Part shown: piece by piece, positions 1 to 64,000 of the stretch | How positions within the stretch are numbered: the first letter of the stretch is position 1 | Layout: every line of letters starts with the position of its first letter | NCBI RefSeq assembly: GCF_041860085.1 | Contig: NZ_CP124747.1 | Span: 6,843,001 to 6,907,000 of the forward strand | DNA length: 64,000 nucleotides | Direction: 5' to 3' | DNA from: Schlesneria sp. DSM 10557 | GTDB lineage: Bacteria > Planctomycetota > Planctomycetia > Planctomycetales > Planctomycetaceae | The notes under the pieces: generated by a model | Databases searched by the model: none | Told to the model about the DNA's origin: nothing | The model's input: only the letters and a program-made list of their open reading frames with translations | Translations under genes and position numbers: made by a program

Positions 1-183
1 TGCCTGATGGGGCAGCTTGCTTTTGTATCGCTGAACCATGCTGACGATATTCCGTCCGTCGAGTTCGTACTGGCCGCTTTCGACAAACGTGAAATCGGTG
101 CTGCCGAGATACTCAATGGCTCGCAGCAGGGCTGCAGGCAAATGACCATACTTCGCGTGATTGCTGATGTGATCCGTAATCAT
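1..183 (-). CDS. YhcH/YjgK/YiaL family protein, N-terminal part (runs off the window)
   Basis: The minus strand from 183 down to the window edge reads as 61 codons starting MITDHISNHAKYGH and containing a YELDGRNIVSMVQRY segment. This matches the N-terminus of the YhcH/YjgK/YiaL (DUF386) cupin family, small cytosolic proteins linked to sugar acid and sialic acid catabolism. A purine-rich AAGGT lies about 8 bases before the ATG. The C-terminal half, with most of the cupin metal ligands, lies outside the window, so integrity cannot be judged. The family match rests on recognised motifs; any sugar substrate is unknown. Confidence 0.72.
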   Translation of the reverse strand, partial: MITDHISNHAKYGHLPAALLRAIEYLGSTDFTFVESGQYELDGRNIVSMVQRYKSKLPHQA

Positions 184-650
184 GATTCGACCTTGTCACC
201 CGGTTATCAGAGCCATGAATGATGCGGCATTTCGACGGCAGTTTCTCCACACTGCCCGGAACTGTCGACGTCAGTCAATTCCGGCTCATCGGTGGGGCCC
301 GCTGCGGTGCCCGAAAGAGTAGGTTGCCAACCCGACTTAATCCAGCGCAATCGTCTCCCGAAAACTTTGGTATATCCCCGAACCTCGCCTCCCTGATAGA
401 ACCCGATCAGGCATTCCGGCAGACGAGCAGGATGTTTATGGGAAGAACCGACTGCGTGAATCCGTGCGGCGAGCGGCGAATCCTGCAAGCGCCTGGCGAA
501 TGCAGACGTCTGACTGGCAGGAGACGGGAACCGGGGCTACAAGGCCGTAAAACGTCCCAATTCTCACTTGAGACAATCGACACTGTTTTGACGAGCCTGT
601 GGACTAAGAGGGATGTCCAGGCGACTTGCGGAAAAGAGGAAGGATCCAGA
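184..650. other. intergenic region between divergent genes
   Basis: This 467-base gap separates the divergent YhcH-like and SDR genes and should hold both promoters. The SDR frame stays open upstream to 219, but the extra residues look nothing like an SDR N-terminus and a better start exists at 651. I see no convincing small gene, RNA or repeat. Confidence 0.5.
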
Positions 651-1463
651 ATGGAACTGGTGGATCGCGTTGTCCTGATCACCGGGGGTGCCCGCGGGAT
701 TGGTCAGTCGTTGTGTCGGCGAATCAAGGAAGAACGGCCGAAGGGAATTGTGATCGCTGACCGTGACGAAGCAGCAGCGGCAGCTCTCGCTGCGGAACTG
801 GGGGCCGTGAGTGTCGCCTGTGATGTAGGGCGTGAAAGCGACATTCGGGCAGCGGTAGATCTGTCGCGTGCCGAATTCGGACGCATCGACGTCGTCATCT
901 CAAATGCAGGTGTCACCTCTAAGGGAGGTTTTGAGACGCCTGATGAAGACTGGACCCGACTCTGGCAGATTAACCTGATGGCGCACGTCTATCTGTCGCG
1001 CGCGACCGTCCCCGCCATGATCGAACAGGGAGGGGGAGCATTTGTCATCACGGCTTCCGCCGCTGGACTGCTGACGGAAATCGGATCGGCAGCCTATTCC
1101 GTGACTAAGCACGGAGCGGTCGCGTTCGCGGAATGGCTCTCCGTGCACTATCGGAATCGGGGTTTAAAGGTGACCTGTTTGTGTCCTGCCGGGGTTGCCA
1201 CGGAATTCCTGGACCTTGAGGACCCGGTTCATCAGTTTCTGCATTTAAGCTCGGTCACTCCCGAGCATGTGGCAGAATGCGTTCTCAATGCGATGAAGGC
1301 CGAAACATTCCTGGTGCTGCCACAACCGGAAGTCAAAGAGTTCTTCCAGTTCAAGACTCAGGACTACGATCGCTGGCTCCATAATTTCGCTCACGTCAAC
1401 ACTCGACTGCAGAAACGCCTGAACCGGGATGCGAAGACCAAACCGGCGGAAGGGAACACGTGA
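651..1463 (+). CDS. short-chain dehydrogenase/reductase (SDR)
   Basis: This is a 270-residue classical SDR, a cytosolic NAD(P)-dependent oxidoreductase. The Rossmann glycine motif TGGARGIG is near residue 12, the NAG motif appears as SNAG near residue 92, and the catalytic set is Ser136, Tyr149 and Lys153 (YSVTK). The start at 651 is chosen because MELVDRVVLITGG is a normal SDR N-terminus and GAGGAAGGA lies about 8 bases upstream. The frame is open much further upstream without homology. The C-terminus (about residues 220-270) is charged and gives no clue to the substrate. The gene converges on the porin gene with a 31-base gap. The family is certain and the reaction unknown. Confidence 0.88.
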   Translation: MELVDRVVLITGGARGIGQSLCRRIKEERPKGIVIADRDEAAAAALAAELGAVSVACDVGRESDIRAAVDLSRAEFGRIDVVISNAGVTSKGGFETPDEDWTRLWQINLMAHVYLSRATVPAMIEQGGGAFVITASAAGLLTEIGSAAYSVTKHGAVAFAEWLSVHYRNRGLKVTCLCPAGVATEFLDLEDPVHQFLHLSSVTPEHVAECVLNAMKAETFLVLPQPEVKEFFQFKTQDYDRWLHNFAHVNTRLQKRLNRDAKTKPAEGNT

Positions 1464-1494
1464 TCGTACCGGCGGCGCGCCAGCAGCCCAAGTT

Positions 1495-3372
1495 CTAAAA
1501 GTAGAGCTGCGACCGGATCCAGAAAAGGTCGTTCGATTGAGTGACCCCTCCCTTCCCTGTTGTCACGGGGGTCGCGAACATGGCATGTTCCCAGTCAAAA
1601 TAGATTTTGACGAACTTATTGATGTACCAGTTGACTCCGACATCCACCAGCCGGGCCTGATTTGTCCAGAGCTTCGGGTCGGCGAGTCCCTCGGTGAAGA
1701 CTCGCTGATCGAGTGTCATCTCACTGTAGCGCGCGGTGGGCTCGAATGCACCAAATCCAACTCGGCCGGGACGCAGGTCGAAGGGGTGGATGGGATCGAC
1801 GAGTGTCCGGTCACGAATTGTCTCGCCTGTGATCAAGTACCCTGCCTGCGCAAACCAACCGCTGACGGGAATCCGGCTCCGCGACCCTGTGGCGGTGGCG
1901 TAACTTTCAGATCCCCCTTCATAGGCACCGAGCAGGGTCAGTCCACCGTAGTACCAGGCCGAATGCACTTCCCACAACGCGCGTGATCCATGCTCGGTCA
2001 CGCCAGGAGTGAAGGCGAGGAAGGGAAGACTTGCGAAGTTGACTGCGCCACTGTCTCCAAACGCGGCAGCCGTCGGGGCGTTATTTGTCCGCAACGCGGT
2101 CGGTGCTGTCGGCTGATTCTCGTAACCTGCGTTGACCGAACCTCCAAACTGAAGGTCGCGTAAAGCGAAGCCGCGATCTTCGTTATAAAAAGGCTTGAGG
2201 TTCACAAAGGCCATCATGTCCTGCAGGTTGTGGAAGGGCTGGTAACCGTTTCGCTGCGTATTAAACGTTCCGACGGCGTATTCCACGCGATTCTCAGCGG
2301 CTGTCCCCCAAATCATTGCCCCGAAACGCCGTTGACCCTCATAGTTGGTCGCGAAGAGGGATCGTTCTGGAGCAAGCAGATCCCAGATGTGAATGCGGTA
2401 CCATTCATACGTGAACGGCGTCTTGTAGCGACCTATTCGGACCTGGAATGCAGGGTCATAATTGAAGTTTAAATACGCATCGAGCAGGCCGACGCTGTCG
2501 TACGTCTGCTGAAACGAGAATTCGTACTGGATTGGCTTTGACAGGTTCCCCTCGAGATAGAATCGAGAGCGGGGATTATAGATGCCGTCGCTGGCGATTC
2601 CTCCGGGAACGGGGTCGGAAAACACTTTGCCGTCAACTTGAACCATGCCTCGCACGCCAAAGCTGTACTCTCCGTCTTCAGTGACGAACTTGAAGCCGTC
2701 TCCATCGAAGTCGTAGTAAGGCTTCAGCGTAAGTTTCCCGAGGTGCCGATTTCCGACTTCCTGGGCTCGACCGGTCGTCGTCGGGTCGCCCCCTGCTGCT
2801 TTCGATCCCCCTCCCGCCGCAGGAGGACTCTCTTCACCGTGGTGGCCGAAGGGGTTGGTGTAACCGATGTGTTCAAGCTCCGTTGGGCGATGCGTCCCAT
2901 CGTAGTGGAATGGATGGGGAACAGGCCCGGAAGGTTCGAGCAAGCCTGTTTCAGGTTGGAGAATCCGAAGATCCTGACTGGGAATTTCCAGCGGATCGCG
3001 GTCCTTCTGAACGGCGAAGGAGGAAGGGTTTACGCGGTTGCTGAGCCGTTGATTTTCGCGAAGGAGTTCTTCGTTCTGCCGGGCCAGAATATCGACCCGC
3101 CGTTCCAGCCCCCGGAGCATTTCAGCAAACTCGTCGAATGTCTCGGCTGAAACCGGCGTGATATCACTTCGTCGAGGTGGAGTACGAACAGGCGCGGGGG
3201 AAGACTGAGCCAGGGCGGTCGAAACGGCGTCTGTGAACAGAAATCCCAGCATTAGAAGGATCGATGGCCGGGCTGCCAGGCGGAGTAACCTCGTTAGGGT
3301 GGACGGGCCCTGCTGCCGCAGCTTCCGAGACGACTCGTCACGCGTACCGAGGGCGAATGGCTCATACATCAT
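1495..3372 (-). CDS. OprO/OprP-type outer-membrane porin
   Basis: The product of about 625 residues has a basic N-terminus and a hydrophobic stretch (SILLMLGFLF) ending at a likely signal peptidase site after STALA. Next comes a heptad-rich coiled coil (FAEMLRGLERRVDILARQNE and following), then a Pro/Gly-rich linker. The long C-terminal domain has alternating aromatic strands such as YSFGVRGMVQVDG, FYLEGNLSKPIQYEFSFQQT and VDVGVNWYINKFVKIYFDWE. This is the layout of planctomycete phosphate-selective-porin-like proteins (OprO/OprP family), with the coiled coil probably used for trimerisation or peptidoglycan contact. The protein is expected in the outer membrane as a beta-barrel; the solute is not predictable. 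The start is uncertain: a GTG at 3426, an ATG at 3387 and adjacent ATGs at 3372 and 3369 are all in frame, none with a strong ribosome binding site. Confidence 0.85.
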   Translation of the reverse strand: MMYEPFALGTRDESSRKLRQQGPSTLTRLLRLAARPSILLMLGFLFTDAVSTALAQSSPAPVRTPPRRSDITPVSAETFDEFAEMLRGLERRVDILARQNEELLRENQRLSNRVNPSSFAVQKDRDPLEIPSQDLRILQPETGLLEPSGPVPHPFHYDGTHRPTELEHIGYTNPFGHHGEESPPAAGGGSKAAGGDPTTTGRAQEVGNRHLGKLTLKPYYDFDGDGFKFVTEDGEYSFGVRGMVQVDGKVFSDPVPGGIASDGIYNPRSRFYLEGNLSKPIQYEFSFQQTYDSVGLLDAYLNFNYDPAFQVRIGRYKTPFTYEWYRIHIWDLLAPERSLFATNYEGQRRFGAMIWGTAAENRVEYAVGTFNTQRNGYQPFHNLQDMMAFVNLKPFYNEDRGFALRDLQFGGSVNAGYENQPTAPTALRTNNAPTAAAFGDSGAVNFASLPFLAFTPGVTEHGSRALWEVHSAWYYGGLTLLGAYEGGSESYATATGSRSRIPVSGWFAQAGYLITGETIRDRTLVDPIHPFDLRPGRVGFGAFEPTARYSEMTLDQRVFTEGLADPKLWTNQARLVDVGVNWYINKFVKIYFDWEHAMFATPVTTGKGGVTQSNDLFWIRSQLYF

Positions 3373-3814
3373 GGCACTTTCGAACATGTTTCCGAAGCAG
3401 GGCAACGGGGGCCCTGTCGTGATCACGAACTCGTCTTGGCGATGAGCAACATGGTGTCCGAGCGGTGCGCTTACTCGACGTTTATTCTGGCGAGGGACAG
3501 CTGAGCGGCATTTGATAGTGTTGGTTATCGGCTGTTAAGATGTACCAATTGTAATGAATTTGACGGGCACCTGGGGAATTCGGTAGATCGACTGTACTTT
3601 GGTGCGGCAATCGACCATCTTCCGCGGGACCGGTCTTAGATGCACACTGTGAGATCGCCGAATGGAACGAGGCAAACGGAAATTTCTCGTTGCCGGGGCT
3701 CTGTTCCCACACGCCTCCGAGGAAGTTGGGCGACTTGCTCGTCACAGAATCGTACCGCAACGCTGAACGACGGGCGGCTCCTACTCGGGTACTCAACAAC
3801 TTCGAAAGATTGAC
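3373..3814. other. divergent intergenic region
   Basis: This gap between the porin and the MnmE-like GTPase gene should hold both promoters. Part of it may be the 5' end of the porin gene if the GTG at 3426 is used. I see no conserved ORF or RNA. Confidence 0.4.
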
Positions 3815-4993
3815 GTGACTGACATCGACGGTTACTCGAGACCTGCAACTCGACGCACGGCGGCCCGATTAACGCCGGGGGGGCGAGGGGCGGTGGCGAC
3901 GATTCGAGTTGCAGAGGGACTTGGCCCCGAGGAGCGGGGAGCGGAATTCCAGCGAATCGACTCCCTGTTCGAAGCGGCGAATGGGGTGGCTTTGAGCCAG
4001 CAACCGCTGAGGAAAATCGCCTTCGGACTCTGGGGGCATTCGCACCGCGAAGACCTGATTGTCTGTCGGGTCTCGGCTGACCTGCTGGAAATCCACTGTC
4101 ATGGAGGCGATTCTGCGGTGGAACGGATCCTGAAGGATCTTGAAGAAGCGACGTATCAGGTCGTCGATTGGCAAACACAACTCACACTTTCCGACGACAT
4201 TCTGCAGGCCGAGTGCCAGGAAACGCTGAGCCGCACCACCACCTGGCGAACGACGCAAATTGCGCTTGAGCAGGCAGGCGGTCTTTTGCGGCAGGCGTTT
4301 CAGGAACTGGTCTGGTCGACTGATGAGGCCACGCTGCTCAGTCGTTTGGATAACTTGATCCGCTGGTCAAACTTCGGGCTGCATCTGTCAAACCCCTGGA
4401 ACATTGTACTGACCGGGCGACCGAACGTCGGCAAGTCGAGTCTGATTAATGCATTGCTGGGCTACGAACGAGCCATCGTTTTCGACCAGCCCGGAACAAC
4501 ACGTGATGTTGTTACCGGCGAAACCGCCTTTGAGGGATGGCCGGTCGTTCTCGCGGATACAGCGGGGATTCGGCAAGATGCTCACGCGTTGGAGTCTCAG
4601 GGAATCGCTTTGGCCCAGGCCCGCTTGCGCACGGCCGACCTGCAAATCGTTCTGCTGGATCTCAGTCAGGCCCCGACCCAGGACGATTTCGAGTTATTGC
4701 GCCAGTGGCCGGAGGCTTTGGTCGTTGCAAATAAGGCTGATCTCTCGGCGCAGTGGGATGAGGCGCTGCCGGAGAACGTGTTACAGGTCTCCGCGAAGCG
4801 AGGTCAAGGACTTGCCGAGTTGCAGAGTGAGATTGTCAGACGCTTGGTGCCCGAGGTTCCTCCGACCGGAACCGCGGTTCCGCTCAACCCTCGTCAAGTT
4901 GCCATCCTCCAACAGGCCCGTAGCGCCGGTGAGATGACCGCCCGCCGAGCAGTGCTCAGCAAGCTCCTTCACGGCGGACGTGACCTCGTGTAG
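3815..4993 (+). CDS. MnmE-like (TrmE-like) GTPase lacking the C-terminal Cys motif
   Basis: The 392-residue protein has an MnmE-like N-terminal domain: a PGGRGAVATIRV strand as in the MnmE start, and HCHGG at the formyl-folate region. A G domain follows, with G1 GRPNVGKSS, G2 GTTRD, G3 DTAG, G4 NKAD and a SAK G5. In true MnmE the G domain is inserted in a helical domain that ends with a Cys-containing CIGK motif needed for tRNA wobble-uridine modification. Here the protein stops about 30 residues after the G domain (LLHGGRDLV), and normal MnmE is about 450 residues. It therefore looks like an MnmE paralogue without the canonical catalytic end. It could still bind GTP and folate. The start is a GTG with AAAG upstream; an upstream start is possible but has no homology support. 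Confidence 0.8.
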   Translation: MTDIDGYSRPATRRTAARLTPGGRGAVATIRVAEGLGPEERGAEFQRIDSLFEAANGVALSQQPLRKIAFGLWGHSHREDLIVCRVSADLLEIHCHGGDSAVERILKDLEEATYQVVDWQTQLTLSDDILQAECQETLSRTTTWRTTQIALEQAGGLLRQAFQELVWSTDEATLLSRLDNLIRWSNFGLHLSNPWNIVLTGRPNVGKSSLINALLGYERAIVFDQPGTTRDVVTGETAFEGWPVVLADTAGIRQDAHALESQGIALAQARLRTADLQIVLLDLSQAPTQDDFELLRQWPEALVVANKADLSAQWDEALPENVLQVSAKRGQGLAELQSEIVRRLVPEVPPTGTAVPLNPRQVAILQQARSAGEMTARRAVLSKLLHGGRDLV

Positions 4994-5082
4994 CGGGCGG
5001 TGGCCCTCAAGTGTCTGTCTCCTTAGGGCTGCGGCCGCAGAAGTGGATCACGGTGGTCGTCGCCGATGCGATTCCTTTTACG

Positions 5083-5131
5083 GAAAAGAAAAAGGCAGCA
5101 GCCACTTCTGCGAAACAAAGTGACTGCTGCC
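5083..5131 (-). terminator. rho-independent terminator of the acidic protein gene
   Basis: On the minus strand a 13-bp stem (GGCAGCAGTCACT pairing with AGTGGCTGCTGCC, one mismatch or G-U) with an 11-base loop is followed by TTTTTCTTTT. It lies 33 bases past the stop codon at 5164. Confidence 0.85.
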
Positions 5132-5163
5132 GGACGGGAGAGGCCTGTTACGGGCCAGATCGA

Positions 5164-5595
5164 CTATCGGGGTCGGTTGATACGTCCTTGTTGTTTTCCG
5201 TAACACCAACCGCGACGGACCGCGTTTCGGCTGCATTCCCAGTCCGATTCATCGCGCCATTCGCTGCGAAGATTCTCTTCCAGCTCATCATCCCATTCTT
5301 CGTCGCCGTCGAAGTGGCGACTTGCTGCGTAGCCATATCGATATGCCGATTCATCGTCGTCGCTGTAGATGTCGTTTTCCGAATCGGGTCTGGTCTTTGT
5401 ATTGCCGGGGGGAATTGGCTGGTTTCCCGTCGCTTGTCCCACCGTGTCACCGACTTCCTGATTAAGATCAGGCTCATCCGCACCGAAATCGTGCTTGGTT
5501 TGCGTCCAGTCGCGCTGGAAGGCTGCCTTCACCTTTGACCAAGCGGTGTCGTCTTCGTCCGTGTACCAGGAAGGACGTGTGCTCGTAGATGCCAT
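5164..5595 (-). CDS. acidic stress-type conserved hypothetical protein
   Basis: The 143-residue, strongly acidic soluble protein has no signal peptide or membrane segment. Its N-terminus carries a WYTDEDDTAW segment, then a helix KVKAAFQRDWTQTKHDFG and a DLNQEVGDTVGQA segment. The C-terminal half has AYRYGYAASRHF, WDDELEENLRSEW and a basic end. I recognise this as a widespread uncharacterised small protein often found near general stress genes in many phyla; no biochemical role is known to me. An AGGAG sits 7 bases before the ATG, and a strong terminator closes the transcript, so it is a monocistronic gene. A stress role is inference from family habit and from the similar small protein at 9848..10084. 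Confidence 0.8.
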   Translation of the reverse strand: MASTSTRPSWYTDEDDTAWSKVKAAFQRDWTQTKHDFGADEPDLNQEVGDTVGQATGNQPIPPGNTKTRPDSENDIYSDDDESAYRYGYAASRHFDGDEEWDDELEENLRSEWRDESDWECSRNAVRRGWCYGKQQGRINRPR

Positions 5596-6236
5596 GGTCA
5601 GTTCTCCTGAAAGATTTGGTTTCAGTTCGTTTCCATCAGAAAGGAATCAGCATTCGCCATACCCTCGTCTGCCAGTCCTGCAAGCTCGTCTCTGGTTGAG
5701 CTGAAAAGATCCCCGCCTCAAGCAGAAAACGTCGAACGAAGGGGAAGTGGGCAGGTGCTATAGCGACGGCCAATTCGCGGACGGGTCGCGCTCGCCCCTC
5801 GTCTGCATCGTTGGCCTGCTGGGGACAACCGGGTCGCAAACAATATGCCGTAATTCAAAAGCAGGAGGGGTAACAATCGGCCTCGTGAGGGCAATGCCGG
5901 CCTCCCGGGAATCGGGCGCCAGCTATTCACGGCGCGAAATATGCTTCACGCGTGTGAGGGTCGGAAAACTGGTCTGGGCAATGCGCTACCTGAAAGAGCC
6001 GCGGGTGACGTATTTTCAGCCAACGAATCGGATTCATATCGGATTCATGAAGTTGCTCATTGTGAAGGTATTCACGCGATAAGTGGAATTTCTCGCCCAG
6101 TGGCGTCGGATGGGCGGCCCGCGAAACGTTCTCGCGTTCTAAAATCAATGAGCCAGACGCCGAAATGGGAAATCAAAAAATAGATACTGATTCGGCGAAA
6201 CGAAATTATTAAGGTGTCCTTATTGCGACCAAGCTG
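5596..6236. other. intergenic region without recognised gene
   Basis: This 640-base gap separates the acidic protein gene and the sensor kinase gene, which diverge. Overlapping ORFs occur on both strands, but none has a plausible start, composition or homology. The last 100 bases before the kinase are AT-rich and may carry its promoter. Confidence 0.4.
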
Positions 6237-9200
6237 TTGGCAAATCCACCAGTTCTTCAGAAACATCGCATTGAGACTCGTTATGATCGGTCAGAATGCG
6301 ACGTGGAACCTAATTCACCCAAGGACACCGTGAGCGTTTCGGACACTAATCTCAAATTCGACGCTTTGCAGCGTAGCGAAGAACGGTATCGGGCGCTCGT
6401 TGATGCGACAGCACAGATCGTCTGGTCCTGGACTCCCCATGGCGAAGACACCGGCTTCGCGCAGTCCCGGAAGTGGTGGGCAGAGGTGACTGGCCAGTCG
6501 GTGGAGGACCAGCAGGCCAGTCGCGAGTCCTGGCTGAGGGTGGTCCACCCCGCAGATCGAGACGGGGCCGCCCAGGCGTGGGCAAACGCGATCGAAACCA
6601 ACAGCTTATATGACTCGACATTCCGAATTCAGGATCAATCCGGCCAGTGGCGTTTCATCCGTGCGCGTGGCGTGCCAATTCGCGATTCGGCGGGAGCAGT
6701 TTGGGAATGGGTCGGCACGTTGGAAGACGTGACCATTCAGCGGAACGCAATCGCCGAACGGGAGCGTCTGCTCGCCGTTGCGGAATCAGAACGGCGGAGG
6801 CTCGAAGAAGTCTTTCAGCATGCTCCCTCCCTGATGGCCGTTTTGCGGGGCCCCGATCACACCTTCGAACGTGTGAACGATCAGTGCATGGGGATCATCG
6901 GTGGCCGAGATATCCTGGGTAAGTCTGTCCGCGAGGCGTTCCCGGAAGTGCATGGCCAAGGGTACTTCGAGATTCTGGACGAAGTTTACCGGACTGGTCA
7001 GCCTTACGCCCGTGCGAATTCCCGACTGAGTCTGCAAAGTGACGGTGAGATTCAAAACAGAGAGCTTCACTTCGTCTTTCAGCCCACGTTTGACGCCGGT
7101 GGGAACGTCACAGGGGTGATCGTCCAGGGGATTGATCTGACCGAACAGCGGCGCGCCGAAGCGAATCTTGCGAAGCTGACCACAGAGTCGGAATGGCAGA
7201 GAAAGGTGTACGAAACCGTCTTGTCCCACACGGCCGACTTCGTATACCTGTTTGATCTCCGAGGGCGATTCACCTACGTAAACCTACCCTTGCTGGAACT
7301 GTGGGGGATAACGCTTTCCGAAGCTGTCGGATGTAATTTCCACGACCTCAATTATCCGCGAGACCTTGCCGAGAAGCTGCAGTCCCAGATCGAGGCTGTC
7401 ATCCGGACGGGAGAGTCCCTGAAGGACGAAACCCTCTACACAAGCCCTTCGGGCGCGACGGGTTGTTACGAATACATCTTTGTTCCGGTCTTGGATGAGG
7501 ATGGTTCTGTCAAGGCGGTCGCGGGTTCGACGCGCGACGTCTCGGAACGGAAACGGGCAGAAGAACGTCTGCGGGCGAGCGAACAACGCTATCGCGCCCT
7601 GGTCAATGCCACGTCGGATGTCTTGTATTCGATGACGGGCGACTGGTCGGAAATGCAGCCGATCGACGGACGGGGGTTCCTGGCCAGCTCAGACAGGCCA
7701 GTCAAGCAATGGATGGCACAAATCGTTCCCGAATTTGAGCACGAGCGGCTTCAAGCAAGTATCAAACAGGCCATCCTGAATAAGACGACGTTCGAACTGG
7801 AACACCAGGTGATTCTGGTAGACGGGACACTGGGCTGGACATTCTCTCGCGCCGTTCCCATCCTCAGTTCCGACGGGGCGATTATGGAATGGTTCGGCAC
7901 GGCCAGCGACATAACCCGTCGCAAGCGAGCCGAATTCGCTCTGAACGACATTCGCTCGCGAATGGAAGCCGCATTAAAGGCCGGGGCGATTGGTACGTGG
8001 AGCTGGGATATCCCGGCGGACCGCGTTTTCGGAGATATCAGTCTGGCACGCATGTTTTCCGTGGGGCCGGAAGTCATCAACGGCGAGCCACTCGCGGATC
8101 TCGTCCACTCCATTCATCCACAGGATCGAGAGCGAGTCCGCCAGGCGATCGTGGAAGCGGTGCGGGAAGGAAACCAGTACGAAGCCGAGTACCGCTTGCG
8201 TCGTCCGGATGGTTCGTGGCGATGGGTGACAGCGCGCGGACAGGTTGAAAGGAACGAAGCAGGTGAGGCCGTACGGCTTCCCGGGGTGGTGATCGACGTG
8301 ACTGACTGGAAGCGAGCCGAAGAACGTCTGTCACGGGTGACCGAAGAGTCTGAGCGTCGCAAGCGTCTGTACGAGGGGATTCTCAGCAGCACTCCCGACC
8401 TGGCTTACGTGTTCGATCTGCAGCACCGCTTCACGTACGCCAATGAATCACTGCTCAAGTTGTGGGGCAAGACCTGGGACGAGGCGATCGGAAAAACGTG
8501 TCTGCAAGTCGGGTTCGAACCCGAGCATGCCGCCATGCACGATCGGGAAATCGAAGAGGTCAAACGGTCCAGGACGACAATCCGTGGCGTCGTACCCTTC
8601 GAAGGGGTCTACGGTCGCCGCATGTACGAGTACATTTTCGTCCCTGTGATCGGTACCAAAGGAGAAGTGGAAGCGGTCGCAGGAACAACGCGCGATGTCA
8701 CCGAGCGGATGGAATCCGAAGCGGCCTTGCGGGAAGCTGACCGAAAGAAAGATGACTTTCTTGCTCTTCTGGCACATGAGCTGAGAAATCCGCTCGCCCC
8801 GATTCGCAACGGACTTCAGGTGATGCGCCTGGCCGAAGGGAAACCGGAGATCGTTTCGCAGGCGCGGGAGATGATGGATCGACAGCTCTCCCACATGATC
8901 CGGCTGGTCGACGACCTGCTGGATATCTCGCGCATCACGCGGAACAAAATGGAGCTGCGACGCAGCCGAGTCTCCTTGAAAGAGATCATCAGTCATGCCG
9001 TCGAAGCATCAATGCCCGCCATCCATGAATCCGAGCACCAACTGATCGTGCAGGATCTCGGCGAGTCCGTCATGCTGGAGGCTGACCTGACGAGACTTGC
9101 CCAGGTCCTTTCGAATCTTCTCTTGAATAGCGCAAAATATACTCCGCGAGGAGGAACAATCTGGCTGACGGCCGAACAGTCAGATAACGAAGCGATCATC

Positions 9201-9821
9201 TCTGTACGTGACACAGGAATTGGAATCCCGGCGGCGGCGCTGCCGACAATTTTCGATATGTTCAGTCAAGTGGATCGGAGCGTCGAACGCAATATGGGTG
9301 GACTTGGAATTGGACTCGCACTGGTAAGGGGATTCGTTGAAATGCACGGAGGGAGAGTAACAGCCGAGAGCGCTGAGGGTTCTGGCAGCACGTTTACCGT
9401 TCATCTACCGAAGGTGACAGAGAATTCGGCCAGAAATGCAATGACGGATGCCAGTGCGGGATCAGGTCGAACTCGCCGAAGGATTCTGGTCGTCGATGAC
9501 AATCAAGATGGGGCACAGTCCATGGCCATGATGCTGCGCATCATGGGAGACGATGTGGAAGTGGCTCATGATGGTATCGAAGCGGTCGCTAAGGCAGAAC
9601 AATTCTCGCCGGATGTGATCCTGATGGACATCGGACTGCCTCGTATGAATGGCCTGGACGCCACCCGGAAAATCCGTGAAGCCGACTGGGGAAAATCGAT
9701 CCGGATTTTTGCACTGACCGGCTGGGGGCAAGAGAGCGATCGAGAACAGTCTCGACAAGCGGGGTGCAATGGCCATCTGGTCAAGCCGGTCAACCTCACC
9801 GACCTGGAAAAATTGCTCTGA
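6237..9821 (+). CDS. multi-PAS hybrid sensor histidine kinase with receiver domain
   Basis: The 1194-residue protein has about six PAS/PAC units (roughly residues 45-165, 185-305, 320-440, 445-570, 575-695 and 700-825). Several end in the PAC signature, for example GTLEDVTIQR, GSTRDVSERK and GTTRDVTERM. Then come a HisKA domain with the phosphorylated His847 in LLAHELRNPL, and a HATPase domain with an NLLLNSAKYTPRGG N-box, DTGIGIP and a GGLGIGLALV G-box. A C-terminal receiver has acidic VVDDN, phospho-acceptor Asp1131 in ILMDIGLPRMNG and a VKP lysine. There is no transmembrane segment, so it is a soluble sensor, perhaps of redox, light or ligands. There is no output domain or adjacent response regulator, so phosphotransfer likely goes to a distant partner. 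The TTG start at 6237 is weak; a GTG at 6330 with AAGGA upstream is an alternative. Confidence 0.92.
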   Translation: MANPPVLQKHRIETRYDRSECDVEPNSPKDTVSVSDTNLKFDALQRSEERYRALVDATAQIVWSWTPHGEDTGFAQSRKWWAEVTGQSVEDQQASRESWLRVVHPADRDGAAQAWANAIETNSLYDSTFRIQDQSGQWRFIRARGVPIRDSAGAVWEWVGTLEDVTIQRNAIAERERLLAVAESERRRLEEVFQHAPSLMAVLRGPDHTFERVNDQCMGIIGGRDILGKSVREAFPEVHGQGYFEILDEVYRTGQPYARANSRLSLQSDGEIQNRELHFVFQPTFDAGGNVTGVIVQGIDLTEQRRAEANLAKLTTESEWQRKVYETVLSHTADFVYLFDLRGRFTYVNLPLLELWGITLSEAVGCNFHDLNYPRDLAEKLQSQIEAVIRTGESLKDETLYTSPSGATGCYEYIFVPVLDEDGSVKAVAGSTRDVSERKRAEERLRASEQRYRALVNATSDVLYSMTGDWSEMQPIDGRGFLASSDRPVKQWMAQIVPEFEHERLQASIKQAILNKTTFELEHQVILVDGTLGWTFSRAVPILSSDGAIMEWFGTASDITRRKRAEFALNDIRSRMEAALKAGAIGTWSWDIPADRVFGDISLARMFSVGPEVINGEPLADLVHSIHPQDRERVRQAIVEAVREGNQYEAEYRLRRPDGSWRWVTARGQVERNEAGEAVRLPGVVIDVTDWKRAEERLSRVTEESERRKRLYEGILSSTPDLAYVFDLQHRFTYANESLLKLWGKTWDEAIGKTCLQVGFEPEHAAMHDREIEEVKRSRTTIRGVVPFEGVYGRRMYEYIFVPVIGTKGEVEAVAGTTRDVTERMESEAALREADRKKDDFLALLAHELRNPLAPIRNGLQVMRLAEGKPEIVSQAREMMDRQLSHMIRLVDDLLDISRITRNKMELRRSRVSLKEIISHAVEASMPAIHESEHQLIVQDLGESVMLEADLTRLAQVLSNLLLNSAKYTPRGGTIWLTAEQSDNEAIISVRDTGIGIPAAALPTIFDMFSQVDRSVERNMGGLGIGLALVRGFVEMHGGRVTAESAEGSGSTFTVHLPKVTENSARNAMTDASAGSGRTRRRILVVDDNQDGAQSMAMMLRIMGDDVEVAHDGIEAVAKAEQFSPDVILMDIGLPRMNGLDATRKIREADWGKSIRIFALTGWGQESDREQSRQAGCNGHLVKPVNLTDLEKLL

Positions 9822-9847
9822 TTGACCGGCGGTTGCTGTAATTTCAG

Positions 9848-10084
9848 CTACTGACTGTTCGTCGTGCTCTGCGTACGTCCCAGATGGATCAGTTCGTCCT
9901 GTTCGCCGTCTGGATCTTTTGACAGTGGTTCCGGATTCACGCTCTGGGGGGCCCAACCGCTGTTTTGTCCATAGGGGCGTTGTTCATCGAGTTCGATTCC
10001 CCTGTTATCTGGTTGCTGATTCGACGATCGGTCAATTTCGTTGCCGGGATGGCTGTTGGGGCCTTTGGGTGCGGATTGAGCCAT
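9848..10084 (-). CDS. small hydrophilic hypothetical protein
   Basis: The product is 78 residues, starting MAQSAPKGPNSHPGNEIDR. It is rich in Asn, Gln, Pro and charged residues, with no hydrophobic segment, so it is probably disordered and cytosolic. The ATG at 10084 is chosen over an in-frame ATG at 10129 because AGGAG lies 7 bases upstream. It converges on the sensor kinase gene with a 26-base gap. The composition resembles small stress-related proteins of planctomycetes and proteobacteria, but I do not recognise a named family. Confidence 0.6.
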   Translation of the reverse strand: MAQSAPKGPNSHPGNEIDRSSNQQPDNRGIELDEQRPYGQNSGWAPQSVNPEPLSKDPDGEQDELIHLGRTQSTTNSQ

Positions 10085-10789
10085 GATGGATCTCCTGTTG
10101 TGTAGTTGCGGATCGGACTTGTGAGGCAAGCCAGTCTTCGCTTCGGTTCACATCGGCGCCCAAGGGATCGGTACCTTACCCCCTCTGTATGCAGAGGAAC
10201 TAACCGAAGCGCATGTGGTAAGAGACCCTCAAGGACCTCCTGACCTCAATCACTGGTGAGGTTTTCACCAGTGAGAAAAGCACATGGCATGCCCGGTATG
10301 TCAAAATGCATGGGCGGACCGCAGGAGATTTGAGCGGCTCATGATGTCTCAGTCGATCGAACAACGGCTCCGCACGCTCATAGCTATCCTGGCCAGACTG
10401 TCTCTGGTGTGAGTCCTGAGCAGTCTCCCCCGCACCAACGAACAGAGCCCCCGCGTACAGACCCACAGCAAACACTCTCCACCTCGTGGCAATCCGCTGC
10501 CAGCCGCAGACCGGGAATTGCAGAGCGGCTCATCACCTCCCTGTCAGGTCGCCCTGCGAATTTCCTTCCGACACCAAAATGATGTTCGGATTGAATTCTG
10601 GGGAGCGAATCATTCAACTCAATACCGTATGTGCGAACGGGATTTACTCCCAGGGCACGTCAGTAAAAAGGGATTAACTCGGCATCGACAGTTCGAGGTT
10701 TGCCTGGAACTCTGATTTCACTGCGGCAAGGGAACGAAGTTTACACTGGCCTGCGACAGCGATCGCGTAGCGACCAGAAGGGACTCTCG
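10085..10789. other. divergent intergenic region with a hairpin
   Basis: The region holds the promoters of the 78-residue protein and the NHL protein. A minus-strand ORF (10475 down to 10200, GTG start) has a hydrophobic N-terminus (VFAVGLYAGALFVGAGETA) that could be a signal peptide. Its remainder has low plausibility and it runs through the hairpin at 10250..10274, so I do not call it a gene. Confidence 0.35.
10250..10274. repeat. perfect 10-bp inverted repeat (hairpin)
   Basis: TCACTGGTGA is followed by a 5-base loop and TCACCAGTGA. There is no T-run directly after either arm, so it may be an operator or a non-canonical terminator rather than a rho-independent one. Confidence 0.6.
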
Positions 10790-11851
10790 ATGAGCATCGT
10801 GACTGAGAGCGGGGCGGAGAGGGGTTCGACGTATTCCCGTCGAACGTTTATCACGACGTCGCTTGCGATGCTTGCAACAGTCACCACGCGATCGGGTGAT
10901 TCCTCCCGTTTGTCGGCAGAAGACAGACCAAAGTCTGAGCTGCCCCCGCCGCGGTTTCTTCTGGAATGGGGCAGCCACGGGAAAGAGGATGGCCAGTTCG
11001 ACGCCTGCGTCGGAATTGCCATCAGTTCCGATGACATTGTTTATACCGCCGAATTTCGCAATCAACGCATCCAGAAATTCACGACGGAAGGAAAGTTTCT
11101 GGGCGGATTTGCGGTGCAACCCCATGCCGGTGGACTGACGGTCGATGCTGACGGCAACGTCTACGTGGCGCATTGGAACAGCAACAAAATCGCCGTCTAC
11201 TCGCCTGAGGGAATGCTGCTGAGGGAATGGGGAACACGAGGAAGCGGCGACGGCGAGTTCCGTCTTCCCGGTTCCATCAGCCTGGGGCCGGATCAACGAC
11301 TTTACGTTCCGGACCAGGGAAACAGTCGCGTCCAGGTCTTCACTCTGGAAGGAAAGTTCGTCGGAAAGTGGGGATCCCTCGGGAGTGAACCGGGACAGTT
11401 TGGCGGAAGCCAGTCTGCGGGGGGAAGGTTTGCGGGACCTCAATTTGTGGCGTTCGATCGTGCGGGGAATGTCTATACGACCGATGCAGCACTGGATCGC
11501 ATCCAGAAATTTACACCGTCAGGAAAGTTACTCGCCTACTGGGGTGACGAGAGTGTCGAGCCTGGAGGGTTCGGACCACCCCCTCGGAATAAGGACGGAA
11601 CCCCCGGGATGGGTGGTCCCATCTCGATTTGTGTTGATGCCCGGGACCGGGTCTGGGTGAGTTCCACGAATAATCGCGTACAGCAGTTCGCGAATGACGG
11701 CAAGTACCTGCGGGGAGTCGGGGGCGAGGGAGCCCATCCAGGGCAGTTTTACCTGCCTCATGGCATCGCGCTGGACAAGAACAGCAATCTCTATGTCACT
11801 GATACGATGAATGGCCGGATCCAGAAATTCGCAACCGATGACAAACTCTGA
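10790..11851 (+). CDS. Tat-exported NHL-repeat beta-propeller protein
   Basis: This is a 353-residue protein. The N-terminus has a twin-arginine signal (YSRRTFITTSLAMLATV), so export should occur folded through Tat. The rest consists of NHL repeats with the recurring pattern GI-(V/A)-x-(D/N)-x-(VY)-x-(TD/PD)-x-xN-x-R-(IQ/VQ)-F, for example IYTAEFRNQRIQKFTTEGKF, YVPDQGNSRVQVFTLEGKF and YVTDTMNGRIQKFAT. Five to six blades are visible, enough for a closed propeller. No catalytic residues are evident; such proteins bind ligands or act as peptidyl lyases, and here the role is unknown. The start at 10790 places RR directly after a short n-region, and AGAAGGGA lies upstream. The hydrolase gene follows almost without a gap. 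Confidence 0.85.
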   Translation: MSIVTESGAERGSTYSRRTFITTSLAMLATVTTRSGDSSRLSAEDRPKSELPPPRFLLEWGSHGKEDGQFDACVGIAISSDDIVYTAEFRNQRIQKFTTEGKFLGGFAVQPHAGGLTVDADGNVYVAHWNSNKIAVYSPEGMLLREWGTRGSGDGEFRLPGSISLGPDQRLYVPDQGNSRVQVFTLEGKFVGKWGSLGSEPGQFGGSQSAGGRFAGPQFVAFDRAGNVYTTDAALDRIQKFTPSGKLLAYWGDESVEPGGFGPPPRNKDGTPGMGGPISICVDARDRVWVSSTNNRVQQFANDGKYLRGVGGEGAHPGQFYLPHGIALDKNSNLYVTDTMNGRIQKFATDDKL

Positions 11852-11864
11852 TAAGGACGTGCCC

Positions 11865-13187
11865 GTGTCGCTTTTTCGATGTCTCGCCTTCTGTGTGTTA
11901 TTCGTTCTTGGCACGCTTCACGACTGCCGTGCTGCGGGACGCTACTTTGTGGTCGAGTATCCCGCCTCGACTGAAACTCGTGGCTTACAGATGGGAGTGA
12001 CCTATACATTGTGGGTTCCCGATGACGTCAAGACGTTGCGTGGAGTGATCGTTCATCAGCACGGATGCGGGACGGGGGCCTGTCAGGGGGGAGAAACGGC
12101 TGCGTATGATTTTCACTGGCAGGCTCTGGCAAAGAAGTGGGACTGTGCTTTGCTTGGTCCTTCGTATCATCAGGCCGAGCAGCAAAATTGCCGGCTCTGG
12201 TGTGATCCACGCAATGGGTCTGCGGCGACGTTCCTGAAGTCGCTCGAGGATTTTGCTGATCAGGCACAGCGACCCGAGCTGCGACGTGTTCCATGGTGTA
12301 TCTGGGGACACTCGGGGGGCGGATTCTGGGGAAGTCTGATGCAGACTGTGTATCCCGAGCGAATTGTCGCCTTGTGGCATCGGTCAGGGGGTGCCATTAA
12401 CGCCTGGGCGAAAGACGAGATTCCGCGTCCTGAATTTCCAGCAGAAGCGTTTCGGATTCCCACCATGTGCAATCCCGGTCTGAAGGAACGGGATGATCCA
12501 CGCATGGTGGGAGCGTGGACAGCGGGAACAGGTCTGTTTCACCTCTATCGGACGCAGGGAGCCCCGATTGGATTTGCAGCCGACCCTCGCAGCAGTCACG
12601 AATGTGCCGATAGCCGCTACCTGGCGATTCCGTTTTTCGACGCCTGCCTCGAGCAGCGGCTCCCCGAACCGGGATCGGACTCGCAAACCCTCAGGCCGGT
12701 CGACCCGCAGCAGGCATGGCTCTCGACTCTTTCGGGAAGCAAGCCGGTTCCTGCCGCCGAGTTCAAAGGATTGGAAAACGAGTCGGTCTGGTTGCCCAAT
12801 GGGCGATTCGCAGCGTTGTGGGAAGAATACATCCGTGTTGGTTCGGTCAGCGACTCGACACCTCCTCCCGCACCTTCAGCCGTACGCATCCGGAAGAACG
12901 AAGATGGGGCGGTCGAATTGACGTGGGAGGCGGAAGCGGATTTTGAGAGCGGGATTCGGTGCTTTCTCATCCGGAAAAATGGAAGTCTCCTGGCCCAATA
13001 CCCGGAGAAACCCGTCGGCCGGTACGGGCGACCGCTGTTCCAATCGATGAGCTACCACGATACCCCCGAAAAACCGTTACTACCCCTCAAATATGTCGAC
13101 CAGAATGCGCAACCCGGTGCCGACGCGGTATATGAGGTAGTTACCGTCAACTCGGTGGGCCTGGAATCGGCACCCGCTAAGCCGTAG
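11865..13187 (+). CDS. secreted alpha/beta hydrolase with C-terminal FN3-like domain
   Basis: The product is 440 residues. A short signal peptide (VSLFRCLAFCVLFVLGTLHDCRAAG) precedes an alpha/beta hydrolase domain. This has an HQHGCGTGAC oxyanion-type strand and the nucleophile elbow WGHSGGGFW near residue 150. A late His in SSHECAD could complete a triad. From about residue 330 a fibronectin-type-III-like module follows (PPAPSAVRIRKNEDGAVELTWEAE... to VYEVVTVNSVG). Similar planctomycete proteins are secreted esterases or PHB depolymerase-like enzymes acting on polymers; the substrate is not known. The start is ambiguous: ATG at 11838 overlaps the NHL gene, while GTGs at 11859 and 11865 follow AAGGA and give a cleaner signal peptide. 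Translational coupling with the NHL gene is likely. Confidence 0.78.
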   Translation: MSLFRCLAFCVLFVLGTLHDCRAAGRYFVVEYPASTETRGLQMGVTYTLWVPDDVKTLRGVIVHQHGCGTGACQGGETAAYDFHWQALAKKWDCALLGPSYHQAEQQNCRLWCDPRNGSAATFLKSLEDFADQAQRPELRRVPWCIWGHSGGGFWGSLMQTVYPERIVALWHRSGGAINAWAKDEIPRPEFPAEAFRIPTMCNPGLKERDDPRMVGAWTAGTGLFHLYRTQGAPIGFAADPRSSHECADSRYLAIPFFDACLEQRLPEPGSDSQTLRPVDPQQAWLSTLSGSKPVPAAEFKGLENESVWLPNGRFAALWEEYIRVGSVSDSTPPPAPSAVRIRKNEDGAVELTWEAEADFESGIRCFLIRKNGSLLAQYPEKPVGRYGRPLFQSMSYHDTPEKPLLPLKYVDQNAQPGADAVYEVVTVNSVGLESAPAKP

Positions 13188-13588
13188 TTGCCGAGCGACG
13201 AGACATACGCTCAATTTCAGTTCAGGGGACTTTGGATCGGGATAGGGGGGAGAATTCTTTGCCGCGGAAGGGGGGAGGGGCCCCAACCGCACCTGAAATC
13301 AAACCCTGAAGGGCGTATCGGAGCAGACGTAATTCGCAGGGGCACTCTTGGGAACAATCTTGTCCGCGTCCGTGCGCAGTGGTCGAGTTGGTGGGCTGGA
13401 CGCGGCGTGCTTGCTTTGTCGATAGGGAAGTGAAAAAATATCAGTTTAAGATCTTTCACCAGCGCCCCTGTGGTCAGCACGGGGAGTTTGAAACGACCGT
13501 ACAGCCCCTGGGGTTGGTGCCGCTGGGGTTGGGACGTGGATGGAAGTTGTTGGCCTGCAGAGAAGTACGTCGCGGAATCTGATTACTG
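13188..13588. other. intergenic region without recognised feature
   Basis: This is a 400-base G-rich gap with several runs of 4-6 G. ORFs on both strands look random. It probably contains the promoter of the DUF2156 gene. Confidence 0.4.
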
Positions 13589-14797
13589 ATGAATGTTACA
13601 AATCAATCACCCGTGAAGCCGGCGGTCGCGAAACGGTCTGAACCGACCCCGTCCCAGGTGATCGAACCGACCCCGCCCGACGTAAATTGGCAGGTCCGCC
13701 GCGTTGACTCCCTCTCCAAATCGGAATTTGAAGCTCTGGAACGACTGGCTTACGACTACGGAGAATCGCCAGAATCGTATCTAGCGGTGGAACCGGAACG
13801 ATATTGCATCCTGTCTCCCGATCATACGGCAGCTTTATCCGTGATCCCTGCGGGACGTTTTCTGCACTGCTCGGGGGGGATTCTCGCAGCCCCGGAAAAT
13901 CGAAGTCAGTTTGTTCGACAGTTAAGCGACTGGGCGAAGAAGAACAAGCGGGTTGTCGCCTGTTATTCAATTGGTGAGCAAGATCGACCGCACTTTGAGG
14001 CGGCGAACTGGGAAGTGTCGAAGTTTGGGGAAGATACTCTTCTTGATCTCGACACACTCAAATGGTCCGGAAAACCCTATGAGTGGGTGCGTAGACAATC
14101 CAATTTTTGTCAGCGAATGGGGTTGGTCGCCCGGGAAATCCACCCGGAAAAGCTGGACAAAGAAACTTGGACAAAGCTGAAGGGGGAGCTCTTCGAGGTT
14201 TTACGGGACGACCTGAAAGACCGCTTTTACGATCGAGAAATCAATCTTCTCGTCGGTAAACTGCAACCCGATAACCTGCTCCGTCGTCGGCTTTTTGTCG
14301 CGGAAAATTCTCAGACGGAACGGATCGAAGCTTTCATCGTCGGAAATCCCATGCGAGGAGGGAATTCGTTAGCGCTGGAGATGTTCCGCAAGCGAAGTGA
14401 TGCGACGCGCGGAGCGATTCCGTTTCTGGTCAAAGACGTGCTGGACAAACTGCGAACAGAAGGGGTTAGACAGGCTTCACTCTCGCTGCTGATCTGGAAG
14501 GGGAGCCGTGAATACACCGGCAATCGCTCTAGCGCGATCTTGCGTTTTGGACTGTTTGCCGGAGATCACCTTGGGAATTTACTCTATAGCACTCAGGGGC
14601 TGACCCACTTTAAGACCCGGTTTCGGCCCGAATTGTCGAACTGTTACCTCTGTGTTTCGACACAAACTTCGATCCTGTCGGTCCTGAGCTTCATGTACAC
14701 CATCGGTGCCTTCCGATTCTCCATCCGCAACGCGGTCAAGTCGATAAGGCACTCGATTACACGCAGTCTGACGCGCAAGAAATCGGACGAATCGTGA
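13589..14797 (+). CDS. DUF2156 / MprF C-terminal-like aminoacyltransferase
   Basis: The 402-residue protein has no signal peptide and only weak hydrophobicity. Features point to the DUF2156 family (the catalytic, GNAT-like half of lysyl-phosphatidylglycerol synthase MprF). These include a central FGEDTLLDLDTLKWSGKPYEWVRRQSNFCQRMG segment, equivalent to the MprF strand where the substrate site begins, then IEAFIVGNPM, a basic helix region and FKTRFRPELSNCYL near residues 345-360. The usual integral-membrane flippase half is absent, so it would modify lipids or peptides from the cytosolic face. A GNAT protein is encoded just downstream on the other strand, but no functional link is evident. Whether it transfers an amino acid is inference. 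Confidence 0.75.
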   Translation: MNVTNQSPVKPAVAKRSEPTPSQVIEPTPPDVNWQVRRVDSLSKSEFEALERLAYDYGESPESYLAVEPERYCILSPDHTAALSVIPAGRFLHCSGGILAAPENRSQFVRQLSDWAKKNKRVVACYSIGEQDRPHFEAANWEVSKFGEDTLLDLDTLKWSGKPYEWVRRQSNFCQRMGLVAREIHPEKLDKETWTKLKGELFEVLRDDLKDRFYDREINLLVGKLQPDNLLRRRLFVAENSQTERIEAFIVGNPMRGGNSLALEMFRKRSDATRGAIPFLVKDVLDKLRTEGVRQASLSLLIWKGSREYTGNRSSAILRFGLFAGDHLGNLLYSTQGLTHFKTRFRPELSNCYLCVSTQTSILSVLSFMYTIGAFRFSIRNAVKSIRHSITRSLTRKKSDES

Positions 14798-14813
14798 ATT
14801 CTGTGAATTCACG
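14793..14813. repeat. perfect 9-bp hairpin over the stop codon
   Basis: CGTGAATTC, a TGT loop and GAATTCACG. The left arm contains the stop codon of the DUF2156 gene. No T-run follows, so termination through it is uncertain. Confidence 0.6.
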
Positions 14814-14923
14814 ACTGTGACAGCCGTCCTGGAACAATCCTGCACCCTCATGGCATCGTGACCCCTCCCGCTGGGCAGTAGCGGACATCTGTTGAAACTC
14901 TGGATTGGGGACGGGGCGCCCGA

Positions 14924-15988
14924 CTATCGCCAGAGCACGTGCAGCCGTTTCAGTGGGGGCAATTTTTGAGCATCCTCGGCCCAGGTGACGAGGACGTGCG
15001 ATTGCGGTAACTGGTAATACCAGCCGCGCCGGAGGAAGAGACCTGCGGGATGATCTCCCACACGCAGTTTCAGAACAAAGGCGGCCCCTTCCTGCTGAAG
15101 GGCCAGTAGTGCAGCATCGACGAGACTGTTTCGATCACTTGAGGCCAGGTCCGAGACCACGACCAGATCCAGGATCCCGACCGGGACCTTGTTCCTTCCG
15201 ACAATCGGCAGAATGTGAAACGTAACGAACCCTTTTACTTCGCCGTCGACCTGGGCCACGAGAGATTTGCTGAAGCCGTGCAGGCCGAGTTGTCGGCTGA
15301 GCGTCTCTTCGTTCCAGACGATTCTGAGGTCACAGTGGGAAGTCGCGCGATCCACCAGAGCCAGGCAGGTCGTTACATCGTCTGCCCGCGCCGGTCGGAT
15401 TGTCAGGGATGGTCGCGAGTCAACTTTGGGGGGAGGAATCAGTGGACTGACAATGGTCGTGAGGCCACTTTCCCAACGATTCAGGTTCCACTCAGCAGTC
15501 GCTTTGGAATCGAGAATACGGATCCAGAATCCGGCGCTGCGGATCGGGGTAGTATTGTCTGTTTGCGACTTCAGCCAGAACCGGGATGCCAGGGAGGCCC
15601 GGTGACCGAAGTAGGCAAAGCCAAGTTGAAATCGTAGCTTTCGGTCACGGTGGAAGGCTCGCGACCCCCGATTCAGTGCACTGCCGACTCCCTGTCCCCG
15701 AAATTCCGGAGAAACGCTCAGCCAGCTTGCCTGAGAAGCAGTAAACACATCCTTCCCGATGGCAAACTGCATCGGAAAGTGAAGGACCACACCAGCCAGT
15801 TTTGCTCCCCGATATGCAGCAATCAGATGACAGCGACGCTGCGGATCATCCATCTGCAACTGCCAGCGGAAATAGTCAGCCCCCCAGTGAGGAACCAGCA
15901 TTCGTCCCTCGTACGTGGCACACCACTGCTGGAAGACGAAGTCCGACAACTCCTCGGCGGTTCCATCGAATGACCTAACTTCGAGCAT
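14924..15988 (-). CDS. GNAT-fold N-acetyltransferase
   Basis: This is a 354-residue cytosolic protein, longer than a single GNAT domain. The first half has a WLSVSPEFRGQGVGSALNRG segment, the acetyl-CoA binding R/Q-x-x-G-x-G/A loop (near residues 90-108). The second half (from about residue 200, LTIRPARADDVTTC) starts like a second GNAT domain and lacks a clear acetyl-CoA loop. It looks like a degenerate tandem GNAT protein in which one half binds CoA. It is 36 bases downstream of the TetR gene in the same orientation and may be co-transcribed with it. The acceptor is unknown. Confidence 0.75.
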   Translation of the reverse strand: MLEVRSFDGTAEELSDFVFQQWCATYEGRMLVPHWGADYFRWQLQMDDPQRRCHLIAAYRGAKLAGVVLHFPMQFAIGKDVFTASQASWLSVSPEFRGQGVGSALNRGSRAFHRDRKLRFQLGFAYFGHRASLASRFWLKSQTDNTTPIRSAGFWIRILDSKATAEWNLNRWESGLTTIVSPLIPPPKVDSRPSLTIRPARADDVTTCLALVDRATSHCDLRIVWNEETLSRQLGLHGFSKSLVAQVDGEVKGFVTFHILPIVGRNKVPVGILDLVVVSDLASSDRNSLVDAALLALQQEGAAFVLKLRVGDHPAGLFLRRGWYYQLPQSHVLVTWAEDAQKLPPLKRLHVLWR

Positions 15989-16024
15989 TCCTTTTCCCGA
16001 TCCCTGGCCCGTATCTACAGAACA

Positions 16025-16645
16025 TCAACGAATCAATAATCCGTTCAACACCAGGTCGAGGTGTGCCTTAACGAATTTTGGTAAATCCAACGGCGAAATT
16101 TTCTCGAATGTCATCCGCCAGACAGAGGCAAGGATGACCGGTCCGACAACCACGCGAGGCTCGAGGAGTGCGGGGCAAGCCCGAAATTCACCTGCGTCAC
16201 GGCCGTTCTCCAGAAGTGTACGCAGCAATTTTTCGGCAAATTGCAGCACTTCGCGATAATAGAATTCGACCAGTTCTGGAAACTGGCCACCTTCGGAGAT
16301 GAGAACTTTAATCACGACCCGGCGATCCGGAACATCCACCAGTTCGCGGTAAAGACTCTCAAGGACCACACACAGCAAGTCCGCGGCCGAACCCTGTCTG
16401 ACATGCAGCAGATCGTTCAGTTTGGAAAAAACGGGACTGACGTTAGCGCGAACAATCTCTTCAAAAATCTCTTGCTTCGTCTTGTAGTAAAGGTAAACCG
16501 TCCCTTTGGCGACGCCCGCGCGTGTCGCGATCTCTTGCACCTGGGCTGCCGCAAACCCTTTCTCCGTGAAGACAGAAACGGCCGCTGCCAGGATTTCCTG
16601 CGGTCTGGCTTCCTTACGTCGTTGCCGTTTTCGGACTTCGGTCAT
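16025..16645 (-). CDS. TetR/AcrR-family transcriptional regulator
   Basis: The 206-residue regulator has a helix-turn-helix at residues about 15-55 (QEILAAAVSVFTEKGFAAAQ, IATRAGVAKGTVYLYYKTKQ), the classical TetR N-terminal domain. A helical ligand-binding domain follows. It is divergent from the devB-devC-devA-like exporter operon and almost certainly represses it through the paired operators at 16764..16804. TetR repressors of this kind release DNA when a transported compound binds. The start is set at the ATG 16645 because AGGTGGAG lies just upstream; a GTG three codons earlier is possible. The inducer is unknown. Confidence 0.9.
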   Translation of the reverse strand: MTEVRKRQRRKEARPQEILAAAVSVFTEKGFAAAQVQEIATRAGVAKGTVYLYYKTKQEIFEEIVRANVSPVFSKLNDLLHVRQGSAADLLCVVLESLYRELVDVPDRRVVIKVLISEGGQFPELVEFYYREVLQFAEKLLRTLLENGRDAGEFRACPALLEPRVVVGPVILASVWRMTFEKISPLDLPKFVKAHLDLVLNGLLIR

Positions 16646-16752
16646 GCGCTCCACCTGGCTGCGTTATTGTGTTGGAACAGGCTACCATAAATTCCGCGTC
16701 AGTTCGCGTCAGGAATGGCCCTTTCTCGGCGCGAACGACGTGGTTATTCCGC

Positions 16753-16806
16753 TTGACAAATAATGACTTGAAGGTCACTATTCTCTTTAGTGACCGTTTA
16801 GTCATT
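16753..16806 (+). promoter_or_regulatory. promoter and paired TetR-type operators of the Dev-type exporter operon
   Basis: A perfect -35 box TTGACA is at 16753..16758; 17 bases later CACTAT (16776) is a poor -10, or TATTCT (16779) at a longer spacing. Overlapping and following it are two near-palindromes, TGACTTGAAGGTCA (16764..16777) and TGACCGTTTAGTCA (16791..16804), both TGAC-N6-GTCA, with centres 27 bp apart. Together 16762..16780 and 16788..16806 also form a larger inverted repeat with 14 of 19 bases matching. Position and symmetry fit repression by the divergent TetR protein; the binding itself is inference. Confidence 0.75.
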
Positions 16807-16842
16807 ATTGAGAGGCGGCTGTCTGACGCAGTCGACACAATC

Positions 16843-18030
16843 ATGTCAGCCCTTCCAAGTCTTCCACAGACCAGCGCAAGCCCTTCAGAGAAAATTACTT
16901 CTGCGAATGAAGATTCTCCGGTTCGCCTGACGCTTCTCTCGGTTGAACGGCAAGATCGCGGGGCTCGACACGGTTCACGCGACACCTGGATCGTGGCGAG
17001 TCTCATCGTTTTTACTCTCACGGCGACCGGGATCTGGTTTCTTCGGTCTCCCAATCTGAGAGGTGAGACGCTCGCAAAAGTTCCTGGCAACAACTCGGCC
17101 GTTCCTGCTCTACCCCGGATCTACGCTCTCGGGCGGATTGAGCCCACAGGGGAAGTTATCGCTGTCGCAGGTCCAGACGGGGCCAGCGCGGCGCGCATTC
17201 GGCGAATGGACGTCAAAGAAGGTGACACTGTTGAGGCGGATCGGATCCTCGCGGTGTTCGATAACGAAGAACGACTGCTGGCGGAACGGCAGACAGCCGA
17301 GCGACGGGTGCGCCGGGCAGAAGCCGTCGTGGCACAAACGAGACGACTGGTCGAGTCCACCCGACGGGAATTACTTGCTTCACTGGAAATTGCCCGCGCG
17401 ACACTCGTGAACGACCGACGTGTGCTGGAACGACTGACTCGGCTGGACCGGAGCAACTCCACGACAAAATCGGATCTGGAACTGGCACAGCTACAGGCGG
17501 AATCGTCGCAGCAAAAGATCGTCGAAATTCAGTCCCGGCTCATTCATTATGAAGCCGAGCCGGGTGAGGAACCCGTCGATGTCCTGGTGGCGCTCGAAGA
17601 TCTGGAGGTTGCAAAGGGATCGCTCCGGGAGGCGGAAACGCGATTGGAACAGGCTTACTTACGGGCTCCCGTCGCCGGAACAGTGCTTGATCTTCATAAG
17701 CGAGCGGGTGAGCCCGTCGGCTCGGGCCCGATTCTGGATTTTGGTGCCACAGAAAAAATGGATGTTCGGATCGACGTGTACGAGACCGATGCCCAGCGGA
17801 TTCGGATTGGCCAGTCGGTGTGGCTCAATTCTTCGGCGCTGGCGCACTCGCTTCAGGGAGACGTTTCGCGGATTTCGCCCCTTGTGAAGCGGCAGTCCAT
17901 TGTCGACGCGACGCCCGCAGCGAATACCGATGCACGTGTGATCGAAGTCGTGGTTCGCCTGAGCGACGAGGCCAGCGAGGTGGCCCGCAAATATATTGGG
18001 CTGCAGGTTCGGGCGGAGTTCGTACCGTGA
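16843..18030 (+). CDS. DevB-like HlyD-family membrane fusion protein
   Basis: The product is 395 residues. A cytosolic N-terminus of about 45 residues precedes one membrane anchor (TWIVASLIVFTLTATGIWFL). Then comes the periplasmic adaptor: a first beta-barrel/lipoyl half with GRIEPTGEVIAVAGPDG (typical of the DevB subgroup) and a MDVKEGDTVEADRILAVFDN lipoyl loop. A long alpha-helical hairpin (about residues 160-270) follows, then the second lipoyl half (LRAPVAGTVLDLHKRAGEPV) and a barrel domain. It should link the inner-membrane ABC permease with an outer-membrane channel for export of lipids or other small molecules. The downstream devC-like gene overlaps by 4 bases. The start is the first ATG after the operators; the ribosome binding site is weak. 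Confidence 0.88.
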   Translation: MSALPSLPQTSASPSEKITSANEDSPVRLTLLSVERQDRGARHGSRDTWIVASLIVFTLTATGIWFLRSPNLRGETLAKVPGNNSAVPALPRIYALGRIEPTGEVIAVAGPDGASAARIRRMDVKEGDTVEADRILAVFDNEERLLAERQTAERRVRRAEAVVAQTRRLVESTRRELLASLEIARATLVNDRRVLERLTRLDRSNSTTKSDLELAQLQAESSQQKIVEIQSRLIHYEAEPGEEPVDVLVALEDLEVAKGSLREAETRLEQAYLRAPVAGTVLDLHKRAGEPVGSGPILDFGATEKMDVRIDVYETDAQRIRIGQSVWLNSSALAHSLQGDVSRISPLVKRQSIVDATPAANTDARVIEVVVRLSDEASEVARKYIGLQVRAEFVP

Positions 18031-19205
18031 CCCCGTTTCTCACGCGTCTGATGGGACGCCTCCCCATCGGCTGGCTGCAACTGAAGCACAATCGGACCCG
18101 GTTGCTGGCCGCTGTAGGAGGTGTGACGTTTGCAAACGTCCTGATCTTCATGCAACTGGGATTCATGAACGCCCTGTTTGAGACCAGCGTCATCACGCAC
18201 CGGAATCTGGTTGCGGACATCGTGCTTGTCAGCAGTGATTTTCGCTCGCTGCGGGAAGCCAACCCCCTTCCTCGGACGCGGATGTACCAGGCGATGGCGA
18301 TTCCCGGTGTGACAGAAGCCACTCCGGTTTTCATGTCAACGATGATGTGGACCGATCCCGCGACGGGTGATACCACAAACTTTCGCGTGATCGGGATCGT
18401 TCCGTCCGGAGAAGTTTTCCTCGATGAAAAGTTGCAGCAGCAAGTTCCACTCTTACGCGAACCCGATAGTGCGATCGTCGATCGTCGTACGAGGGATTTC
18501 CGTCGCGAAATTGAAACTGTGATTCAGGAGCAGGGGGAGTATCTGATTGAATCGAGCGGTCGTCAGCTTTCACTGCGGGGCGTCTTTTCACATGGTGCTT
18601 CCTTCGATGTGGATGGATTGCTGATCGTTTCCGAGCAGACATTTCTCAGTCTGTTTCCCAAGCGGGCCGCCGGAACACCGACAGTGGTTCTACTGAAGTG
18701 TGCTTCGGGAACCGACCCTCTGGCGATTGCTCGCCAGATCGACCAGCACTTCCCCGAACGGGATGTGCTTGCGCTGACAAAGCAGGAATTCATTGACGCC
18801 GAACAGAACTACCAGTCGCGGCAGACACCGATTGGTTTCGTGTTTGGTTTCGGAGTCGCCATCGGTGTGATCGTGGGACTGGTGATGGTCTATCAGGTGC
18901 TGTCGACCGACGTGCAGGACCATCTTGCGGAATATGCAACTTTGAAAGCAATTGGGTATTCCCCCCGGTACTTTCTGGGAATCGTGTTCGAGGAGGCTGT
19001 TTGTCTGGCCACTCTGGGATTTGTTCCCGGGCTGTGTGTTTCACTGGTCCTGTACGCGGTGGCAGCTCGCGCAACGGCGCTGCCCATAGCGATGACCTGG
19101 TCTCGCCCCCTCTTCGTGCTGTTGCTGACGGCCGTGATGTGCGTGTTTTCCGGAGCCGTGGCGACCCGGCGACTCAACTCGGCAGACCCCGCGGATCTGT
19201 TCTAA
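18027..19205 (+). CDS. DevC-like FtsX-family ABC permease
   Basis: The 392-residue inner-membrane protein starts at a GTG overlapping the stop of the adaptor gene. One N-terminal membrane helix (LLAAVGGVTFANVLIFMQLGF) is followed by a periplasmic domain of about 200 residues. Three helices close the C-terminus (FGFGVAIGVIVGLVMVYQVL, a middle segment GIVFEEAVCLATLGFVPGLC and PLFVLLLTAVMCVFSGAVAT). This is the FtsX/MacB permease fold with four helices and fits the DevC subgroup, paired with a separate ATPase. The preceding long open frame from 17820 is a shadow of the adaptor gene. The substrate is unknown. Confidence 0.88.
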   Translation: MTPFLTRLMGRLPIGWLQLKHNRTRLLAAVGGVTFANVLIFMQLGFMNALFETSVITHRNLVADIVLVSSDFRSLREANPLPRTRMYQAMAIPGVTEATPVFMSTMMWTDPATGDTTNFRVIGIVPSGEVFLDEKLQQQVPLLREPDSAIVDRRTRDFRREIETVIQEQGEYLIESSGRQLSLRGVFSHGASFDVDGLLIVSEQTFLSLFPKRAAGTPTVVLLKCASGTDPLAIARQIDQHFPERDVLALTKQEFIDAEQNYQSRQTPIGFVFGFGVAIGVIVGLVMVYQVLSTDVQDHLAEYATLKAIGYSPRYFLGIVFEEAVCLATLGFVPGLCVSLVLYAVAARATALPIAMTWSRPLFVLLLTAVMCVFSGAVATRRLNSADPADLF

Positions 19206-19217
19206 GGGAGGCGACCG

Positions 19218-19967
19218 ATGACTCTGGCTTCTGAAATCCTGGGAATGTCTGCAGCGGCGATTGAAGTTCGCGGCCTTTGCCACTCGTTTGGCAAAGGGGA
19301 GGCGCAAGTCCGTGTCCTGCACCATGTCGATCTGACCATTCAGCGTGGGGAAGTCATCATCCTCATGGGCCCTTCCGGTTCCGGGAAGACAACGTTGATG
19401 ACGCTGATCGGCTGTCTGAGGTCGATCGAAGCAGGCTCGGTCAAGCTCCTGGGGCAGGAATTGAACGGAGCCGATGCCCGCACGTTGACCGAAATGCGTC
19501 GGCGACTCGGCTTTATTTTTCAGGCCCATAATCTCCACCGCAGCCTGACGGCGCTCGAGAATGTCCGCATGGGTCTGGAGGTCCATGGCAAAGCGGGCAT
19601 GCAGAATTGGTATGCCGCCTGCGAACAGGCGTTGAGGCTCGTCAATATGGAGCAGAGACTCGATTTTCTGCCAGAGAAGCTTTCGGGAGGACAAAAACAG
19701 CGGGTCGCCGTGGCGCGCGCCCTGGTGGGGAATCCTGACATCGTGATTGCCGATGAACCGACGGCGGCACTTGATAGGGAAAACGGACGGCTGGTAGTGG
19801 AACTGCTCCGCGATCTGGCACATCACCGGGGGACCACGGTTTTGCTTGTGACGCACGATCATCGGATCCTGGACGTGGCGGATCGCATTATTCGCATGGA
19901 GGAGGGTCGCGTCGTTGACGCCGTTCAGTCGACGGATGAACTCGTACTCGAAGACGCGCCAGCCTAG
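19218..19967 (+). CDS. DevA-like ABC transporter ATP-binding protein
   Basis: This is a 249-residue cytosolic ATPase with Walker A GPSGSGKTT, Q-loop FQAHNLHRSL, signature LSGGQKQRVAVARAL, Walker B IVIADEPTAALD and a switch His in LLVTHDHR. It belongs to the MacB/LolD/DevA ATPase group, partner of the FtsX-type permease. AGGGAGG stands 6 bases before the ATG, 12 bases past the permease stop, so the three genes form an operon. Energises tripartite export with the adaptor and an outer-membrane channel encoded elsewhere. Confidence 0.92.
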   Translation: MTLASEILGMSAAAIEVRGLCHSFGKGEAQVRVLHHVDLTIQRGEVIILMGPSGSGKTTLMTLIGCLRSIEAGSVKLLGQELNGADARTLTEMRRRLGFIFQAHNLHRSLTALENVRMGLEVHGKAGMQNWYAACEQALRLVNMEQRLDFLPEKLSGGQKQRVAVARALVGNPDIVIADEPTAALDRENGRLVVELLRDLAHHRGTTVLLVTHDHRILDVADRIIRMEEGRVVDAVQSTDELVLEDAPA

Positions 19968-20202
19968 TTCGCTGTGTTGTGGATTTGTTGTTTTGCTGAG
20001 AAGTGAACTGACAACTCGTCGGTGTTTCGCAGTTTGTTTCTCTGCACCTGCGTGCAAGTCGGCACCAGCGGGCAGGACTGATATTTATCGCCCGGCTTTT
20101 CCTGCGCGTTGTGATTCGAGTATGTTGCGGAACTCTTTCGCCGCCACCGTTGACCTTTGGGGCTGAAAGTCTTCCTGTCCCGTTCGTATAGAGTTTTTCT
20201 TG

Positions 20203-20979
20203 ATGTCAAGCACTGAATTTGAGGGGTTGATACGCCAGTGGGAAGCAGGGCAGATGAGTTTATCCCACCTGGAGACTCAACTTCGCTCTGTCCTGGCGGC
20301 GACCGCAGTGACAGCGGATGTCCAGATCGACATGGACCGGGAGCGACGTTGCGGCTTTCCTGAAGTTGTCTATGGACCGGGAAAAACTCCCGCGGCGATT
20401 CGGGACGTCTTTCTGAAGCAGCAGACCGCCGGTCAGAACTCGTTTGCGACGCGGGTGACTGTCGAACAGGCCGAATTCGTCATGCGTGATCTGCCGACAG
20501 CCATTCATAACCCTGTCGCCAGAACGCTGACTCAGCGGAACCGGGATCCCGAGATTCAGGGACGCGTTATCGTCGTATCGGCAGGGACCAGTGACCGTCC
20601 GATCGCGGAAGAGGCACTTGAGACCTGTCGCTGGATGGGATGCGAGACCGACCTGGTGCTCGATATTGGTGTTGCCGGTCCGCAGCGGCTGCTGGCGCAG
20701 CGCCATCGATTGGCGCACGGGGATGCCATCGTCGTCGTGGCAGGAATGGAAGGGGCACTTCCTTCGGTCGTGGCCGGGTGGGTGAGTGTCCCCGTCATCG
20801 CGGTTCCGACCAGCATCGGCTACGGGGCTCATCTCGGGGGGATCGCTCCTCTGCTGGGGATGCTCAACAGTTGTGCTGCGAATGTCGCTGTCGTCAATAT
20901 CGACGCTGGCTTTAAGGGTGGGTATCTCGCCAGTCTCATCGCCCGGAAGCCAGGGGATGCCACAAGGACCGCCGGATGA
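20203..20979 (+). CDS. larB: LarB, pyridinium-3,5-biscarboxylic acid mononucleotide synthase
   Basis: The 258-residue protein has an N-terminal helical part with CGFPEVVYGPGKTP, the LarB hallmark. Its C-terminal PurE-like (AIR carboxylase) domain has VIVVSAGTSDRPIAEEA, GMEGALPSVVAGWV and VIAVPTSIGYGAHLGGIAPL. LarB carboxylates and hydrolyses nicotinate adenine dinucleotide to make P2CMN, the first step of the nickel-pincer nucleotide cofactor of lactate racemase-type enzymes. No larC, larE or larA lies in the window, so the later steps would be encoded elsewhere. The first in-frame ATG at 20203 follows a TTG; start choice is minor. nnrD lies 130 bases downstream, perhaps co-transcribed. Confidence 0.92.
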   Translation: MSSTEFEGLIRQWEAGQMSLSHLETQLRSVLAATAVTADVQIDMDRERRCGFPEVVYGPGKTPAAIRDVFLKQQTAGQNSFATRVTVEQAEFVMRDLPTAIHNPVARTLTQRNRDPEIQGRVIVVSAGTSDRPIAEEALETCRWMGCETDLVLDIGVAGPQRLLAQRHRLAHGDAIVVVAGMEGALPSVVAGWVSVPVIAVPTSIGYGAHLGGIAPLLGMLNSCAANVAVVNIDAGFKGGYLASLIARKPGDATRTAG

Positions 20980-21109
20980 GTACAATCTGACTGCGGGCTG
21001 ACGCGTGGCGGCAGCAGGATCCTTGGATCCTCTCGACGGTCACGCAGACGGAAACTGCTCGGCCGATGCCTGAAGGATGCGACAGGATTCTATTTGCAAA
21101 AGGGACTTG

Positions 21110-21994
21110 ATGGCTGATTTCACCGCTCTGCAGCTTGTCAATTCGTTGCCAGCCGCACCTGTGCGAAGCGATGACGCCCACAAAGGAGATTGTGGGCGAG
21201 CCTTGCTGATCGCGGGCAGTCGAGGGATGAGTGGTGCGGCCTGCCTGTCCTCAACGGCAGCACTCCGTGGAGGAGCCGGGCTGGTGACCGTCGCGGTTCC
21301 CGAATCGATCCTCTCGATTGTCGCGGGATATGAACCCTCTTACATGACGATCGGACTGCCGGAAGATGCGGAAGGGAGGCTTTCCAACGCCGCTCCGCAA
21401 AAATTATCCGAGGTGCTGTCGCGGCAGAACGCGGTCGCCGTCGGGCCAGGGCTCAGTCAATCCGCCGGGCTGCTCGATGTGGTCACGCACCTGTATACGA
21501 CTCTGACGCAACCGGCGGTCTTCGATGCGGACTCGTTAAACATCCTGGCGAAGCGGCCGTACGTCCTTCCGCGGACCAGTGAGGCTGCTGCGAGAATTCT
21601 GACGCCGCACCCGGGAGAGTTCTCTCGTCTGACCGGTTTGGACATCGAGACGATTCAGCAGAATCGGCAACAACATGCCGCGGAATTCGCAAAGCGGAAT
21701 GGTCTGATCGTCGTACTTAAGGGACAGAACACGGTCATCACCGATGGGACTCGTGTCGCAATCAACGCCACCGGGAACAGTGCGATGGCGACCGGGGGGA
21801 CGGGAGACGTCCTGACGGGAGTGCTGGTTGCCTTGCTGGCGCAAGGGATGGCACCCTTTGAGGCCGCTCAATTTGGAGTTCATCTGCATGGCCTGGCAGG
21901 GGACATCGCTGCGGAGGAAAACTCGAAGATCGGTCTGATCGCCTCGGACTTACTTCGTTACATTCCGCGCGCGTGGCGGGATCTGGGGCGATAG
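21110..21994 (+). CDS. nnrD: ADP-dependent NAD(P)H-hydrate dehydratase
   Basis: The product is 294 residues, the YjeF C-terminal (carbohydrate kinase-like) domain alone. The ribokinase-like core shows DAHKGDCGRALLIAGSRGMSGAA, GPGLSQSAG, ALNPHP-type region ILTPHPGEFSRLTG and the signature GGTGDVLTGVLVALLAQG, all diagnostic of NnrD. It repairs hydrated NADH/NADPH using ADP as phosphate source. The epimerase domain (NnrE) is not fused here and not adjacent. The start ATG 21110 has AAAGGGA 6 bases upstream; the longer ORF start at 21077 adds unrelated residues. Cytosolic. Confidence 0.92.
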   Translation: MADFTALQLVNSLPAAPVRSDDAHKGDCGRALLIAGSRGMSGAACLSSTAALRGGAGLVTVAVPESILSIVAGYEPSYMTIGLPEDAEGRLSNAAPQKLSEVLSRQNAVAVGPGLSQSAGLLDVVTHLYTTLTQPAVFDADSLNILAKRPYVLPRTSEAAARILTPHPGEFSRLTGLDIETIQQNRQQHAAEFAKRNGLIVVLKGQNTVITDGTRVAINATGNSAMATGGTGDVLTGVLVALLAQGMAPFEAAQFGVHLHGLAGDIAAEENSKIGLIASDLLRYIPRAWRDLGR

Positions 21995-22422
21995 TCGATC
22001 CCTCTGTCGGTACGCGAGACAAGCTTAGCGGATAGACAGGAGCAGCCGAGCCATTCTCCGACGCGATTTGCACGGTTCTATCCCATTCGCGACCGGAAAA
22101 ACCAGTCGATGCCGCGCCTGCCGTTGCACTTCCGTCCTCCATTTCGCATCGCCCGTTGGGAACCCACGGCCCCGTAACGCTGCCTCTCTTTCCATGGTTC
22201 GATCGCGTCCCTGATCGCGGAATCAGGATCGAATCCAATTTTGCAGAGGCCGGCCGAATGCAATCAGCAAACGTTTATCTATAATTGCGGATAGACTCGT
22301 TGAGTCGGCCGACGCCTGTTCGCGTTCCTGATGCACGACGTGAGATTTCGATGATACGACCACTGTTTTCGAATTTTCCGACAAGCCCCCTCGACACGTC
22401 ATTCAACACCAGGGGGCGTCCC
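21995..22422. other. intergenic region with an imperfect hairpin
   Basis: The gap of 428 bases precedes the PSD1 gene. An imperfect hairpin around 22198..22233 (CCTGAT/ATCAGG inner stem of 6 bp, TTCGAT/ATCGAA outer arm) followed by TTTT may be a weak terminator of nnrD. The PSD1 frame is open upstream to 22285, but this stretch carries no homology. Confidence 0.4.
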
Positions 22423-25400
22423 ATGGAAACGGAATCGCTCTCACGGTCGGCAATGCTGGCGGGAGTCATCTGTTCGTTCGGGCTGTTCCTCGTTTCAACT
22501 GCGCAAGCGGATGATGGAGGCCAGTTCTTTGAATCAGAAGTTCGTCCGGTGCTGGTGGAACATTGTCAGCGGTGCCACGGGGCGAAAAAGCAGGAAGCCG
22601 GGCTCCGGCTGGATTCCCGCGACGCCCTGCTCAAGGGTGGCGACAACGGTGCTGCGATCGTGCCCGGTGATGCCAACGCCAGCCTGCTGATTCTGGCGGT
22701 CAAGCACCTGGGCGATACGCAAATGCCTCCCAACGGCAAGCTGACGGACAAGCAGATCGCGGCGCTTGAGCATTGGGTGCAGGCAGGAGCACCGTGGCCG
22801 GCAGCACTGGAAACCGTCGGCGAATCGCTGGCGGACGTGCATCGTCGCCACTGGGCATTCCAACCTGTTACGAACCCCGCCGTCCCGGATGTGAAAGAGA
22901 GCACCTGGGAACGGACACCGATTGACCGCTTCGTCCTGGCGCGTCTGGAAGCGAATGGTTTGTCACCGTCACCCGCCGCTGATCGTCGCACACTGATTCG
23001 TCGACTGTCGATGGATTTGACCGGCTTGCCTCCCACTCCCGAGCGAGTTGATGCATTTGTGAATGATCCAGCAGAAGATGCCTACGAGAAACTCGTAGAA
23101 GAACTTCTCGACTCACCTCATTATGGGGAGCAGTGGGCAAGGCACTGGCTCGACGTGGCTCGTTACTCGGACACGAAAGGCTATGTGTACGCACGGGAAG
23201 AGCGATTCTGGGTCCACGCCCCCGCTTATCGCGACTGGGTGGTTCAGGCCTTCAATCGTGACCTCCGTTACGATCAGTTTCTCTTGCTTCAGATCGCCGC
23301 GGATCAGGTGGCACCCAATAACTTGAGTGCTCAGGCGGCGATGGGCTTCCTGACGCTGGGCCGACGTTTTCTGGGCGTCACGCACGAAATCATCGACGAC
23401 CGAATCGACGTCGTGACCCGTGGAACAATGGGATTGACGGTCGCATGTGCCCGTTGCCACGATCACAAATATGATCCGATTCCAACGGCCGATTATTACT
23501 CACTCTACGGCGTCTTCCTGAACTCGACGGAACGTTTGCAGGCGATTGCCGAACCGCCAGTCCGCGATGAGGCGTACGAAGCGTTTGATAAAGAGCTTCA
23601 GAAACGCCGCCAGCAACTGCACGACACGCTGCAGCAGAAGCGGACCGAGGCATCTGATCGGGTCCGCGAGCGGGTGACGGATTATCTCGTCGCGCAAACG
23701 GAACTGTCGAAATATCCTGAAGAGGGTTTCGATCAGGTACTAGCGGTTACGGATGTGATTCCGACATTTGTCCGGCGCTGGGAAGCCTGGCTCGCTCTGG
23801 AAACGCGGATTCAAGACCCCATCTTCGGACCATGGCGACGATTTGCCGCGTTAAAGGCTGACGAATTTGCTGAACAATCGCCGCTGATCGTAAAGGCTCT
23901 CAACGACGAACCCGCAATGGTAAACAGTAAGGTTCTGTCTGCGCTCTCACCTCCTCCCGCGACCATGCGTGAAGTCGCAGAACGGTATGGAACTTTGCTT
24001 CAGGCCGTGAATCGGGATTGGAAACTCCATCTGGAAAAGGCGAAGGCAGCGGGATTGCCTGAGCCTGCCGCGTTCGATCTTCCTGAGGATGAATCCCTGC
24101 GACAGGTCCTTTTTGCGCCCGGTTCCCCCTGTCTTGTTCCGAATGAGCCCATCGTTTCGACGGAAGGCTATTTCGACAGTGGCTCTGTGACCGAACTGTG
24201 GAGATTGCAGGGTGAGATGGATCGCTGGCTGATTCAGTCACCTCTCGCTCCCGCTCATGCCGTCACCCTCGTCGATCGGGAATTAATCCGCCCTGCACGG
24301 ATCTTCCGAAGGGGAAATCCTGCTAATCGCGGGGCCGAAGTGCAGCGCCATTTCGTCTCCGTCGTCGCGGGATCGGAACCAGCTCCGTTTCAACAGGGAA
24401 GCGGACGGAGGGAACTCGCTCAGGCGATCATCGATCCACAGAATCCACTCACTGCACGAGTCTGGGTGAATCGTGTCTGGCAGGGGCATTTTGGATTGGG
24501 TCTCGTAAAGACCTCCAGCGATTTCGGGATACGAGCTGAGCCACCCAGCCATCCGGAACTGCTGGACTGGTTGGCCCGGCAACTGATCGCCAACGAATGG
24601 AGCACCAAGCAGCTGCACCGCCTGATCGTCCTGTCCAGCACCTATCGGCAGCAGTCTCTGGGGACGGACGATCAAACACCGCAAGCTGCTGGGGGAACCA
24701 ATAATTCGGGCTTGGCGCGTGCCATGCAGGTTGACCCTGAAAATCGACTTCTCTGGAGAATGAATACGCGCCGTCTGTCGTTTGAAGAGTTCCGCGACAG
24801 CTTGTTGATGGCTGCGGGACGGCTCGACTTACAAATGGGGGGGCGTGCGAGCGACCTGTTCGCTGCGGACGGGACCGCTCACCGCAGGCGAACCCTGTAC
24901 GGCCTAATCGATCGACAGTTCCTGGCAGCGACGCTGCGTGTCTTCGATTTCGCGAACCCTGACCTTCACATTCCGCTGCGAAGCGAAACGACCGTTCCCC
25001 AGCAGGCCCTGTTTGCTCTGAACCATCCTTTTGTGGCCCAACAGGCCAGAAGTCTGGTGGAACGAGTCAGTCAGGACGGAGTGACTGATCCCGCAGAGAA
25101 AATTCGCCGGCTGTATCGGACTGTATTTCAGCGGCAGCCTACCCCCGGACAGTTGGAAAGGGCTCTGGCCTTTCTTGCGGTCGACGGAGAAGAGATCGCT
25201 GCTGCCGTCAGTCCGGAGTCACTGGCCTGGCAGTACGGCTATGGCCGCTATGACGAAGCGGCGAAAATTTTGACGAACTTTCAGCCTCTGCCTTATTTCA
25301 ATGGGGCGGCCTGGCAGGGGGGGACTCAATGGCCCGACGCGGCCCTGGGTTGGGTGCAGGTAACGGCCTCAGGTGGGCATCCCGGGAATAATCTGGACCA

Positions 25401-25821
25401 CTGCGCGGTGCGACGCTGGACCGCACCTCATGACGGAACGTTCTCTGTGGAATCAACCGCTGCTCATGAGGTCGCCGCAGGAAATGGAATTCGTTGTTCC
25501 ATCATTTCCAGCCGACAGGGATCGCTCGCGTCGATTCCCCTCCACAATGCCCGGCAGAAAATGGACATTGAATCGATCGAGCTGAAAAAGGGGGACTCGC
25601 TCGATTTCGTCGTGGATATCAATGGAGAATTGAACAGCGACCAATACCTCTGGTCCCCCGTTGTCCGGCATCGATCTGCGGGGAGCGAAGCCCCAAACAT
25701 GCCGGAAGCCGTCTGGGATGCCCAGCGGGATTTTACTGGGCCGTTGCCATCGCTGCTGAGCAACCTTGAACAGTTAGCCCAGGTGCTCTTGATTGCCAAC
25801 GAACTGATGTTTGTCGACTGA
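22423..25821 (+). CDS. planctomycete cytochrome c / DUF1549 / DUF1553 (PSD1) protein
   Basis: This is a 1132-residue secreted protein. A signal peptide (LAGVICSFGLFLVSTAQA) is followed by a cytochrome c domain with CQRCH at Cys48-His52 and a methionine-rich DTQMPPNGKL heme-ligand region. The DUF1549 domain runs from about residue 150 to 350 (RTPIDRFVLARLEANGLSP, RLSMDLTGLPPTPERVDAFV) and carries a second heme-type motif CARCHDHKYDPIP at Cys342-His346. DUF1553 covers about 655-905 (NPLTARVWVNRVWQGHFGLGLVKTSSDFG). A C-terminal beta-rich domain of about 200 residues follows. Such proteins are a planctomycete hallmark, probably periplasmic electron-transfer or polysaccharide-related, with no proven activity. 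The usual partner DUF1501 gene is not downstream here. The ATG at 22423 has AGGGGG upstream. Confidence 0.9.
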   Translation: METESLSRSAMLAGVICSFGLFLVSTAQADDGGQFFESEVRPVLVEHCQRCHGAKKQEAGLRLDSRDALLKGGDNGAAIVPGDANASLLILAVKHLGDTQMPPNGKLTDKQIAALEHWVQAGAPWPAALETVGESLADVHRRHWAFQPVTNPAVPDVKESTWERTPIDRFVLARLEANGLSPSPAADRRTLIRRLSMDLTGLPPTPERVDAFVNDPAEDAYEKLVEELLDSPHYGEQWARHWLDVARYSDTKGYVYAREERFWVHAPAYRDWVVQAFNRDLRYDQFLLLQIAADQVAPNNLSAQAAMGFLTLGRRFLGVTHEIIDDRIDVVTRGTMGLTVACARCHDHKYDPIPTADYYSLYGVFLNSTERLQAIAEPPVRDEAYEAFDKELQKRRQQLHDTLQQKRTEASDRVRERVTDYLVAQTELSKYPEEGFDQVLAVTDVIPTFVRRWEAWLALETRIQDPIFGPWRRFAALKADEFAEQSPLIVKALNDEPAMVNSKVLSALSPPPATMREVAERYGTLLQAVNRDWKLHLEKAKAAGLPEPAAFDLPEDESLRQVLFAPGSPCLVPNEPIVSTEGYFDSGSVTELWRLQGEMDRWLIQSPLAPAHAVTLVDRELIRPARIFRRGNPANRGAEVQRHFVSVVAGSEPAPFQQGSGRRELAQAIIDPQNPLTARVWVNRVWQGHFGLGLVKTSSDFGIRAEPPSHPELLDWLARQLIANEWSTKQLHRLIVLSSTYRQQSLGTDDQTPQAAGGTNNSGLARAMQVDPENRLLWRMNTRRLSFEEFRDSLLMAAGRLDLQMGGRASDLFAADGTAHRRRTLYGLIDRQFLAATLRVFDFANPDLHIPLRSETTVPQQALFALNHPFVAQQARSLVERVSQDGVTDPAEKIRRLYRTVFQRQPTPGQLERALAFLAVDGEEIAAAVSPESLAWQYGYGRYDEAAKILTNFQPLPYFNGAAWQGGTQWPDAALGWVQVTASGGHPGNNLDHCAVRRWTAPHDGTFSVESTAAHEVAAGNGIRCSIISSRQGSLASIPLHNARQKMDIESIELKKGDSLDFVVDINGELNSDQYLWSPVVRHRSAGSEAPNMPEAVWDAQRDFTGPLPSLLSNLEQLAQVLLIANELMFVD

Positions 25822-25931
25822 GACTCGGTTGATTGCCCTGTGCTGCTTCGCGAAGATAGCCGCCAGAGGCAAGTTTAAGAGCGACGCTTAGTCAGAGGTG
25901 TCCCGCGAACTGGGACGCTCAAGGAACCGCA

Positions 25932-27524
25932 ATGAAAACTCAAAATGTATTGATCGATGGAGAATGGCGGGCTTCGACCGGCACGAAAACATTCCAGGCG
26001 ATTAATCCAAAGACAACCCAGGCCCTTTCCGAGTCTTATCCAGTAAGTCCCTGGGCCGAAGTGGAAACGGCGATCAATGCCGCAGCTAAAGCGGCCGAAG
26101 CGGTGCGGGGCTGGAACGGTTCTCGCTTTGCCGATTTTCTGGACGCTTACGCTGACCAGATCGAAGCGCGAACTTCCGAACTCGTCACGCTGGCGAATCT
26201 GGAAACCGGCCTTGCGGTCCAGCCACGACTTCAGGATGTCGAACTTCCCCGTACGACGAATCAACTTCGTCAGGCGGCCAAAGCCGCCCGCGACGGCTCA
26301 TGGGTTGAAGCCACCATCGACAGCGGGAGTAACATCCGTTCCCTGCTGGGGCCGATCGGGCCGGTTGTGGTGTTTGGACCGAACAACTTCCCTTTCGCGT
26401 TCAATGGGATCTCGGGCGGGGATTTCGCGGCAGCGGTCGCAGCAGGAAACCCGGTGATTGCCAAGGGGCATTCGTCTCATCCCGGCACGACCCGCATTTT
26501 TGCGGAAGCGGCCCACGAAGCCGCGAAAGCCACCGGAATGCCCGCAGGGTTTGTCCAGTTGATCTATCGCATCGATCATAGTGATGGCGTGAAGCTCGCG
26601 TCACACCCTTCTGTCGGCGCGATCGGGTATACAGGTGCCCGCTCGGCAGGAATGGTCCTGAAAGAGGCTGCGGATAAAGTCGGTAAGCCGATCTACCTCG
26701 AGCTTTCCAGCATCAATCCCGTCTATTTTCTGCCTGGGGCACTGAAAGAGAAGGGGGCAGCCCTCTCGGAACAGTTCGCGACGAGTTGTCTGATGGCCGT
26801 CGGGCAGTTCTGTACCAACCCCGGACTGGTCATTGCTCTGGCAGGACCCGAGACCGAAGCGTTTATCAAGGAGACGGCGGAACGTTTCGCGGCCGCCCCC
26901 GTGGGGACGCTGTTGAGCGAAGGGGTTCAGAAGAACCTTCATTCCGGTATTCAGACGCTGGTCAAGAATGGAGCCCAACTGCTGGCGGGTGGTGAGAAGG
27001 GGGGCGGAACAGGATTCTGTTGCCAGAACACCCTGCTGCGAGTCACCGGAAAACAGTTCATTCACAACCCTGAGTCGCTTCAAACGGAAGCCTTCGGGAA
27101 CGAATCGTTGATCGTCGTCGCGGCTGATGAAGAAGAACTTCTGGCTGTCACCCGCTGCCTTGAGGGAAATCTCACCGGCAGTCTCTATACTTCGACGGAT
27201 GGATCAGACGACCCCCTTTACGACCGGGTTGCGGCGATTCTCCGCCAGAAAGTCGGTCGACTTCTCAATGACAAGATGCCGACCGGAGTCGCCGTGGTCC
27301 CCTCCATGAATCATGGTGGGCCGTTCCCGGCGACCGGGCATCCTGGATTCACCGCCGTCGGCATCCCGTCGTCGATCCGACGATTTGCGATGCTGCAATG
27401 CTATGACGGTGTGCGACCACACCGTCTGCCTGCCCCTCTGCGAAATGCCAATCCAACGGGAACGATGTGGCGGCGGATCGACGGGCAGTGGAGCCAGGGA
27501 AATGTTCCCGAGGCGTCCAACTGA
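25932..27524 (+). CDS. aldehyde dehydrogenase, probably 2,5-dioxovalerate (alpha-ketoglutarate semialdehyde) dehydrogenase
   Basis: The 530-residue cytosolic NAD(P)-dependent enzyme has catalytic Cys294 in GQFCTNPG and the general-base Glu257 in YLELSSINP. Its Rossmann region carries GPNNFPFAFNGISGGDFAAAVAAGNPVIAKGHSSHP. The length over 500, the SSHP variant instead of PSE, and QFCTNPG rather than QXC(T/S) with a canonical C-terminal set place it in the KGSADH group. It would oxidise 2,5-dioxopentanoate to 2-oxoglutarate at the end of uronate, pentose or hydroxyproline catabolism. No sugar-catabolic neighbours support a specific pathway, so the substrate is inferred from family similarity. 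The start is the only ATG that preserves the normal N-terminus. Confidence 0.85.
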   Translation: MKTQNVLIDGEWRASTGTKTFQAINPKTTQALSESYPVSPWAEVETAINAAAKAAEAVRGWNGSRFADFLDAYADQIEARTSELVTLANLETGLAVQPRLQDVELPRTTNQLRQAAKAARDGSWVEATIDSGSNIRSLLGPIGPVVVFGPNNFPFAFNGISGGDFAAAVAAGNPVIAKGHSSHPGTTRIFAEAAHEAAKATGMPAGFVQLIYRIDHSDGVKLASHPSVGAIGYTGARSAGMVLKEAADKVGKPIYLELSSINPVYFLPGALKEKGAALSEQFATSCLMAVGQFCTNPGLVIALAGPETEAFIKETAERFAAAPVGTLLSEGVQKNLHSGIQTLVKNGAQLLAGGEKGGGTGFCCQNTLLRVTGKQFIHNPESLQTEAFGNESLIVVAADEEELLAVTRCLEGNLTGSLYTSTDGSDDPLYDRVAAILRQKVGRLLNDKMPTGVAVVPSMNHGGPFPATGHPGFTAVGIPSSIRRFAMLQCYDGVRPHRLPAPLRNANPTGTMWRRIDGQWSQGNVPEASN

Positions 27525-27537
27525 TGCCAGTACAGGA

Positions 27538-27563
27538 CCCACCGGGACATCGGTCCCGGTGGG
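27538..27563. terminator. bidirectional hairpin between convergent genes
   Basis: A perfect 11-bp stem CCCACCGGGAC with loop ATCG and GTCCCGGTGGG sits 14 bases past the aldehyde dehydrogenase stop and 18 bases before the MATE stop on the other strand. Position fits a shared terminator. No T-run follows on either strand, so it may act with other factors. Confidence 0.65.
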
Positions 27564-27580
27564 ACGCATCTCTTCAATGG

Positions 27581-28978
27581 TCAGACGCGGGTGCGAGTCC
27601 ATCGCCCCGCGACATACCGCCACGTGATCAGCACGCAACGTAACAGGTTGTCGGCCCCCATTCCGATCCAGGCGCCCAGCAGTCCCATCTGCCAGTAGAC
27701 TCCGCACAGGTAGCCAATCGAAACTCGAACAAAGACGTTCCCCAGCAACGCGCAGTAGAGCGGAAATTTCGTGTCCCCCGCACCACGCAGTGCATTCATG
27801 TAAACAATGAGCAGCGCGTTCGGGACCTGATAGAGGGCCATCATGCGGAATGCGGGGACCCCTGCGACCGACACCGCCACATCCGCGTGCATCATCGCGA
27901 AGATCTGTTGTGCGAAGACGAAGAAAATGACGGACATCAGTGCCGCATAGCCGATGCACTGGCGCACGGCTTCGTGCCCTGCCTGTTTGGCTCGTTCCAA
28001 TTGACCGGCCCCCAGCGATTGTCCGACCAGCGTCGCTGCGGCGATTCCAAAGGCTTCGACTGGTAAATAGGACATGGACTCGATCCGGATACCGACCACA
28101 TGCGCGGCGAATGTTGCTCCGTCAAAGCCCAACGGAGACAGCCGGGCAATCACCATGAGGAAGGCAAAATGACCGATGAATGTGCAGAGTCCTCCCAATG
28201 CCGCGGGGCCGCCGATTCGAAGGATCCGCCAGATCGTTTCACGATGAAATTCCAGGTCCGAGCGGATCAGTCGCAACGTTGCGGGCCTGCTGAACAGGAT
28301 GCAGGTGATTGCCGCTGCACCGCAGATGTGCGAAATCACCGTGCCGATGACAATTCCTTTGACGCCCAGCGCGGGGACCAGCACCTGCGCTGTTTCCCCT
28401 ACGACGAAGCCGAAAGTGCACGTCGAGGAAACGATAATGTTGACGACGTTCGTCAGAACAAGGACTTTGAGTGGCGTGACCATGTCGCCCGCTCCGCGCA
28501 GTCCTGCCGCGGCGATCAGCGTCCATCCAGCGAAGAACTGGCCGCAGGCGTCGTAGCGAAGATATTCGACTGCAATCCGAAGCTGCTCACCTTCCATTTT
28601 CAGAAGCTGAGGAAAGCCAGTGGCCATCAACTGAAGAATCAGGAAGATGATCAGGCCGATCAGTGGCGTCATCGCCAGGGAACGACCCAGGATGCGACGA
28701 GCTTTCTCGTGTTCGCCGGCACCCCATTCACGGGCAACAATCGCGGAGGTACCGATGCCGACCAGGCTGAACATCATCGATGCCAGCCACGAGACGTAGG
28801 CCGACAATCCAATCGCCGCCGTTTCTGTTTTTCCCAGCCGGCCCGAGAGAAAGACATCGAAGAAGCCGACGCAGAACGTCAGAACCTGTTCGCAGAGAAC
28901 CGGGATCGCCAAAGAAAACAATTGACGACGGAGATTGTTCGTCGCCAGTGAACCCGCAGAAGCGGGTGAATCATCCAT
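27581..28978 (-). CDS. MATE-family multidrug exporter
   Basis: The 465-residue polytopic inner-membrane protein has about 12 hydrophobic helices in two pseudo-symmetric halves. It shows the MATE features LFSLAIPVLCEQVLTFCVGF at the start, ETAAIGLSAYVSWLASMMF, GVKGIVIGTVISHICGAAAI in the first half and LVGQSLGAGQLERAKQAGHEAVR in the second half. MATE exporters expel drugs or metabolites using Na+ or H+. The start MDDSPASAG follows a weak GAG site. Convergent with the aldehyde dehydrogenase gene and not adjacent to a regulator. Substrate unknown. Confidence 0.9.
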   Translation of the reverse strand: MDDSPASAGSLATNNLRRQLFSLAIPVLCEQVLTFCVGFFDVFLSGRLGKTETAAIGLSAYVSWLASMMFSLVGIGTSAIVAREWGAGEHEKARRILGRSLAMTPLIGLIIFLILQLMATGFPQLLKMEGEQLRIAVEYLRYDACGQFFAGWTLIAAAGLRGAGDMVTPLKVLVLTNVVNIIVSSTCTFGFVVGETAQVLVPALGVKGIVIGTVISHICGAAAITCILFSRPATLRLIRSDLEFHRETIWRILRIGGPAALGGLCTFIGHFAFLMVIARLSPLGFDGATFAAHVVGIRIESMSYLPVEAFGIAAATLVGQSLGAGQLERAKQAGHEAVRQCIGYAALMSVIFFVFAQQIFAMMHADVAVSVAGVPAFRMMALYQVPNALLIVYMNALRGAGDTKFPLYCALLGNVFVRVSIGYLCGVYWQMGLLGAWIGMGADNLLRCVLITWRYVAGRWTRTRV

Positions 28979-29253
28979 GATCTCTAACTCGAGTTCGTGT
29001 TGTCCATCTCGAAAGCCAAAAGCCTGAGTATGTTAGGTCGGGCCGTTCCGGCTGTCAAAACCCGTTGTTGAGGCCCCGCCTGTTTCTTCGCCGGCTGAGA
29101 CCAAATGGGGTCACGACCGCTTCCGGTGGTGAGCCTGTCGAGTGGCGTCTCTCCTGAACTTTGTGGTACTCCCGAGGGCACCGGTGGCAGTGGAAGCTTC
29201 TCAACAGGAGTAGTGGCACGGGTTGCTCTGATGTATTTGACGGAGAAGCTGGT
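28979..29253. other. intergenic region, no recognised gene
   Basis: The stretch between the MATE gene start and the weak ORF at 29254 shows no recognisable element. It should hold the MATE gene promoter. Confidence 0.35.
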
Positions 29254-29538
29254 CTAGGGTGGTACCGCGGGCACTGCTTCGGAGAGGACTCTCGAAGCAG
29301 TGGTATGGGTTTCGTGTTCCCCGTGTGATGTCACGTGCGGGGCTGCTGTGTTGTTGGTTTCTGCGACTGAGGACGGCAAGAACCTGGGGACAAAGCGACT
29401 CTGGCCTCGCAGTGCGGTGACGGTGAAACGGGTCGCCTGGCTTCCCGGCATCTGTTTTTGCTGCTGGTTCACATGATTACGGCGGATGAGTCGTTCTATG
29501 GGAATTTTGACAGTCTTCTGCGGACCACGACGCGCCAT
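29254..29538 (-). CDS. possible small basic protein (weak call)
   Basis: This 94-residue ORF starts MARRGPQKTVKIPIERLIRR, is strongly basic at the N-terminus and has a GC-rich third codon position like real genes here. It has no homology I recognise and no clear ribosome binding site. It stands alone in a gap of about 750 bases. It could be a small nucleic-acid binding protein or a chance ORF. Confidence 0.25.
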   Translation of the reverse strand: MARRGPQKTVKIPIERLIRRNHVNQQQKQMPGSQATRFTVTALRGQSRFVPRFLPSSVAETNNTAAPHVTSHGEHETHTTASRVLSEAVPAVPP

Positions 29539-29732
29539 TTTTCGGGGTGAATGCTTATACTGAGCGGCCGATGACGGCTGGACATGGGCGGGTTGGAGGC
29601 TGTGGATCGCGACGGGATTCCAATCCGAACGTCACCTTCATCGCCGTTCCGTGAAAAAAGTCACAATTTACGAGTCCTTGCGTCGACGCGAGACTCTCCC
29701 ATTCGTTGCTGAACGAGAGAAAAGGTCACAAT

Positions 29733-31382
29733 ATGGCCACCTCCCCACTGGCTGGACTTCCGGCACCCCACGAACTGCTGATCGATACATCTCGTTTGAT
29801 CGCATTGTATTATGATCAGAGGCCGGATCCCGAGAACAAAGCACAACTGGTCAGCTTCGGGACCAGCGGACATCGCGGGACTTCGAAAAACGGTACGTTT
29901 ACCGAGTCGCACATTGTCGCTATCACCCAGGCCCTGATCGAATACCGCAGCAACCATGGGATCACTGGACCCCTCTTTCTCGGCAAAGACACGCACGCAC
30001 TCTCGGGTCCTGCGGAGCAGTCTGCTCTGGAAGTCCTGGCCGCGAACGGCATCGAGACCTGTATCCAGAACGGGAATGGCTTCACTCCCACTCCAACGGT
30101 CTCGCACGCGATCCTGTGCTACAACCGCGATCATTCGAGTGGGCCTCAGGCCGATGGGATTGTGATCACTCCTTCGCACAATCCTCCTGAAGATGGGGGA
30201 TTTAAGTACAATCCCCCAAACGGAGGACCTGCGGACACTGATATCACCGGCTGGGTCCAGAATCGTGCGAACGAACTGTTGAAAGCGGGTATCTCGACGA
30301 TCAGGCGGGTTTCGTATGAAGCGGCTCTCAATGCCCCGACGACTACTTCCAAAGATTTCGCGCGCGATTACATCGACGACTTGAAGCATGTGATCGACAT
30401 GGACGTCATTCGACGTGCGGGGCTGAGAATCGGCGTCGATCCCCTGGGTGGGGCTGCTGTGGGCTACTGGCAGACCATTGCCGAGACCTACGGACTCGAT
30501 GTCACCGTCGTCAACCCGCGTGTAGATCCCGCGTTCGGCTTTATGACCGTCGACCATGATGGCAAGATCCGAATGGATTGTTCCAGCCCATACGCCATGG
30601 CCAGCCTTGTTAAGCTCAAGGATCAGTTCGATATCGCTTTCGGAAATGATCCCGATACGGACCGGCATGGAATCGTGACGAAATCGTCGGGACTGATGAA
30701 TCCAAACCATTATCTTGCCGTGGCGATTCGCTACTTGTTTCAGCACCGCGCGGAATGGCCGGCGACGGCGGGAGTCGGCAAGACCTGCGTCAGCAGTCAG
30801 ATGATCGACTGCGTCGCTTCGTCAATTGGCCGGAATCTCTATGAAGTTCCGGTCGGTTTCAAATGGTTTGTCGATGGCTTGTACAGCGGCACACTGGGCT
30901 TTGGGGGTGAAGAAAGTGCCGGAGCCAGCTTCCTGCGGATGGACGGGTCTGCGTGGTCAACTGACAAGGATGGCATTATTCTGGCGCTGCTCGCTGCGGA
31001 AATTACCGCGAAAACGGGACGCGACCCGGGTGAGCACTACCGGGATCTCGTTGCCGAGTTTGGCGAGCGGCACTACACGCGGATCGACCAGCCGATTTCC
31101 CTGGAAGAGAAAGAAGCATTCAAGCGCCTGAAGCCCGCGTCGGTTACGTCGGACACGCTGGCCGGTGAAGCGATTACGGCCAAACTGGATGTCGCCCCGG
31201 GAAATCAGAAGCCGATCGGCGGAATCAAGGTGACGACCGACGGGGGCTGGTTTGCAGCCCGCCCCTCGGGAACGGAAGCCATCTATAAACTTTATGCGGA
31301 AAGCTGCCGTGACGAACAGCACTTGCAGCAGATTGTTTCCGAGGCACGTGAGATCGTCAGCAAGGCGCTGAGCGCCGACTGA
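29733..31382 (+). CDS. pgm: phosphoglucomutase, alpha-D-glucose-specific
   Basis: The 549-residue cytosolic enzyme interconverts glucose 1-phosphate and glucose 6-phosphate. It shows the phosphoserine loop [13 protein letters not shown], the metal loop [11 protein letters not shown], the sugar-binding GEESAGASF and the phosphate-binding [12 protein letters not shown]. Length and the opening [15 protein letters not shown] fit the long Pgm group rather than phosphomannomutase. The ATG at 29733 follows AAAAGG; an in-frame ATG at 29706 lacks a site. pyrC follows by 59 bases on the same strand, so they may be co-transcribed; the metabolic link is loose. Confidence 0.95.
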
Positions 31383-31441
31383 TTCGGCCGGACAAGTGCC
31401 TGCGGTAAGAATGTGAATCGTTGCATAAGTGAGGTCCTTTC

Positions 31442-32770
31442 GTGCGAACTTTGATATCTGCTGCCACTTGTGTTCTACCTGCCGGCCAGGCCCGTGTGGA
31501 TGTGCTCATCGAAGGTGGAAAAATCCTTGGGATCGATCCCCCCAAAGGGGTTCAGGTGGATGAAACGATCGATGCCCATGACCTGATTCTCATCCCGGGT
31601 GTTATTGACGATCAGGTTCATTTCCGCGAACCGGGACTGACACACAAAGAGGATCTCAGAACGGCCACACGAGCCTGCGCCAAGGGGGGCGTCACCTCGT
31701 TCCTCGAGATGCCCAACACGCGGCCGACGACAACCACTGTCGAACGGCTGAGCGAAAAGCTGCAGCTGGCCAGCGAAAGGTGTCTCGTCAACTACGGGTT
31801 CTATATCGGTGCGACCCCCACCAATCTCGCAGAACTTCAGGCGGCAACCCGGACGCCGGGGATCAAGATCTTTATCGGGTCGAGCACCGGTGACCTGCTG
31901 GTCGATGAGCAGGCGGCGCTGGAGCGGATTTTCGCCGAGACCACACTGCCCATTTGCGCTCACTGTGAAGACGAAGCGACGGTCCGGGCAAACTCACAGC
32001 GGCTGAATGGAGGATCGACCTACGAAGATCACTCGCTGATCCGTGATGAGGCTGCCGCAGTGATTGCGACCAAGCGCGCGATCGACCTGGCCATCCGCCA
32101 TCGGCATCGATTCCATGTGCTGCACGTCTCGACCGCGGCCGAAACAGAACTCCTCCGCGATCCGCAGGGACTCATCACTGCCGAAGTCTGTCCACATCAC
32201 TTGTTTTTCAATGTCGATGACTATGAACGGCTCGGTTCACTGGTTCAGATGAATCCCTCGATCAAGACCTCTGCCGATAACGAAGGGTTGTGGCTCGCTC
32301 TGAAGCAGGGACGGATTCAGGTCATTGCAACCGACCACGCACCACACACGCTCGAAGAGAAACAGCAGCCCTATCCCAAGTCCCCCTCAGGTCTGCCTGC
32401 TGTCGAGAATTCGCTGGCCCTGATGCTCGATAGCGTGAATGCCGGAATCTGCTCGCTGGAAAGCGTTGTTCAATGGATGTGTGACGCGCCGGCTCGGGTA
32501 TGGGATATGGTTGGAAAAGGGCGTATCGCTGAAGGCTACGATGCTGACCTTGTGCTGATCGATCTGAACAAGAAACAGACAGTGCGTAACGAGAACCAGC
32601 AGACAAAGAGCGGCTGGTCGCCGTGGCATGGCGTCACACTGCAGGGGTGGCCTGTTCGCACAATCGTTCGGGGACGTACCGTATTTCTCGATGGCCGATT
32701 TGATGAAGAGGTCCGCGGCGCCGAGATTCAGTTTGATCACAGTCGCGGCGGGTACTGGTCCCAATCCTGA
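31442..32770 (+). CDS. pyrC: dihydroorotase, class with DDQVH variant
   Basis: The product is 442 residues, an amidohydrolase catalysing the third step of pyrimidine synthesis. In the usual DxHxH metal motif the first His is Gln: [14 protein letters not shown]. This variant, together with [13 protein letters not shown] and CAHCEDE, is also seen in the Bacteroidetes-type dihydroorotases, as far as I recall. Further motifs are [19 protein letters not shown] and the catalytic Asp in [12 protein letters not shown]. It can still be functional, but the metal site should be checked. It starts with GTG, preceded by GAGGT. A strong terminator follows. Confidence 0.88.
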
Positions 32771-32798
32771 ATCGTCGACCACAACAGTCCGACTCTAT

Positions 32799-32836
32799 CA
32801 GCAGAGACGTCAAGCAGCGTCTCTGCTGTCGTTTTC
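32799..32836 (+). terminator. rho-independent terminator of pyrC
   Basis: A perfect 11-bp stem CAGCAGAGACG with an 8-base loop and CGTCTCTGCTG is followed by TCGTTTTC. It lies 28 bases past the pyrC stop. Confidence 0.85.
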
Positions 32837-33248
32837 ACTCCGTCCCTCTGCAGTACCGGTTCTCACCACGCTGAGGGTCAGGGAAGAAATACCGGTGAGG
32901 AGAAGTTCTCCGTCTCGCGTGTTTGTTGCGGGGAAGCACATTGCTCGGCAGAGGCGGCATCCCATTCACGCGGTCGCATTCTTCACTTTGTGACTTACAA
33001 GCGTTGATTTCAGCGACGTTGCGGACGTGACCCTCGACTACGAATTTCTGCGTATGAACGCCTCTCGCGCGACCCCTCTCGAAGTGTTGCGCGGCGAGCG
33101 TCCAAATTGCTCAGGTAGGCTCACTGAACTGAGCCGTCACAGCGCGAAATAGAGCCTGAAAACACCGATTTGGCTCCCCTTTGTGGCTATGGCATTCCAA
33201 TTGCTAAGTCCAATGACTCAGTGACGTCTTCCTCAGCGGAAGGCCTGC
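32837..33248. other. intergenic region, no gene recognised
   Basis: The stretch after the pyrC terminator holds only short random ORFs. It may contain the promoter for the small ORFs at 33249 and 33451. Confidence 0.35.
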
Positions 33249-33425
33249 GTGAAAGCCCTTCGGACCCATCACGAGAAGTCTCTGCAGGAGCACATCACTT
33301 CAGCCCATGAGAGGGCGAAACCGAATGCTGCTGCAACAGGTGACGAACCCGGCTTCTTACCTCGAATTCAACCGAAGTTGGTGGACGACCACCGACGGGA
33401 AGAGTTTTCGACCTTATTGATGTGA
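33249..33425 (+). CDS. possible 58-residue small protein (weak call)
   Basis: The ORF starts with GTG (VKALRTHHEKSLQEHITSAH) with GGAAGG five bases upstream and ends 25 bases before the next small gene. It is hydrophilic and helical in look. It has no known homology; the good Shine-Dalgarno sequence and tight spacing to the next gene are the only support. Confidence 0.3.
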   Translation: MKALRTHHEKSLQEHITSAHERAKPNAAATGDEPGFLPRIQPKLVDDHRREEFSTLLM

Positions 33426-33450
33426 CACCAGTTCAGAAAAGGAATCGGAC

Positions 33451-33630
33451 ATGATGATGATCGCTACCAAACCAGTCAAAAAGAACAAGCACTCATCGAC
33501 CGCGAATGAGCCTTCCTACCTGCCGACACCTGAGCAGATTGCCCGCGAATGCTGGCTGATCCGGGCCACATGGTCTGAAGCAGAAACCATCCGCCGTCGC
33601 GCAGCCTTTCCGACTGACCTGGATTCGTAG
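33451..33630 (+). CDS. small conserved-type protein with PTPEQIxxxC helix
   Basis: The 59-residue ORF starts with three consecutive ATG codons and has AAAAGGAA seven bases upstream. A basic N-terminus (KPVKKNKHSSTANE) is followed by YLPTPEQIARECWLIRATWS, a pattern I recall from short planctomycete hypothetical proteins (PTPEEI then Cys, IR and WS-x-x-E). It is soluble, with no signal peptide. The role is unknown; the helix with a basic tail suggests a small regulator, but this is inference. The gene converges on the ABC exporter gene. Confidence 0.6.
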   Translation: MMMIATKPVKKNKHSSTANEPSYLPTPEQIARECWLIRATWSEAETIRRRAAFPTDLDS

Positions 33631-33728
33631 CGTTCTTCCCGTACGTCTGACCAACCTGGGGTTCAGGACAACCCGTTCGGAACTTCGACACGGAATTGTG
33701 ACCGAGGGAGTGACGGTGAGTGGTTGAC

Positions 33729-35774
33729 TCAACCAGCCCGTTTTAATGTCTGTGCATTAAACAGACGTTGATAAAGAGGGCAAGTTTTGAGCAGCGAGTC
33801 ATGCGCACCAAAGGCAATCGCCTGACCCCCATCCATTACCAGGACATGCGTGACGAACTGCAGCAGGCTGGGTGTCATTCCGTGAGTGACGATGAAGGTC
33901 GTGCGATTTTTGGTGAAATCTCGCAATGTGTTATGAATGCATTGCTCACTCTGCGTATCAATCGCAGAAGTGGCTTCGTCCAGAATCAGAATCGCCGGAT
34001 CGCGCACGATTGCTCGCGCCAGCGCCACACGCTGGCGTTGCCCGCCTGACAGTCGATGGCCTTTATCGCCGATCTGTGTCTGGAGTCCTTCCGGCAGCCG
34101 CGAGACGAAGTCTGTCACATGGGCCTGATCCGCGGCAGCCTTCAGTTCTGCATCAGTCACGTCCGGCTTTCCATAGCGGATATTGTCCGCAATGGACCAG
34201 TCGAACAGCAGCGTCTCTTGAGTGACAACGCCGATCTGTGCGCGTAACTGCGACAGGTCGACACTTTTGAGATCCATACCGTCGACGCAGACTCGACCGC
34301 TGTGAGGGTCACAGAAGCGGGGAAGCAGATTGACAAGAGTCGATTTGCCGCAACCGTTCTCGCCCACGACGGCCACTGTCGCACCGAATGGGACCGTCAG
34401 CGTCACGCAGTCGAGAGCCTTTCTGCCCGGTTCGTCTGTGTCCAACTGAGCATAGTGGAAGATGACGTCTTCAAAGTCGATGGACTTGCTGTGACGTGGC
34501 AGGGGGAGTGCAGGGCGAGCGGTCTTGACCAGCGATGCCCGGTCCATCCAGGCAAAGACCCGGGTACAGGCGGTCGCTGACTTTTTCAGCTTGGAGTAAA
34601 CACCCGACAGCTTGCGTCCTGGATCGAGTACCCCGGCCATGCAGGTATAAAGTAACGCCAGGTCAGAAACGGTCATCTCTTCCGCGGCGAGCTGGATTCC
34701 CCAGATGGATGTCTTCTGACGCAGAACCAGATAAGCGCCGGGCAGAGATCCGATGAATACCGCGCACATTGCCAGAAATTCGACCGAGGGACTGACGAGA
34801 GCGTCAATCTTCAGAATCCGTAGCGCCTTCTCGTAATAGACGGTGTGTTCTTTGGCCAGCCGTCGCCGATGCAAACCTTCGTTCCGATAAGACTGAACGA
34901 TTCGAAAGGACGAGAAGGTTTCATCCAGCACGCGAAACAGTCGCGACATGCTTTCCATTTGTCGCTGTGCCGCTTTTTTCAGCTTCTTTCCCAGCCCGCC
35001 GAACAGCAGAGCCAGCGCGGGGGCACAGATGAAGGCGAGCAACGTCAGTCGCCAGTTTGCCGAGAATGCATAGGCGATACAGAGTGTTGCTTTGATCGGT
35101 TCGACGACGATCTTGCCCCCCAGCAGCACCATTCCATGTGCGACCTGATACAGATCAAACGTAAACCGGGACATCAGCTTGGGCGTTGTTTCCAAAGCCA
35201 GCGTCTGCTGGTCCAGTCGCAGTGTCGTCCGAAACAGTTGCTGACGAATGGACTGCATGACTCGCTGCACAACGCCGCCGACACACATCTCCTGGAAGTA
35301 AGCGCAGGTCTCCTTCAGCAACGTCAGAGTCAGGAGCAGCCCCAGGATGAAAGCCAGAAAGTTGAACGCATCGGTGGGAAGCAGCGGAATGATACGGCGC
35401 TGCAGCCAACTGAACTGGGTCACGTCCCATTGAGCTGACCGCAGCTCCGAGCGCGTCTTGCGGAGTTCCCGTTGCAGTTGCCGCTCGTTCATTTCTGTCG
35501 GGCTGCTCAGCCAGACTTTTTTGCTGAGGCGAGTTTCGAGTTCTTCGACTCGGTGAGTGCCTTCAGTCACCTGCTTCTGGGCGCGAGCCAGCTCTGCAAC
35601 GATGTGCTCATCATAGGTCTGTCCTTCCAGTATGAGCTTCATGGCCGGATAGACCAGCGAGAGCTGTGCGACCGCAAAGACCGCGGTTCCAATCGAGAGG
35701 AATACCGATACCACCAGCGCACGACGCTGCCGAAGGACAAACGGAATTAATCGTGCAAGACTCTCCACGGTCAC
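33729..35774 (-). CDS. MsbA-like ABC exporter (permease fused to ATPase)
   Basis: This is a 681-residue half-transporter. The first membrane helix (residues about 15-45) is followed by an unusual insert of about 90 residues that is hydrophilic and coiled-coil-like (VAELARAQKQVTEGTHRVEE and beyond). Then come about five more helices and the C-terminal ATPase. The ATPase has Walker A VGENGCGKST, Q-loop VVTQETLLFDWSI, signature LSGGQRQRVALARAI, Walker B AILILDEATSAID and a switch His in IVTHG. The layout resembles lipid A/lipid or peptide exporters; the insert between helices 1 and 2 is not usual in MsbA. It begins with GTG and sits near the Pth2, M50-HlyD and HlyD genes in the same orientation. 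Its cargo may be a lipid or a peptide. Confidence 0.9.
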   Translation of the reverse strand: MTVESLARLIPFVLRQRRALVVSVFLSIGTAVFAVAQLSLVYPAMKLILEGQTYDEHIVAELARAQKQVTEGTHRVEELETRLSKKVWLSSPTEMNERQLQRELRKTRSELRSAQWDVTQFSWLQRRIIPLLPTDAFNFLAFILGLLLTLTLLKETCAYFQEMCVGGVVQRVMQSIRQQLFRTTLRLDQQTLALETTPKLMSRFTFDLYQVAHGMVLLGGKIVVEPIKATLCIAYAFSANWRLTLLAFICAPALALLFGGLGKKLKKAAQRQMESMSRLFRVLDETFSSFRIVQSYRNEGLHRRRLAKEHTVYYEKALRILKIDALVSPSVEFLAMCAVFIGSLPGAYLVLRQKTSIWGIQLAAEEMTVSDLALLYTCMAGVLDPGRKLSGVYSKLKKSATACTRVFAWMDRASLVKTARPALPLPRHSKSIDFEDVIFHYAQLDTDEPGRKALDCVTLTVPFGATVAVVGENGCGKSTLVNLLPRFCDPHSGRVCVDGMDLKSVDLSQLRAQIGVVTQETLLFDWSIADNIRYGKPDVTDAELKAAADQAHVTDFVSRLPEGLQTQIGDKGHRLSGGQRQRVALARAIVRDPAILILDEATSAIDTQSEQCIHNTLRDFTKNRTTFIVTHGMTPSLLQFVTHVLVMDGGQAIAFGAHDSLLKTCPLYQRLFNAQTLKRAG

Positions 35775-36040
35775 ATCCCTGTGTAATCGCTGGACAACTT
35801 GCGCCAGCTCTCCACTGTGTCAATTTTCGCGCGGATTAGACACGGAATTCGGGAAAGGGTCTAGACCGGATGAAGGTTGGTGAATCCCGAGACGTTCCAG
35901 TACTCCTATCCTCTCTGGGTTCCGCAGCCTGCGAGTGAATATTTTCGAATGTTCGAATGTTGGAGCCAGCCCTTGAGATGCCGCGATGAGGGCTGGGACG
36001 AGTGCCGCCAGCGGACGGCTGGTCGGAGCGTGAATTCGGG

Positions 36041-36436
36041 TTAGAGAAGTTCCAGATGGCCGGTGATCGTGTCGATTCGCTCTGCCACGTCGGGACCAAT
36101 TGCCAGGCAGGTGCGTGTCGGGACTCCGTGGAATTCTGTTCGTCCACTGTCAGTAATCATGTGGACTTCCAGACCCGCCGCGACCGCCTGGTCGTAGATC
36201 TGGAGCAGTTCTTCCTCGCTGTTGGCACGGCAGCAGACCTTGGCGAACGCCCCTTTGAGCCACGTTCGCTCGACGTCTGAGAAATCGGATGTCGACAGCG
36301 ACCCCGTTTTGGCCAGTCGGCGAGTCAGAAATGACATCGACGCATGAGCTCCCTGCGCGATCTGTTTTCCGCGCCGCATCTTCAGATCGTGGCGCATGAC
36401 GATTACCTGTTTGATCCTCTGGGGCACATCGTTCAT
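36041..36436 (-). CDS. pth2: peptidyl-tRNA hydrolase, archaeal/eukaryal type 2
   Basis: The 131-residue cytosolic enzyme matches Pth2 in length and motifs: KQVIVMRHDLKMRRGKQIAQGAHAS at the N-terminus, KVCCRANSEEELLQIYDQA in the middle and TEFHGVPTRTCLAIGP before the C-terminal helix. It releases peptidyl-tRNA from stalled peptides. Pth2 is usual in archaea and eukaryotes but also found in some bacterial lineages; bacterial Pth would be encoded elsewhere. It lies 91 bases after the M50-fusion gene and before the ABC exporter, on the same strand. I see no strong ribosome binding site. Confidence 0.88.
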   Translation of the reverse strand: MNDVPQRIKQVIVMRHDLKMRRGKQIAQGAHASMSFLTRRLAKTGSLSTSDFSDVERTWLKGAFAKVCCRANSEEELLQIYDQAVAAGLEVHMITDSGRTEFHGVPTRTCLAIGPDVAERIDTITGHLELL

Positions 36437-36527
36437 CTATTGGTCTCGCAAAATACAGGGGGCGGAGGATGATCTCCTCTCGGTCCGTTTCCATTCTTCA
36501 AGGGGGCGTCTGGCAGTCCCATCCCGC

Positions 36528-38753
36528 TCACATCTTGAAGTGGAATGTCCGTCGTAGAGCACGCCACAGCCAGCCGAAGGTTGATCGCTGGACCGCCATG
36601 AATCTTGCGTTGCCGCGGAGATAGGGGCGCAAACCAGCGGGGGATTCGTCGAGGATCACGGTAGCGCGGTAAGCAGCTTCCTGCAGTTGTTCCCGCCCGT
36701 CCTGATCGGTTTTCGTTGCGAGCAGCCCACCTCGTTTGACGGACATCGTTTCCGGCACGAAGTCCGAATGAGCGGTTGCGATTTGCGTGATCGTCCCCCG
36801 AAACGTTTGCTGGGGCAGGTGGTCAAACTTGAGCGAAACCTTCAGCCCTTCGTGGATGTCGTAGCGATCACCCTGATTGACATAGAGCGTGGCCTGCATT
36901 AAGTCGGACGGAGCAATACTCATCAGTTCCGTCCGTTCTTCCAGGAATGCACCCAGGTTCTTTCGGTCGAGTGGCGTTCCCGTCCAGCCAACCAGCCGCG
37001 TTTTCTGTATTTCCAGGTTGGGGATCGGTTGACGGGCAGGAGCGATCACATGTCCGGCCACAGGAGCGACAACAACCAGATGCCGGATCTGCATCTCGAT
37101 CTCGCTCAATTGTTCGTCGATCGATTTCAGGCTCTCTTCCAGCAGAGCCATCTCGGTCCGGTCGTTGAGTGCCCAGGCATTTTTCTTCGACTGTTCCTGA
37201 ACCTCCCGTTGCAGCGTCAGTCGACGTTTCGCCTCGCTGAGTCGAGGGTCGTACAGCACCGCCAGTTGCTGTCCCGCTTCGACATAGTCACCCGGTTGAA
37301 CGTTCAGTTCCACCAGCTCACCGGGGACCCGGGTTACGACGTGACGCACCTCCTGTGGCTCGATCATGAAGGCGGCCCACTGAATGAAGGGGATCTTGAT
37401 CATCCCGAGTCCGCCGATGATCCCTGCCAGGACGAGGCCGGACAGGGCGAGCCTCCATTTCTGGATCGGCTTCTCGCGCGGTTGAGTGAGCTGCCTGTAT
37501 GCCGATTTCGTCATCTGAACCAGAATCCCTGCGATCGAAAAGTAGGCTACGGACTGACCCAGACTCTGCAATCCATAAGGTTTCAGTACGGTATAAAGGA
37601 ACGTCAGGATCCCGAACAGCACGAACCAGCCGTAAATCTTCGACGCAATCGCATAGAGGATGAACCAGTGCTGATTGGTCTGAGGCATGAATGGATCCGG
37701 ACGCGGTTCGATGCCCAGACAAAGTGCCGAGAAAAATTCGCCCGTCAGCTTGTCAGCCTTCTGCCGCAGATTGGGGATCTCGAGAAAGTCACTCATCATG
37801 TAGTAACCGTCGAGCTTCATCAGCGGGTTGGCATTGAAAATCACCGTGGTCAGCGTCGTGACGAAGAAGACGTTGAGACACAGGAAATGAAACAGGCCCG
37901 GCTCAGTCAGCCACCACAGAAAGATCGCAATCGCCGAGAGCACAACTTCGACGATCATCCCCGCCGCACCTATCAGGATTCGGTGCCATTTATTCTTCAG
38001 CATCCACGAGTCCGAGACATCGCAATACAAGCAGGGGCTGCCGACCAGCAGCATGACCCCCATCTCGTGACATTCGCTGCCGAACATTTTGCACGCGAGC
38101 CCATGACCAAACTCATGAATGATCTTGGAACCAGCCAGCGTCATCCAGAGAAAGAGCAGGTTAGGCCAGCCGAAAAATTGCTGGAAGGCAGGGAGCCCTG
38201 CCTGAAAGGCACGAAACTGAATGGCCAGCAGCAGCCAGGAACTCAGCACCAGTCCCACCGCTGCCGCGACGGCAATGGGATGGCACACCCAGCGCGTCCA
38301 GGGAACCATCGCCGCCAGCACCCGATCGGGGTCCCAGCCCGGCAACCGAACCGAAAGGATGTTGGTCAGGACACCAAAAGCCTTTTGTCGACGATTCTTC
38401 CGCTTTTGCTCGATTCGCGCCGAGGCCTGCCCGGGACGCACACTGTAGGCGAGGCCTTTCTGGTGCAGGTCCGAAACAAGCAACTGTGTCTCTGTTAACG
38501 TCGGGCTGATCGCTGGAAATTCACGTATCAGCTCCGCACGAATCGTTTCCAGACTCTTCTGTCCATCCAGCAGATTCAAAACTCGATACTGATCGGCACG
38601 AAGGCGGTGGTAGGTCAGGCCGACGGGATCCTTGATCACAAAGTGCGACACCCCCTGGAACTCGATCTGCTTGATCACCAGATCCATCCGCCCGCGCAGC
38701 GGAACGGGTCGCTGGCTGGAACGCAATTCCTGGGCAGGCATCGCCATCGACAT
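36528..38753 (-). CDS. PqqD-like / M50 site-2 protease / HlyD fusion protein
   Basis: The product is 741 residues. N-terminal residues about 35-107 look like a PqqD/RRE winged-helix domain (FVIKDPVGLTYHRLRADQYR, LLDGQKSLETI, TETQLLVSDLHQKGLA). Membrane helices (about 150-470) then carry the M50 metalloprotease site HEFGHG (His213, Glu214, His217) and the third ligand Asp315 in NPLMKLDGYYMMSD. From about 490 comes a HlyD adaptor half (VTRVPGELVELNVQPGDYVEAG, lipoyl loops) and a C-terminal barrel. The family is known among planctomycetes, but the substrate is not. The start is set at 38753; a GTG at 38918 would extend the protein without homology. The HlyD-only gene is 190 bases upstream, so an operon is likely. 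Confidence 0.88.
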   Translation of the reverse strand: MSMAMPAQELRSSQRPVPLRGRMDLVIKQIEFQGVSHFVIKDPVGLTYHRLRADQYRVLNLLDGQKSLETIRAELIREFPAISPTLTETQLLVSDLHQKGLAYSVRPGQASARIEQKRKNRRQKAFGVLTNILSVRLPGWDPDRVLAAMVPWTRWVCHPIAVAAAVGLVLSSWLLLAIQFRAFQAGLPAFQQFFGWPNLLFLWMTLAGSKIIHEFGHGLACKMFGSECHEMGVMLLVGSPCLYCDVSDSWMLKNKWHRILIGAAGMIVEVVLSAIAIFLWWLTEPGLFHFLCLNVFFVTTLTTVIFNANPLMKLDGYYMMSDFLEIPNLRQKADKLTGEFFSALCLGIEPRPDPFMPQTNQHWFILYAIASKIYGWFVLFGILTFLYTVLKPYGLQSLGQSVAYFSIAGILVQMTKSAYRQLTQPREKPIQKWRLALSGLVLAGIIGGLGMIKIPFIQWAAFMIEPQEVRHVVTRVPGELVELNVQPGDYVEAGQQLAVLYDPRLSEAKRRLTLQREVQEQSKKNAWALNDRTEMALLEESLKSIDEQLSEIEMQIRHLVVVAPVAGHVIAPARQPIPNLEIQKTRLVGWTGTPLDRKNLGAFLEERTELMSIAPSDLMQATLYVNQGDRYDIHEGLKVSLKFDHLPQQTFRGTITQIATAHSDFVPETMSVKRGGLLATKTDQDGREQLQEAAYRATVILDESPAGLRPYLRGNARFMAVQRSTFGWLWRALRRTFHFKM

Positions 38754-38838
38754 TGTGGCAGACTCGCGTAATCGAAAGGGAATGAGGTCAGTGCGACGAC
38801 GGCCGGATCCGTTCGAACTTGGGCCGCGGTCGTTGAGG

Positions 38839-38865
38839 AAACAGGGACTTGCAAACAGGGACTTG
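38839..38865. repeat. 14-bp tandem direct repeat
   Basis: AAACAGGGACTTG occurs twice in a row with one base between (period 14). It lies between the HlyD and M50-fusion genes and within the putative 5' extension of the latter. Most probably a small slippage duplication in the leader. Confidence 0.7.
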
Positions 38866-38943
38866 ACGATGAAGCAGTGAGGTGTACTGCCGGCATCCGA
38901 GCAGAGACCGACGTTCACCCCGTCGACTTTCGCCCGGTGGGAG

Positions 38944-39855
38944 TCAGCGGACCTTTGCGGCGACTTGTCCTTCCACTTCGATTTCCATCACCGCTTCGAG
39001 GCCTGCTCGCAGTATGTTATCTCGATTACGGACTTCGGCGTAGACTCGGGTCGTTCGGTCAATCGGCTCCGAAACGACGTCGACGAACGTGATCTTCCCT
39101 TCAAACACTTCATTCGCGTGCGAGTGGTCCGGGTCGATATTGTGCAGCTTCACGTACACTTTCGCTCCCTGACGGGCGTAAGAGAGGTCTTGAAAGGGGA
39201 CGTTGCCTTCCACTCGTACGCGGTCCGTGTTCACAATTTCTGCGACGGGATCCCCCTGTCGGACGGCTTCCCCTTTCTTGCGGTAAATCCGGGTCACCAC
39301 ACCGTCGAACTGAGCCTGCACTGAATAGGTCTTCAGTTCTGCCGCCGAGACGGCTGCGTTCAATTTATTCAGACCAAGTTCATGCTCAGCGAGTTGAATG
39401 GAGAGTGCTGCTTTATCCGCAGCCAGTCTGGCTTTATCGATTTCAAGCTGAGGGACCGGTTCCTTTCCCCCTTTCTCCACCGCGAGCTGATTTGCTTTCA
39501 GCAGTCGATTCAGTTCGCTGTCGGCCGCTGACTTGGCAATCTTCGAAAATTCCAGTTCGACTCCATTGGCCGCTTTCTTTTCGGCCACGGCGAGATTGGC
39601 CTGGGCCACTTCGTCGGCGATCAGGGCCACAAGGCTGCCTGCCGTGACGGAATGGCCTTCCTTGAACTCGACCAGCTTCAGAATTCCCGTACGGTCTGAG
39701 GCGAGTGTCACCTGATCGATGAGCGTGATGTGACACTTTTCCAGTCTGACGCGTCGAACTCCCGGTCCCTTGGAGGGGGCCTCGTCCGCCGGTGAGGAAG
39801 CTGTCAGAAGCATCAGCAGGCCAAGACAGGGAAGCGTGTGCTGTTTCACATTCAT
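38944..39855 (-). CDS. HlyD-family periplasmic adaptor, secreted
   Basis: The 303-residue protein starts with a signal peptide (LPCLGLLMLLTASSPADEA). It has a first lipoyl half (SDRTGILKLVEFKEGHSVTAG), a coiled-coil hairpin (about residues 85-170), a second lipoyl half (AQFDGVVTRIYRKKGEAVRQG) and a barrel domain (VRVEGNVPFQDLSYARQGAK). It is the minimal adaptor that would join an inner-membrane pump. GAGGAT lies 7 bases before the ATG. It precedes the PqqD-M50-HlyD gene, and the two would give both halves of a periplasmic conduit. Confidence 0.88.
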   Translation of the reverse strand: MNVKQHTLPCLGLLMLLTASSPADEAPSKGPGVRRVRLEKCHITLIDQVTLASDRTGILKLVEFKEGHSVTAGSLVALIADEVAQANLAVAEKKAANGVELEFSKIAKSAADSELNRLLKANQLAVEKGGKEPVPQLEIDKARLAADKAALSIQLAEHELGLNKLNAAVSAAELKTYSVQAQFDGVVTRIYRKKGEAVRQGDPVAEIVNTDRVRVEGNVPFQDLSYARQGAKVYVKLHNIDPDHSHANEVFEGKITFVDVVSEPIDRTTRVYAEVRNRDNILRAGLEAVMEIEVEGQVAAKVR

Positions 39856-40297
39856 CGAAAGATCCTCGGGACAATTCGCAGTGCATTCCCTGACGTTCTA
39901 TGTGTTAACAGCAAGTGGGGCAAGATCCGACCTCACCGAACGTCAATCGGACGAGTCGGGCGGTTGATCTGGCGACTGCAGGAACTGGCCAGTGACTCTC
40001 GGTTATTCTGCCTGATGCCAGGCGATTCTGCGGCGCGAAGAGAGTTGTAATGGAGATAGTGTCTCACGATGCTGATGTCGAGAGAGCGATGCTCTTGTCG
40101 TCTGAGGTTCCCATGTTTGAATCTGTCTGATGTCACAACTGACTGCGGAAATTTAAGAATCCCGTGCTGAAGTCTTGCCGGGGCGGTATGGAAGTCGCAC
40201 CGACGTACGCTCACGTGAAGCTCTCTACTGACCGGCGTCGGGGCTCCGTCTCGGTCCCGACGTCACCAACTCTGGTTCGCGACGAGGAGAAGTTCTG
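39856..40297. other. divergent intergenic region
   Basis: This 442-base gap separates the HlyD and PoxB-like genes and should carry both promoters. Short ORFs here look random, with no peptide-precursor-like ORF (no leader plus Cys/Ser/Thr-rich core) that I can defend. Confidence 0.4.
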
Positions 40298-42031
40298 ATG
40301 ATGGCTCCGACCGTTGGTGATGCTTTAGTGGAAGCGCTGGCAACAGCAGGCGTTCGACGGATCTATGGAATTGTTGGCGACAGTCTGAATCCGATTACCG
40401 ATGCGATTCATCGACACCAGGAGATTGAATGGGTTCATGTGCGGCACGAGGAGTCTGCCGCGTTCGCGGCGGGGGCGGAAGCTCAACTCACAGGTGAACT
40501 GGCAGTCTGTGCGGGAAGCTGCGGTCCGGGGAATCTGCACCTGATCAATGGATTGTTCGACGCTCACCGCAGCATGGCTCCGGTGCTTGCCATTGCCTCG
40601 CATATTCCGTCCACCGAAGTCGGGCTCGGTTATTTTCAGGAGACACATCCGGACCAGTTGTTCCGCGAGTGCAGCCACTATTGCGAGCTGATCTCGAATC
40701 CCACGCAGATGCCGCGCGTGCTCCAGTCGGCCATTCAATATGCGCTGACGCGCCGCGGAGTTGCCGTCATCGTGCTTCCTGGTGATGTTGCTTCGCAACA
40801 GGCCCCGGCCAATATGGCTGCTCATCCGGTGGTTGTTGCCAATCCGGTCGTCCGTCCGAATGACTCGGACCTGCGAAAGCTGGCGAGCCTGCTCAACGAA
40901 TCACGCAAGATCACACTGTTCTGTGGATGCGGCTGCGCGGGGGCTCATGACGAACTGATTGAACTGGCCGACCGTTTGAAGTCTCCGATCGGATTTGCCT
41001 TCCGGGGGAAGGAATGGATCGATTACGACAATCCCTTCGCAGTCGGGATGAGTGGCCTGCTGGGTTGGGGGGCCGCTTACAATGCCATGCATGAATGTGA
41101 GACGCTGTTGCTCCTGGGGACGGATTTCCCTTATCGCGATTTCATTCCAACGCGGCCGAAAATCGCGCAAGTTGACATCCGTGCCGAACGCCTCGGTCGG
41201 CGGGCGACGTTAGAACTCGGTTTGTGCGGGGATATCCGCGCCACGATTGAAGCACTTCTACCGCTACTTGAACCGAAAACCGACCGATCATATCTGGACG
41301 CGATGCTGAAGCAGCACGAAAAAGCCGAACGGAAACTGCGATCGGGTGTCGAGAACGGCAGTGTGCAAACCCCGATTCACCCTGGATTCGTGGCCTCGGT
41401 GATTGACGAACTCGCCGATCAGGACGCGGTGTTTACGGCAGACACGGGGATGTGCTGCGTCTGGGCTGCACGGTACCTCAGTGCTTCGAAGGGAAGACGG
41501 TTAATCGGATCGTTCGTTCATGGTTCGATGGCCAACGCATTGCCGCAAGCGATCGGAGCTCAGGCCGCGTTCCCGGGCCGGCAGGTCGTTTCCCTTTCTG
41601 GCGATGGAGGATTCGCGATGCTGATGGGGGATATCCTGACGCTGGGGCAGCAAAATCTTCCCGTGAAGATTGTCATCTTCAACAATCATTCACTCGGAAT
41701 GGTGCACCTCGAAATGGAAGTCGCAGGAATGTCTCCTTTCGGTTGCAACCTGACAAATCCCAACTTCGCCGCGGTCGCTCAAGCACTGGGAATGATGGGT
41801 ATTCGAGTTGAAAACCCAGCCGATGTTCGAACGGCACTCGAACAGGCTCTGGCGCATCCCGGCCCTGCGGTCGTCGATATCGTGACGGACGCGAATGTGC
41901 TTGCGATGCCTCCCAAAGCGACGATTCAGCAGGCGGCGGGATTCGCCCTCGCGATGACCAAGATCGCCTTTTCGGGCCAACTGGATGACGTGGCGGATAC
42001 GGTTGCAGCCAACTGGCGAGAAATACTGTGA
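40298..42031 (+). CDS. thiamine-diphosphate enzyme, PoxB (pyruvate oxidase/dehydrogenase)-like
   Basis: The product is 577 residues, with the three domains of the ThDP superfamily. The N-terminal Pyr domain has the catalytic Glu in VRHEESAAFAAGAEA, then a middle FAD-type domain (LFCGCGCAGAHDELIELA). The PP domain has the GDGG...NN ThDP motif (GDGGFAMLMGDILTLGQQNL, then IFNN). The closest pattern I recognise is pyruvate dehydrogenase (quinone) PoxB, which makes acetate and CO2 from pyruvate and is peripheral to the membrane; acetolactate synthase is less likely. The PoxB C-terminal lipid-binding helix is not obvious. GAGGAGA precedes ATGATG at 40298. An 11-base G run lies just downstream. Confidence 0.85.
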   Translation: MMAPTVGDALVEALATAGVRRIYGIVGDSLNPITDAIHRHQEIEWVHVRHEESAAFAAGAEAQLTGELAVCAGSCGPGNLHLINGLFDAHRSMAPVLAIASHIPSTEVGLGYFQETHPDQLFRECSHYCELISNPTQMPRVLQSAIQYALTRRGVAVIVLPGDVASQQAPANMAAHPVVVANPVVRPNDSDLRKLASLLNESRKITLFCGCGCAGAHDELIELADRLKSPIGFAFRGKEWIDYDNPFAVGMSGLLGWGAAYNAMHECETLLLLGTDFPYRDFIPTRPKIAQVDIRAERLGRRATLELGLCGDIRATIEALLPLLEPKTDRSYLDAMLKQHEKAERKLRSGVENGSVQTPIHPGFVASVIDELADQDAVFTADTGMCCVWAARYLSASKGRRLIGSFVHGSMANALPQAIGAQAAFPGRQVVSLSGDGGFAMLMGDILTLGQQNLPVKIVIFNNHSLGMVHLEMEVAGMSPFGCNLTNPNFAAVAQALGMMGIRVENPADVRTALEQALAHPGPAVVDIVTDANVLAMPPKATIQQAAGFALAMTKIAFSGQLDDVADTVAANWREIL

Positions 42032-42615
42032 TCCCCTTCCACTGCGGATAATCCGTCAATGCGGGGGGGGGGGCGGTGAGGTCTCGTTTCGCCGAGCTGA
42101 CCCGGCCGGCACGTGGGCAAGGCGTCCGCGCTGCGGAAGATCGATACAAATGTTCAACTTACGGCTTCATCGTAAATTCAGCCAATGAGACGAGTGCGGC
42201 GTTGACAATATCGGACTTCGTTGATTCAATAGGATCTATCTCCGTTTAACCTTACATTCACGTGTGACGTAATAACCCGGCGACCCGCCGAGGTCACTTT
42301 TATAGCGTTCGATCGTGTCTTGAATTCCGCTTCTTGGTGTTGCTCTTAGCAGGTAAACGATAGAGGCGTTTAGTTGCTTCTTTGCGGCGGTCTTTCTGTC
42401 AGTCCGTGTCAGGCATGTGAGTTGATCCGTCTCGCTGTCACGAGTGAGTGAGTGGGTGACTCTGGTATTGTTACGTTAAATCTTTGGGCCGAAGTCTGCG
42501 CTGTTAGTGCTTGTCGGCATCTAACCCGTGAACAGTTGGGACTTCTCGTAGTACCGAACTCATTTGTTTGTTTGTGAGGAACTCAACTCGCAGCCCCAGT
42601 GAAGGATTATTTCGG
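42032..42615. other. intergenic region upstream of the lipoprotein/DUF1559 pair
   Basis: This gap of 584 bases includes a run of 11 G at 42063..42073 and, further on, an AT-richer part with the candidate promoter at 42202..42230. That leaves a leader of about 380 bases before the lipoprotein start. No small gene was recognised. Confidence 0.45.
42202..42230 (+). promoter_or_regulatory. candidate promoter
   Basis: A perfect TTGACA is followed after 17 bases by TTCAAT (4 of 6 for a -10). It is the best sigma-70-like pair before the lipoprotein gene, but the distance to the start is long. Confidence 0.35.
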
Positions 42616-43071
42616 ATGCGATTTCGCGTGTGTGTAGCAGGTTTATGCGTCCCGTGTCTTCTGGCGATGACATTCCTCAGCGGCTGCGGTTCTGGAGTTA
42701 AAAACCGTCCTAAACTCGCTAAGGTAAAAGGAGTTGTGAAGTATAAGGGTGAGCCAGTCACCGATGCGGCAGTGTCATTCATGATGGATGGTGCCCCTCG
42801 GGCGGCTGTAGGGCGTACCGACAGCAGTGGTCGTTTCCAGCTTACTACTTTCGATACCAATGATGGTGCGCCGATTGGCACTCACAAGGTGACAGTGGCC
42901 AAGGTGGCCGCCCCAACTGCACCAATGACTCCCGCAGACCTCGCAAAAAACGGTCCTCCCAAACCTCCCAAGGGGATGATTCCCGTTAAGTACTCTGATT
43001 CCCTGAAGACTCCTCTTCAATACACGATTGAAGAAGGATCTAACGAGAAAGAAATTGTCCTGGAGGACTGA
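42616..43071 (+). CDS. lipoprotein with carboxypeptidase-regulatory-like (transthyretin-like) domain
   Basis: The 151-residue protein has an N-terminal lipoprotein signal (FRVCVAGLCVPCLLAMTFLSGCG); the lipobox LSGC places Cys at about residue 24. The mature domain opens with KLAKVKGVVKYKGEPVTDAAVSF and has RTDSSGRFQL and GAPIGTHKVTVAKV strands, a beta-sandwich typical of CarboxypepD_reg-like and planctomycete lipoproteins. A Pro-rich segment follows (NGPPKPPKG). Start at 42616: the frame is open to 42568 but this ATG gives a clean signal, with GAAGGA about 13 bases upstream. The DUF1559 gene follows after 72 bases, a very common planctomycete pairing. Confidence 0.85.
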   Translation: MRFRVCVAGLCVPCLLAMTFLSGCGSGVKNRPKLAKVKGVVKYKGEPVTDAAVSFMMDGAPRAAVGRTDSSGRFQLTTFDTNDGAPIGTHKVTVAKVAAPTAPMTPADLAKNGPPKPPKGMIPVKYSDSLKTPLQYTIEEGSNEKEIVLED

Positions 43072-43143
43072 GTTTGTCGCATAGCAAGCGGGCAAGCAGG
43101 TTTTATCTTTTTTCATGCTTTCATGATTGCGGAGGAGTAGCCC

Positions 43144-44121
43144 ATGTTCAGGTCCAAGCTGCGTGGATTTACGCTGATTGAATTGTTAGTCGTTATCGCA
43201 ATTATCGCCGTCTTGATTGCACTCTTGCTTCCAGCCGTTCAGCAGGCTCGAGAAGCAGCGCGAAGAACTCAGTGCAAGAATAACCTGAAGCAACTAGGCT
43301 TGGCGATCCACAACTACAACGACGTGGTGAACATTCTGCCGGCGAGTATTACCAATATCCGGGCAGGGGAAGGATGCTGTAGCTTTTCTGGTGTGGGAGC
43401 GCTTGTTCATCTCTTGCCGTACTTCGATCAAGCGCCATTGTATAACACGATCAACTTCAATTCGCGTCTGGGGAGCTGGACAGAACCCGTGCCGAGTACG
43501 GCACCTGTCGGCAATCGATATTTTGAAATCACTCCGCCGGGGTTGCGCTGCCCCAGCGATACGACACCGACGACATATCCTCTCACCGGGTATGAATCAG
43601 GGACGTCGTTTAACTGGGCGACAGCCAGTTATGGTTTGTCCGATGGAGCCCAGCACCACTCATCCTACATGGGATGTACGTCATATCAGGGTAACGTGTT
43701 CGGCACAGGAGGAGACGGCCTGGCGAGTAGTTCAAACCCAGCCAATATTTCTGGGATCTATAGTCGCGGAGGTTACGCTGCTCGTTTCCGTGACGTCACG
43801 GATGGTCTCTCGAATACAATCTTCATGGGAGAAATCCGTGCTGAGTGTGCAGATCACGCACAACTGGGGTGGGCAAACTCGAACACGAACTTTTACGCGA
43901 CGACTGCGCCAATCAACTTCGATACATGCACTCCCACTGGGCCCGGTTGCAATAGTCCGATGGCATGGAACACGTCAATGGGCTTCAAGTCACGGCACGT
44001 GGGGGGCGCTCATTTCCTGCTGGGAGATGGGACTGTCCGCTTCATCAGCGAGAATATTGACTACATGACCTATCAGAGACTCGGTGATCGTCGCGACAAT
44101 CAGGTCGTTGGTGAGTTCTGA
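43144..44121 (+). CDS. DUF1559 pseudopilin-like protein
   Basis: The 325-residue protein has a prepilin-type N-terminus (RGFTLIELLVVIAIIAVLIA) for cleavage and methylation at Gly-Phe. It continues with the DUF1559 hallmarks LLPAVQQAREAARRTQCKNN, LGLAIHNYND and, at the C-terminus, HVGGAHFLLGDGTVRFISENI. DUF1559 is expanded to dozens of copies in planctomycete genomes. The products are thought to be assembled like type II secretion pseudopilins, but no function is proven. GGAGG stands 6 bases before the ATG. A terminator follows at 44158. Several Cys pairs (GEGCCSFSG, CTPTGPGC) suggest disulfides. Confidence 0.94.
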   Translation: MFRSKLRGFTLIELLVVIAIIAVLIALLLPAVQQAREAARRTQCKNNLKQLGLAIHNYNDVVNILPASITNIRAGEGCCSFSGVGALVHLLPYFDQAPLYNTINFNSRLGSWTEPVPSTAPVGNRYFEITPPGLRCPSDTTPTTYPLTGYESGTSFNWATASYGLSDGAQHHSSYMGCTSYQGNVFGTGGDGLASSSNPANISGIYSRGGYAARFRDVTDGLSNTIFMGEIRAECADHAQLGWANSNTNFYATTAPINFDTCTPTGPGCNSPMAWNTSMGFKSRHVGGAHFLLGDGTVRFISENIDYMTYQRLGDRRDNQVVGEF

Positions 44122-44157
44122 TCATCGCAGGGCCGCTCGACATTCTTGAGTAAAGTG

Positions 44158-44197
44158 GACGTCGGGGCAGTTCAACGCTGTGCCCGACGTCTTTCTA
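44158..44197 (+). terminator. rho-independent terminator of the DUF1559 gene
   Basis: GACGTCGGGGCA pairs with TGCCCGACGTC (one bulged G) around an 11-base loop and is followed by TTTCT. It lies 36 bases past the stop codon. Confidence 0.85.
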
Positions 44198-44413
44198 TTC
44201 AGGGCCGTGCCAGTGACCCCAGTCTCACTTCCGCTTCATCGCAATGGCTTCGAGCCGTGCCGAGTGGGATCGTGATCCCTGTTTGGTCACGTCCATTCGA
44301 TGCAAGTGTCTTGCAGGTGCGACATGCCTCTGAGGAGTATGCATTGAGGTCTGAAAGTGACCCGAGCCACTCCCGGGAGATTCAGATTCCCCCACGTTCT
44401 GCGTGGACCTGCA

Positions 44414-45037
44414 TTATTCCTCCGCCAGACTCGAGTCGCTGGGCAGGACTTTGTTCTGATCGAGTGCCAGCCAGGCTTTGACGGCATCTTCAACTGTCGT
44501 GAAGACACCCAGTCCCCGGACCTGGTCCAGTTTGAGTGTTGCGCTCGTTTCTTGACCGTAGCCGGTTCTGACAAGTGCCGTCGTGCACCCGGCGGCGGCG
44601 CCGGCCTGAAGGTCGCTGTCCCGGTCGCCAATCATCAGTGAGCGGGAACAGTCGATGCCATGCTCACGAGCCGCCTGCAGCAGCATGCCGGGCAGTGGCT
44701 TGCGGCACTCGCACACCGTCTTGAAGCGGCCCAACCCCGCGGAAGGATGGTGCGGACAATAATAGATGCCAGTCACGCTTGCCCCCTCGTCGGCCAGAAG
44801 TTGCTGCAGACGATCGTGGATGGCCTGAAGTCTATGCTCAGGGAAGTATCCCCGGGCAACCCCTGCCTGATTCGTCACGACGACAACGTCGATTCCCAGC
44901 GCGTTCAGGCGGGCAATTGTTTCACTCACCGTCGGGAGCAGTTCCAGTTGTTCTGGCTGCGAGAGATAGTGAACCTCAACATTCACCGTCCCGTCCCTGT
45001 CGAGGAAGACCGCTCGTTTCCCTTGTCCGTCATCCAT
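44414..45037 (-). CDS. gmhB: D,D-heptose 1,7-bisphosphate phosphatase-type HAD hydrolase
   Basis: The 207-residue HAD phosphatase has Asp13 and Asp15 in VFLDRDGTVN and the motif II Thr in VVTNQAGVARG. The GmhB-specific zinc-loop Cys/His residues are in YYCPHHPSAGLGRFKTVCECRKP, and the motif IV acids in MIGDRDSDLQAG. It would dephosphorylate heptose bisphosphate in the pathway to ADP-heptose of lipopolysaccharide. GGGAG lies 6 bases before the ATG. Neighbours do not belong to a heptose locus, and the closely related histidinol-phosphatase cannot be excluded from the sequence alone. Confidence 0.9.
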   Translation of the reverse strand: MDDGQGKRAVFLDRDGTVNVEVHYLSQPEQLELLPTVSETIARLNALGIDVVVVTNQAGVARGYFPEHRLQAIHDRLQQLLADEGASVTGIYYCPHHPSAGLGRFKTVCECRKPLPGMLLQAAREHGIDCSRSLMIGDRDSDLQAGAAAGCTTALVRTGYGQETSATLKLDQVRGLGVFTTVEDAVKAWLALDQNKVLPSDSSLAEE

Positions 45038-45665
45038 GTTCGCTCCCCGCTTTCAATGCGGCTGTGCCACGATCAGTCGCAATCGCAAATCTCCTTGCGT
45101 GTCTGAAGCGAATCGTGGCAATTTCGGGCTAGTGTGCAATAGCACCTCTCACCGCAGTCTTCATGCACACGGTTGCGGAGAATTGGCAGAGTCCTAAAGA
45201 GTCGGGAAGCGAACCCTCACACGCGATGTGTGGCATTTTCACGCGATGCTTCTTCCTTCGGAAAACAATGGTATGTGTTCAGGCCAAACTGCCGGTTTCG
45301 CATTCCAACTGACTTTTTCGATGGACTCTGTTGTGATATCATTCTGTGTCTGGTCGCGGTGTCATGTCGAAGAACCTGATCTGGTGACAGCTCGCAATGT
45401 GGTTCTGATTCTGTGCTGAAGTTCATGGGGTTTCGCCGAGTCGTTCGTCGGACTTGCGCGGAGTGGGTTTGGGGCCCTCGAAAGAATTCGGCAGGACAGC
45501 AGAATCCTTGCAGACGTCTTGATCAGCATCAGTTGGGTCGTAGTGTAGCGAACGTTGCAGGCCGGAGGCCCGCAACATGGCGCGAAGGCAGAATCATCGC
45601 GGATTTCACCTTCTCATTTGCTCACGGGCATCGCAAGACGCGGGGATCGTAGCGTGTGGAAGCAG
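45038..45665. other. divergent intergenic region
   Basis: The gap of 628 bases lies between gmhB (start at 45037) and the SDR (start at 45666). The SDR frame is open upstream to 45555 without homology. No repeat or RNA was recognised. Confidence 0.4.
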
Positions 45666-46457
45666 ATGGCGGATCGATGGGCACTCGTCACTGGAGCCTC
45701 TGCGGGCTTGGGTGCTGAGTTCGCGCGCCAACTTGCCGCACGCGGCATGCACCTGATTCTCGTCGCACGCCGCACCGAGCTTATGGCGGAACTGGCTCAA
45801 GAGCTCCATACCAAGCATGGGACGCGGTGTGAGATTATCTCTGCCGACCTTTCCGATCCGGCTGAGCCGCAGCGAGTTCTGAAGGAAATCGCTGCAAAAG
45901 GGGTCATCGTCGAATTGCTCGTCAATAACGCTGGCTTTGGTGTGGTCGGAGAAGTGGATCAGGCCGACGTTGAGCGGTTGCTGCAGCTTGTGCGACTCAA
46001 TATCTCGGCATTGATGGAACTGACCTATCGGCTCCTTCCCCAGATGCTGGAACGAGGACACGGCGTCATCCTGAATGTTTCGTCGCTGTCGGCATTTCAG
46101 CCAGTGGCCTACATGGGTGTCTACGCCGCCAGTAAAGCGTTCGTGCTGCACTTCAGCGAGGCTCTGCATTGTGAGCTGAAAGATCGGGGAATTACGGTTA
46201 CGGCAGTCTGTCCGGGGGTGACGCGCACCAGCTTTTTTGATGTCGCAGGGGCACCGGGCTGGCTACAGAAGCATTCGTCGCTGGCCGTGGAGCCTGTCGT
46301 CAAGTCAGCCCTGCGAGCGGCCGAGCGGCGCAGGCAGTGCGTTATTCCCGGCTGGCGGAATTTTCTGCTGACGCTATTGGTCCGTATCGCGTCGCGCCGC
46401 CGAGTGGTAAAAGAATCGACGCGGTTCTTCCGACCTCGCCGTAAGCGAGACAAATAG
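45666..46457 (+). CDS. SDR-family oxidoreductase (DltE-like)
   Basis: This is a 263-residue classical SDR with [11 protein letters not shown] near residue 10, the NNAG motif, Ser in LNVSSLSAF, and the pair Tyr153/Lys157 in YAASKAF. The C-terminus is basic ([18 protein letters not shown]), which could hold it to membranes. Such proteins are generic reductases; the substrate is unknown. Start: ATG at 45666 or the GTG at 45654 four codons earlier; the sequence [12 protein letters not shown] is a normal SDR beginning. folC follows after 71 bases. Confidence 0.87.
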
Positions 46458-46528
46458 GCGATGACGCGCTCAACAATGTGCACTGCGTAACGTTGTCATC
46501 ACATCTCAGGATTCAGCCGGAATCTCAC

Positions 46529-47947
46529 ATGCCGGAGTCTTTGCAGACCTACGAACAGGCAATCGAGTACCTGTTTGGCCGAATTAATTACGAACGAGTC
46601 CACGCCGAAGCCTATTCCACGAGCGATTTCAAACTCGATCGGATGCGATTGCTCCTCGAACTGATGGGGAACCCCCACGAGCGAATTCCTGTCGTCCACG
46701 TCGCCGGAACGAAAGGGAAGGGCTCAACCTGTTCGATGCTGGCGTCGATCTTCAAAGCCTGCGGCTACCGCTGCGGATTGTATATCTCACCTCACATTAC
46801 GGCGTTTGAAGAACGTTTCACGGTCGATGGGGTACAGCCCAGCCAGTCGGAACTCGTCGAACTGGTGAATCGGCTGCTGCCTACCATTGCCGAAATGGAC
46901 AACCTCCCCGGTCGAATGCAGCCAACATATTTCGAACTGGCGACCGCTCTTGCCTGGCAACATTTTGTCGATCGGAAAGTCGATCTGGCGGTGCTCGAGG
47001 TGGGGTTAGGTGGCCGGCTGGATTCCACCAATCTTTGTCGTCCGCTCGTGACGGTTATTACCAACATCAGTCGCGACCACACGCATGTCCTGGGAAGCAC
47101 GCTTCACCAGATCGCCTACGAAAAGGCGGGGATCATCAAAACAGGGGTGCCGGTCATCTCCGGGGTGGGCCCAGGGGAAGCACGTGAAATGATCGAACAG
47201 ACCAGTTGCGAGAGGCAGGCACCGCTGACGCTGCTGGGGCGAGACTTGGAGTTGATTGAACGAAGAACCGCATCGCAGGGGATTTCGCAGATCGATGTCC
47301 GCACGCCGACATCCTTGTGGAAAGATGTTCCGATTGTGCTGCGGGGGCCACATCAGGCGACAAACGCGACGCTCGCACTGGCCGTCGTCGACGAGCTACG
47401 CGCTCGGAGGTGGAGCCTGCCTGATGCGGAGGTGAAATCAGGACTGCAGGGGGTCAGTTGGCCCGCGCGGGTCGAAATGATCGCTCAGTCCCCAACCGTG
47501 ATCATCGACGCGGCCCACAACTGGGAATCCGCCCGGGCTTTGGTTGCTGCGATGCGGGAAGAGCAGTCGCACTTAAAGCGAATTCTCGTGTTCGCAGCAA
47601 CGAAAGATAAGGATGTCGCCGGGATCTTGCAGCAACTGCTGCCGCAGTTCGACACCCTGATTCTGACTCGCTATCGAGATAATCCTCGCGGCGTCAGTGT
47701 GGAAGAGTTGTCAGGTCTGGTCGAATCCATGACAACGCGGCCCGCTCATCTCGCACCCGATCCTCTGTCCGCGTGGACACTCGCGAAACGTCTGTCAGGC
47801 CCCGACGACCTGATCGTCATCACCGGCTCTTTTTTTCTAGTGGCCGAGCTTCGTGAGACGATCCTCGCGGAAGCAAATCAGGCGACGTCGTGCGTCACGA
47901 CCGATAAATTCGTCGCGACCCCGGTTTCAGCGTCGTCCGGTCGTTAA
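46529..47947 (+). CDS. folC: folylpolyglutamate/dihydrofolate synthase
   Basis: The 472-residue cytosolic ATP-dependent ligase of the Mur ligase family carries a P-loop in HVAGTKGKGSTCSM, the DAVLEVGLGGRLDSTN region, ISRDHTHVLG and C-terminal ATKDKDVAG. It adds glutamates to folates and may also couple dihydropteroate to glutamate. Start: ATG 46529 (MPESLQTYEQAIEYLF), giving the normal FolC N-terminus; an ATG at 46478 adds unrelated residues. folP lies 5 kb downstream on the other strand, so the folate genes are not in one operon. Confidence 0.93.
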   Translation: MPESLQTYEQAIEYLFGRINYERVHAEAYSTSDFKLDRMRLLLELMGNPHERIPVVHVAGTKGKGSTCSMLASIFKACGYRCGLYISPHITAFEERFTVDGVQPSQSELVELVNRLLPTIAEMDNLPGRMQPTYFELATALAWQHFVDRKVDLAVLEVGLGGRLDSTNLCRPLVTVITNISRDHTHVLGSTLHQIAYEKAGIIKTGVPVISGVGPGEAREMIEQTSCERQAPLTLLGRDLELIERRTASQGISQIDVRTPTSLWKDVPIVLRGPHQATNATLALAVVDELRARRWSLPDAEVKSGLQGVSWPARVEMIAQSPTVIIDAAHNWESARALVAAMREEQSHLKRILVFAATKDKDVAGILQQLLPQFDTLILTRYRDNPRGVSVEELSGLVESMTTRPAHLAPDPLSAWTLAKRLSGPDDLIVITGSFFLVAELRETILAEANQATSCVTTDKFVATPVSASSGR

Positions 47948-48120
47948 TGGATGCGCGTGATAACTCCACCGTTCGGTAGATGACAGCGGGAACCGCATGA
48001 AGGGATTCTCTATTCTGGGCTTCGGGCCGGAGGGGAAACCTGGGGGAGTCTTCTGCCGGGACGCTCTGACCGATGAGGGGCGTATGCCCGTATGCCGTGT
48101 TTTTGGTGGACGGGGGACGC

Positions 48121-48154
48121 AAAAAAAAGTCCCCTGCGGAGTTCCGCAGGGGAC
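48121..48154 (-). terminator. strong rho-independent terminator (desaturase gene)
   Basis: A perfect 11-bp stem GTCCCCTGCGG, 4-base loop and CCGCAGGGGAC is followed on the minus strand by eight T. It lies 31 bases past the desaturase stop; on the plus strand it could also stop read-through from folC. Confidence 0.92.
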
Positions 48155-48185
48155 CAGATTCATTGTTCAATTCACTCGTGGACGA

Positions 48186-49145
48186 TCAGGCATCGGCCGC
48201 AGGAGCTCGGGTCGTCGGAATACGGTCATCGACATCGTAGGCCATGCCGAAGAATCGCAGTGTTTTGATGGCCCACCAGGTGGGGTCGAGTTCCCACCAC
48301 TTGTGTCCGGCAGGAGCCACATGGGGGTGAGCGTGGTGATTGTTGTGCCAGCCTTCTCCGTACGCCCAGATCGCCACCCACCAGAGGTTACGGCTTTCAT
48401 CGCGAACGTCGTAGTTGCGATAGCCCCACAGGTGTGTGGCCGAATTGACGAACCACGTTCCGTGATAGACCATCACCATTCGCACACAAAGGCCCCACAA
48501 CAACATGGGAAGTCCGCCGATCGCGTACAGAGCGACACCCGAACCGATCAGCCAAAGCGAGTAAGTCTTTTCGAAGAACTGGAGCAGCGGATCACTCATC
48601 AGGTCCGGGGTGTACTTCTTATAGAGAGCCTGTTGTTCCTCTTTCGTGCGACGGAGGAACATCCAGGTCAGGTGCGACCAGATCGCGCTGATCAAAGGTG
48701 AATGTGGGTCGCCGGGCTGATCAGACCGCTGATGATGCAGGCGGTGTGTTGCGGACCAAGCCAGTGGAGAGCCTTCTCCGGAAAGGGCACCGGCCATCAG
48801 AGTGACGAAACGGATGGGGCTGACAAGTTTGAATGACTTATGCGACAGGAAGCGGTGGTAACCCAGGCAGATACCAATGCTGGCGGTGAACCAGTGCAGG
48901 AATACGCACACGGCCAGAGCCTTCCACTCGAAGAAGAAGGGGGCTGCCAGAGCACCGGCATGCATGGCGACCATCCAGCCGACGATCACCCAGTCAACCT
49001 GTTTCCAGGACAACCGTTCCGGCAACCAGGGTTCCCAGATTGGCGTTTCTTTCGCGACCGCAGGGGCCGAAACGTGCTCACGGGGCACATCACGGAAAGG
49101 GGTGTGTTTATCCGACTTCGCGCGATTGGGGGACACAATTGACAT
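48186..49145 (-). CDS. acyl-CoA/fatty acid delta-9 desaturase
   Basis: The 319-residue membrane enzyme has the three His boxes of the stearoyl-CoA desaturase group: HRFLSH near residue 95, HRLHHQ near 130 and HNNHH near 265. The His boxes bind a di-iron centre that inserts a cis double bond. Four hydrophobic segments (for example VDWVIVGWMVAMHAGALAAP and WKALAVCVFLHWFTASIGICL) form the membrane part. It should adjust membrane fluidity. The ATG at 49145 is used; an in-frame ATG at 49163 adds only MIWKIH. The upstream region is AT-rich and may carry regulation. Confidence 0.92.
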   Translation of the reverse strand: MSIVSPNRAKSDKHTPFRDVPREHVSAPAVAKETPIWEPWLPERLSWKQVDWVIVGWMVAMHAGALAAPFFFEWKALAVCVFLHWFTASIGICLGYHRFLSHKSFKLVSPIRFVTLMAGALSGEGSPLAWSATHRLHHQRSDQPGDPHSPLISAIWSHLTWMFLRRTKEEQQALYKKYTPDLMSDPLLQFFEKTYSLWLIGSGVALYAIGGLPMLLWGLCVRMVMVYHGTWFVNSATHLWGYRNYDVRDESRNLWWVAIWAYGEGWHNNHHAHPHVAPAGHKWWELDPTWWAIKTLRFFGMAYDVDDRIPTTRAPAADA

Positions 49146-49821
49146 ATGTATTTTCCAAATCAAAGGTTTTCATTGATTGCCGAGCGAGTCCATTCCTCGG
49201 TCACCAATCGCGCTGAACGTCCTGCTTGCGCGCCGAAGGATCTTATGAAAAGATCGGAATTTGTGTGTCAGACGACCGTCATGTGATTGTCAAACTTTTG
49301 TCAAAAATGTCGCCACCCTAAAACCCCTACAGGCGGCCGTTCACGTCTTCGTCGATTTACAACGTAAACGACTATACGCAAATATCTTATGCGCATGTTT
49401 GTGCAACCTGTCTGGAGACATGCATACAGGCTGAAGGTGTTGCTGAGAGCTACAACCGATTCGTCACCTAAAGACGTAACAGGGCATTCCAGCCGTAAGG
49501 TCCCCTGACATCTTCGCGGGAATCCGATCCCGCTCGGAGTTTGAGGAAACAAACTCAACGCAGGCGGTCTATATTGACCAGATTACGGAGAGTGAAAAAG
49601 TTGAGTTTTTCTCAATTTTTTCCGCTCGCATGAGCGGGGACTCAAATCTTGCTGAGGGGCATTCCCCCCGTTCGACAAACTGATCCAGGTAGAAATTGAA
49701 TTCCGCTGCATGGCTCCCGGTATGGGATCTGCCAGCGTTCGGGATTGTGCGTCAATAGTTTGCTTCCGCAACCGCGCGTGGTGGCTGGCCATCGCCGCCT
49801 CCACATCAGAGGAAAACGAAA
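49146..49821. other. AT-richer divergent intergenic region with two hairpins
   Basis: The region lies between the desaturase and the giant repeat-protein gene. At 49594..49637 two hairpins follow each other: an A/T-rich one (AAAAAGTTGAG with CTCAATTTTTT) and CCGCTC-GCAT-GAGCGG. No coding ORF was recognised. Confidence 0.5.
49594..49637 (+). promoter_or_regulatory. tandem hairpins upstream of the repeat-protein gene
   Basis: The first hairpin pairs AAAAAGTTGAG with CTCAATTTTT (one G-U), the second is a perfect 6-bp CCGCTC/GAGCGG with a GCAT loop. They lie 185 bases before the start, where the untranslated leader may be. They could be a terminator or attenuator; which is unknown. Confidence 0.4.
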
Positions 49822-52800
49822 ATGGGCATGCTCGATCTGTTCCGCAACTGGCTGGACCACAAACGAGGCCAATTCCGCCCACGTACTCGCCTGGGCTACA
49901 CAGGAATCGAACTGCTGGAAGCACGACGCGTACTTTCTCCTGTGCTGATGGGGACCACGTTGAAGATCGATGGGACTGCCGGGGCAGATACCATCTCTGT
50001 CACCCAGGACTCCAATGGAGTGAAGGTCATCCAGAACGGCGTCGAAACGACGTACGATTCCTCCACAACCATTAACACGATCAATGTTTTTGGTCATGGA
50101 AACGATGATCAGATCACCATCAACAGCGTTTTCGAGTCCACGACTCTGACGGTGGACGGAGGAACCGGAAACGACACGCTGATTTCTCCCATCACCGCCA
50201 ATAACTGGCAGGTCACCGGTCCCAACTCGGGCACCTTGAATGGGAAAGCATTCAGCAACGTCGAGAATCTGGTGGGAAGCGGCCAGATCGACAATTTCCG
50301 TTTCGGGCCAGCCGGTTTCGTCAGCGGCAATGTTGAAGGGGGAGGGGGAATTAACACCCTCGACTACTCAAGCCGGACGGCGGGAGTCCTCGTCGACATC
50401 GGAACGGGCAAGGGGACCGCGATTGGTGGTCAGTTCTCGAACATGACCAACTTCCTGGGAAGTTCCGACAACACTGACTCGCTGACCGGTTCGAATACCG
50501 CGAACGCCTGGCAGATCACCAGCGGCAACGCCGGAAATATCAATCTTCAGAACTTCTTCTCGGGGTTTGAAACCCTGAAGGGGGGAAGTGATGTGGATAC
50601 ATTCAGTTTCAGTCCGACAGGGTTTGTTTCCCGCAACGTGATCGGTGGTGGCGGGGCCAACACGATTGACTATTCCGCTCGCAGCATCGGCGTTGTGACC
50701 AATCTGCAGGCGAACACCTCAACCGCGATCGGTGGAACATTCAGCCAGATCAATTCCCTCATCGGAACTTCGGGCTCGGACAATTTGACCGGGATCAATA
50801 ACACGAACGTCTGGAAGATCGAAGGTCAGAATTCCGGCAAGGTTGAAAGTGTCTTTACGACGACGAACTTCACCGGGTACGAAAACCTGATTGGGGGAAC
50901 GGTCAGCGACACCTTCAAGTTCTCCGCAGCAGGCTTCGTGAGTGGCAGCATCAACGGAGGCCTGGGCCTGAATACGCTGGATTACTCGGGCCGCACCGAG
51001 AGCATCGTGGTGAATCTGCAGACCAATTCCGCCACGGCGGTAGGTGGTGGGTTCCTGCTGATCCAGAATCTTGTCGGCAGCAGCGGTGCGACCCCCAGTG
51101 CCTTTGACACGTTGATCGGCACCAACCTCGCCACCGACTGGTCGATCACCAGTGGCAATACGGGTAATCTCAACGGCACGTTCTTCTTCAGTTCCATCGA
51201 AAATCTTTCTGGTGGAATTGCGAACGACACTTACCGCTTCCTGCCCGTGGGCTTCGTCTCGGGTGTGGTTAATGCCGGACTGGGAACGAACACCCTGGAC
51301 TACTCCAGCCGTAACAACGGAATCGTCGTTGGCCTGCAGTCGACGTTGAATACGAACGTGAACGTCTACACCAGTCCTGCCAGTGCGATCGGAGGAGGTT
51401 ACGCCTACATTTCGAACCTGATCGGCACCTCGGACAATGACATGCTGACGGGGGCCAACTCGACAACCACGACGAACGTCTGGACCATCATGGATCGCAA
51501 TACCGGGAACGTGAATGGCAACTTCAACTTCACCGGGATCGAAAATCTGAAGGGGGGGACAGGGGTCGACATCTTCCGGATGATGGACCAGAACAGCCTC
51601 ATCACCGGTACGATCGACGGAAATTTCGGGGGCTTTAACTGGCTGGATTACGGGTCTTACCTGACTCAGGTGACCGTCAATCTGTCCAATGGCGTCGCAA
51701 CCAATATCGGAAATGTGACGAACGTGATGAACGTCCGTGGTGGTCATGCGACCAACCACTTGACGGGAAATTCTCGCGGCAATGTCCTGCTGGGTGGTGA
51801 ATCCGCAGACACGATCGTCGCCGGACCTGGCCGCAGTCTGCTGATCGGTGGGGCCGGGGCTGATACCGTTACGGGCTATTCGGCCGACGATATCGTCATC
51901 GGCAGCTTCACAGTTTACGATCACGACCTGGCGGCACTCTCGACGATTATTGCCGAATGGCAATCCGCAGACACGTTCGAGCAGCGTGTCAGCAAACTCC
52001 GGAGCGGAGTGGGGCAGAACGGCAGCATCCGTCTGGTTGCCGACGCCACGGTGCTGAATGACGCCGCACCCGATGTCATCTCGGGTGGTGCATCAAAGAA
52101 CTGGCTGTGGGGCCAGCCGGCCGAGTTCGCCGACCTGACTGCTCAGGACATCTACGACACCCCCATCAACAATCCTCCGATCCTGACGGGTTCGAGTGTG
52201 CTGAGCTACGCGCCGCTGCAGTCGGCGACGGCGGTGAACACGGCGATCACGATTACCGATATCGACAGCACGACGCTGGTCTCGGCGACGGTTCGAATCG
52301 GTAACAACTATATCGCGGGCCAGGATGCACTTGGATTCGTCCCATCGAATGCGACCGGAAACATCACGGGTAGCTTCAATGCGACGACCGGCGTGCTGAC
52401 ACTGGTTTCTCAGAACGGATCCGCGACACTCGCTCAGTTCCAGGCAGCACTTCGCAGTGTGGCCTACTGGAACGCCAGTGCGACTCCGGTGACGTCGCCA
52501 CGCACGATTGTGTACCAGGTGTTTGACGGAATTGCTTACAGCAACTCGGTCTCGAGTACGGTCTTCTTCAACTCGCCACCTGTGATCGCTGGATCGAGTA
52601 TCATCAACTACACCGCAGGGCAGGGACCGACTCCGATTAACACCGGCATCACGGTCTCTGATGCGAACAATGTGAATCTGATGTCTGCCACCGTGAAGTT
52701 GTCGAACATCTTCTTCGCTGGACAGGACTTCCTGGAGTTTGTCGGAAATGCCTCAACGGGGAATATCACAGGGAACTATAACCCGGTGACCGGTGTCATG

Positions 52801-52977
52801 ACCCTCAGTGCCGGACCAGGAGGAGCCACCGTCTCGAACTTCCAGTCTGCTCTGCGACTGGTGACCTACCGCAACCTCAGTTTGACGCCGTCGCTGTTCA
52901 ATCGAACGGTCACGTTCCAGGTGTCTGATGGCAATGCCCTGAGCAACACCGTCAACAGCACCATCATCCTCAGCTAG
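49822..52977 (+). CDS. giant repeat-rich surface protein with LEARR motif
   Basis: The product is 1051 residues with no classical signal peptide. Its N-terminus carries GIELLEARRVLS, the planctomycete LEPR-type export/anchoring motif. Residues about 45-115 are an RTX-like strand region (DGTAGADTISVTQDSNG). Five tandem repeats follow, with Trp residues at 129, 230, 331, 440 and 554 (period 101 to 114). Each has a WxI...N-x-G, ENLxGG, GFVSG, NTLDYSxR and AIGG pattern. An RTX-like NVLLGGESADTIVAG block (near 660) and two cadherin-like modules (about 790-920 and 920-1050, opening PPILTGSSVLSY and PPVIAGSSIINY) end it. It is a likely surface or extracellular matrix protein, possibly calcium-binding. 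The stop overlaps the convergent folP by 8 bases. Confidence 0.85.
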   Translation: MGMLDLFRNWLDHKRGQFRPRTRLGYTGIELLEARRVLSPVLMGTTLKIDGTAGADTISVTQDSNGVKVIQNGVETTYDSSTTINTINVFGHGNDDQITINSVFESTTLTVDGGTGNDTLISPITANNWQVTGPNSGTLNGKAFSNVENLVGSGQIDNFRFGPAGFVSGNVEGGGGINTLDYSSRTAGVLVDIGTGKGTAIGGQFSNMTNFLGSSDNTDSLTGSNTANAWQITSGNAGNINLQNFFSGFETLKGGSDVDTFSFSPTGFVSRNVIGGGGANTIDYSARSIGVVTNLQANTSTAIGGTFSQINSLIGTSGSDNLTGINNTNVWKIEGQNSGKVESVFTTTNFTGYENLIGGTVSDTFKFSAAGFVSGSINGGLGLNTLDYSGRTESIVVNLQTNSATAVGGGFLLIQNLVGSSGATPSAFDTLIGTNLATDWSITSGNTGNLNGTFFFSSIENLSGGIANDTYRFLPVGFVSGVVNAGLGTNTLDYSSRNNGIVVGLQSTLNTNVNVYTSPASAIGGGYAYISNLIGTSDNDMLTGANSTTTTNVWTIMDRNTGNVNGNFNFTGIENLKGGTGVDIFRMMDQNSLITGTIDGNFGGFNWLDYGSYLTQVTVNLSNGVATNIGNVTNVMNVRGGHATNHLTGNSRGNVLLGGESADTIVAGPGRSLLIGGAGADTVTGYSADDIVIGSFTVYDHDLAALSTIIAEWQSADTFEQRVSKLRSGVGQNGSIRLVADATVLNDAAPDVISGGASKNWLWGQPAEFADLTAQDIYDTPINNPPILTGSSVLSYAPLQSATAVNTAITITDIDSTTLVSATVRIGNNYIAGQDALGFVPSNATGNITGSFNATTGVLTLVSQNGSATLAQFQAALRSVAYWNASATPVTSPRTIVYQVFDGIAYSNSVSSTVFFNSPPVIAGSSIINYTAGQGPTPINTGITVSDANNVNLMSATVKLSNIFFAGQDFLEFVGNASTGNITGNYNPVTGVMTLSAGPGGATVSNFQSALRLVTYRNLSLTPSLFNRTVTFQVSDGNALSNTVNSTIILS

Positions 52978-53845
52978 TTGGCAAGGTCCCCTGTGGCTGC
53001 GTCGCACGCCAGGCCATAATGGCGTCGCGGTTCGCAGCCACATCATGGACCCGCAGGAGATCGACGTGCTGTTGTGCGAGACCGATCGAGACACCGATCG
53101 TTCCGAACAATCGCTCGTCGATTTTCTGTTGCAGGATCTTCTGCAGGAATCCCTTGCGGGAGTGCCCAATCAGGACGGGGCGGCCAAGCTGCCGGAAGCG
53201 GCCGATGTTCGAAAGAATCTCGAGATTGTGCTGGGCTGTCTTACCAAAGCCGACTCCGGGATCAATCACAATCCGCTCCCGTGCGAGTCCTGCCCGTTCG
53301 AGTTCCTCAAGCCGCTTTGCGAAATCTTTGCAAAGATCTTCGACGACGTTCTCGTACCGGGGCGAAATCTGCATCGTCCTGGGCGTCCCTTGAATGTGCA
53401 TGCAGATGACGCCACAGGGATGCCTGAGACAGACGTCGAGCATCTGAGCATCAAAACGGAGCCCGGAAATGTCGTTGACGATCGACGCCCCTGCCAACAG
53501 AGCCTGTCGCGCCACCTCGGCTTTATAGGTATCGATGGAAATCGGAATTTCAATCGCGTCTCGCAGCCGTTCGATGACAGGAACGACACGCCGTAATTCC
53601 TCTTCCAGCGGAACCGGGTCCGCATTTGGACGAGTTGACTCTCCCCCGATGTCGAGGATGTCAGCTCCTTCGGAAACCAGGCGCAGTGCCTGTTCTACGG
53701 CGGCTTCGACCGGCAGAAACCTTCCTCCGTCGGAAAAGCTGTCCGGGGTCGTATTGAGGATCCCCATGATGAGGGGACGATCCCCCAGTTGCCGGTCGAA
53801 TCCGGGAAAGGTCCAGCGGCGGTAAGGGGCATTCTGGGTCAACAC
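52970..53845 (-). CDS. folP: dihydropteroate synthase
   Basis: The 291-residue TIM-barrel enzyme joins hydroxymethyl-dihydropterin pyrophosphate with p-aminobenzoate. It has MGILNTTPDSFSDGG (loop 1), DIGGESTRPNADPV (loop 2), SIDTYKAEVA, NDISGLRFD, IDPGVGFGKTAQHN and GHSRKGFLQ, all typical. Start: ATG 53845; the N-terminus MLTQNAPYRRWTF is usual. Its 3' end overlaps the repeat-protein gene's stop by 8 bases in convergent arrangement. folC is separated by about 5 kb. No sulfonamide-resistance insertion is evident in the loops. Confidence 0.94.
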   Translation of the reverse strand: MLTQNAPYRRWTFPGFDRQLGDRPLIMGILNTTPDSFSDGGRFLPVEAAVEQALRLVSEGADILDIGGESTRPNADPVPLEEELRRVVPVIERLRDAIEIPISIDTYKAEVARQALLAGASIVNDISGLRFDAQMLDVCLRHPCGVICMHIQGTPRTMQISPRYENVVEDLCKDFAKRLEELERAGLARERIVIDPGVGFGKTAQHNLEILSNIGRFRQLGRPVLIGHSRKGFLQKILQQKIDERLFGTIGVSIGLAQQHVDLLRVHDVAANRDAIMAWRATQPQGTLPTS

Positions 53846-54329
53846 GATCGTCCTCGCTCCAGGCTATGTTTTTGATCTGTCGTCCGGGCCGGACATTCGC
53901 CAGCGCCGGGCAAGGCATTCCAGGTGAATCGCGTCAACTCAGCGACGAGCCTGTCGTCCTCGTATCAAGAAAAAAGCTTCTAGCAAAAACGGGAAGCAGA
54001 TCACAGCGGCGACCCCGTCGGGAAGGGAGGAGGGAAAAAAGGGACGACCATGCAGAATCCGCCCGTTTTGGCTCAAGCATCTGCCGCCAACCGACTGGAT
54101 GTCACTTTAGGCAAGATGCACATGATCTTTCCTGCAACTCCGAAGAGCTTGTTTTAGACAGACTCTGACGGACGATAACAACGTCGCTGGGATTCACTCC
54201 CCCGCACGAGCTGTAGAGAACTCTTGCTACACAGTGTGAATCGAGGATCGCCCGCCGGGTGGGTCGGTTCAATCGTTAACTACACGAACGCGGGTCATCT
54301 TAATTACGCTGGACAAACAAGGAGGGGTT
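53846..54329. other. divergent intergenic region
   Basis: The gap of 484 bases lies between folP and the secreted protein gene. Short ORFs look random. It should hold both promoters. Confidence 0.4.
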
Positions 54330-54923
54330 ATGCCGATCTTAAAGCTGGTTCGAGGTATCTCCGTCACTCTCGCCGCGATGGGGATGGTCGTTCCGATGTC
54401 GACCATTCAAGCGGCCGAAGCGACCTCGAAAGTGAGTCGCACGGTTCACGCTTCCGTCGCTGCCGACGTTGCGAAACTGTCGACTGGCGAATTCGCCGGT
54501 CGAATTGTGGATCACACGGGTGCTGTGGTCAAAAATGCCGAAGTTGTCGTACGCCAGGGGAAGGCCGAAATCGTTCGGACCCGAACGGACGCTGAAGGGA
54601 TGTTCTCCGTCAACGATCTGAAGCCAGGTGCCTATCAGGTGAGTTCGGGGACGACGGAAGGGCTGTTCCGCGTCTGGAATGAAGAATCGGCACCCCCTTC
54701 CGCCCGCAAGAATGCGTTGATCGTTCTGGGACACAATGGTGCCCGCGGTCAGTATGCCAATTGCGATGAATGCCCTCCAGGCGGGTGGTGCGGCTTCCGC
54801 AGCATCGATCCCACGATCGCTCTGCTGACCGCTGGTGTGATTGCTGCAGTGGTCTTGAGCGCGATCACGCTCTCGAAGGTCAACGGGCTGGATGACTGCT
54901 GCCCAACGCCTACTTCTCCCTGA
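54330..54923 (+). CDS. secreted carboxypeptidase-regulatory-like domain protein with C-terminal membrane segment
   Basis: The product is 197 residues. A signal peptide (LVRGISVTLAAMGMVVPMSTIQAA) is followed by one domain (GRIVDHTGAVVKNAEVVVRQ, RTDAEGMFSVNDLKPGAYQV), a carboxypeptidase-regulatory-like beta sandwich. Next comes a Cys-rich stretch (YANCDECPPGGWCGF), then a hydrophobic segment (ALLTAGVIAAVVLSAITL) and a Cys-Cys tail (DDCCPTPTSP). It would be anchored in the inner membrane with its domain in the periplasm. Very strong ribosome binding site AAGGAGGGG and a strong terminator downstream point to a highly expressed single gene. Function unknown. Confidence 0.8.
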   Translation: MPILKLVRGISVTLAAMGMVVPMSTIQAAEATSKVSRTVHASVAADVAKLSTGEFAGRIVDHTGAVVKNAEVVVRQGKAEIVRTRTDAEGMFSVNDLKPGAYQVSSGTTEGLFRVWNEESAPPSARKNALIVLGHNGARGQYANCDECPPGGWCGFRSIDPTIALLTAGVIAAVVLSAITLSKVNGLDDCCPTPTSP

Positions 54924-54997
54924 TTCAGATTGCATCTGAATTCGTAAACGCGGCGGCTCTTCGGTAACCCCTTCCGATGACTCCCGTGTAAAAATCA

Positions 54998-55033
54998 GAA
55001 ACCGGACGTGACTCTCACGTCCGGTTTCTTTCG
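54998..55033 (+). terminator. rho-independent terminator after the secreted protein gene
   Basis: A perfect 14-bp stem GAAACCGGACGTGA, a CTC loop and TCACGTCCGGTTTC is followed by TTTCGT. It lies 75 bases past the stop codon. Confidence 0.9.
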
Positions 55034-55419
55034 TATTCCGGGGTGCAAAAATCCGAGTTCGTGACCGAGGGACCAAAATCCCAAAGCCGATCACCATTGA
55101 TCGCGAACATCGCCGCAACAACGTCGATCGGATCGAGCAAAAAATCGCGAAGAGGACGTGACGCCTCCCGCCCGTTTCCGGTTGCTGCCAGACAGTTCAG
55201 ACGGACGGGTCGTAGATTACCGTAGTCGTTCCGCGTGAGCACCTGCGGGCTTGGAGAGATGCGAACTCGGCGATGATCCTTCGTGGCGAACGTGATTCAC
55301 CCAAATCGGAAGTCACAGCCCGTCGAGGCGCGGGTGATCCCTTTCCCGATGGGTGGGTAACGATCAACCCCGTTGCAGCGTAAGATGCACATCACCCATA
55401 CAAGCTTGAGAAAAAGCAA
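55034..55419. other. intergenic region without recognised gene
   Basis: Short ORFs are present on both strands (for example minus strand 55242 to 55015), but they run into the terminator hairpin and have no homology. I see no supported gene here. Confidence 0.35.
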
Positions 55420-55447
55420 GCTGGCGACATCTTGAGATGTCGCCAGC
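55411..55447 (-). terminator. terminator downstream of zwf
   Basis: A perfect 12-bp stem GCTGGCGACATC, 4-base loop and GATGTCGCCAGC is followed on the minus strand by TTGCTTTTT. It lies 83 bases past the zwf stop. A second hairpin at 55461..55483 (CCTCTTGAC/GTCAAGAGG) sits between. Confidence 0.85.
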
Positions 55448-55460
55448 CTTCAGGTTTATC

Positions 55461-55483
55461 CCTCTTGACCCCCAGTCAAGAGG
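55461..55483. repeat. second hairpin next to the zwf terminator
   Basis: A 9-bp perfect inverted repeat with a 5-base loop, 13 bases upstream (in zwf direction) of the T-tailed terminator. It may add to termination or stabilise the transcript end. Confidence 0.6.
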
Positions 55484-55529
55484 TCGCCTTCTCTTTCGGA
55501 AATCTAATGGCCGATTCTGCCGTAGCGAG

Positions 55530-57107
55530 TTACTTGGTCGGGGAGCGCCAGTTGTGGCCCTCACTCTGCAGCAGTTGATCAGCGGCACGTGGGCCCCAGG
55601 TCCCGCTGCGATAGGGCTCGGGCACAATCTTGTGCTGGTTCCAGTAATCCAGGATCGGTGTGACGAACTTCCAGGCGGCTTCCAGTTCATCGCTGCGCAT
55701 GAACAGCGTGGAATCACCACGAAGGACATCCAGCAACAGTCGCTCGTACGCTTCAGGCAATGGCTGGGTAAATGTCTTGTAGTCGAAGTCCATCGTGACG
55801 GGATGAATCTGATACTGCATGCCCGGGCGCTTTGTCGAGAACGACAGTTTGATCGATTCACTCGGCTGGATCCGGAACACCAGCTTGTTCGGTTTGGCAC
55901 CGACCAATGCGCACATGTCGCCGTCACACTCCACCGTATTAAACAGATTCAGCGGTGGGTGTTTGAACTGGATGGCGATTTCGGACACGCGTGCAGGAAG
56001 TCGCTTACCGGTTCTGAGATAAAAGGGAACGCCGGCCCAGCGCCAATTGTCCACTTGCACCTTCATCGCGACATAAGTCTCGGTGCGGGAATCCTGCGGG
56101 ATTCGCTCTTCACTCAAGTAGCTGATGGCCGATTTTCCATCGACAGTTCCGGCGGAGTACTGGCCCGAGACGACCCAGTTCGAAATATCGCCAGGATTTC
56201 CCGGGCTCAGGGCCTTAATGACTTTGAGCTTTTCTTCGTGAAGGTCATCCGAATTAAATAAGGCAGGTGGCTCCATCGCAATCAAGCAAAGTAATTGCAG
56301 GACGTGATTCTGTAAGACGTCTCTGAGCGCGCCCGAGTTGTCATAGTAACCACCGCGACCTCGTTCGAGCCCTTGTGATTCCGCGACCGTGATCTGAATA
56401 TGATCAACATGGTTTCGGTTCAGGAGCGGTTCAAAGATCGAGTTGCCGAAGCGGAACAGCAAGATGTTCTGAACGGTCTCCTTACCCAGATAGTGATCGA
56501 TACGAAAGATCTGCTGTTCGCGAAGCAGCCGGCGAAGATTACCGCTCAGTTCTTGTGACGAAGCCAGGTCGTGACCAAATGGCTTTTCAAAGACCACTCG
56601 CAGCCAATTCTCGTCATCCCGTCCGGGGATCATCTCTGCAGCACCCAGGTGCTCGACCGCGGGCAGGAAGAGGTCCGGCGATGTTGCCATGTAGACGATG
56701 CGATTACTGCCGGTCCCCTGTTGTTGCTCGATTTCCTCCAGTTGCTGCTTGAACTGGGCGTAGCCGTCGGAGACGGAAATATCCAGTTGCCGATAGAAGA
56801 GTCGATTTGAGAAGCGTGCCCATTGTTCGGGGGTAATCTCACCTCCGCGAAACTGTCCTCCCATCGCTTCGAAGATTTCGTTTCGGAAAACTTCGTCCGT
56901 CTTTTCCCGCCGCGCAACGCCGATGATCGGCGAACGATCGCAAAGGAATCCATCGTGCCATAAGTCGAAGAGAGCAGGAAGCAGCTTCCGGGCCGTCAGA
57001 TCGCCAGATGCACCAAAAATTACGACGCTTGCCGTTTCTGGCGTGGGGCGGTACGTCGTTTTTTCGGCAGGGTCACTGGAGGAGGAAGGGGCTTTGCTTT
57101 CCGACAT
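55530..57107 (-). CDS. zwf: glucose-6-phosphate dehydrogenase
   Basis: This is a 525-residue cytosolic enzyme, the NADP-dependent first step of the pentose phosphate pathway. Motifs: the GASGDLTARKLLPALFDL Rossmann loop, the active-site RIDHYLGKETVQNIL, and RTGKRLPARVSEIAIQFK in the sugar-binding region. The N-terminal 20 residues are Ser/Pro rich and extra. TAGGAA lies about 8 bases before the ATG. Downstream are a strong terminator and hairpin; upstream is the purine nucleoside phosphorylase gene. No gluconolactonase gene is adjacent. With pgm at 29733 it covers glucose phosphate entry. Confidence 0.96.
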   Translation of the reverse strand: MSESKAPSSSSDPAEKTTYRPTPETASVVIFGASGDLTARKLLPALFDLWHDGFLCDRSPIIGVARREKTDEVFRNEIFEAMGGQFRGGEITPEQWARFSNRLFYRQLDISVSDGYAQFKQQLEEIEQQQGTGSNRIVYMATSPDLFLPAVEHLGAAEMIPGRDDENWLRVVFEKPFGHDLASSQELSGNLRRLLREQQIFRIDHYLGKETVQNILLFRFGNSIFEPLLNRNHVDHIQITVAESQGLERGRGGYYDNSGALRDVLQNHVLQLLCLIAMEPPALFNSDDLHEEKLKVIKALSPGNPGDISNWVVSGQYSAGTVDGKSAISYLSEERIPQDSRTETYVAMKVQVDNWRWAGVPFYLRTGKRLPARVSEIAIQFKHPPLNLFNTVECDGDMCALVGAKPNKLVFRIQPSESIKLSFSTKRPGMQYQIHPVTMDFDYKTFTQPLPEAYERLLLDVLRGDSTLFMRSDELEAAWKFVTPILDYWNQHKIVPEPYRSGTWGPRAADQLLQSEGHNWRSPTK

Positions 57108-57262
57108 GAGACATTCCTAATAAGGCACACTAACTGCCAGCCCTGGACTGCTGGCCACTGCATGAAAAGACTGAAGGGCTTGCGTGGAACACGGAGCGGG
57201 AATCAATTGTCCTGACATTGTCCCCGTCATCCAGAAAACGAAGGCAAGCCCCTGCGAAATGG

Positions 57263-58087
57263 TTACGAAATGTGTTCGATCACACGGGGAATGAGTCTAG
57301 CGAGTTTTTCTCCGCCGATCGCCGCATTGGCCAGAATCTTCGGCACGTCTGCCGGTTCCAGATGGTCGGGCAGACAGAGATCTGTGACGACCGAAAAGCC
57401 GAGTACTTTCATCCCGCCGTGAACGGCGACCAGTACCTCGGGGACAGTCGACATACCAACGACGTCGGCTCCCATTGCCTTCAGCATACGGTATTCAGCA
57501 CGCGTCTCGAGGTTGGGACCTGGTACGGCAACGAACACACCTTTATGCAGGTGAATGCCTTCTTCCAGTGCCGATGCGCGAGCGATCTGGATCAGCGATC
57601 GAGTATAGGGCTCGCAAAGATCAGGCCAGCGGGGGCCCAGACGGTCGTCATTTACGCCGCGTAGCGGATTGTCGGGCATCAGGTTGATGTGATCTTCGAG
57701 AATGACAAGATCTGCCAGATCCAGCTGCGGATTGATCCCACCCGCAGCGTTGGTCACCAGCAGCACTTCTGCTCCCAGAGCGCGCATGACCCGAACCGGG
57801 AACGTGACCTGTTCAAGACTATAGCCTTCGTAGTAATGGAACCGTCCCTCCATCGCGATGACCGGCTTGCCACGAAGAAGACCGCAGACCAGCCGCCCGG
57901 CATGAGTCGGTGCCGTTGAGACAGGAAAGTGCGGAATTTCGGAGTAAGGAATGCTGGCCTGTTGTTCGATCTGTTCGGCGAGTCCTCCCAGTCCTGTACC
58001 CAGGATCAAGCCGACTTTCGGCGTCCCCTGCCAGATCTTCCGTAGGTAGGTCGTAGCTTCATTGATCTGATCCCACAAGCACGGCAT
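57263..58087 (-). CDS. punA: purine nucleoside phosphorylase (trimeric type)
   Basis: The 274-residue cytosolic enzyme splits inosine or guanosine with phosphate. It shows [12 protein letters not shown] with the phosphate-binding Gly/Thr loop, the phosphate-binding [17 protein letters not shown], and the purine-binding [13 protein letters not shown], with Asp in VVTDLCLPD. The length and motifs fit the trimeric PNP group, not the hexameric DeoD group. CAGGAG stands 9 bases before the ATG. Next to zwf but with 155 bases between; co-transcription is possible. Confidence 0.94.
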
Positions 58088-58219
58088 TCCGGCGACTCCT
58101 GTATGGTAACTGAGAGAAATAACTGGGGCGTATCAAAATGCGAAACACCGGTCGGCATGTGAGCCGGCCGGTGCTGCGATCTATTCAACACAACAACGCA
58201 TTAGACTGCGAAGTGACGA

Positions 58220-58453
58220 TTAGTAATCATCGTCATCGTCGTCATCATCATCGTCGTCATCGTCATCATCATCGTCGTCGTCATCAAAATCATCTTCTTC
58301 GTCGTCGAACTCATCGTCATCGAAATCGTCGAAGTCGTCCTCGAGATCCTCTTCGTCGTCGAGATCTTCGAGTTCGTCATCATCTTCAAAATCATCGTCA
58401 TCGCCGAAGCCATCTTCGTCATCGCCGGGGGCGACATCGTCATCATCAGCCAT
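58220..58453 (-). CDS. Asp-rich acidic protein with 20-Asp tail
   Basis: The start at 58453 gives 77 residues (MADDDDVAPGDDEDGFGDDD and on), almost only Asp, Glu and a few hydrophobic residues. It ends in 20 consecutive Asp and a Tyr before the stop. The tail is encoded by an irregular run of GAT/GAC triplets, about 60 bases. It is certainly disordered and may bind calcium or basic partners. No ribosome binding site is seen; an in-frame ATG at 58561 (MTRVLLEEEHVLASWLPKSP) with GAGG upstream, or one at 58705, would add an N-terminal part. Triplet-repeat slippage can change the tail length. The function is unknown. Confidence 0.6.
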   Translation of the reverse strand: MADDDDVAPGDDEDGFGDDDDFEDDDELEDLDDEEDLEDDFDDFDDDEFDDEEDDFDDDDDDDDDDDDDDDDDDDDY

Positions 58454-59314
58454 GCGTGGTGCAACAACTACATCTGTGAAAGCACCTGAGAAGATTCCTC
58501 CAGGTGACTTCGGGAGCCAAGAGGCCAGTACGTGTTCTTCTTCGAGCAAGACTCTCGTCATCGGAGCAAACCTCAAATACTCGGACTTTCGGAACGCATC
58601 AATTGATACAAGTAAACAGTGCATATATTCAAAAACTGCAAGGCCATTGTTGCCAACCCATCGCTTGCGCTTCCTCAATAACGATCGATTGCTTCGGCCT
58701 TGCAATCCAACTTCTTCGTACGTAAAGCCAATTCGATAGAACCATTAGTCGAGTTGTCTTACGTTGTCAAGCGGGGAAGCGGATCGAATTTTCTTTCTGC
58801 GGGGATGATCGGTTTTCCCCGTCAGACGGTCTGTCGAATATGAAAAACCACCTTGGTTTTTTGTGCTTCTACGACCATTTGCTGACACGATCGCTCTATT
58901 CGGAATTCTCGTGGCAGGACTTCAGGCCCGTTTTGTGAAATTGAGTCAGAGAATGACCGTGACCTCTTAGCATCCGTTCACCAGATCGCCAGGCATCTGA
59001 AGCCGACGGGAGCGCACTCGACGATGCTGGAGTCCCTCTTCACGGTGTCCGTGCGGGCTGTGCTTTCCGTCCTTCTTCCGGAAGGACCTGGAACGAGGGG
59101 ACACTGCCCACCGAGGGTCTGGTAAGTGCTGCGGCTGAGTGATCAAGCGGCTGACACCGAAATTGAGTCGTACGGCAGCTCGCGTCGGGAAAGGACTCCC
59201 TTGAAACGGAATTCGAATCAGGGAAATCGCTTGCACCAGATACTGCCCGGCCAGCATGGACCCAGAAACCGGGGTTCGCTGTCTGCTGGACCGAGCGGGT
59301 TTGCCATCGGTGAT
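58454..59314. other. intergenic region between the Asp-rich and exonuclease genes
   Basis: The region partly overlaps possible 5' extensions of the Asp-rich gene. An ORF at 59257 down to 58967 (96 residues, basic, Arg-rich) and a plus-strand ORF at 58452..58739 have no supporting evidence. I see no RNA gene or repeat. Confidence 0.35.
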
Positions 59315-60385
59315 TTAGACCTCGAGGACTTCCGTGGAAACGGGTCGGTCTGTGCGACCCCCCTCTGCGGCTTGGTCACCCGGAATTCTGGGCGGTTTCC
59401 GACAGCGCGGGGTCCGCATTGGCAAGGCTTCGTAGCCCCGGGATTTGAGTTCCGTGACGAACTCATCAATGTAGCCATGGGTCACCATGACCCGCTCGGC
59501 ACCCGTCGCCGCAATCGCCGAAAGCAGTTCGGCATGGTCCGCATGGTCGGACAGAGGAAACCCTTGATGAACGCGTCGGACACGGTGACCATCGGGCAGT
59601 GTCATCCAGCCCGATGCGAACCCCGTGTTGAAATTCCCGAGATGCGGAAATCCCTGTGTCCAGCGAGCGGCCGGTGGCTGCAGAATCAACGATCGATTCC
59701 ATTCATCAAGCGTCATGCCTGCATTGGGGGTTCTCACGGCGGGAAGGGGGATTCCGCTTTGTCGGTAAAGGACGTTCACGGATTCGATGTCCCGATGTGC
59801 GAAGACGGGACCAATCGACAAGTCGAGTCCGGCCAGCAGCCGTTGCGATTTGCCCAAGGCGTAGCCGAAGAGAAAACTGGCGACGCCCTGCTCCTGATTG
59901 GCTTTCCACCACGCATGAATCTTGTCGAACGTCGCCTCTTGGGGTTCCCATTGAAAGATGGGGCGGGCGAAGGTCGACTCGGTGACGAACGTATGGCAGC
60001 GGATCGGTTCAAATGCAGCACACGTCGCATCCGGTGCCACCTTGTAGTCACCAGAGATCACCCAGACTTCGCCTTTGTACTCGGCCCGGACTTGAGCCGA
60101 ACCGAGGATGTGTCCGGCGGGATGAAGCGAAACTTTCACTCCGTTGAGATCGATTGATTCGCCGAACGCCAATCCTTCAATGCGGGCATGCTGTCCCATG
60201 CGAGACCAGAGGATCAGTCGGCCCGATTCCGCCGTGACGTAGCGCTTCGATCCTCGGACAGCGTGATCGGCATGCGCGTGAGTGATGACCGCAGTCGCGA
60301 CAGGGGCCCACGGATCGATGTAGAACGCCCCACGTGGGCAAAAGAGTCCTGCATCACTGATTTTGAACAACGGCTCACGCGACAT
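59315..60385 (-). CDS. ligase-associated-type DNA exonuclease (metallo-beta-lactamase fold)
   Basis: The 356-residue protein has the metallo-beta-lactamase/beta-CASP site HAHADH near residue 37, an Asp in ISGDYK with its upstream His in PAGHILGSAQVRAEYKGEV, and a late SDHADHAELL. It resembles the exonucleases that in many bacteria sit beside an ATP-dependent DNA ligase and an Lhr-type helicase. Such neighbours are not seen in this window. The C-terminal about 35 residues (PMRTPRCRKPPRIPGDQAAE) look degenerate and are longer than usual. AAGGAAA lies about 12 bases before the ATG. Nuclease activity is inferred by family. Confidence 0.85.
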   Translation of the reverse strand: MSREPLFKISDAGLFCPRGAFYIDPWAPVATAVITHAHADHAVRGSKRYVTAESGRLILWSRMGQHARIEGLAFGESIDLNGVKVSLHPAGHILGSAQVRAEYKGEVWVISGDYKVAPDATCAAFEPIRCHTFVTESTFARPIFQWEPQEATFDKIHAWWKANQEQGVASFLFGYALGKSQRLLAGLDLSIGPVFAHRDIESVNVLYRQSGIPLPAVRTPNAGMTLDEWNRSLILQPPAARWTQGFPHLGNFNTGFASGWMTLPDGHRVRRVHQGFPLSDHADHAELLSAIAATGAERVMVTHGYIDEFVTELKSRGYEALPMRTPRCRKPPRIPGDQAAEGGRTDRPVSTEVLEV

Positions 60386-60796
60386 GAGACAACGATTTCC
60401 TTTACTGAGTTCCGCTTCACTTTATCCACGCAGAGACTGACGCATTTTGAATGCGGAGGTTCTGACTGTGTATCCCGTCACGGACTCGAAATAGCTCGAA
60501 AACTCTCGCTGAAGCCTGGCCACGCTACGGGCATTTCGACCCTCGCCAGGCGCTTGTTCCTCGAAGAAGGGCACACGGCAACTTAACGGCATCTCTCGCG
60601 ATTCACAAATGCGTCGATCAAGTTACAGCCCGCGACCGGTTCTGTGTTTTTTAGGCCCGCAAATCAGTACTGCAGCGAATCAGGTACAGGGGCTCTATTT
60701 CAGCGAATCCACGAATGTTTCGTACGACCTCCATCGAGGTGTCTCTTCAGGTCCTGGTTTTCGCCACCTCGCTTCCGCCTTCGAATCGGGTATCAA
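60386..60796. other. intergenic region without recognised feature
   Basis: The gap lies between the exonuclease start and the MMPL stop on the same strand. Random ORFs only; the exonuclease promoter should be here. Confidence 0.4.
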
Positions 60797-63160
60797 TCAC
60801 GTCTTGTCTGACTGCGCGATCTCACCCTTCGCAGGTTCCGCGTAAAGCGAGAGGATTGCCGGCAGCACGATCAGATCGCCGATCATCGCCGTCAGCATGG
60901 TCATCACCCCCATGCTGGCGAAGATCCGCTGATCTCGCATGTCGCTGAATGTGACCGTGGCAAAACCGGCGACCAGCACCATGGTCGTCATCAGCATCGA
61001 AGTCCCTACCGCTTCGAAAGATGCCCTGATCGCCTGATTGCGGGAACTCGACCGGGGCAGTTCTTCCTGGAACCGGGTCAGAAAATGAATCGTGTCATCG
61101 ACGGCGATTCCCAGACAAATGGTAAAGCAGCAGACGGTGACGATCTCCAGTGGCTGGCCTGTAAAGACCATCCACGTGGCGCAGATGACGAGCGGAAAGA
61201 TGTTGGGAATCATGGCGATCAGTCCGATGCGGACGGACCTGAAGACCAGTCCGAGCACGCAGATGATAATGAAGGTTTCGCTGCCCAGGCTGGAGCCCAG
61301 ATCCAGTGCAATTCGGTAAAGATCACGCCAGCGGTGAATCGCTGGCCCCGCCAGATGCACGTGGAAATCAGGATGTTCGCTCATGATCTGCGCGAGGCGA
61401 CTCTCGATTCGCTCGAAAACCGTGCTGTACTGAGCGATGCCAATGTCCTGAACTCGAAAGGTGACCGTCGCGGACAGGTCTTCCGGTTTGTAAAACGCCC
61501 GCTTGAGCGGTGCAGGCAGCAGCTCGATCATTGAGGCACGTTCTTCCGTGGGGCTGTCGCCGGGCAGTGCATCGAGCAGGCTGCGAATCGAAATCGGCGT
61601 GCCGATCAATGGCTCGGATCTGAGCAGGTCGTCGACTGCGACGATCACCTTCAGGACCTCAGGTGAATCCGAGGGAATGTTTGCCGACCAGCGAATCTTC
61701 ACTTCGGAAAATTCCAGTCCTCCCAAGGCACGATCCATCTGATGCAGGGCCTTCGTCGCTTCGGCTCGTTCCGGAAGGAAGCTGGACCGCCGCTCGTCGG
61801 GCCGCAACTGAGAAGCAATTGCGGCACAGATAAGTGTCACGGCGATGCCCATCCACGCAATCGGCTTCGGCCGCTTCAGCACCCAGTCGACGATTCCGGT
61901 CACCCGATGCAGGTGCTTTTCGACGAAGCCTTCGTTGTGCTCCACAGGTTCCAGACGGATTCCCATGATCCGGTGGCCGAACACGCGGCGGAAAAACTGA
62001 GCCGTCCTGGAAAAGTAGGCCAGGGGAATGACAAGCAGAATCGCGATGACCGTCAGGACCACCCCGAGGACGCAGCTCCAGCCGAATTCCCGAACAACCA
62101 CGTGCTGAGCCAGCGAGAGCGACCAGAAGCCGATGCTGGTGGTGATGGCAGTCAGAAAGCAGGCCAGCCCGACTTCCTGCAGACCCGCTTTTGCCGCGAC
62201 TCGTTCACTCATTCCCGCCGCATGGAATCGCCGAATCTGCACCATCAGATGCACGCCGTCCGCCAGGCCGATCAGGCTGAGCATCACTGGCAATACAACG
62301 TCGTTGAAGGGATTGTCCTGCACGTTGAAGAAATTGAGAAACCCGACGGTCCAGTAGATCCCCAGGACGGGGCCCAGCGAGACAATGACGACCGAGACGA
62401 TTCCGCGGAAGAGGATCGCCGCCATGACCAGAACCACGCCGTAGCCAATCACGCGAAACTTGATGTTATTCTTTTCATGGGTCTGCTCCATCGTCAGCCG
62501 GAGTGGTACCTGTCCCGTCACCGCCACTGTGAATTTGACTTCCGGAAATTCCGCCAACGCCTGTTCGGCGGCTCGTCTGAGGTTGACCGTGCAGTCATCG
62601 TCGCTGGTGATGTAAAGCCAGTCAAAATTGACGAGCACAATCAATGTTCGACCGTCTGGCGACAGCAACTGCCCTTTCACCAGGGGATTCGCCAAAGCGT
62701 GCTCACGGGCAGCGGCAAACCGGGCGGGTGAGGCCTGTGAGTGGGGAAAAAGGGGTTCGCGCAGACCGAAGATATTGAGCACCGGAACCCGGTCCATCCA
62801 CAGCACCTTCCAGACGTACGGAAGTGACTCGAGTGACTGGACCATGTGACGCAGGGCCTGAGCGCCCGCGGGTGTGAAGATCGAATCAGACTCAATGACC
62901 AGGATCGCATCGGATCGGGTGAGATCCAGTGCTTCGACCTGCGGACGGGGTTTCACAACCGGTTGCTCGGTCGGTGCCGCCGGGGCGGCGGCTGGCGCTT
63001 CGTTTACGACGGGCTTCGGCAGGAATAGATTCCTGACAAGGTCAGGGTCGATGTAGCCCACCGTGGCGACGGAAGTGATCAGGACCAGGATCAGTACGGC
63101 CCAGATGGGGCGATCGACGATCCAGGCGGTCGAGCGTCCGAAGCTATGCGAAATTGACAA
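60797..63160 (-). CDS. MMPL/RND-family exporter
   Basis: This is a 787-residue polytopic inner-membrane protein. An N-terminal helix (PIWAVLILVLITSVATVGYI) and two large periplasmic loops precede two sets of hydrophobic helices. Typical RND acidic motifs are present, such as MLSLIGLADGVHLMVQIRRF in the first half and ICLGIAVDDTIHFLTRFQEE in the second, with the Asp residues expected for proton transfer. A Pro/Ala-rich linker (PAAAPAAPTEQPVVKPR) follows the first helix. It could export lipids such as hopanoids, but the cargo is not identifiable. It starts with TTG preceded by GAGGG, 23 bases after the upstream gene's stop, so the two are co-transcribed. Confidence 0.9.
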   Translation of the reverse strand: MSISHSFGRSTAWIVDRPIWAVLILVLITSVATVGYIDPDLVRNLFLPKPVVNEAPAAAPAAPTEQPVVKPRPQVEALDLTRSDAILVIESDSIFTPAGAQALRHMVQSLESLPYVWKVLWMDRVPVLNIFGLREPLFPHSQASPARFAAAREHALANPLVKGQLLSPDGRTLIVLVNFDWLYITSDDDCTVNLRRAAEQALAEFPEVKFTVAVTGQVPLRLTMEQTHEKNNIKFRVIGYGVVLVMAAILFRGIVSVVIVSLGPVLGIYWTVGFLNFFNVQDNPFNDVVLPVMLSLIGLADGVHLMVQIRRFHAAGMSERVAAKAGLQEVGLACFLTAITTSIGFWSLSLAQHVVVREFGWSCVLGVVLTVIAILLVIPLAYFSRTAQFFRRVFGHRIMGIRLEPVEHNEGFVEKHLHRVTGIVDWVLKRPKPIAWMGIAVTLICAAIASQLRPDERRSSFLPERAEATKALHQMDRALGGLEFSEVKIRWSANIPSDSPEVLKVIVAVDDLLRSEPLIGTPISIRSLLDALPGDSPTEERASMIELLPAPLKRAFYKPEDLSATVTFRVQDIGIAQYSTVFERIESRLAQIMSEHPDFHVHLAGPAIHRWRDLYRIALDLGSSLGSETFIIICVLGLVFRSVRIGLIAMIPNIFPLVICATWMVFTGQPLEIVTVCCFTICLGIAVDDTIHFLTRFQEELPRSSSRNQAIRASFEAVGTSMLMTTMVLVAGFATVTFSDMRDQRIFASMGVMTMLTAMIGDLIVLPAILSLYAEPAKGEIAQSDKT

Positions 63161-63183
63161 TCCAGACCCTCGTTCCGTGTGCT

Positions 63184-64000
63184 CTATCGTTGAGGCCGGC
63201 CCCGTTCTGCTGCTGACCGAATCTCTTCACGACTCAGTTTTCCGTCGGCGTCGCTGTCATACTGGTAGAACGCGTACCTGCGGAAGCCGAGCGGAGTTTC
63301 GTGTTTCTCAACGACACCGTCCTGATTTTTGTCGAACCGCTTGAAGAAATCGGTCACAAATTGTTCCACCGATTGCGTGTTGACTTTCTCCGATGCCGAT
63401 TTGACGATCAGCTTCCGCTTGCTCGCCTGAGGCTCGCTCTCCTGTTGAGAATCCCGTGGCTCAGAGACTTCGAAGAAGGTCACTGCCATTTCTTCCCACG
63501 TTTGGTCTCCCCACGTTACGGTCTGTGAGGGATCCGGATTCGCGGGGTTCCCCGCTGAATTGTCGAAGTGGGCCGTAAACATCAATTCGTCGAGTTGATC
63601 CAGCTTCAGGGGCGTGGTCAGTTCATAGACATGCTGCCAGTTGAAGTCGTAGCGCGGGACATCCAGCAGGGTCTGGACGGAGTCCCCGCGTCGACCTGCC
63701 ACCTGAATTGCTTTTCCCCGGACGTGCATGTGCGGGACGATCGCGAGCAGCTCAGCCCGTTTAGGGAACCAGCTAACGCTGGAATGAACTGCAAAGTCGG
63801 CCGCATGAGGCGGAATCTCGAACTCCTGATCGATCCCCAGCAGGGTGAAAACCTCGTGGGTCACTTCCGACTCGGGAATGAATGTCAATCCGATCTGAGT
63901 CAGGTCTTCCTGCGGGGCTCCGTTGGGGGTGTAATGCATCTGGAAGACAAGTTTGGAACCGGCGGGAACACGGCGGGCGTATCCCGGCGCCATGGTAAAG
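63184..64000 (-). CDS. copper-monooxygenase-like protein with C-terminal EF hands (5' end outside window)
   Basis: The frame stays open to the window edge, so only the last 272 residues are seen. They contain YARRVPAGSKLVFQMHYTPN, then EIPPHAADFAV, and LLAIVPHMHVRGKAIQV with the His-X-His motif as in the Cu-binding C-terminal domain of type II ascorbate-dependent monooxygenases. An EF-hand pair follows near the end (DKNQDGVVEKHE and DSDADGKLSREE). In planctomycetes this domain often follows a redoxin and cytochrome-type part, which would lie outside. It is likely periplasmic. The start at 63993 inside the ORF is not a real start. Confidence 0.8.
   Translation of the reverse strand, partial: FTMAPGYARRVPAGSKLVFQMHYTPNGAPQEDLTQIGLTFIPESEVTHEVFTLLGIDQEFEIPPHAADFAVHSSVSWFPKRAELLAIVPHMHVRGKAIQVAGRRGDSVQTLLDVPRYDFNWQHVYELTTPLKLDQLDELMFTAHFDNSAGNPANPDPSQTVTWGDQTWEEMAVTFFEVSEPRDSQQESEPQASKRKLIVKSASEKVNTQSVEQFVTDFFKRFDKNQDGVVEKHETPLGFRRYAFYQYDSDADGKLSREEIRSAAERGRPQR

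What the first reader, a model, noticed from the sequence alone, without database searches (positions are those of the whole stretch)
36041..39855. PqqD-M50-HlyD fusion with adaptor and ABC exporter: possible peptide maturation/export locus
The sequence shows a PqqD/RRE-like domain, an intact M50 site (HEFGHG, NPLMKLDG) and a HlyD half in one 741-residue protein, a free HlyD protein upstream, and an ABC exporter with an unusual insert downstream, all on one strand. From established knowledge, PqqD-like domains bind leader peptides of RiPPs, M50 enzymes cut in the membrane and HlyD proteins lead out. The combination suggests recognition, cleavage and export of a peptide. Nothing in the window shows a radical-SAM or other modifying enzyme, so this may be a different substrate class, or regulated intramembrane signalling.
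Basis: partly seen in the sequence, partly recalled or inferred. Interest (0 to 1): 0.72.

Follow-up and report, generated by a model that had tools for sequence, protein, structure and literature searches.

The report
Giant-protein export receptor and protease
A planctomycete gene joins a peptide-reading domain, a membrane protease and an export-tube part in one protein, and its relatives in other bacteria sit beside genes for giant exported proteins that share a short starting tag, which suggests a little-studied way bacteria send out very large proteins.

Summary
In detail: window 36528-38753 (-) encodes an RRE/PqqD-like domain, an intact M50 site and a HlyD half, with a HlyD gene upstream. 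The neighbouring ABC exporter and PTH2 gene look like bystanders: neither occurs at any of 94 relatives' loci with a called M50 gene (many loci are short). Conserved partners are HlyD, a GAF-HlyD protein and, less often, secondary SecA: the ABC-less module of Kamneva 2015. No conserved RiPP-like short ORF was found at 99 loci. Of 22 examined plasmid records with a homologue, 17 carry a giant ORF with the LEPR-XLL domain over its curated cut-off; in 16 it lies beside the M50 gene. The N-domain model (pLDDT 92) has eleven chains of RiPP-pathway proteins as first fold matches. Best reading: the RRE domain reads the tag of giant proteins, M50 cuts, HlyD/TolC lead out. For the window's own copy this is inference: planctomycete M50 loci show no enrichment of tagged genes, and the own genome has no LEPR-XLL match over the cut-off. 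Binding and cleavage are untested.

The parts
36528..38753 (-). PqqD/RRE-like - M50 - HlyD fusion, 741 aa (open frame runs to 38918)
38442..38699 (-). N-terminal RRE/PqqD-like domain (P0001 residues 18-103)
   Evidence: AF2 pLDDT 92.3; first eleven Foldseek matches are RiPP-pathway chains; Pfam PqqD in 41 of 65 homologues at E<=0.1
38103..38117 (-). M50 zinc motif HEFGH (P0001 212-216)
   Evidence: H212, E213, H216 invariant in 65 sequences
37806..37829 (-). M50 second motif NPLMKLDG (P0001 308-315)
   Evidence: N308, P309, L310, D314, G315 invariant in 65 sequences
36582..37397 (-). HlyD / membrane-fusion half (P0001 452-723)
   Evidence: Pfam HlyD_D23, HlyD_3; MacA/MexA fold
38944..39855 (-). 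separate HlyD-type periplasmic adaptor, 303 aa, immediately upstream
   Evidence: Pfam; HlyD immediately upstream in 52 of 67 loci with >=1.5 kb upstream, and in 14 of 20 further loci
36041..36436 (-). PTH2-type peptidyl-tRNA hydrolase; likely bystander
   Evidence: Pfam PTH2 107 bits; not found at 94 of 94 loci
33729..35774 (-). MsbA-like ABC exporter with extra stretch; likely bystander
   Evidence: full ABC exporter at 0 of 94 loci
49822..52977 (+). candidate substrate: 1051-aa repetitive protein with N-terminal LEARRVLS (LEPR-XLL-like) tag; weak assignment
   Evidence: sequence; no Pfam family at E<=0.01; own genome has no NF012209 match over the cut-off

Best explanation
The HlyD + RRE-M50-HlyD pair is the core of an export machine for very large secreted proteins that carry a short N-terminal LEPR-XLL-type tag (in planctomycetes probably the PF07595 'Planctomycete extracellular' tag), not a RiPP exporter fed by the neighbouring ABC gene. 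Shown: the domain make-up, the recurring partners (HlyD, GAF-HlyD, secondary SecA_DEAD, TolC, DUF3467) and, on Pseudomonadota plasmids, an operon-like arrangement with a giant LEPR-XLL gene. Inferred: the cytosolic RRE-like domain binds the tag; the M50 site cuts the N-terminus in or at the membrane; the HlyD half, the free HlyD and GAF-HlyD with TolC form the conduit; a secondary SecA drives movement where present; DUF3467 is a small helper. For the window's own copy the substrate link is carried over from its relatives; its likely GAF-HlyD, SecA and TolC partners are encoded elsewhere in the same genome.
For: Plasmids: tblastn found 71 records; I examined 22. NF012209 (LEPR-XLL) matched over its curated cut-off in 17 of 22 (14 of 17; 3 of 5), in open frames of 836-12957 aa; by comparison of coordinates 16 of the 17 lie beside the M50 gene, some across the record's origin. 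Three more neighbours carry a weaker tag: LEARYMFDAA (Variovorax) and LESRQLFDGA (E. coli), read by eye, and LEARLMFDAA (Eleftheria, 12.7 bits). Pseudosulfitobacter has two homologues, each beside its own LEPR-XLL giant. Homologues whose giants carry xEPRxLL[SNA]AD (10; letters checked) form one clade, those with LExRxx[FY]DA-type giants (7 labelled) another, 100/100 support. SecA lies in 9 of the 10 loci of the first kind and 0 of the other 12. Of five DUF4347 proteins on other records, four lack the tag. HExxH in 22 of 22 plasmid homologues. RRE fold. Module: and PMC4452313. Own genome: GAF-HlyD, secondary SecA, TolC relatives. Within the phylum, >=2 PF07595 matches in 17 of 67 genomes with the fusion against 5 of 227 without.
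Against: Planctomycete loci show no local enrichment: 10.2 motif ORFs per Mb at 27 M50 regions (5 hits, one the M50 protein itself), 8.4 at 80 genome-contig loci, 8.2 in 54 control regions. A DNA-pattern co-occurrence test is significant overall (p=7e-5) but not outside the window's own class (p=0.18). PF07595 co-occurrence outside the class: p=0.0045 for >=2 matches, 0.02 for any at E<=0.1, 0.49 at E<=0.01; related genomes are not independent, and at most 29 candidates per genome were scored. The own genome has no NF012209 match over the cut-off and no PF07595 match at E<=0.1. Magnetospirillum and Phyllobacterium have no tagged giant that I found; Indioceanicola's tagged giants lie 45 kb or more from the one M50 place listed, and its second place was not listed. 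Qingshengfaniella has a LEQRIAFDAA giant, its record not among the listed M50 hits. DUF4347 matches 115 plasmid records, 40 of them Phaeobacter, mostly without a listed M50 gene; one Phaeobacter protein was checked and has no tag. 12 of 22 plasmid loci have no SecA, so the energy source there is open. No binding or cleavage was tested.
Confidence: 0.62

Rival explanations
1. RiPP maturation/export: the RRE domain binds the leader of a small precursor, M50 cuts it off, HlyD and the ABC exporter lead it out.
For: RRE-M50 resembles the daptide leader protease; RRE fold.
Against: Full ABC exporter at 0 of 94 loci; no conserved short intergenic ORF of precursor kind at 99 loci; giant tagged genes beside most examined plasmid homologues. 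Modifying enzymes in the window were not searched for systematically.
Confidence: 0.1
2. Same giant-protein export machine, but the RRE domain and M50 are a gate or quality-control protease: M50 cuts stalled substrates or another component, and the LEPR tag is read by SecA, DUF3467 or GAF-HlyD.
For: SecA, GAF-HlyD and DUF3467 are co-encoded in many loci and could hold the receptor.
Against: The RRE fold is a known leader-binding fold; the tag variant goes with the M50 clade, though both could simply be inherited together. SecA is missing from 12 of 22 plasmid loci, while tagged giants are still found beside most of these.
Confidence: 0.2
3. Regulated intramembrane signalling: M50 releases a membrane-bound regulator and the HlyD parts sense the envelope.
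For: M50 proteases often act in signalling (recalled); GAF domains in a partner protein; a FecR-type regulator gene stands some 1.5 kb beyond the Methylosinus operon.
Against: In the annotated plasmid operons the partners are TolC, HlyD and giant proteins; I saw no sigma or anti-sigma gene between them.
Confidence: 0.05

Closest known systems
Secondary SecA_DEAD / T1SS-like module (Kamneva, Poudel and Ward 2015, PMC4452313; abstract, sections 16 and 17 and passages read)
   Same: M50+HlyD protein, HlyD protein, GAF-HlyD protein, secondary SecA_DEAD, sometimes OEP, no ABC transporter found in the loci; Planctomycetes and Proteobacteria. [quoted passage not shown]
   Different: At the window only HlyD and the M50 fusion stay linked. 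A search of the paper's main text found no PqqD, winged, leader, bacteriocin or RiPP. The RRE domain and the link to LEPR-XLL giants are added here.
Daptide leader protease MpaP (NCBIfam NF041824; PMC10036551, passages read)
   Same: RRE-like domain followed by M50 over most of the model (22-374 of 379), 186.5 bits.
   Different: Below the equivalog cut-off of 300; carries an added HlyD half; no small precursor found.
Canonical type 1 secretion system (HlyB/HlyD/TolC)
   Same: HlyD-type adaptors and TolC; very large repetitive candidate substrates.
   Different: No ABC transporter in the conserved unit; an N-terminal tag in place of the C-terminal signal known for T1SS (recalled; also stated in an abstract listed); a protease-adaptor fusion.
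LEPR-XLL domain (NF012209) and Planc_extracel (PF07595)
   Same: Short N-terminal tags of giant or extracellular proteins; the candidate signal.
   Different: Two libraries name them apart. One protein (L063, 1598 aa) has the LESRQLLSA motif in its weak PF07595 match, residues 45-61, 17.9 bits, cut-off 25.5.

Membership tests
RRE / PqqD-like domain | three-stranded sheet plus three helices, PqqD/RRE fold | tested here: met
   AF2 pLDDT 92.3; first eleven Foldseek matches are chains of RiPP-pathway proteins, TMt up to 0.72, best E 3e-3, none under 0.001
RRE / PqqD-like domain | Pfam PF05402 score over 23.4 bits | tested here: not met
   14.8 bits; PF05402 finds nothing in the own genome at E<=0.001; 41 of 65 homologues match at E<=0.1
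RRE / PqqD-like domain | binds a leader peptide | not testable with these tools
   none
M50 / site-2 protease | HExxH and NPxxxxDG in a membrane domain, PF02163 over cut-off | tested here: met
   30.1 bits, cut-off 27.2; invariant motifs; helical middle part in the model, hydropathy
Kamneva module | M50 and HlyD domains in one protein beside a HlyD gene | tested here: met
Kamneva module | GAF-HlyD gene and secondary SecA_DEAD gene in the same neighbourhood | tested here: not met
   At the window absent; GAF-HlyD relatives at 3109849 and 3939039 and secondary SecA at 5453569 and 338441 of the same genome. In 74 relatives' loci GAF-HlyD in 47, SecA in 8.
Daptide protease NF041824 | equivalog cut-off 300 bits | tested here: not met
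   186.5 bits
Daptide protease NF041824 | daptide gene cluster and small precursor | tested here: inconclusive
   no conserved short ORF of precursor kind at 99 loci; daptide modifying enzymes were not searched for
Canonical T1SS | dedicated ABC exporter in the conserved unit | tested here: not met
   full ABC exporter at 0 of 94 loci; any ABC ATPase over 60 bits at 4 of 94
LEPR-XLL substrate (window ORF 49822-52977) | NF012209 over 17 bits | tested here: not met
   no match over cut-off in the own genome; only the motif LEARRVLS

The most novel reading that the evidence does not exclude
A distinct, ABC-independent protein secretion pathway shared by Planctomycetota and Pseudomonadota, in which a RiPP-type recognition domain has been recruited as receptor for the LEPR-XLL signal of giant proteins (frames up to about 13,000 residues), a membrane protease fused to the export adaptor acts as signal peptidase, and in one branch a SecA-type motor supplies the energy.
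Probability: 0.42. Interest if true: 0.88.

Novelty: new variant of a known kind. Interest (0 to 1): 0.74.

Why it matters
Giant LEPR-XLL and planctomycete extracellular proteins have named N-terminal tags but, in the papers I could search, no receptor, protease or exporter assigned to them; the 2015 module had machinery but no known substrate. Joining the two gives each the missing half and a direct test: bind the tag peptide to the isolated RRE-like domain, and look for giants held back in a mutant. It would also place a RiPP recognition fold in general protein sorting.

Tried and rejected
ABC exporter and PTH2 as partners: rejected by synteny. RiPP precursor: small-ORF search at 99 loci gave nothing of precursor kind; downstream ORFs of 60 aa or more gave only DUF3467 as a wide family, 16 loci. 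Local enrichment of LEPR-type genes at planctomycete M50 loci: tested with 54 control regions, negative. Co-occurrence by DNA pattern: significant only with the own class included. LEPR-XLL model in the own genome: nothing over the cut-off. Reverse test with a Variovorax query: it found only its own record; replaced by the E. coli one. Viral role: no match of one homologue in phages. Alignment A4 held a wrong segment as first row and was not used; A5 replaced it.

Rows dropped and counts to read with care: 6 of 80 loci had no M50 ORF over 200 bits in my simple ORF caller, so 74+20=94 loci were counted; two of these are the same contig (L049 and L113), so 93 are distinct, and one of the 20 is the own genome's second copy. 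Only 30 of the 74 have at least 8 kb on both sides; the caller also loses some HlyD genes to wrong-strand ORFs. The 80 loci are the best of 586, so they lean to close relatives. In one search, 71 records matched, 40 were listed and I fetched 22, one for E. coli/Citrobacter to avoid near-copies. The tree labels covered 17 of 22 plasmid rows; I set three of them before seeing the letters and checked them afterwards.

Full report
Observation. The protein is as described. The frame 36528-38918 (-) is open, and the ATG at 38753 gives 741 residues. Pfam gives M50 over its cut-off and two HlyD families well over theirs; PqqD scores 14.8 bits, under its cut-off of 23.4. A HlyD-type protein of 303 aa lies upstream at 38944-39855 (-). 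The ABC exporter is at 33729-35774 (-), outside the quoted coordinates, behind a PTH2 gene at 36041-36436 (-).

The PqqD/RRE-like domain. Because the Pfam score alone does not decide, I tested it in other ways. PqqD matches 41 of 65 homologues at E<=0.1, best 1.4e-4. A profile of the domain finds PqqD 3g2b first among PDB sequences, at a weak E=0.02. AF2 with 65 sequences gives pLDDT 92.3. The first eleven Foldseek matches are chains of seven PDB entries, all from RiPP pathways: TbiB1 with leader (5v1u, 5v1v), PqqD (5sxy), lasso B1 with leader (6jx3), sactipeptide enzymes (5why, 5wgg) and ThcOx (5lq4); no match reaches E 0.001, the best is 3e-3. That the larger enzymes match through RREs is recalled, not tested. 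Foldseek of the whole model (pLDDT 85.5) finds MacA/MexA-type adaptors. The zinc motif and NPxxxxDG are invariant in the 65-sequence alignment. NCBIfam's best match is the daptide intramembrane protease, 186.5 bits against a cut-off of 300; 65 of 65 homologues match it. The daptide paper calls that enzyme an RRE-dependent intramembrane peptidase which removes the leader (PMC10036551, passages).

Distribution and synteny. 67 of 294 genomes of the phylum have a relative of the fusion at E<=1e-20; the own genome has a second copy at 33% identity. In 20 loci from related genomes and the best 80 of 586 genome-contig loci I called ORFs and labelled them with profiles. Of 94 loci with a called M50 gene (93 distinct), none has a full ABC exporter or PTH2; 4 have some ABC ATPase over 60 bits. 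Only 30 of the 74 genome-contig loci reach 8 kb on both sides. HlyD lies immediately upstream in 52 of 67 and 14 of 20 loci with enough sequence; GAF-HlyD is in 47 of 74 and 11 of 20; SecA in 8 of 74 and 4 of 20. The closest relative fetched, Schlesneria L063, has TolC-HlyD-M50, then SecA and GAF-HlyD on the other strand, and nearby a 1598-aa protein with LESRQLLSA. This is the module of Kamneva et al. 2015, who wrote that its broader role is completely unknown (PMC4452313, sections 16-17). In the own genome the likely other parts are scattered: GAF-HlyD relatives, two SecA-type proteins besides the 1216-aa one, TolC relatives.

Substrate. Relatives on plasmids show what the module may carry. 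tblastn found 71 plasmid records; I looked at 22. A first kind, seen in ten alphaproteobacterial loci, reads typically: giant gene, DUF3467, GAF-HlyD, M50 fusion, SecA, HlyD, in some TolC; NCBI names the giant LEPR-XLL in three. SecA, checked by profile, is in 9 of these 10 (not Thalassospira) and in 0 of the other 12 loci. Several of the second kind (Azospirillum, E. coli, Niveispirillum, Variovorax, B. anthina) read giant, TolC, HlyD, HlyD, M50 fusion. The curated LEPR-XLL model matches over its cut-off in 17 of 22 records. By comparison of coordinates the match lies beside the fusion in 16, some across the origin of a circular record; in Indioceanicola the tagged giants are at least 45 kb from the one M50 place listed. 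In E. coli, Variovorax and Eleftheria the neighbour has a tag below the cut-off. Magnetospirillum and Phyllobacterium have none that I found. Two tag flavours, xEPRxLL[SNA]AD and LExRxx[FY]DA, go with two separate M50 clades (10 and 7 labelled rows, 100/100; letters); shared descent alone could give this. DUF4347, a domain of many giants of the second kind, matches 115 plasmid records, 40 of them Phaeobacter. Of five such proteins on records not among the listed M50 hits, four have no tag (one Phaeobacter among them) and one (Qingshengfaniella) has LEQRIAFDAA.

Tests against the reading, in planctomycetes. Motif-bearing ORFs are not denser near the fusion: 5 hits in 488 kb (10.2 per Mb, one of them the M50 protein itself), 11 in 1311 kb (8.4), control 8 in 972 kb (8.2). 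So if planctomycetes use the machine for such proteins, the substrates are scattered. Co-occurrence over 294 genomes: a DNA pattern for ExLExRxLL against its reversed control gave 460/403 in genomes with the fusion and 824/1466 in those without (Mann-Whitney p=7e-5), but p=0.18 outside the own class. PF07595, a planctomycete extracellular tag, has two or more matches in 17 of 67 against 5 of 227; outside the own class 6 of 47 against 5 of 226 (p=0.0045), yet 3 of 47 against 12 of 226 at E<=0.01 (p=0.49). Genomes are related, so these p-values are too kind. The own genome has no NF012209 match over the cut-off and no PF07595 match at E<=0.1, though sampled stretches show proteins with the motif and the window has one, 49822-52977 (+), LEARRVLS.

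Mechanism. Most likely the RRE-like domain, in the cytosol, binds the N-terminal tag; M50 cuts near it; the HlyD half, free HlyD, GAF-HlyD and TolC form the path out; SecA drives it where present. The first two steps rest on fold and analogy with the daptide protease; the third on family knowledge and gene order; the last on co-occurrence only, and does not cover the second kind. DUF3467 beside the module in both phyla suggests a small helper.

Novelty. In the held library (PMC open-licence papers only) LEPR-XLL occurs in two papers (one passage read in PMC10868602; the other seen as listing), DUF4347 in four and DUF3467 in one, these seen as listings. Searches joining PqqD, HlyD, M50, TolC, SecA, LEPR, T1SS and planctomycetes (the last showed 20 of 167 papers, 20 of 34) listed no paper whose title or abstract start links this module to LEPR-XLL proteins. 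Subscription papers and preprints outside PMC were not searched. The module is known; the receptor domain and the substrate class are the new part, so I file it as a new variant of a known kind.

Noticed in passing
window 49822-52977 (+): 1051-aa repetitive protein with N-terminal basic stretch and LEARRVLS tag; possible substrate of the module. No Pfam family at E<=0.01.
   Followed up: partly
L037:10188-10538, L149:9806-10087 and 15 further loci: DUF3467 small protein recurs beside the module in Planctomycetota and Pseudomonadota; possible secretion helper of unknown function.
   Followed up: partly
L154 (E. coli plasmid NZ_CP081687.1) and similar copies on Citrobacter and Hafnia plasmids: A compact ABC-less version: about 4460-aa Ig-like giant, TolC, two HlyD-type genes and the M50-HlyD protein, on many enterobacterial plasmids.
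   Followed up: no
L042:2956-8466, L039:9881-15895, L051:2400-7865: Proteins of 1800-2000 aa that look like protein kinases stand beside divergent M50-HlyD paralogues in three genomes of the same family.
   Followed up: no
L060:8441-10864 (own genome near 5453569): An 807-aa secondary SecA-type protein followed by genes that look like MarR, an adaptor and an RND pump, away from the M50 genes.
   Followed up: no
window 36041-36436 (-): A PTH2-type peptidyl-tRNA hydrolase (TIGR00283 98.9 bits, cut-off 82), the archaeal-type model, in a bacterium.
   Followed up: no
window 33729-35774 (-): MsbA-like ABC exporter with an extra charged stretch of about 75 residues (by eye) before the main membrane domain.
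   Followed up: no
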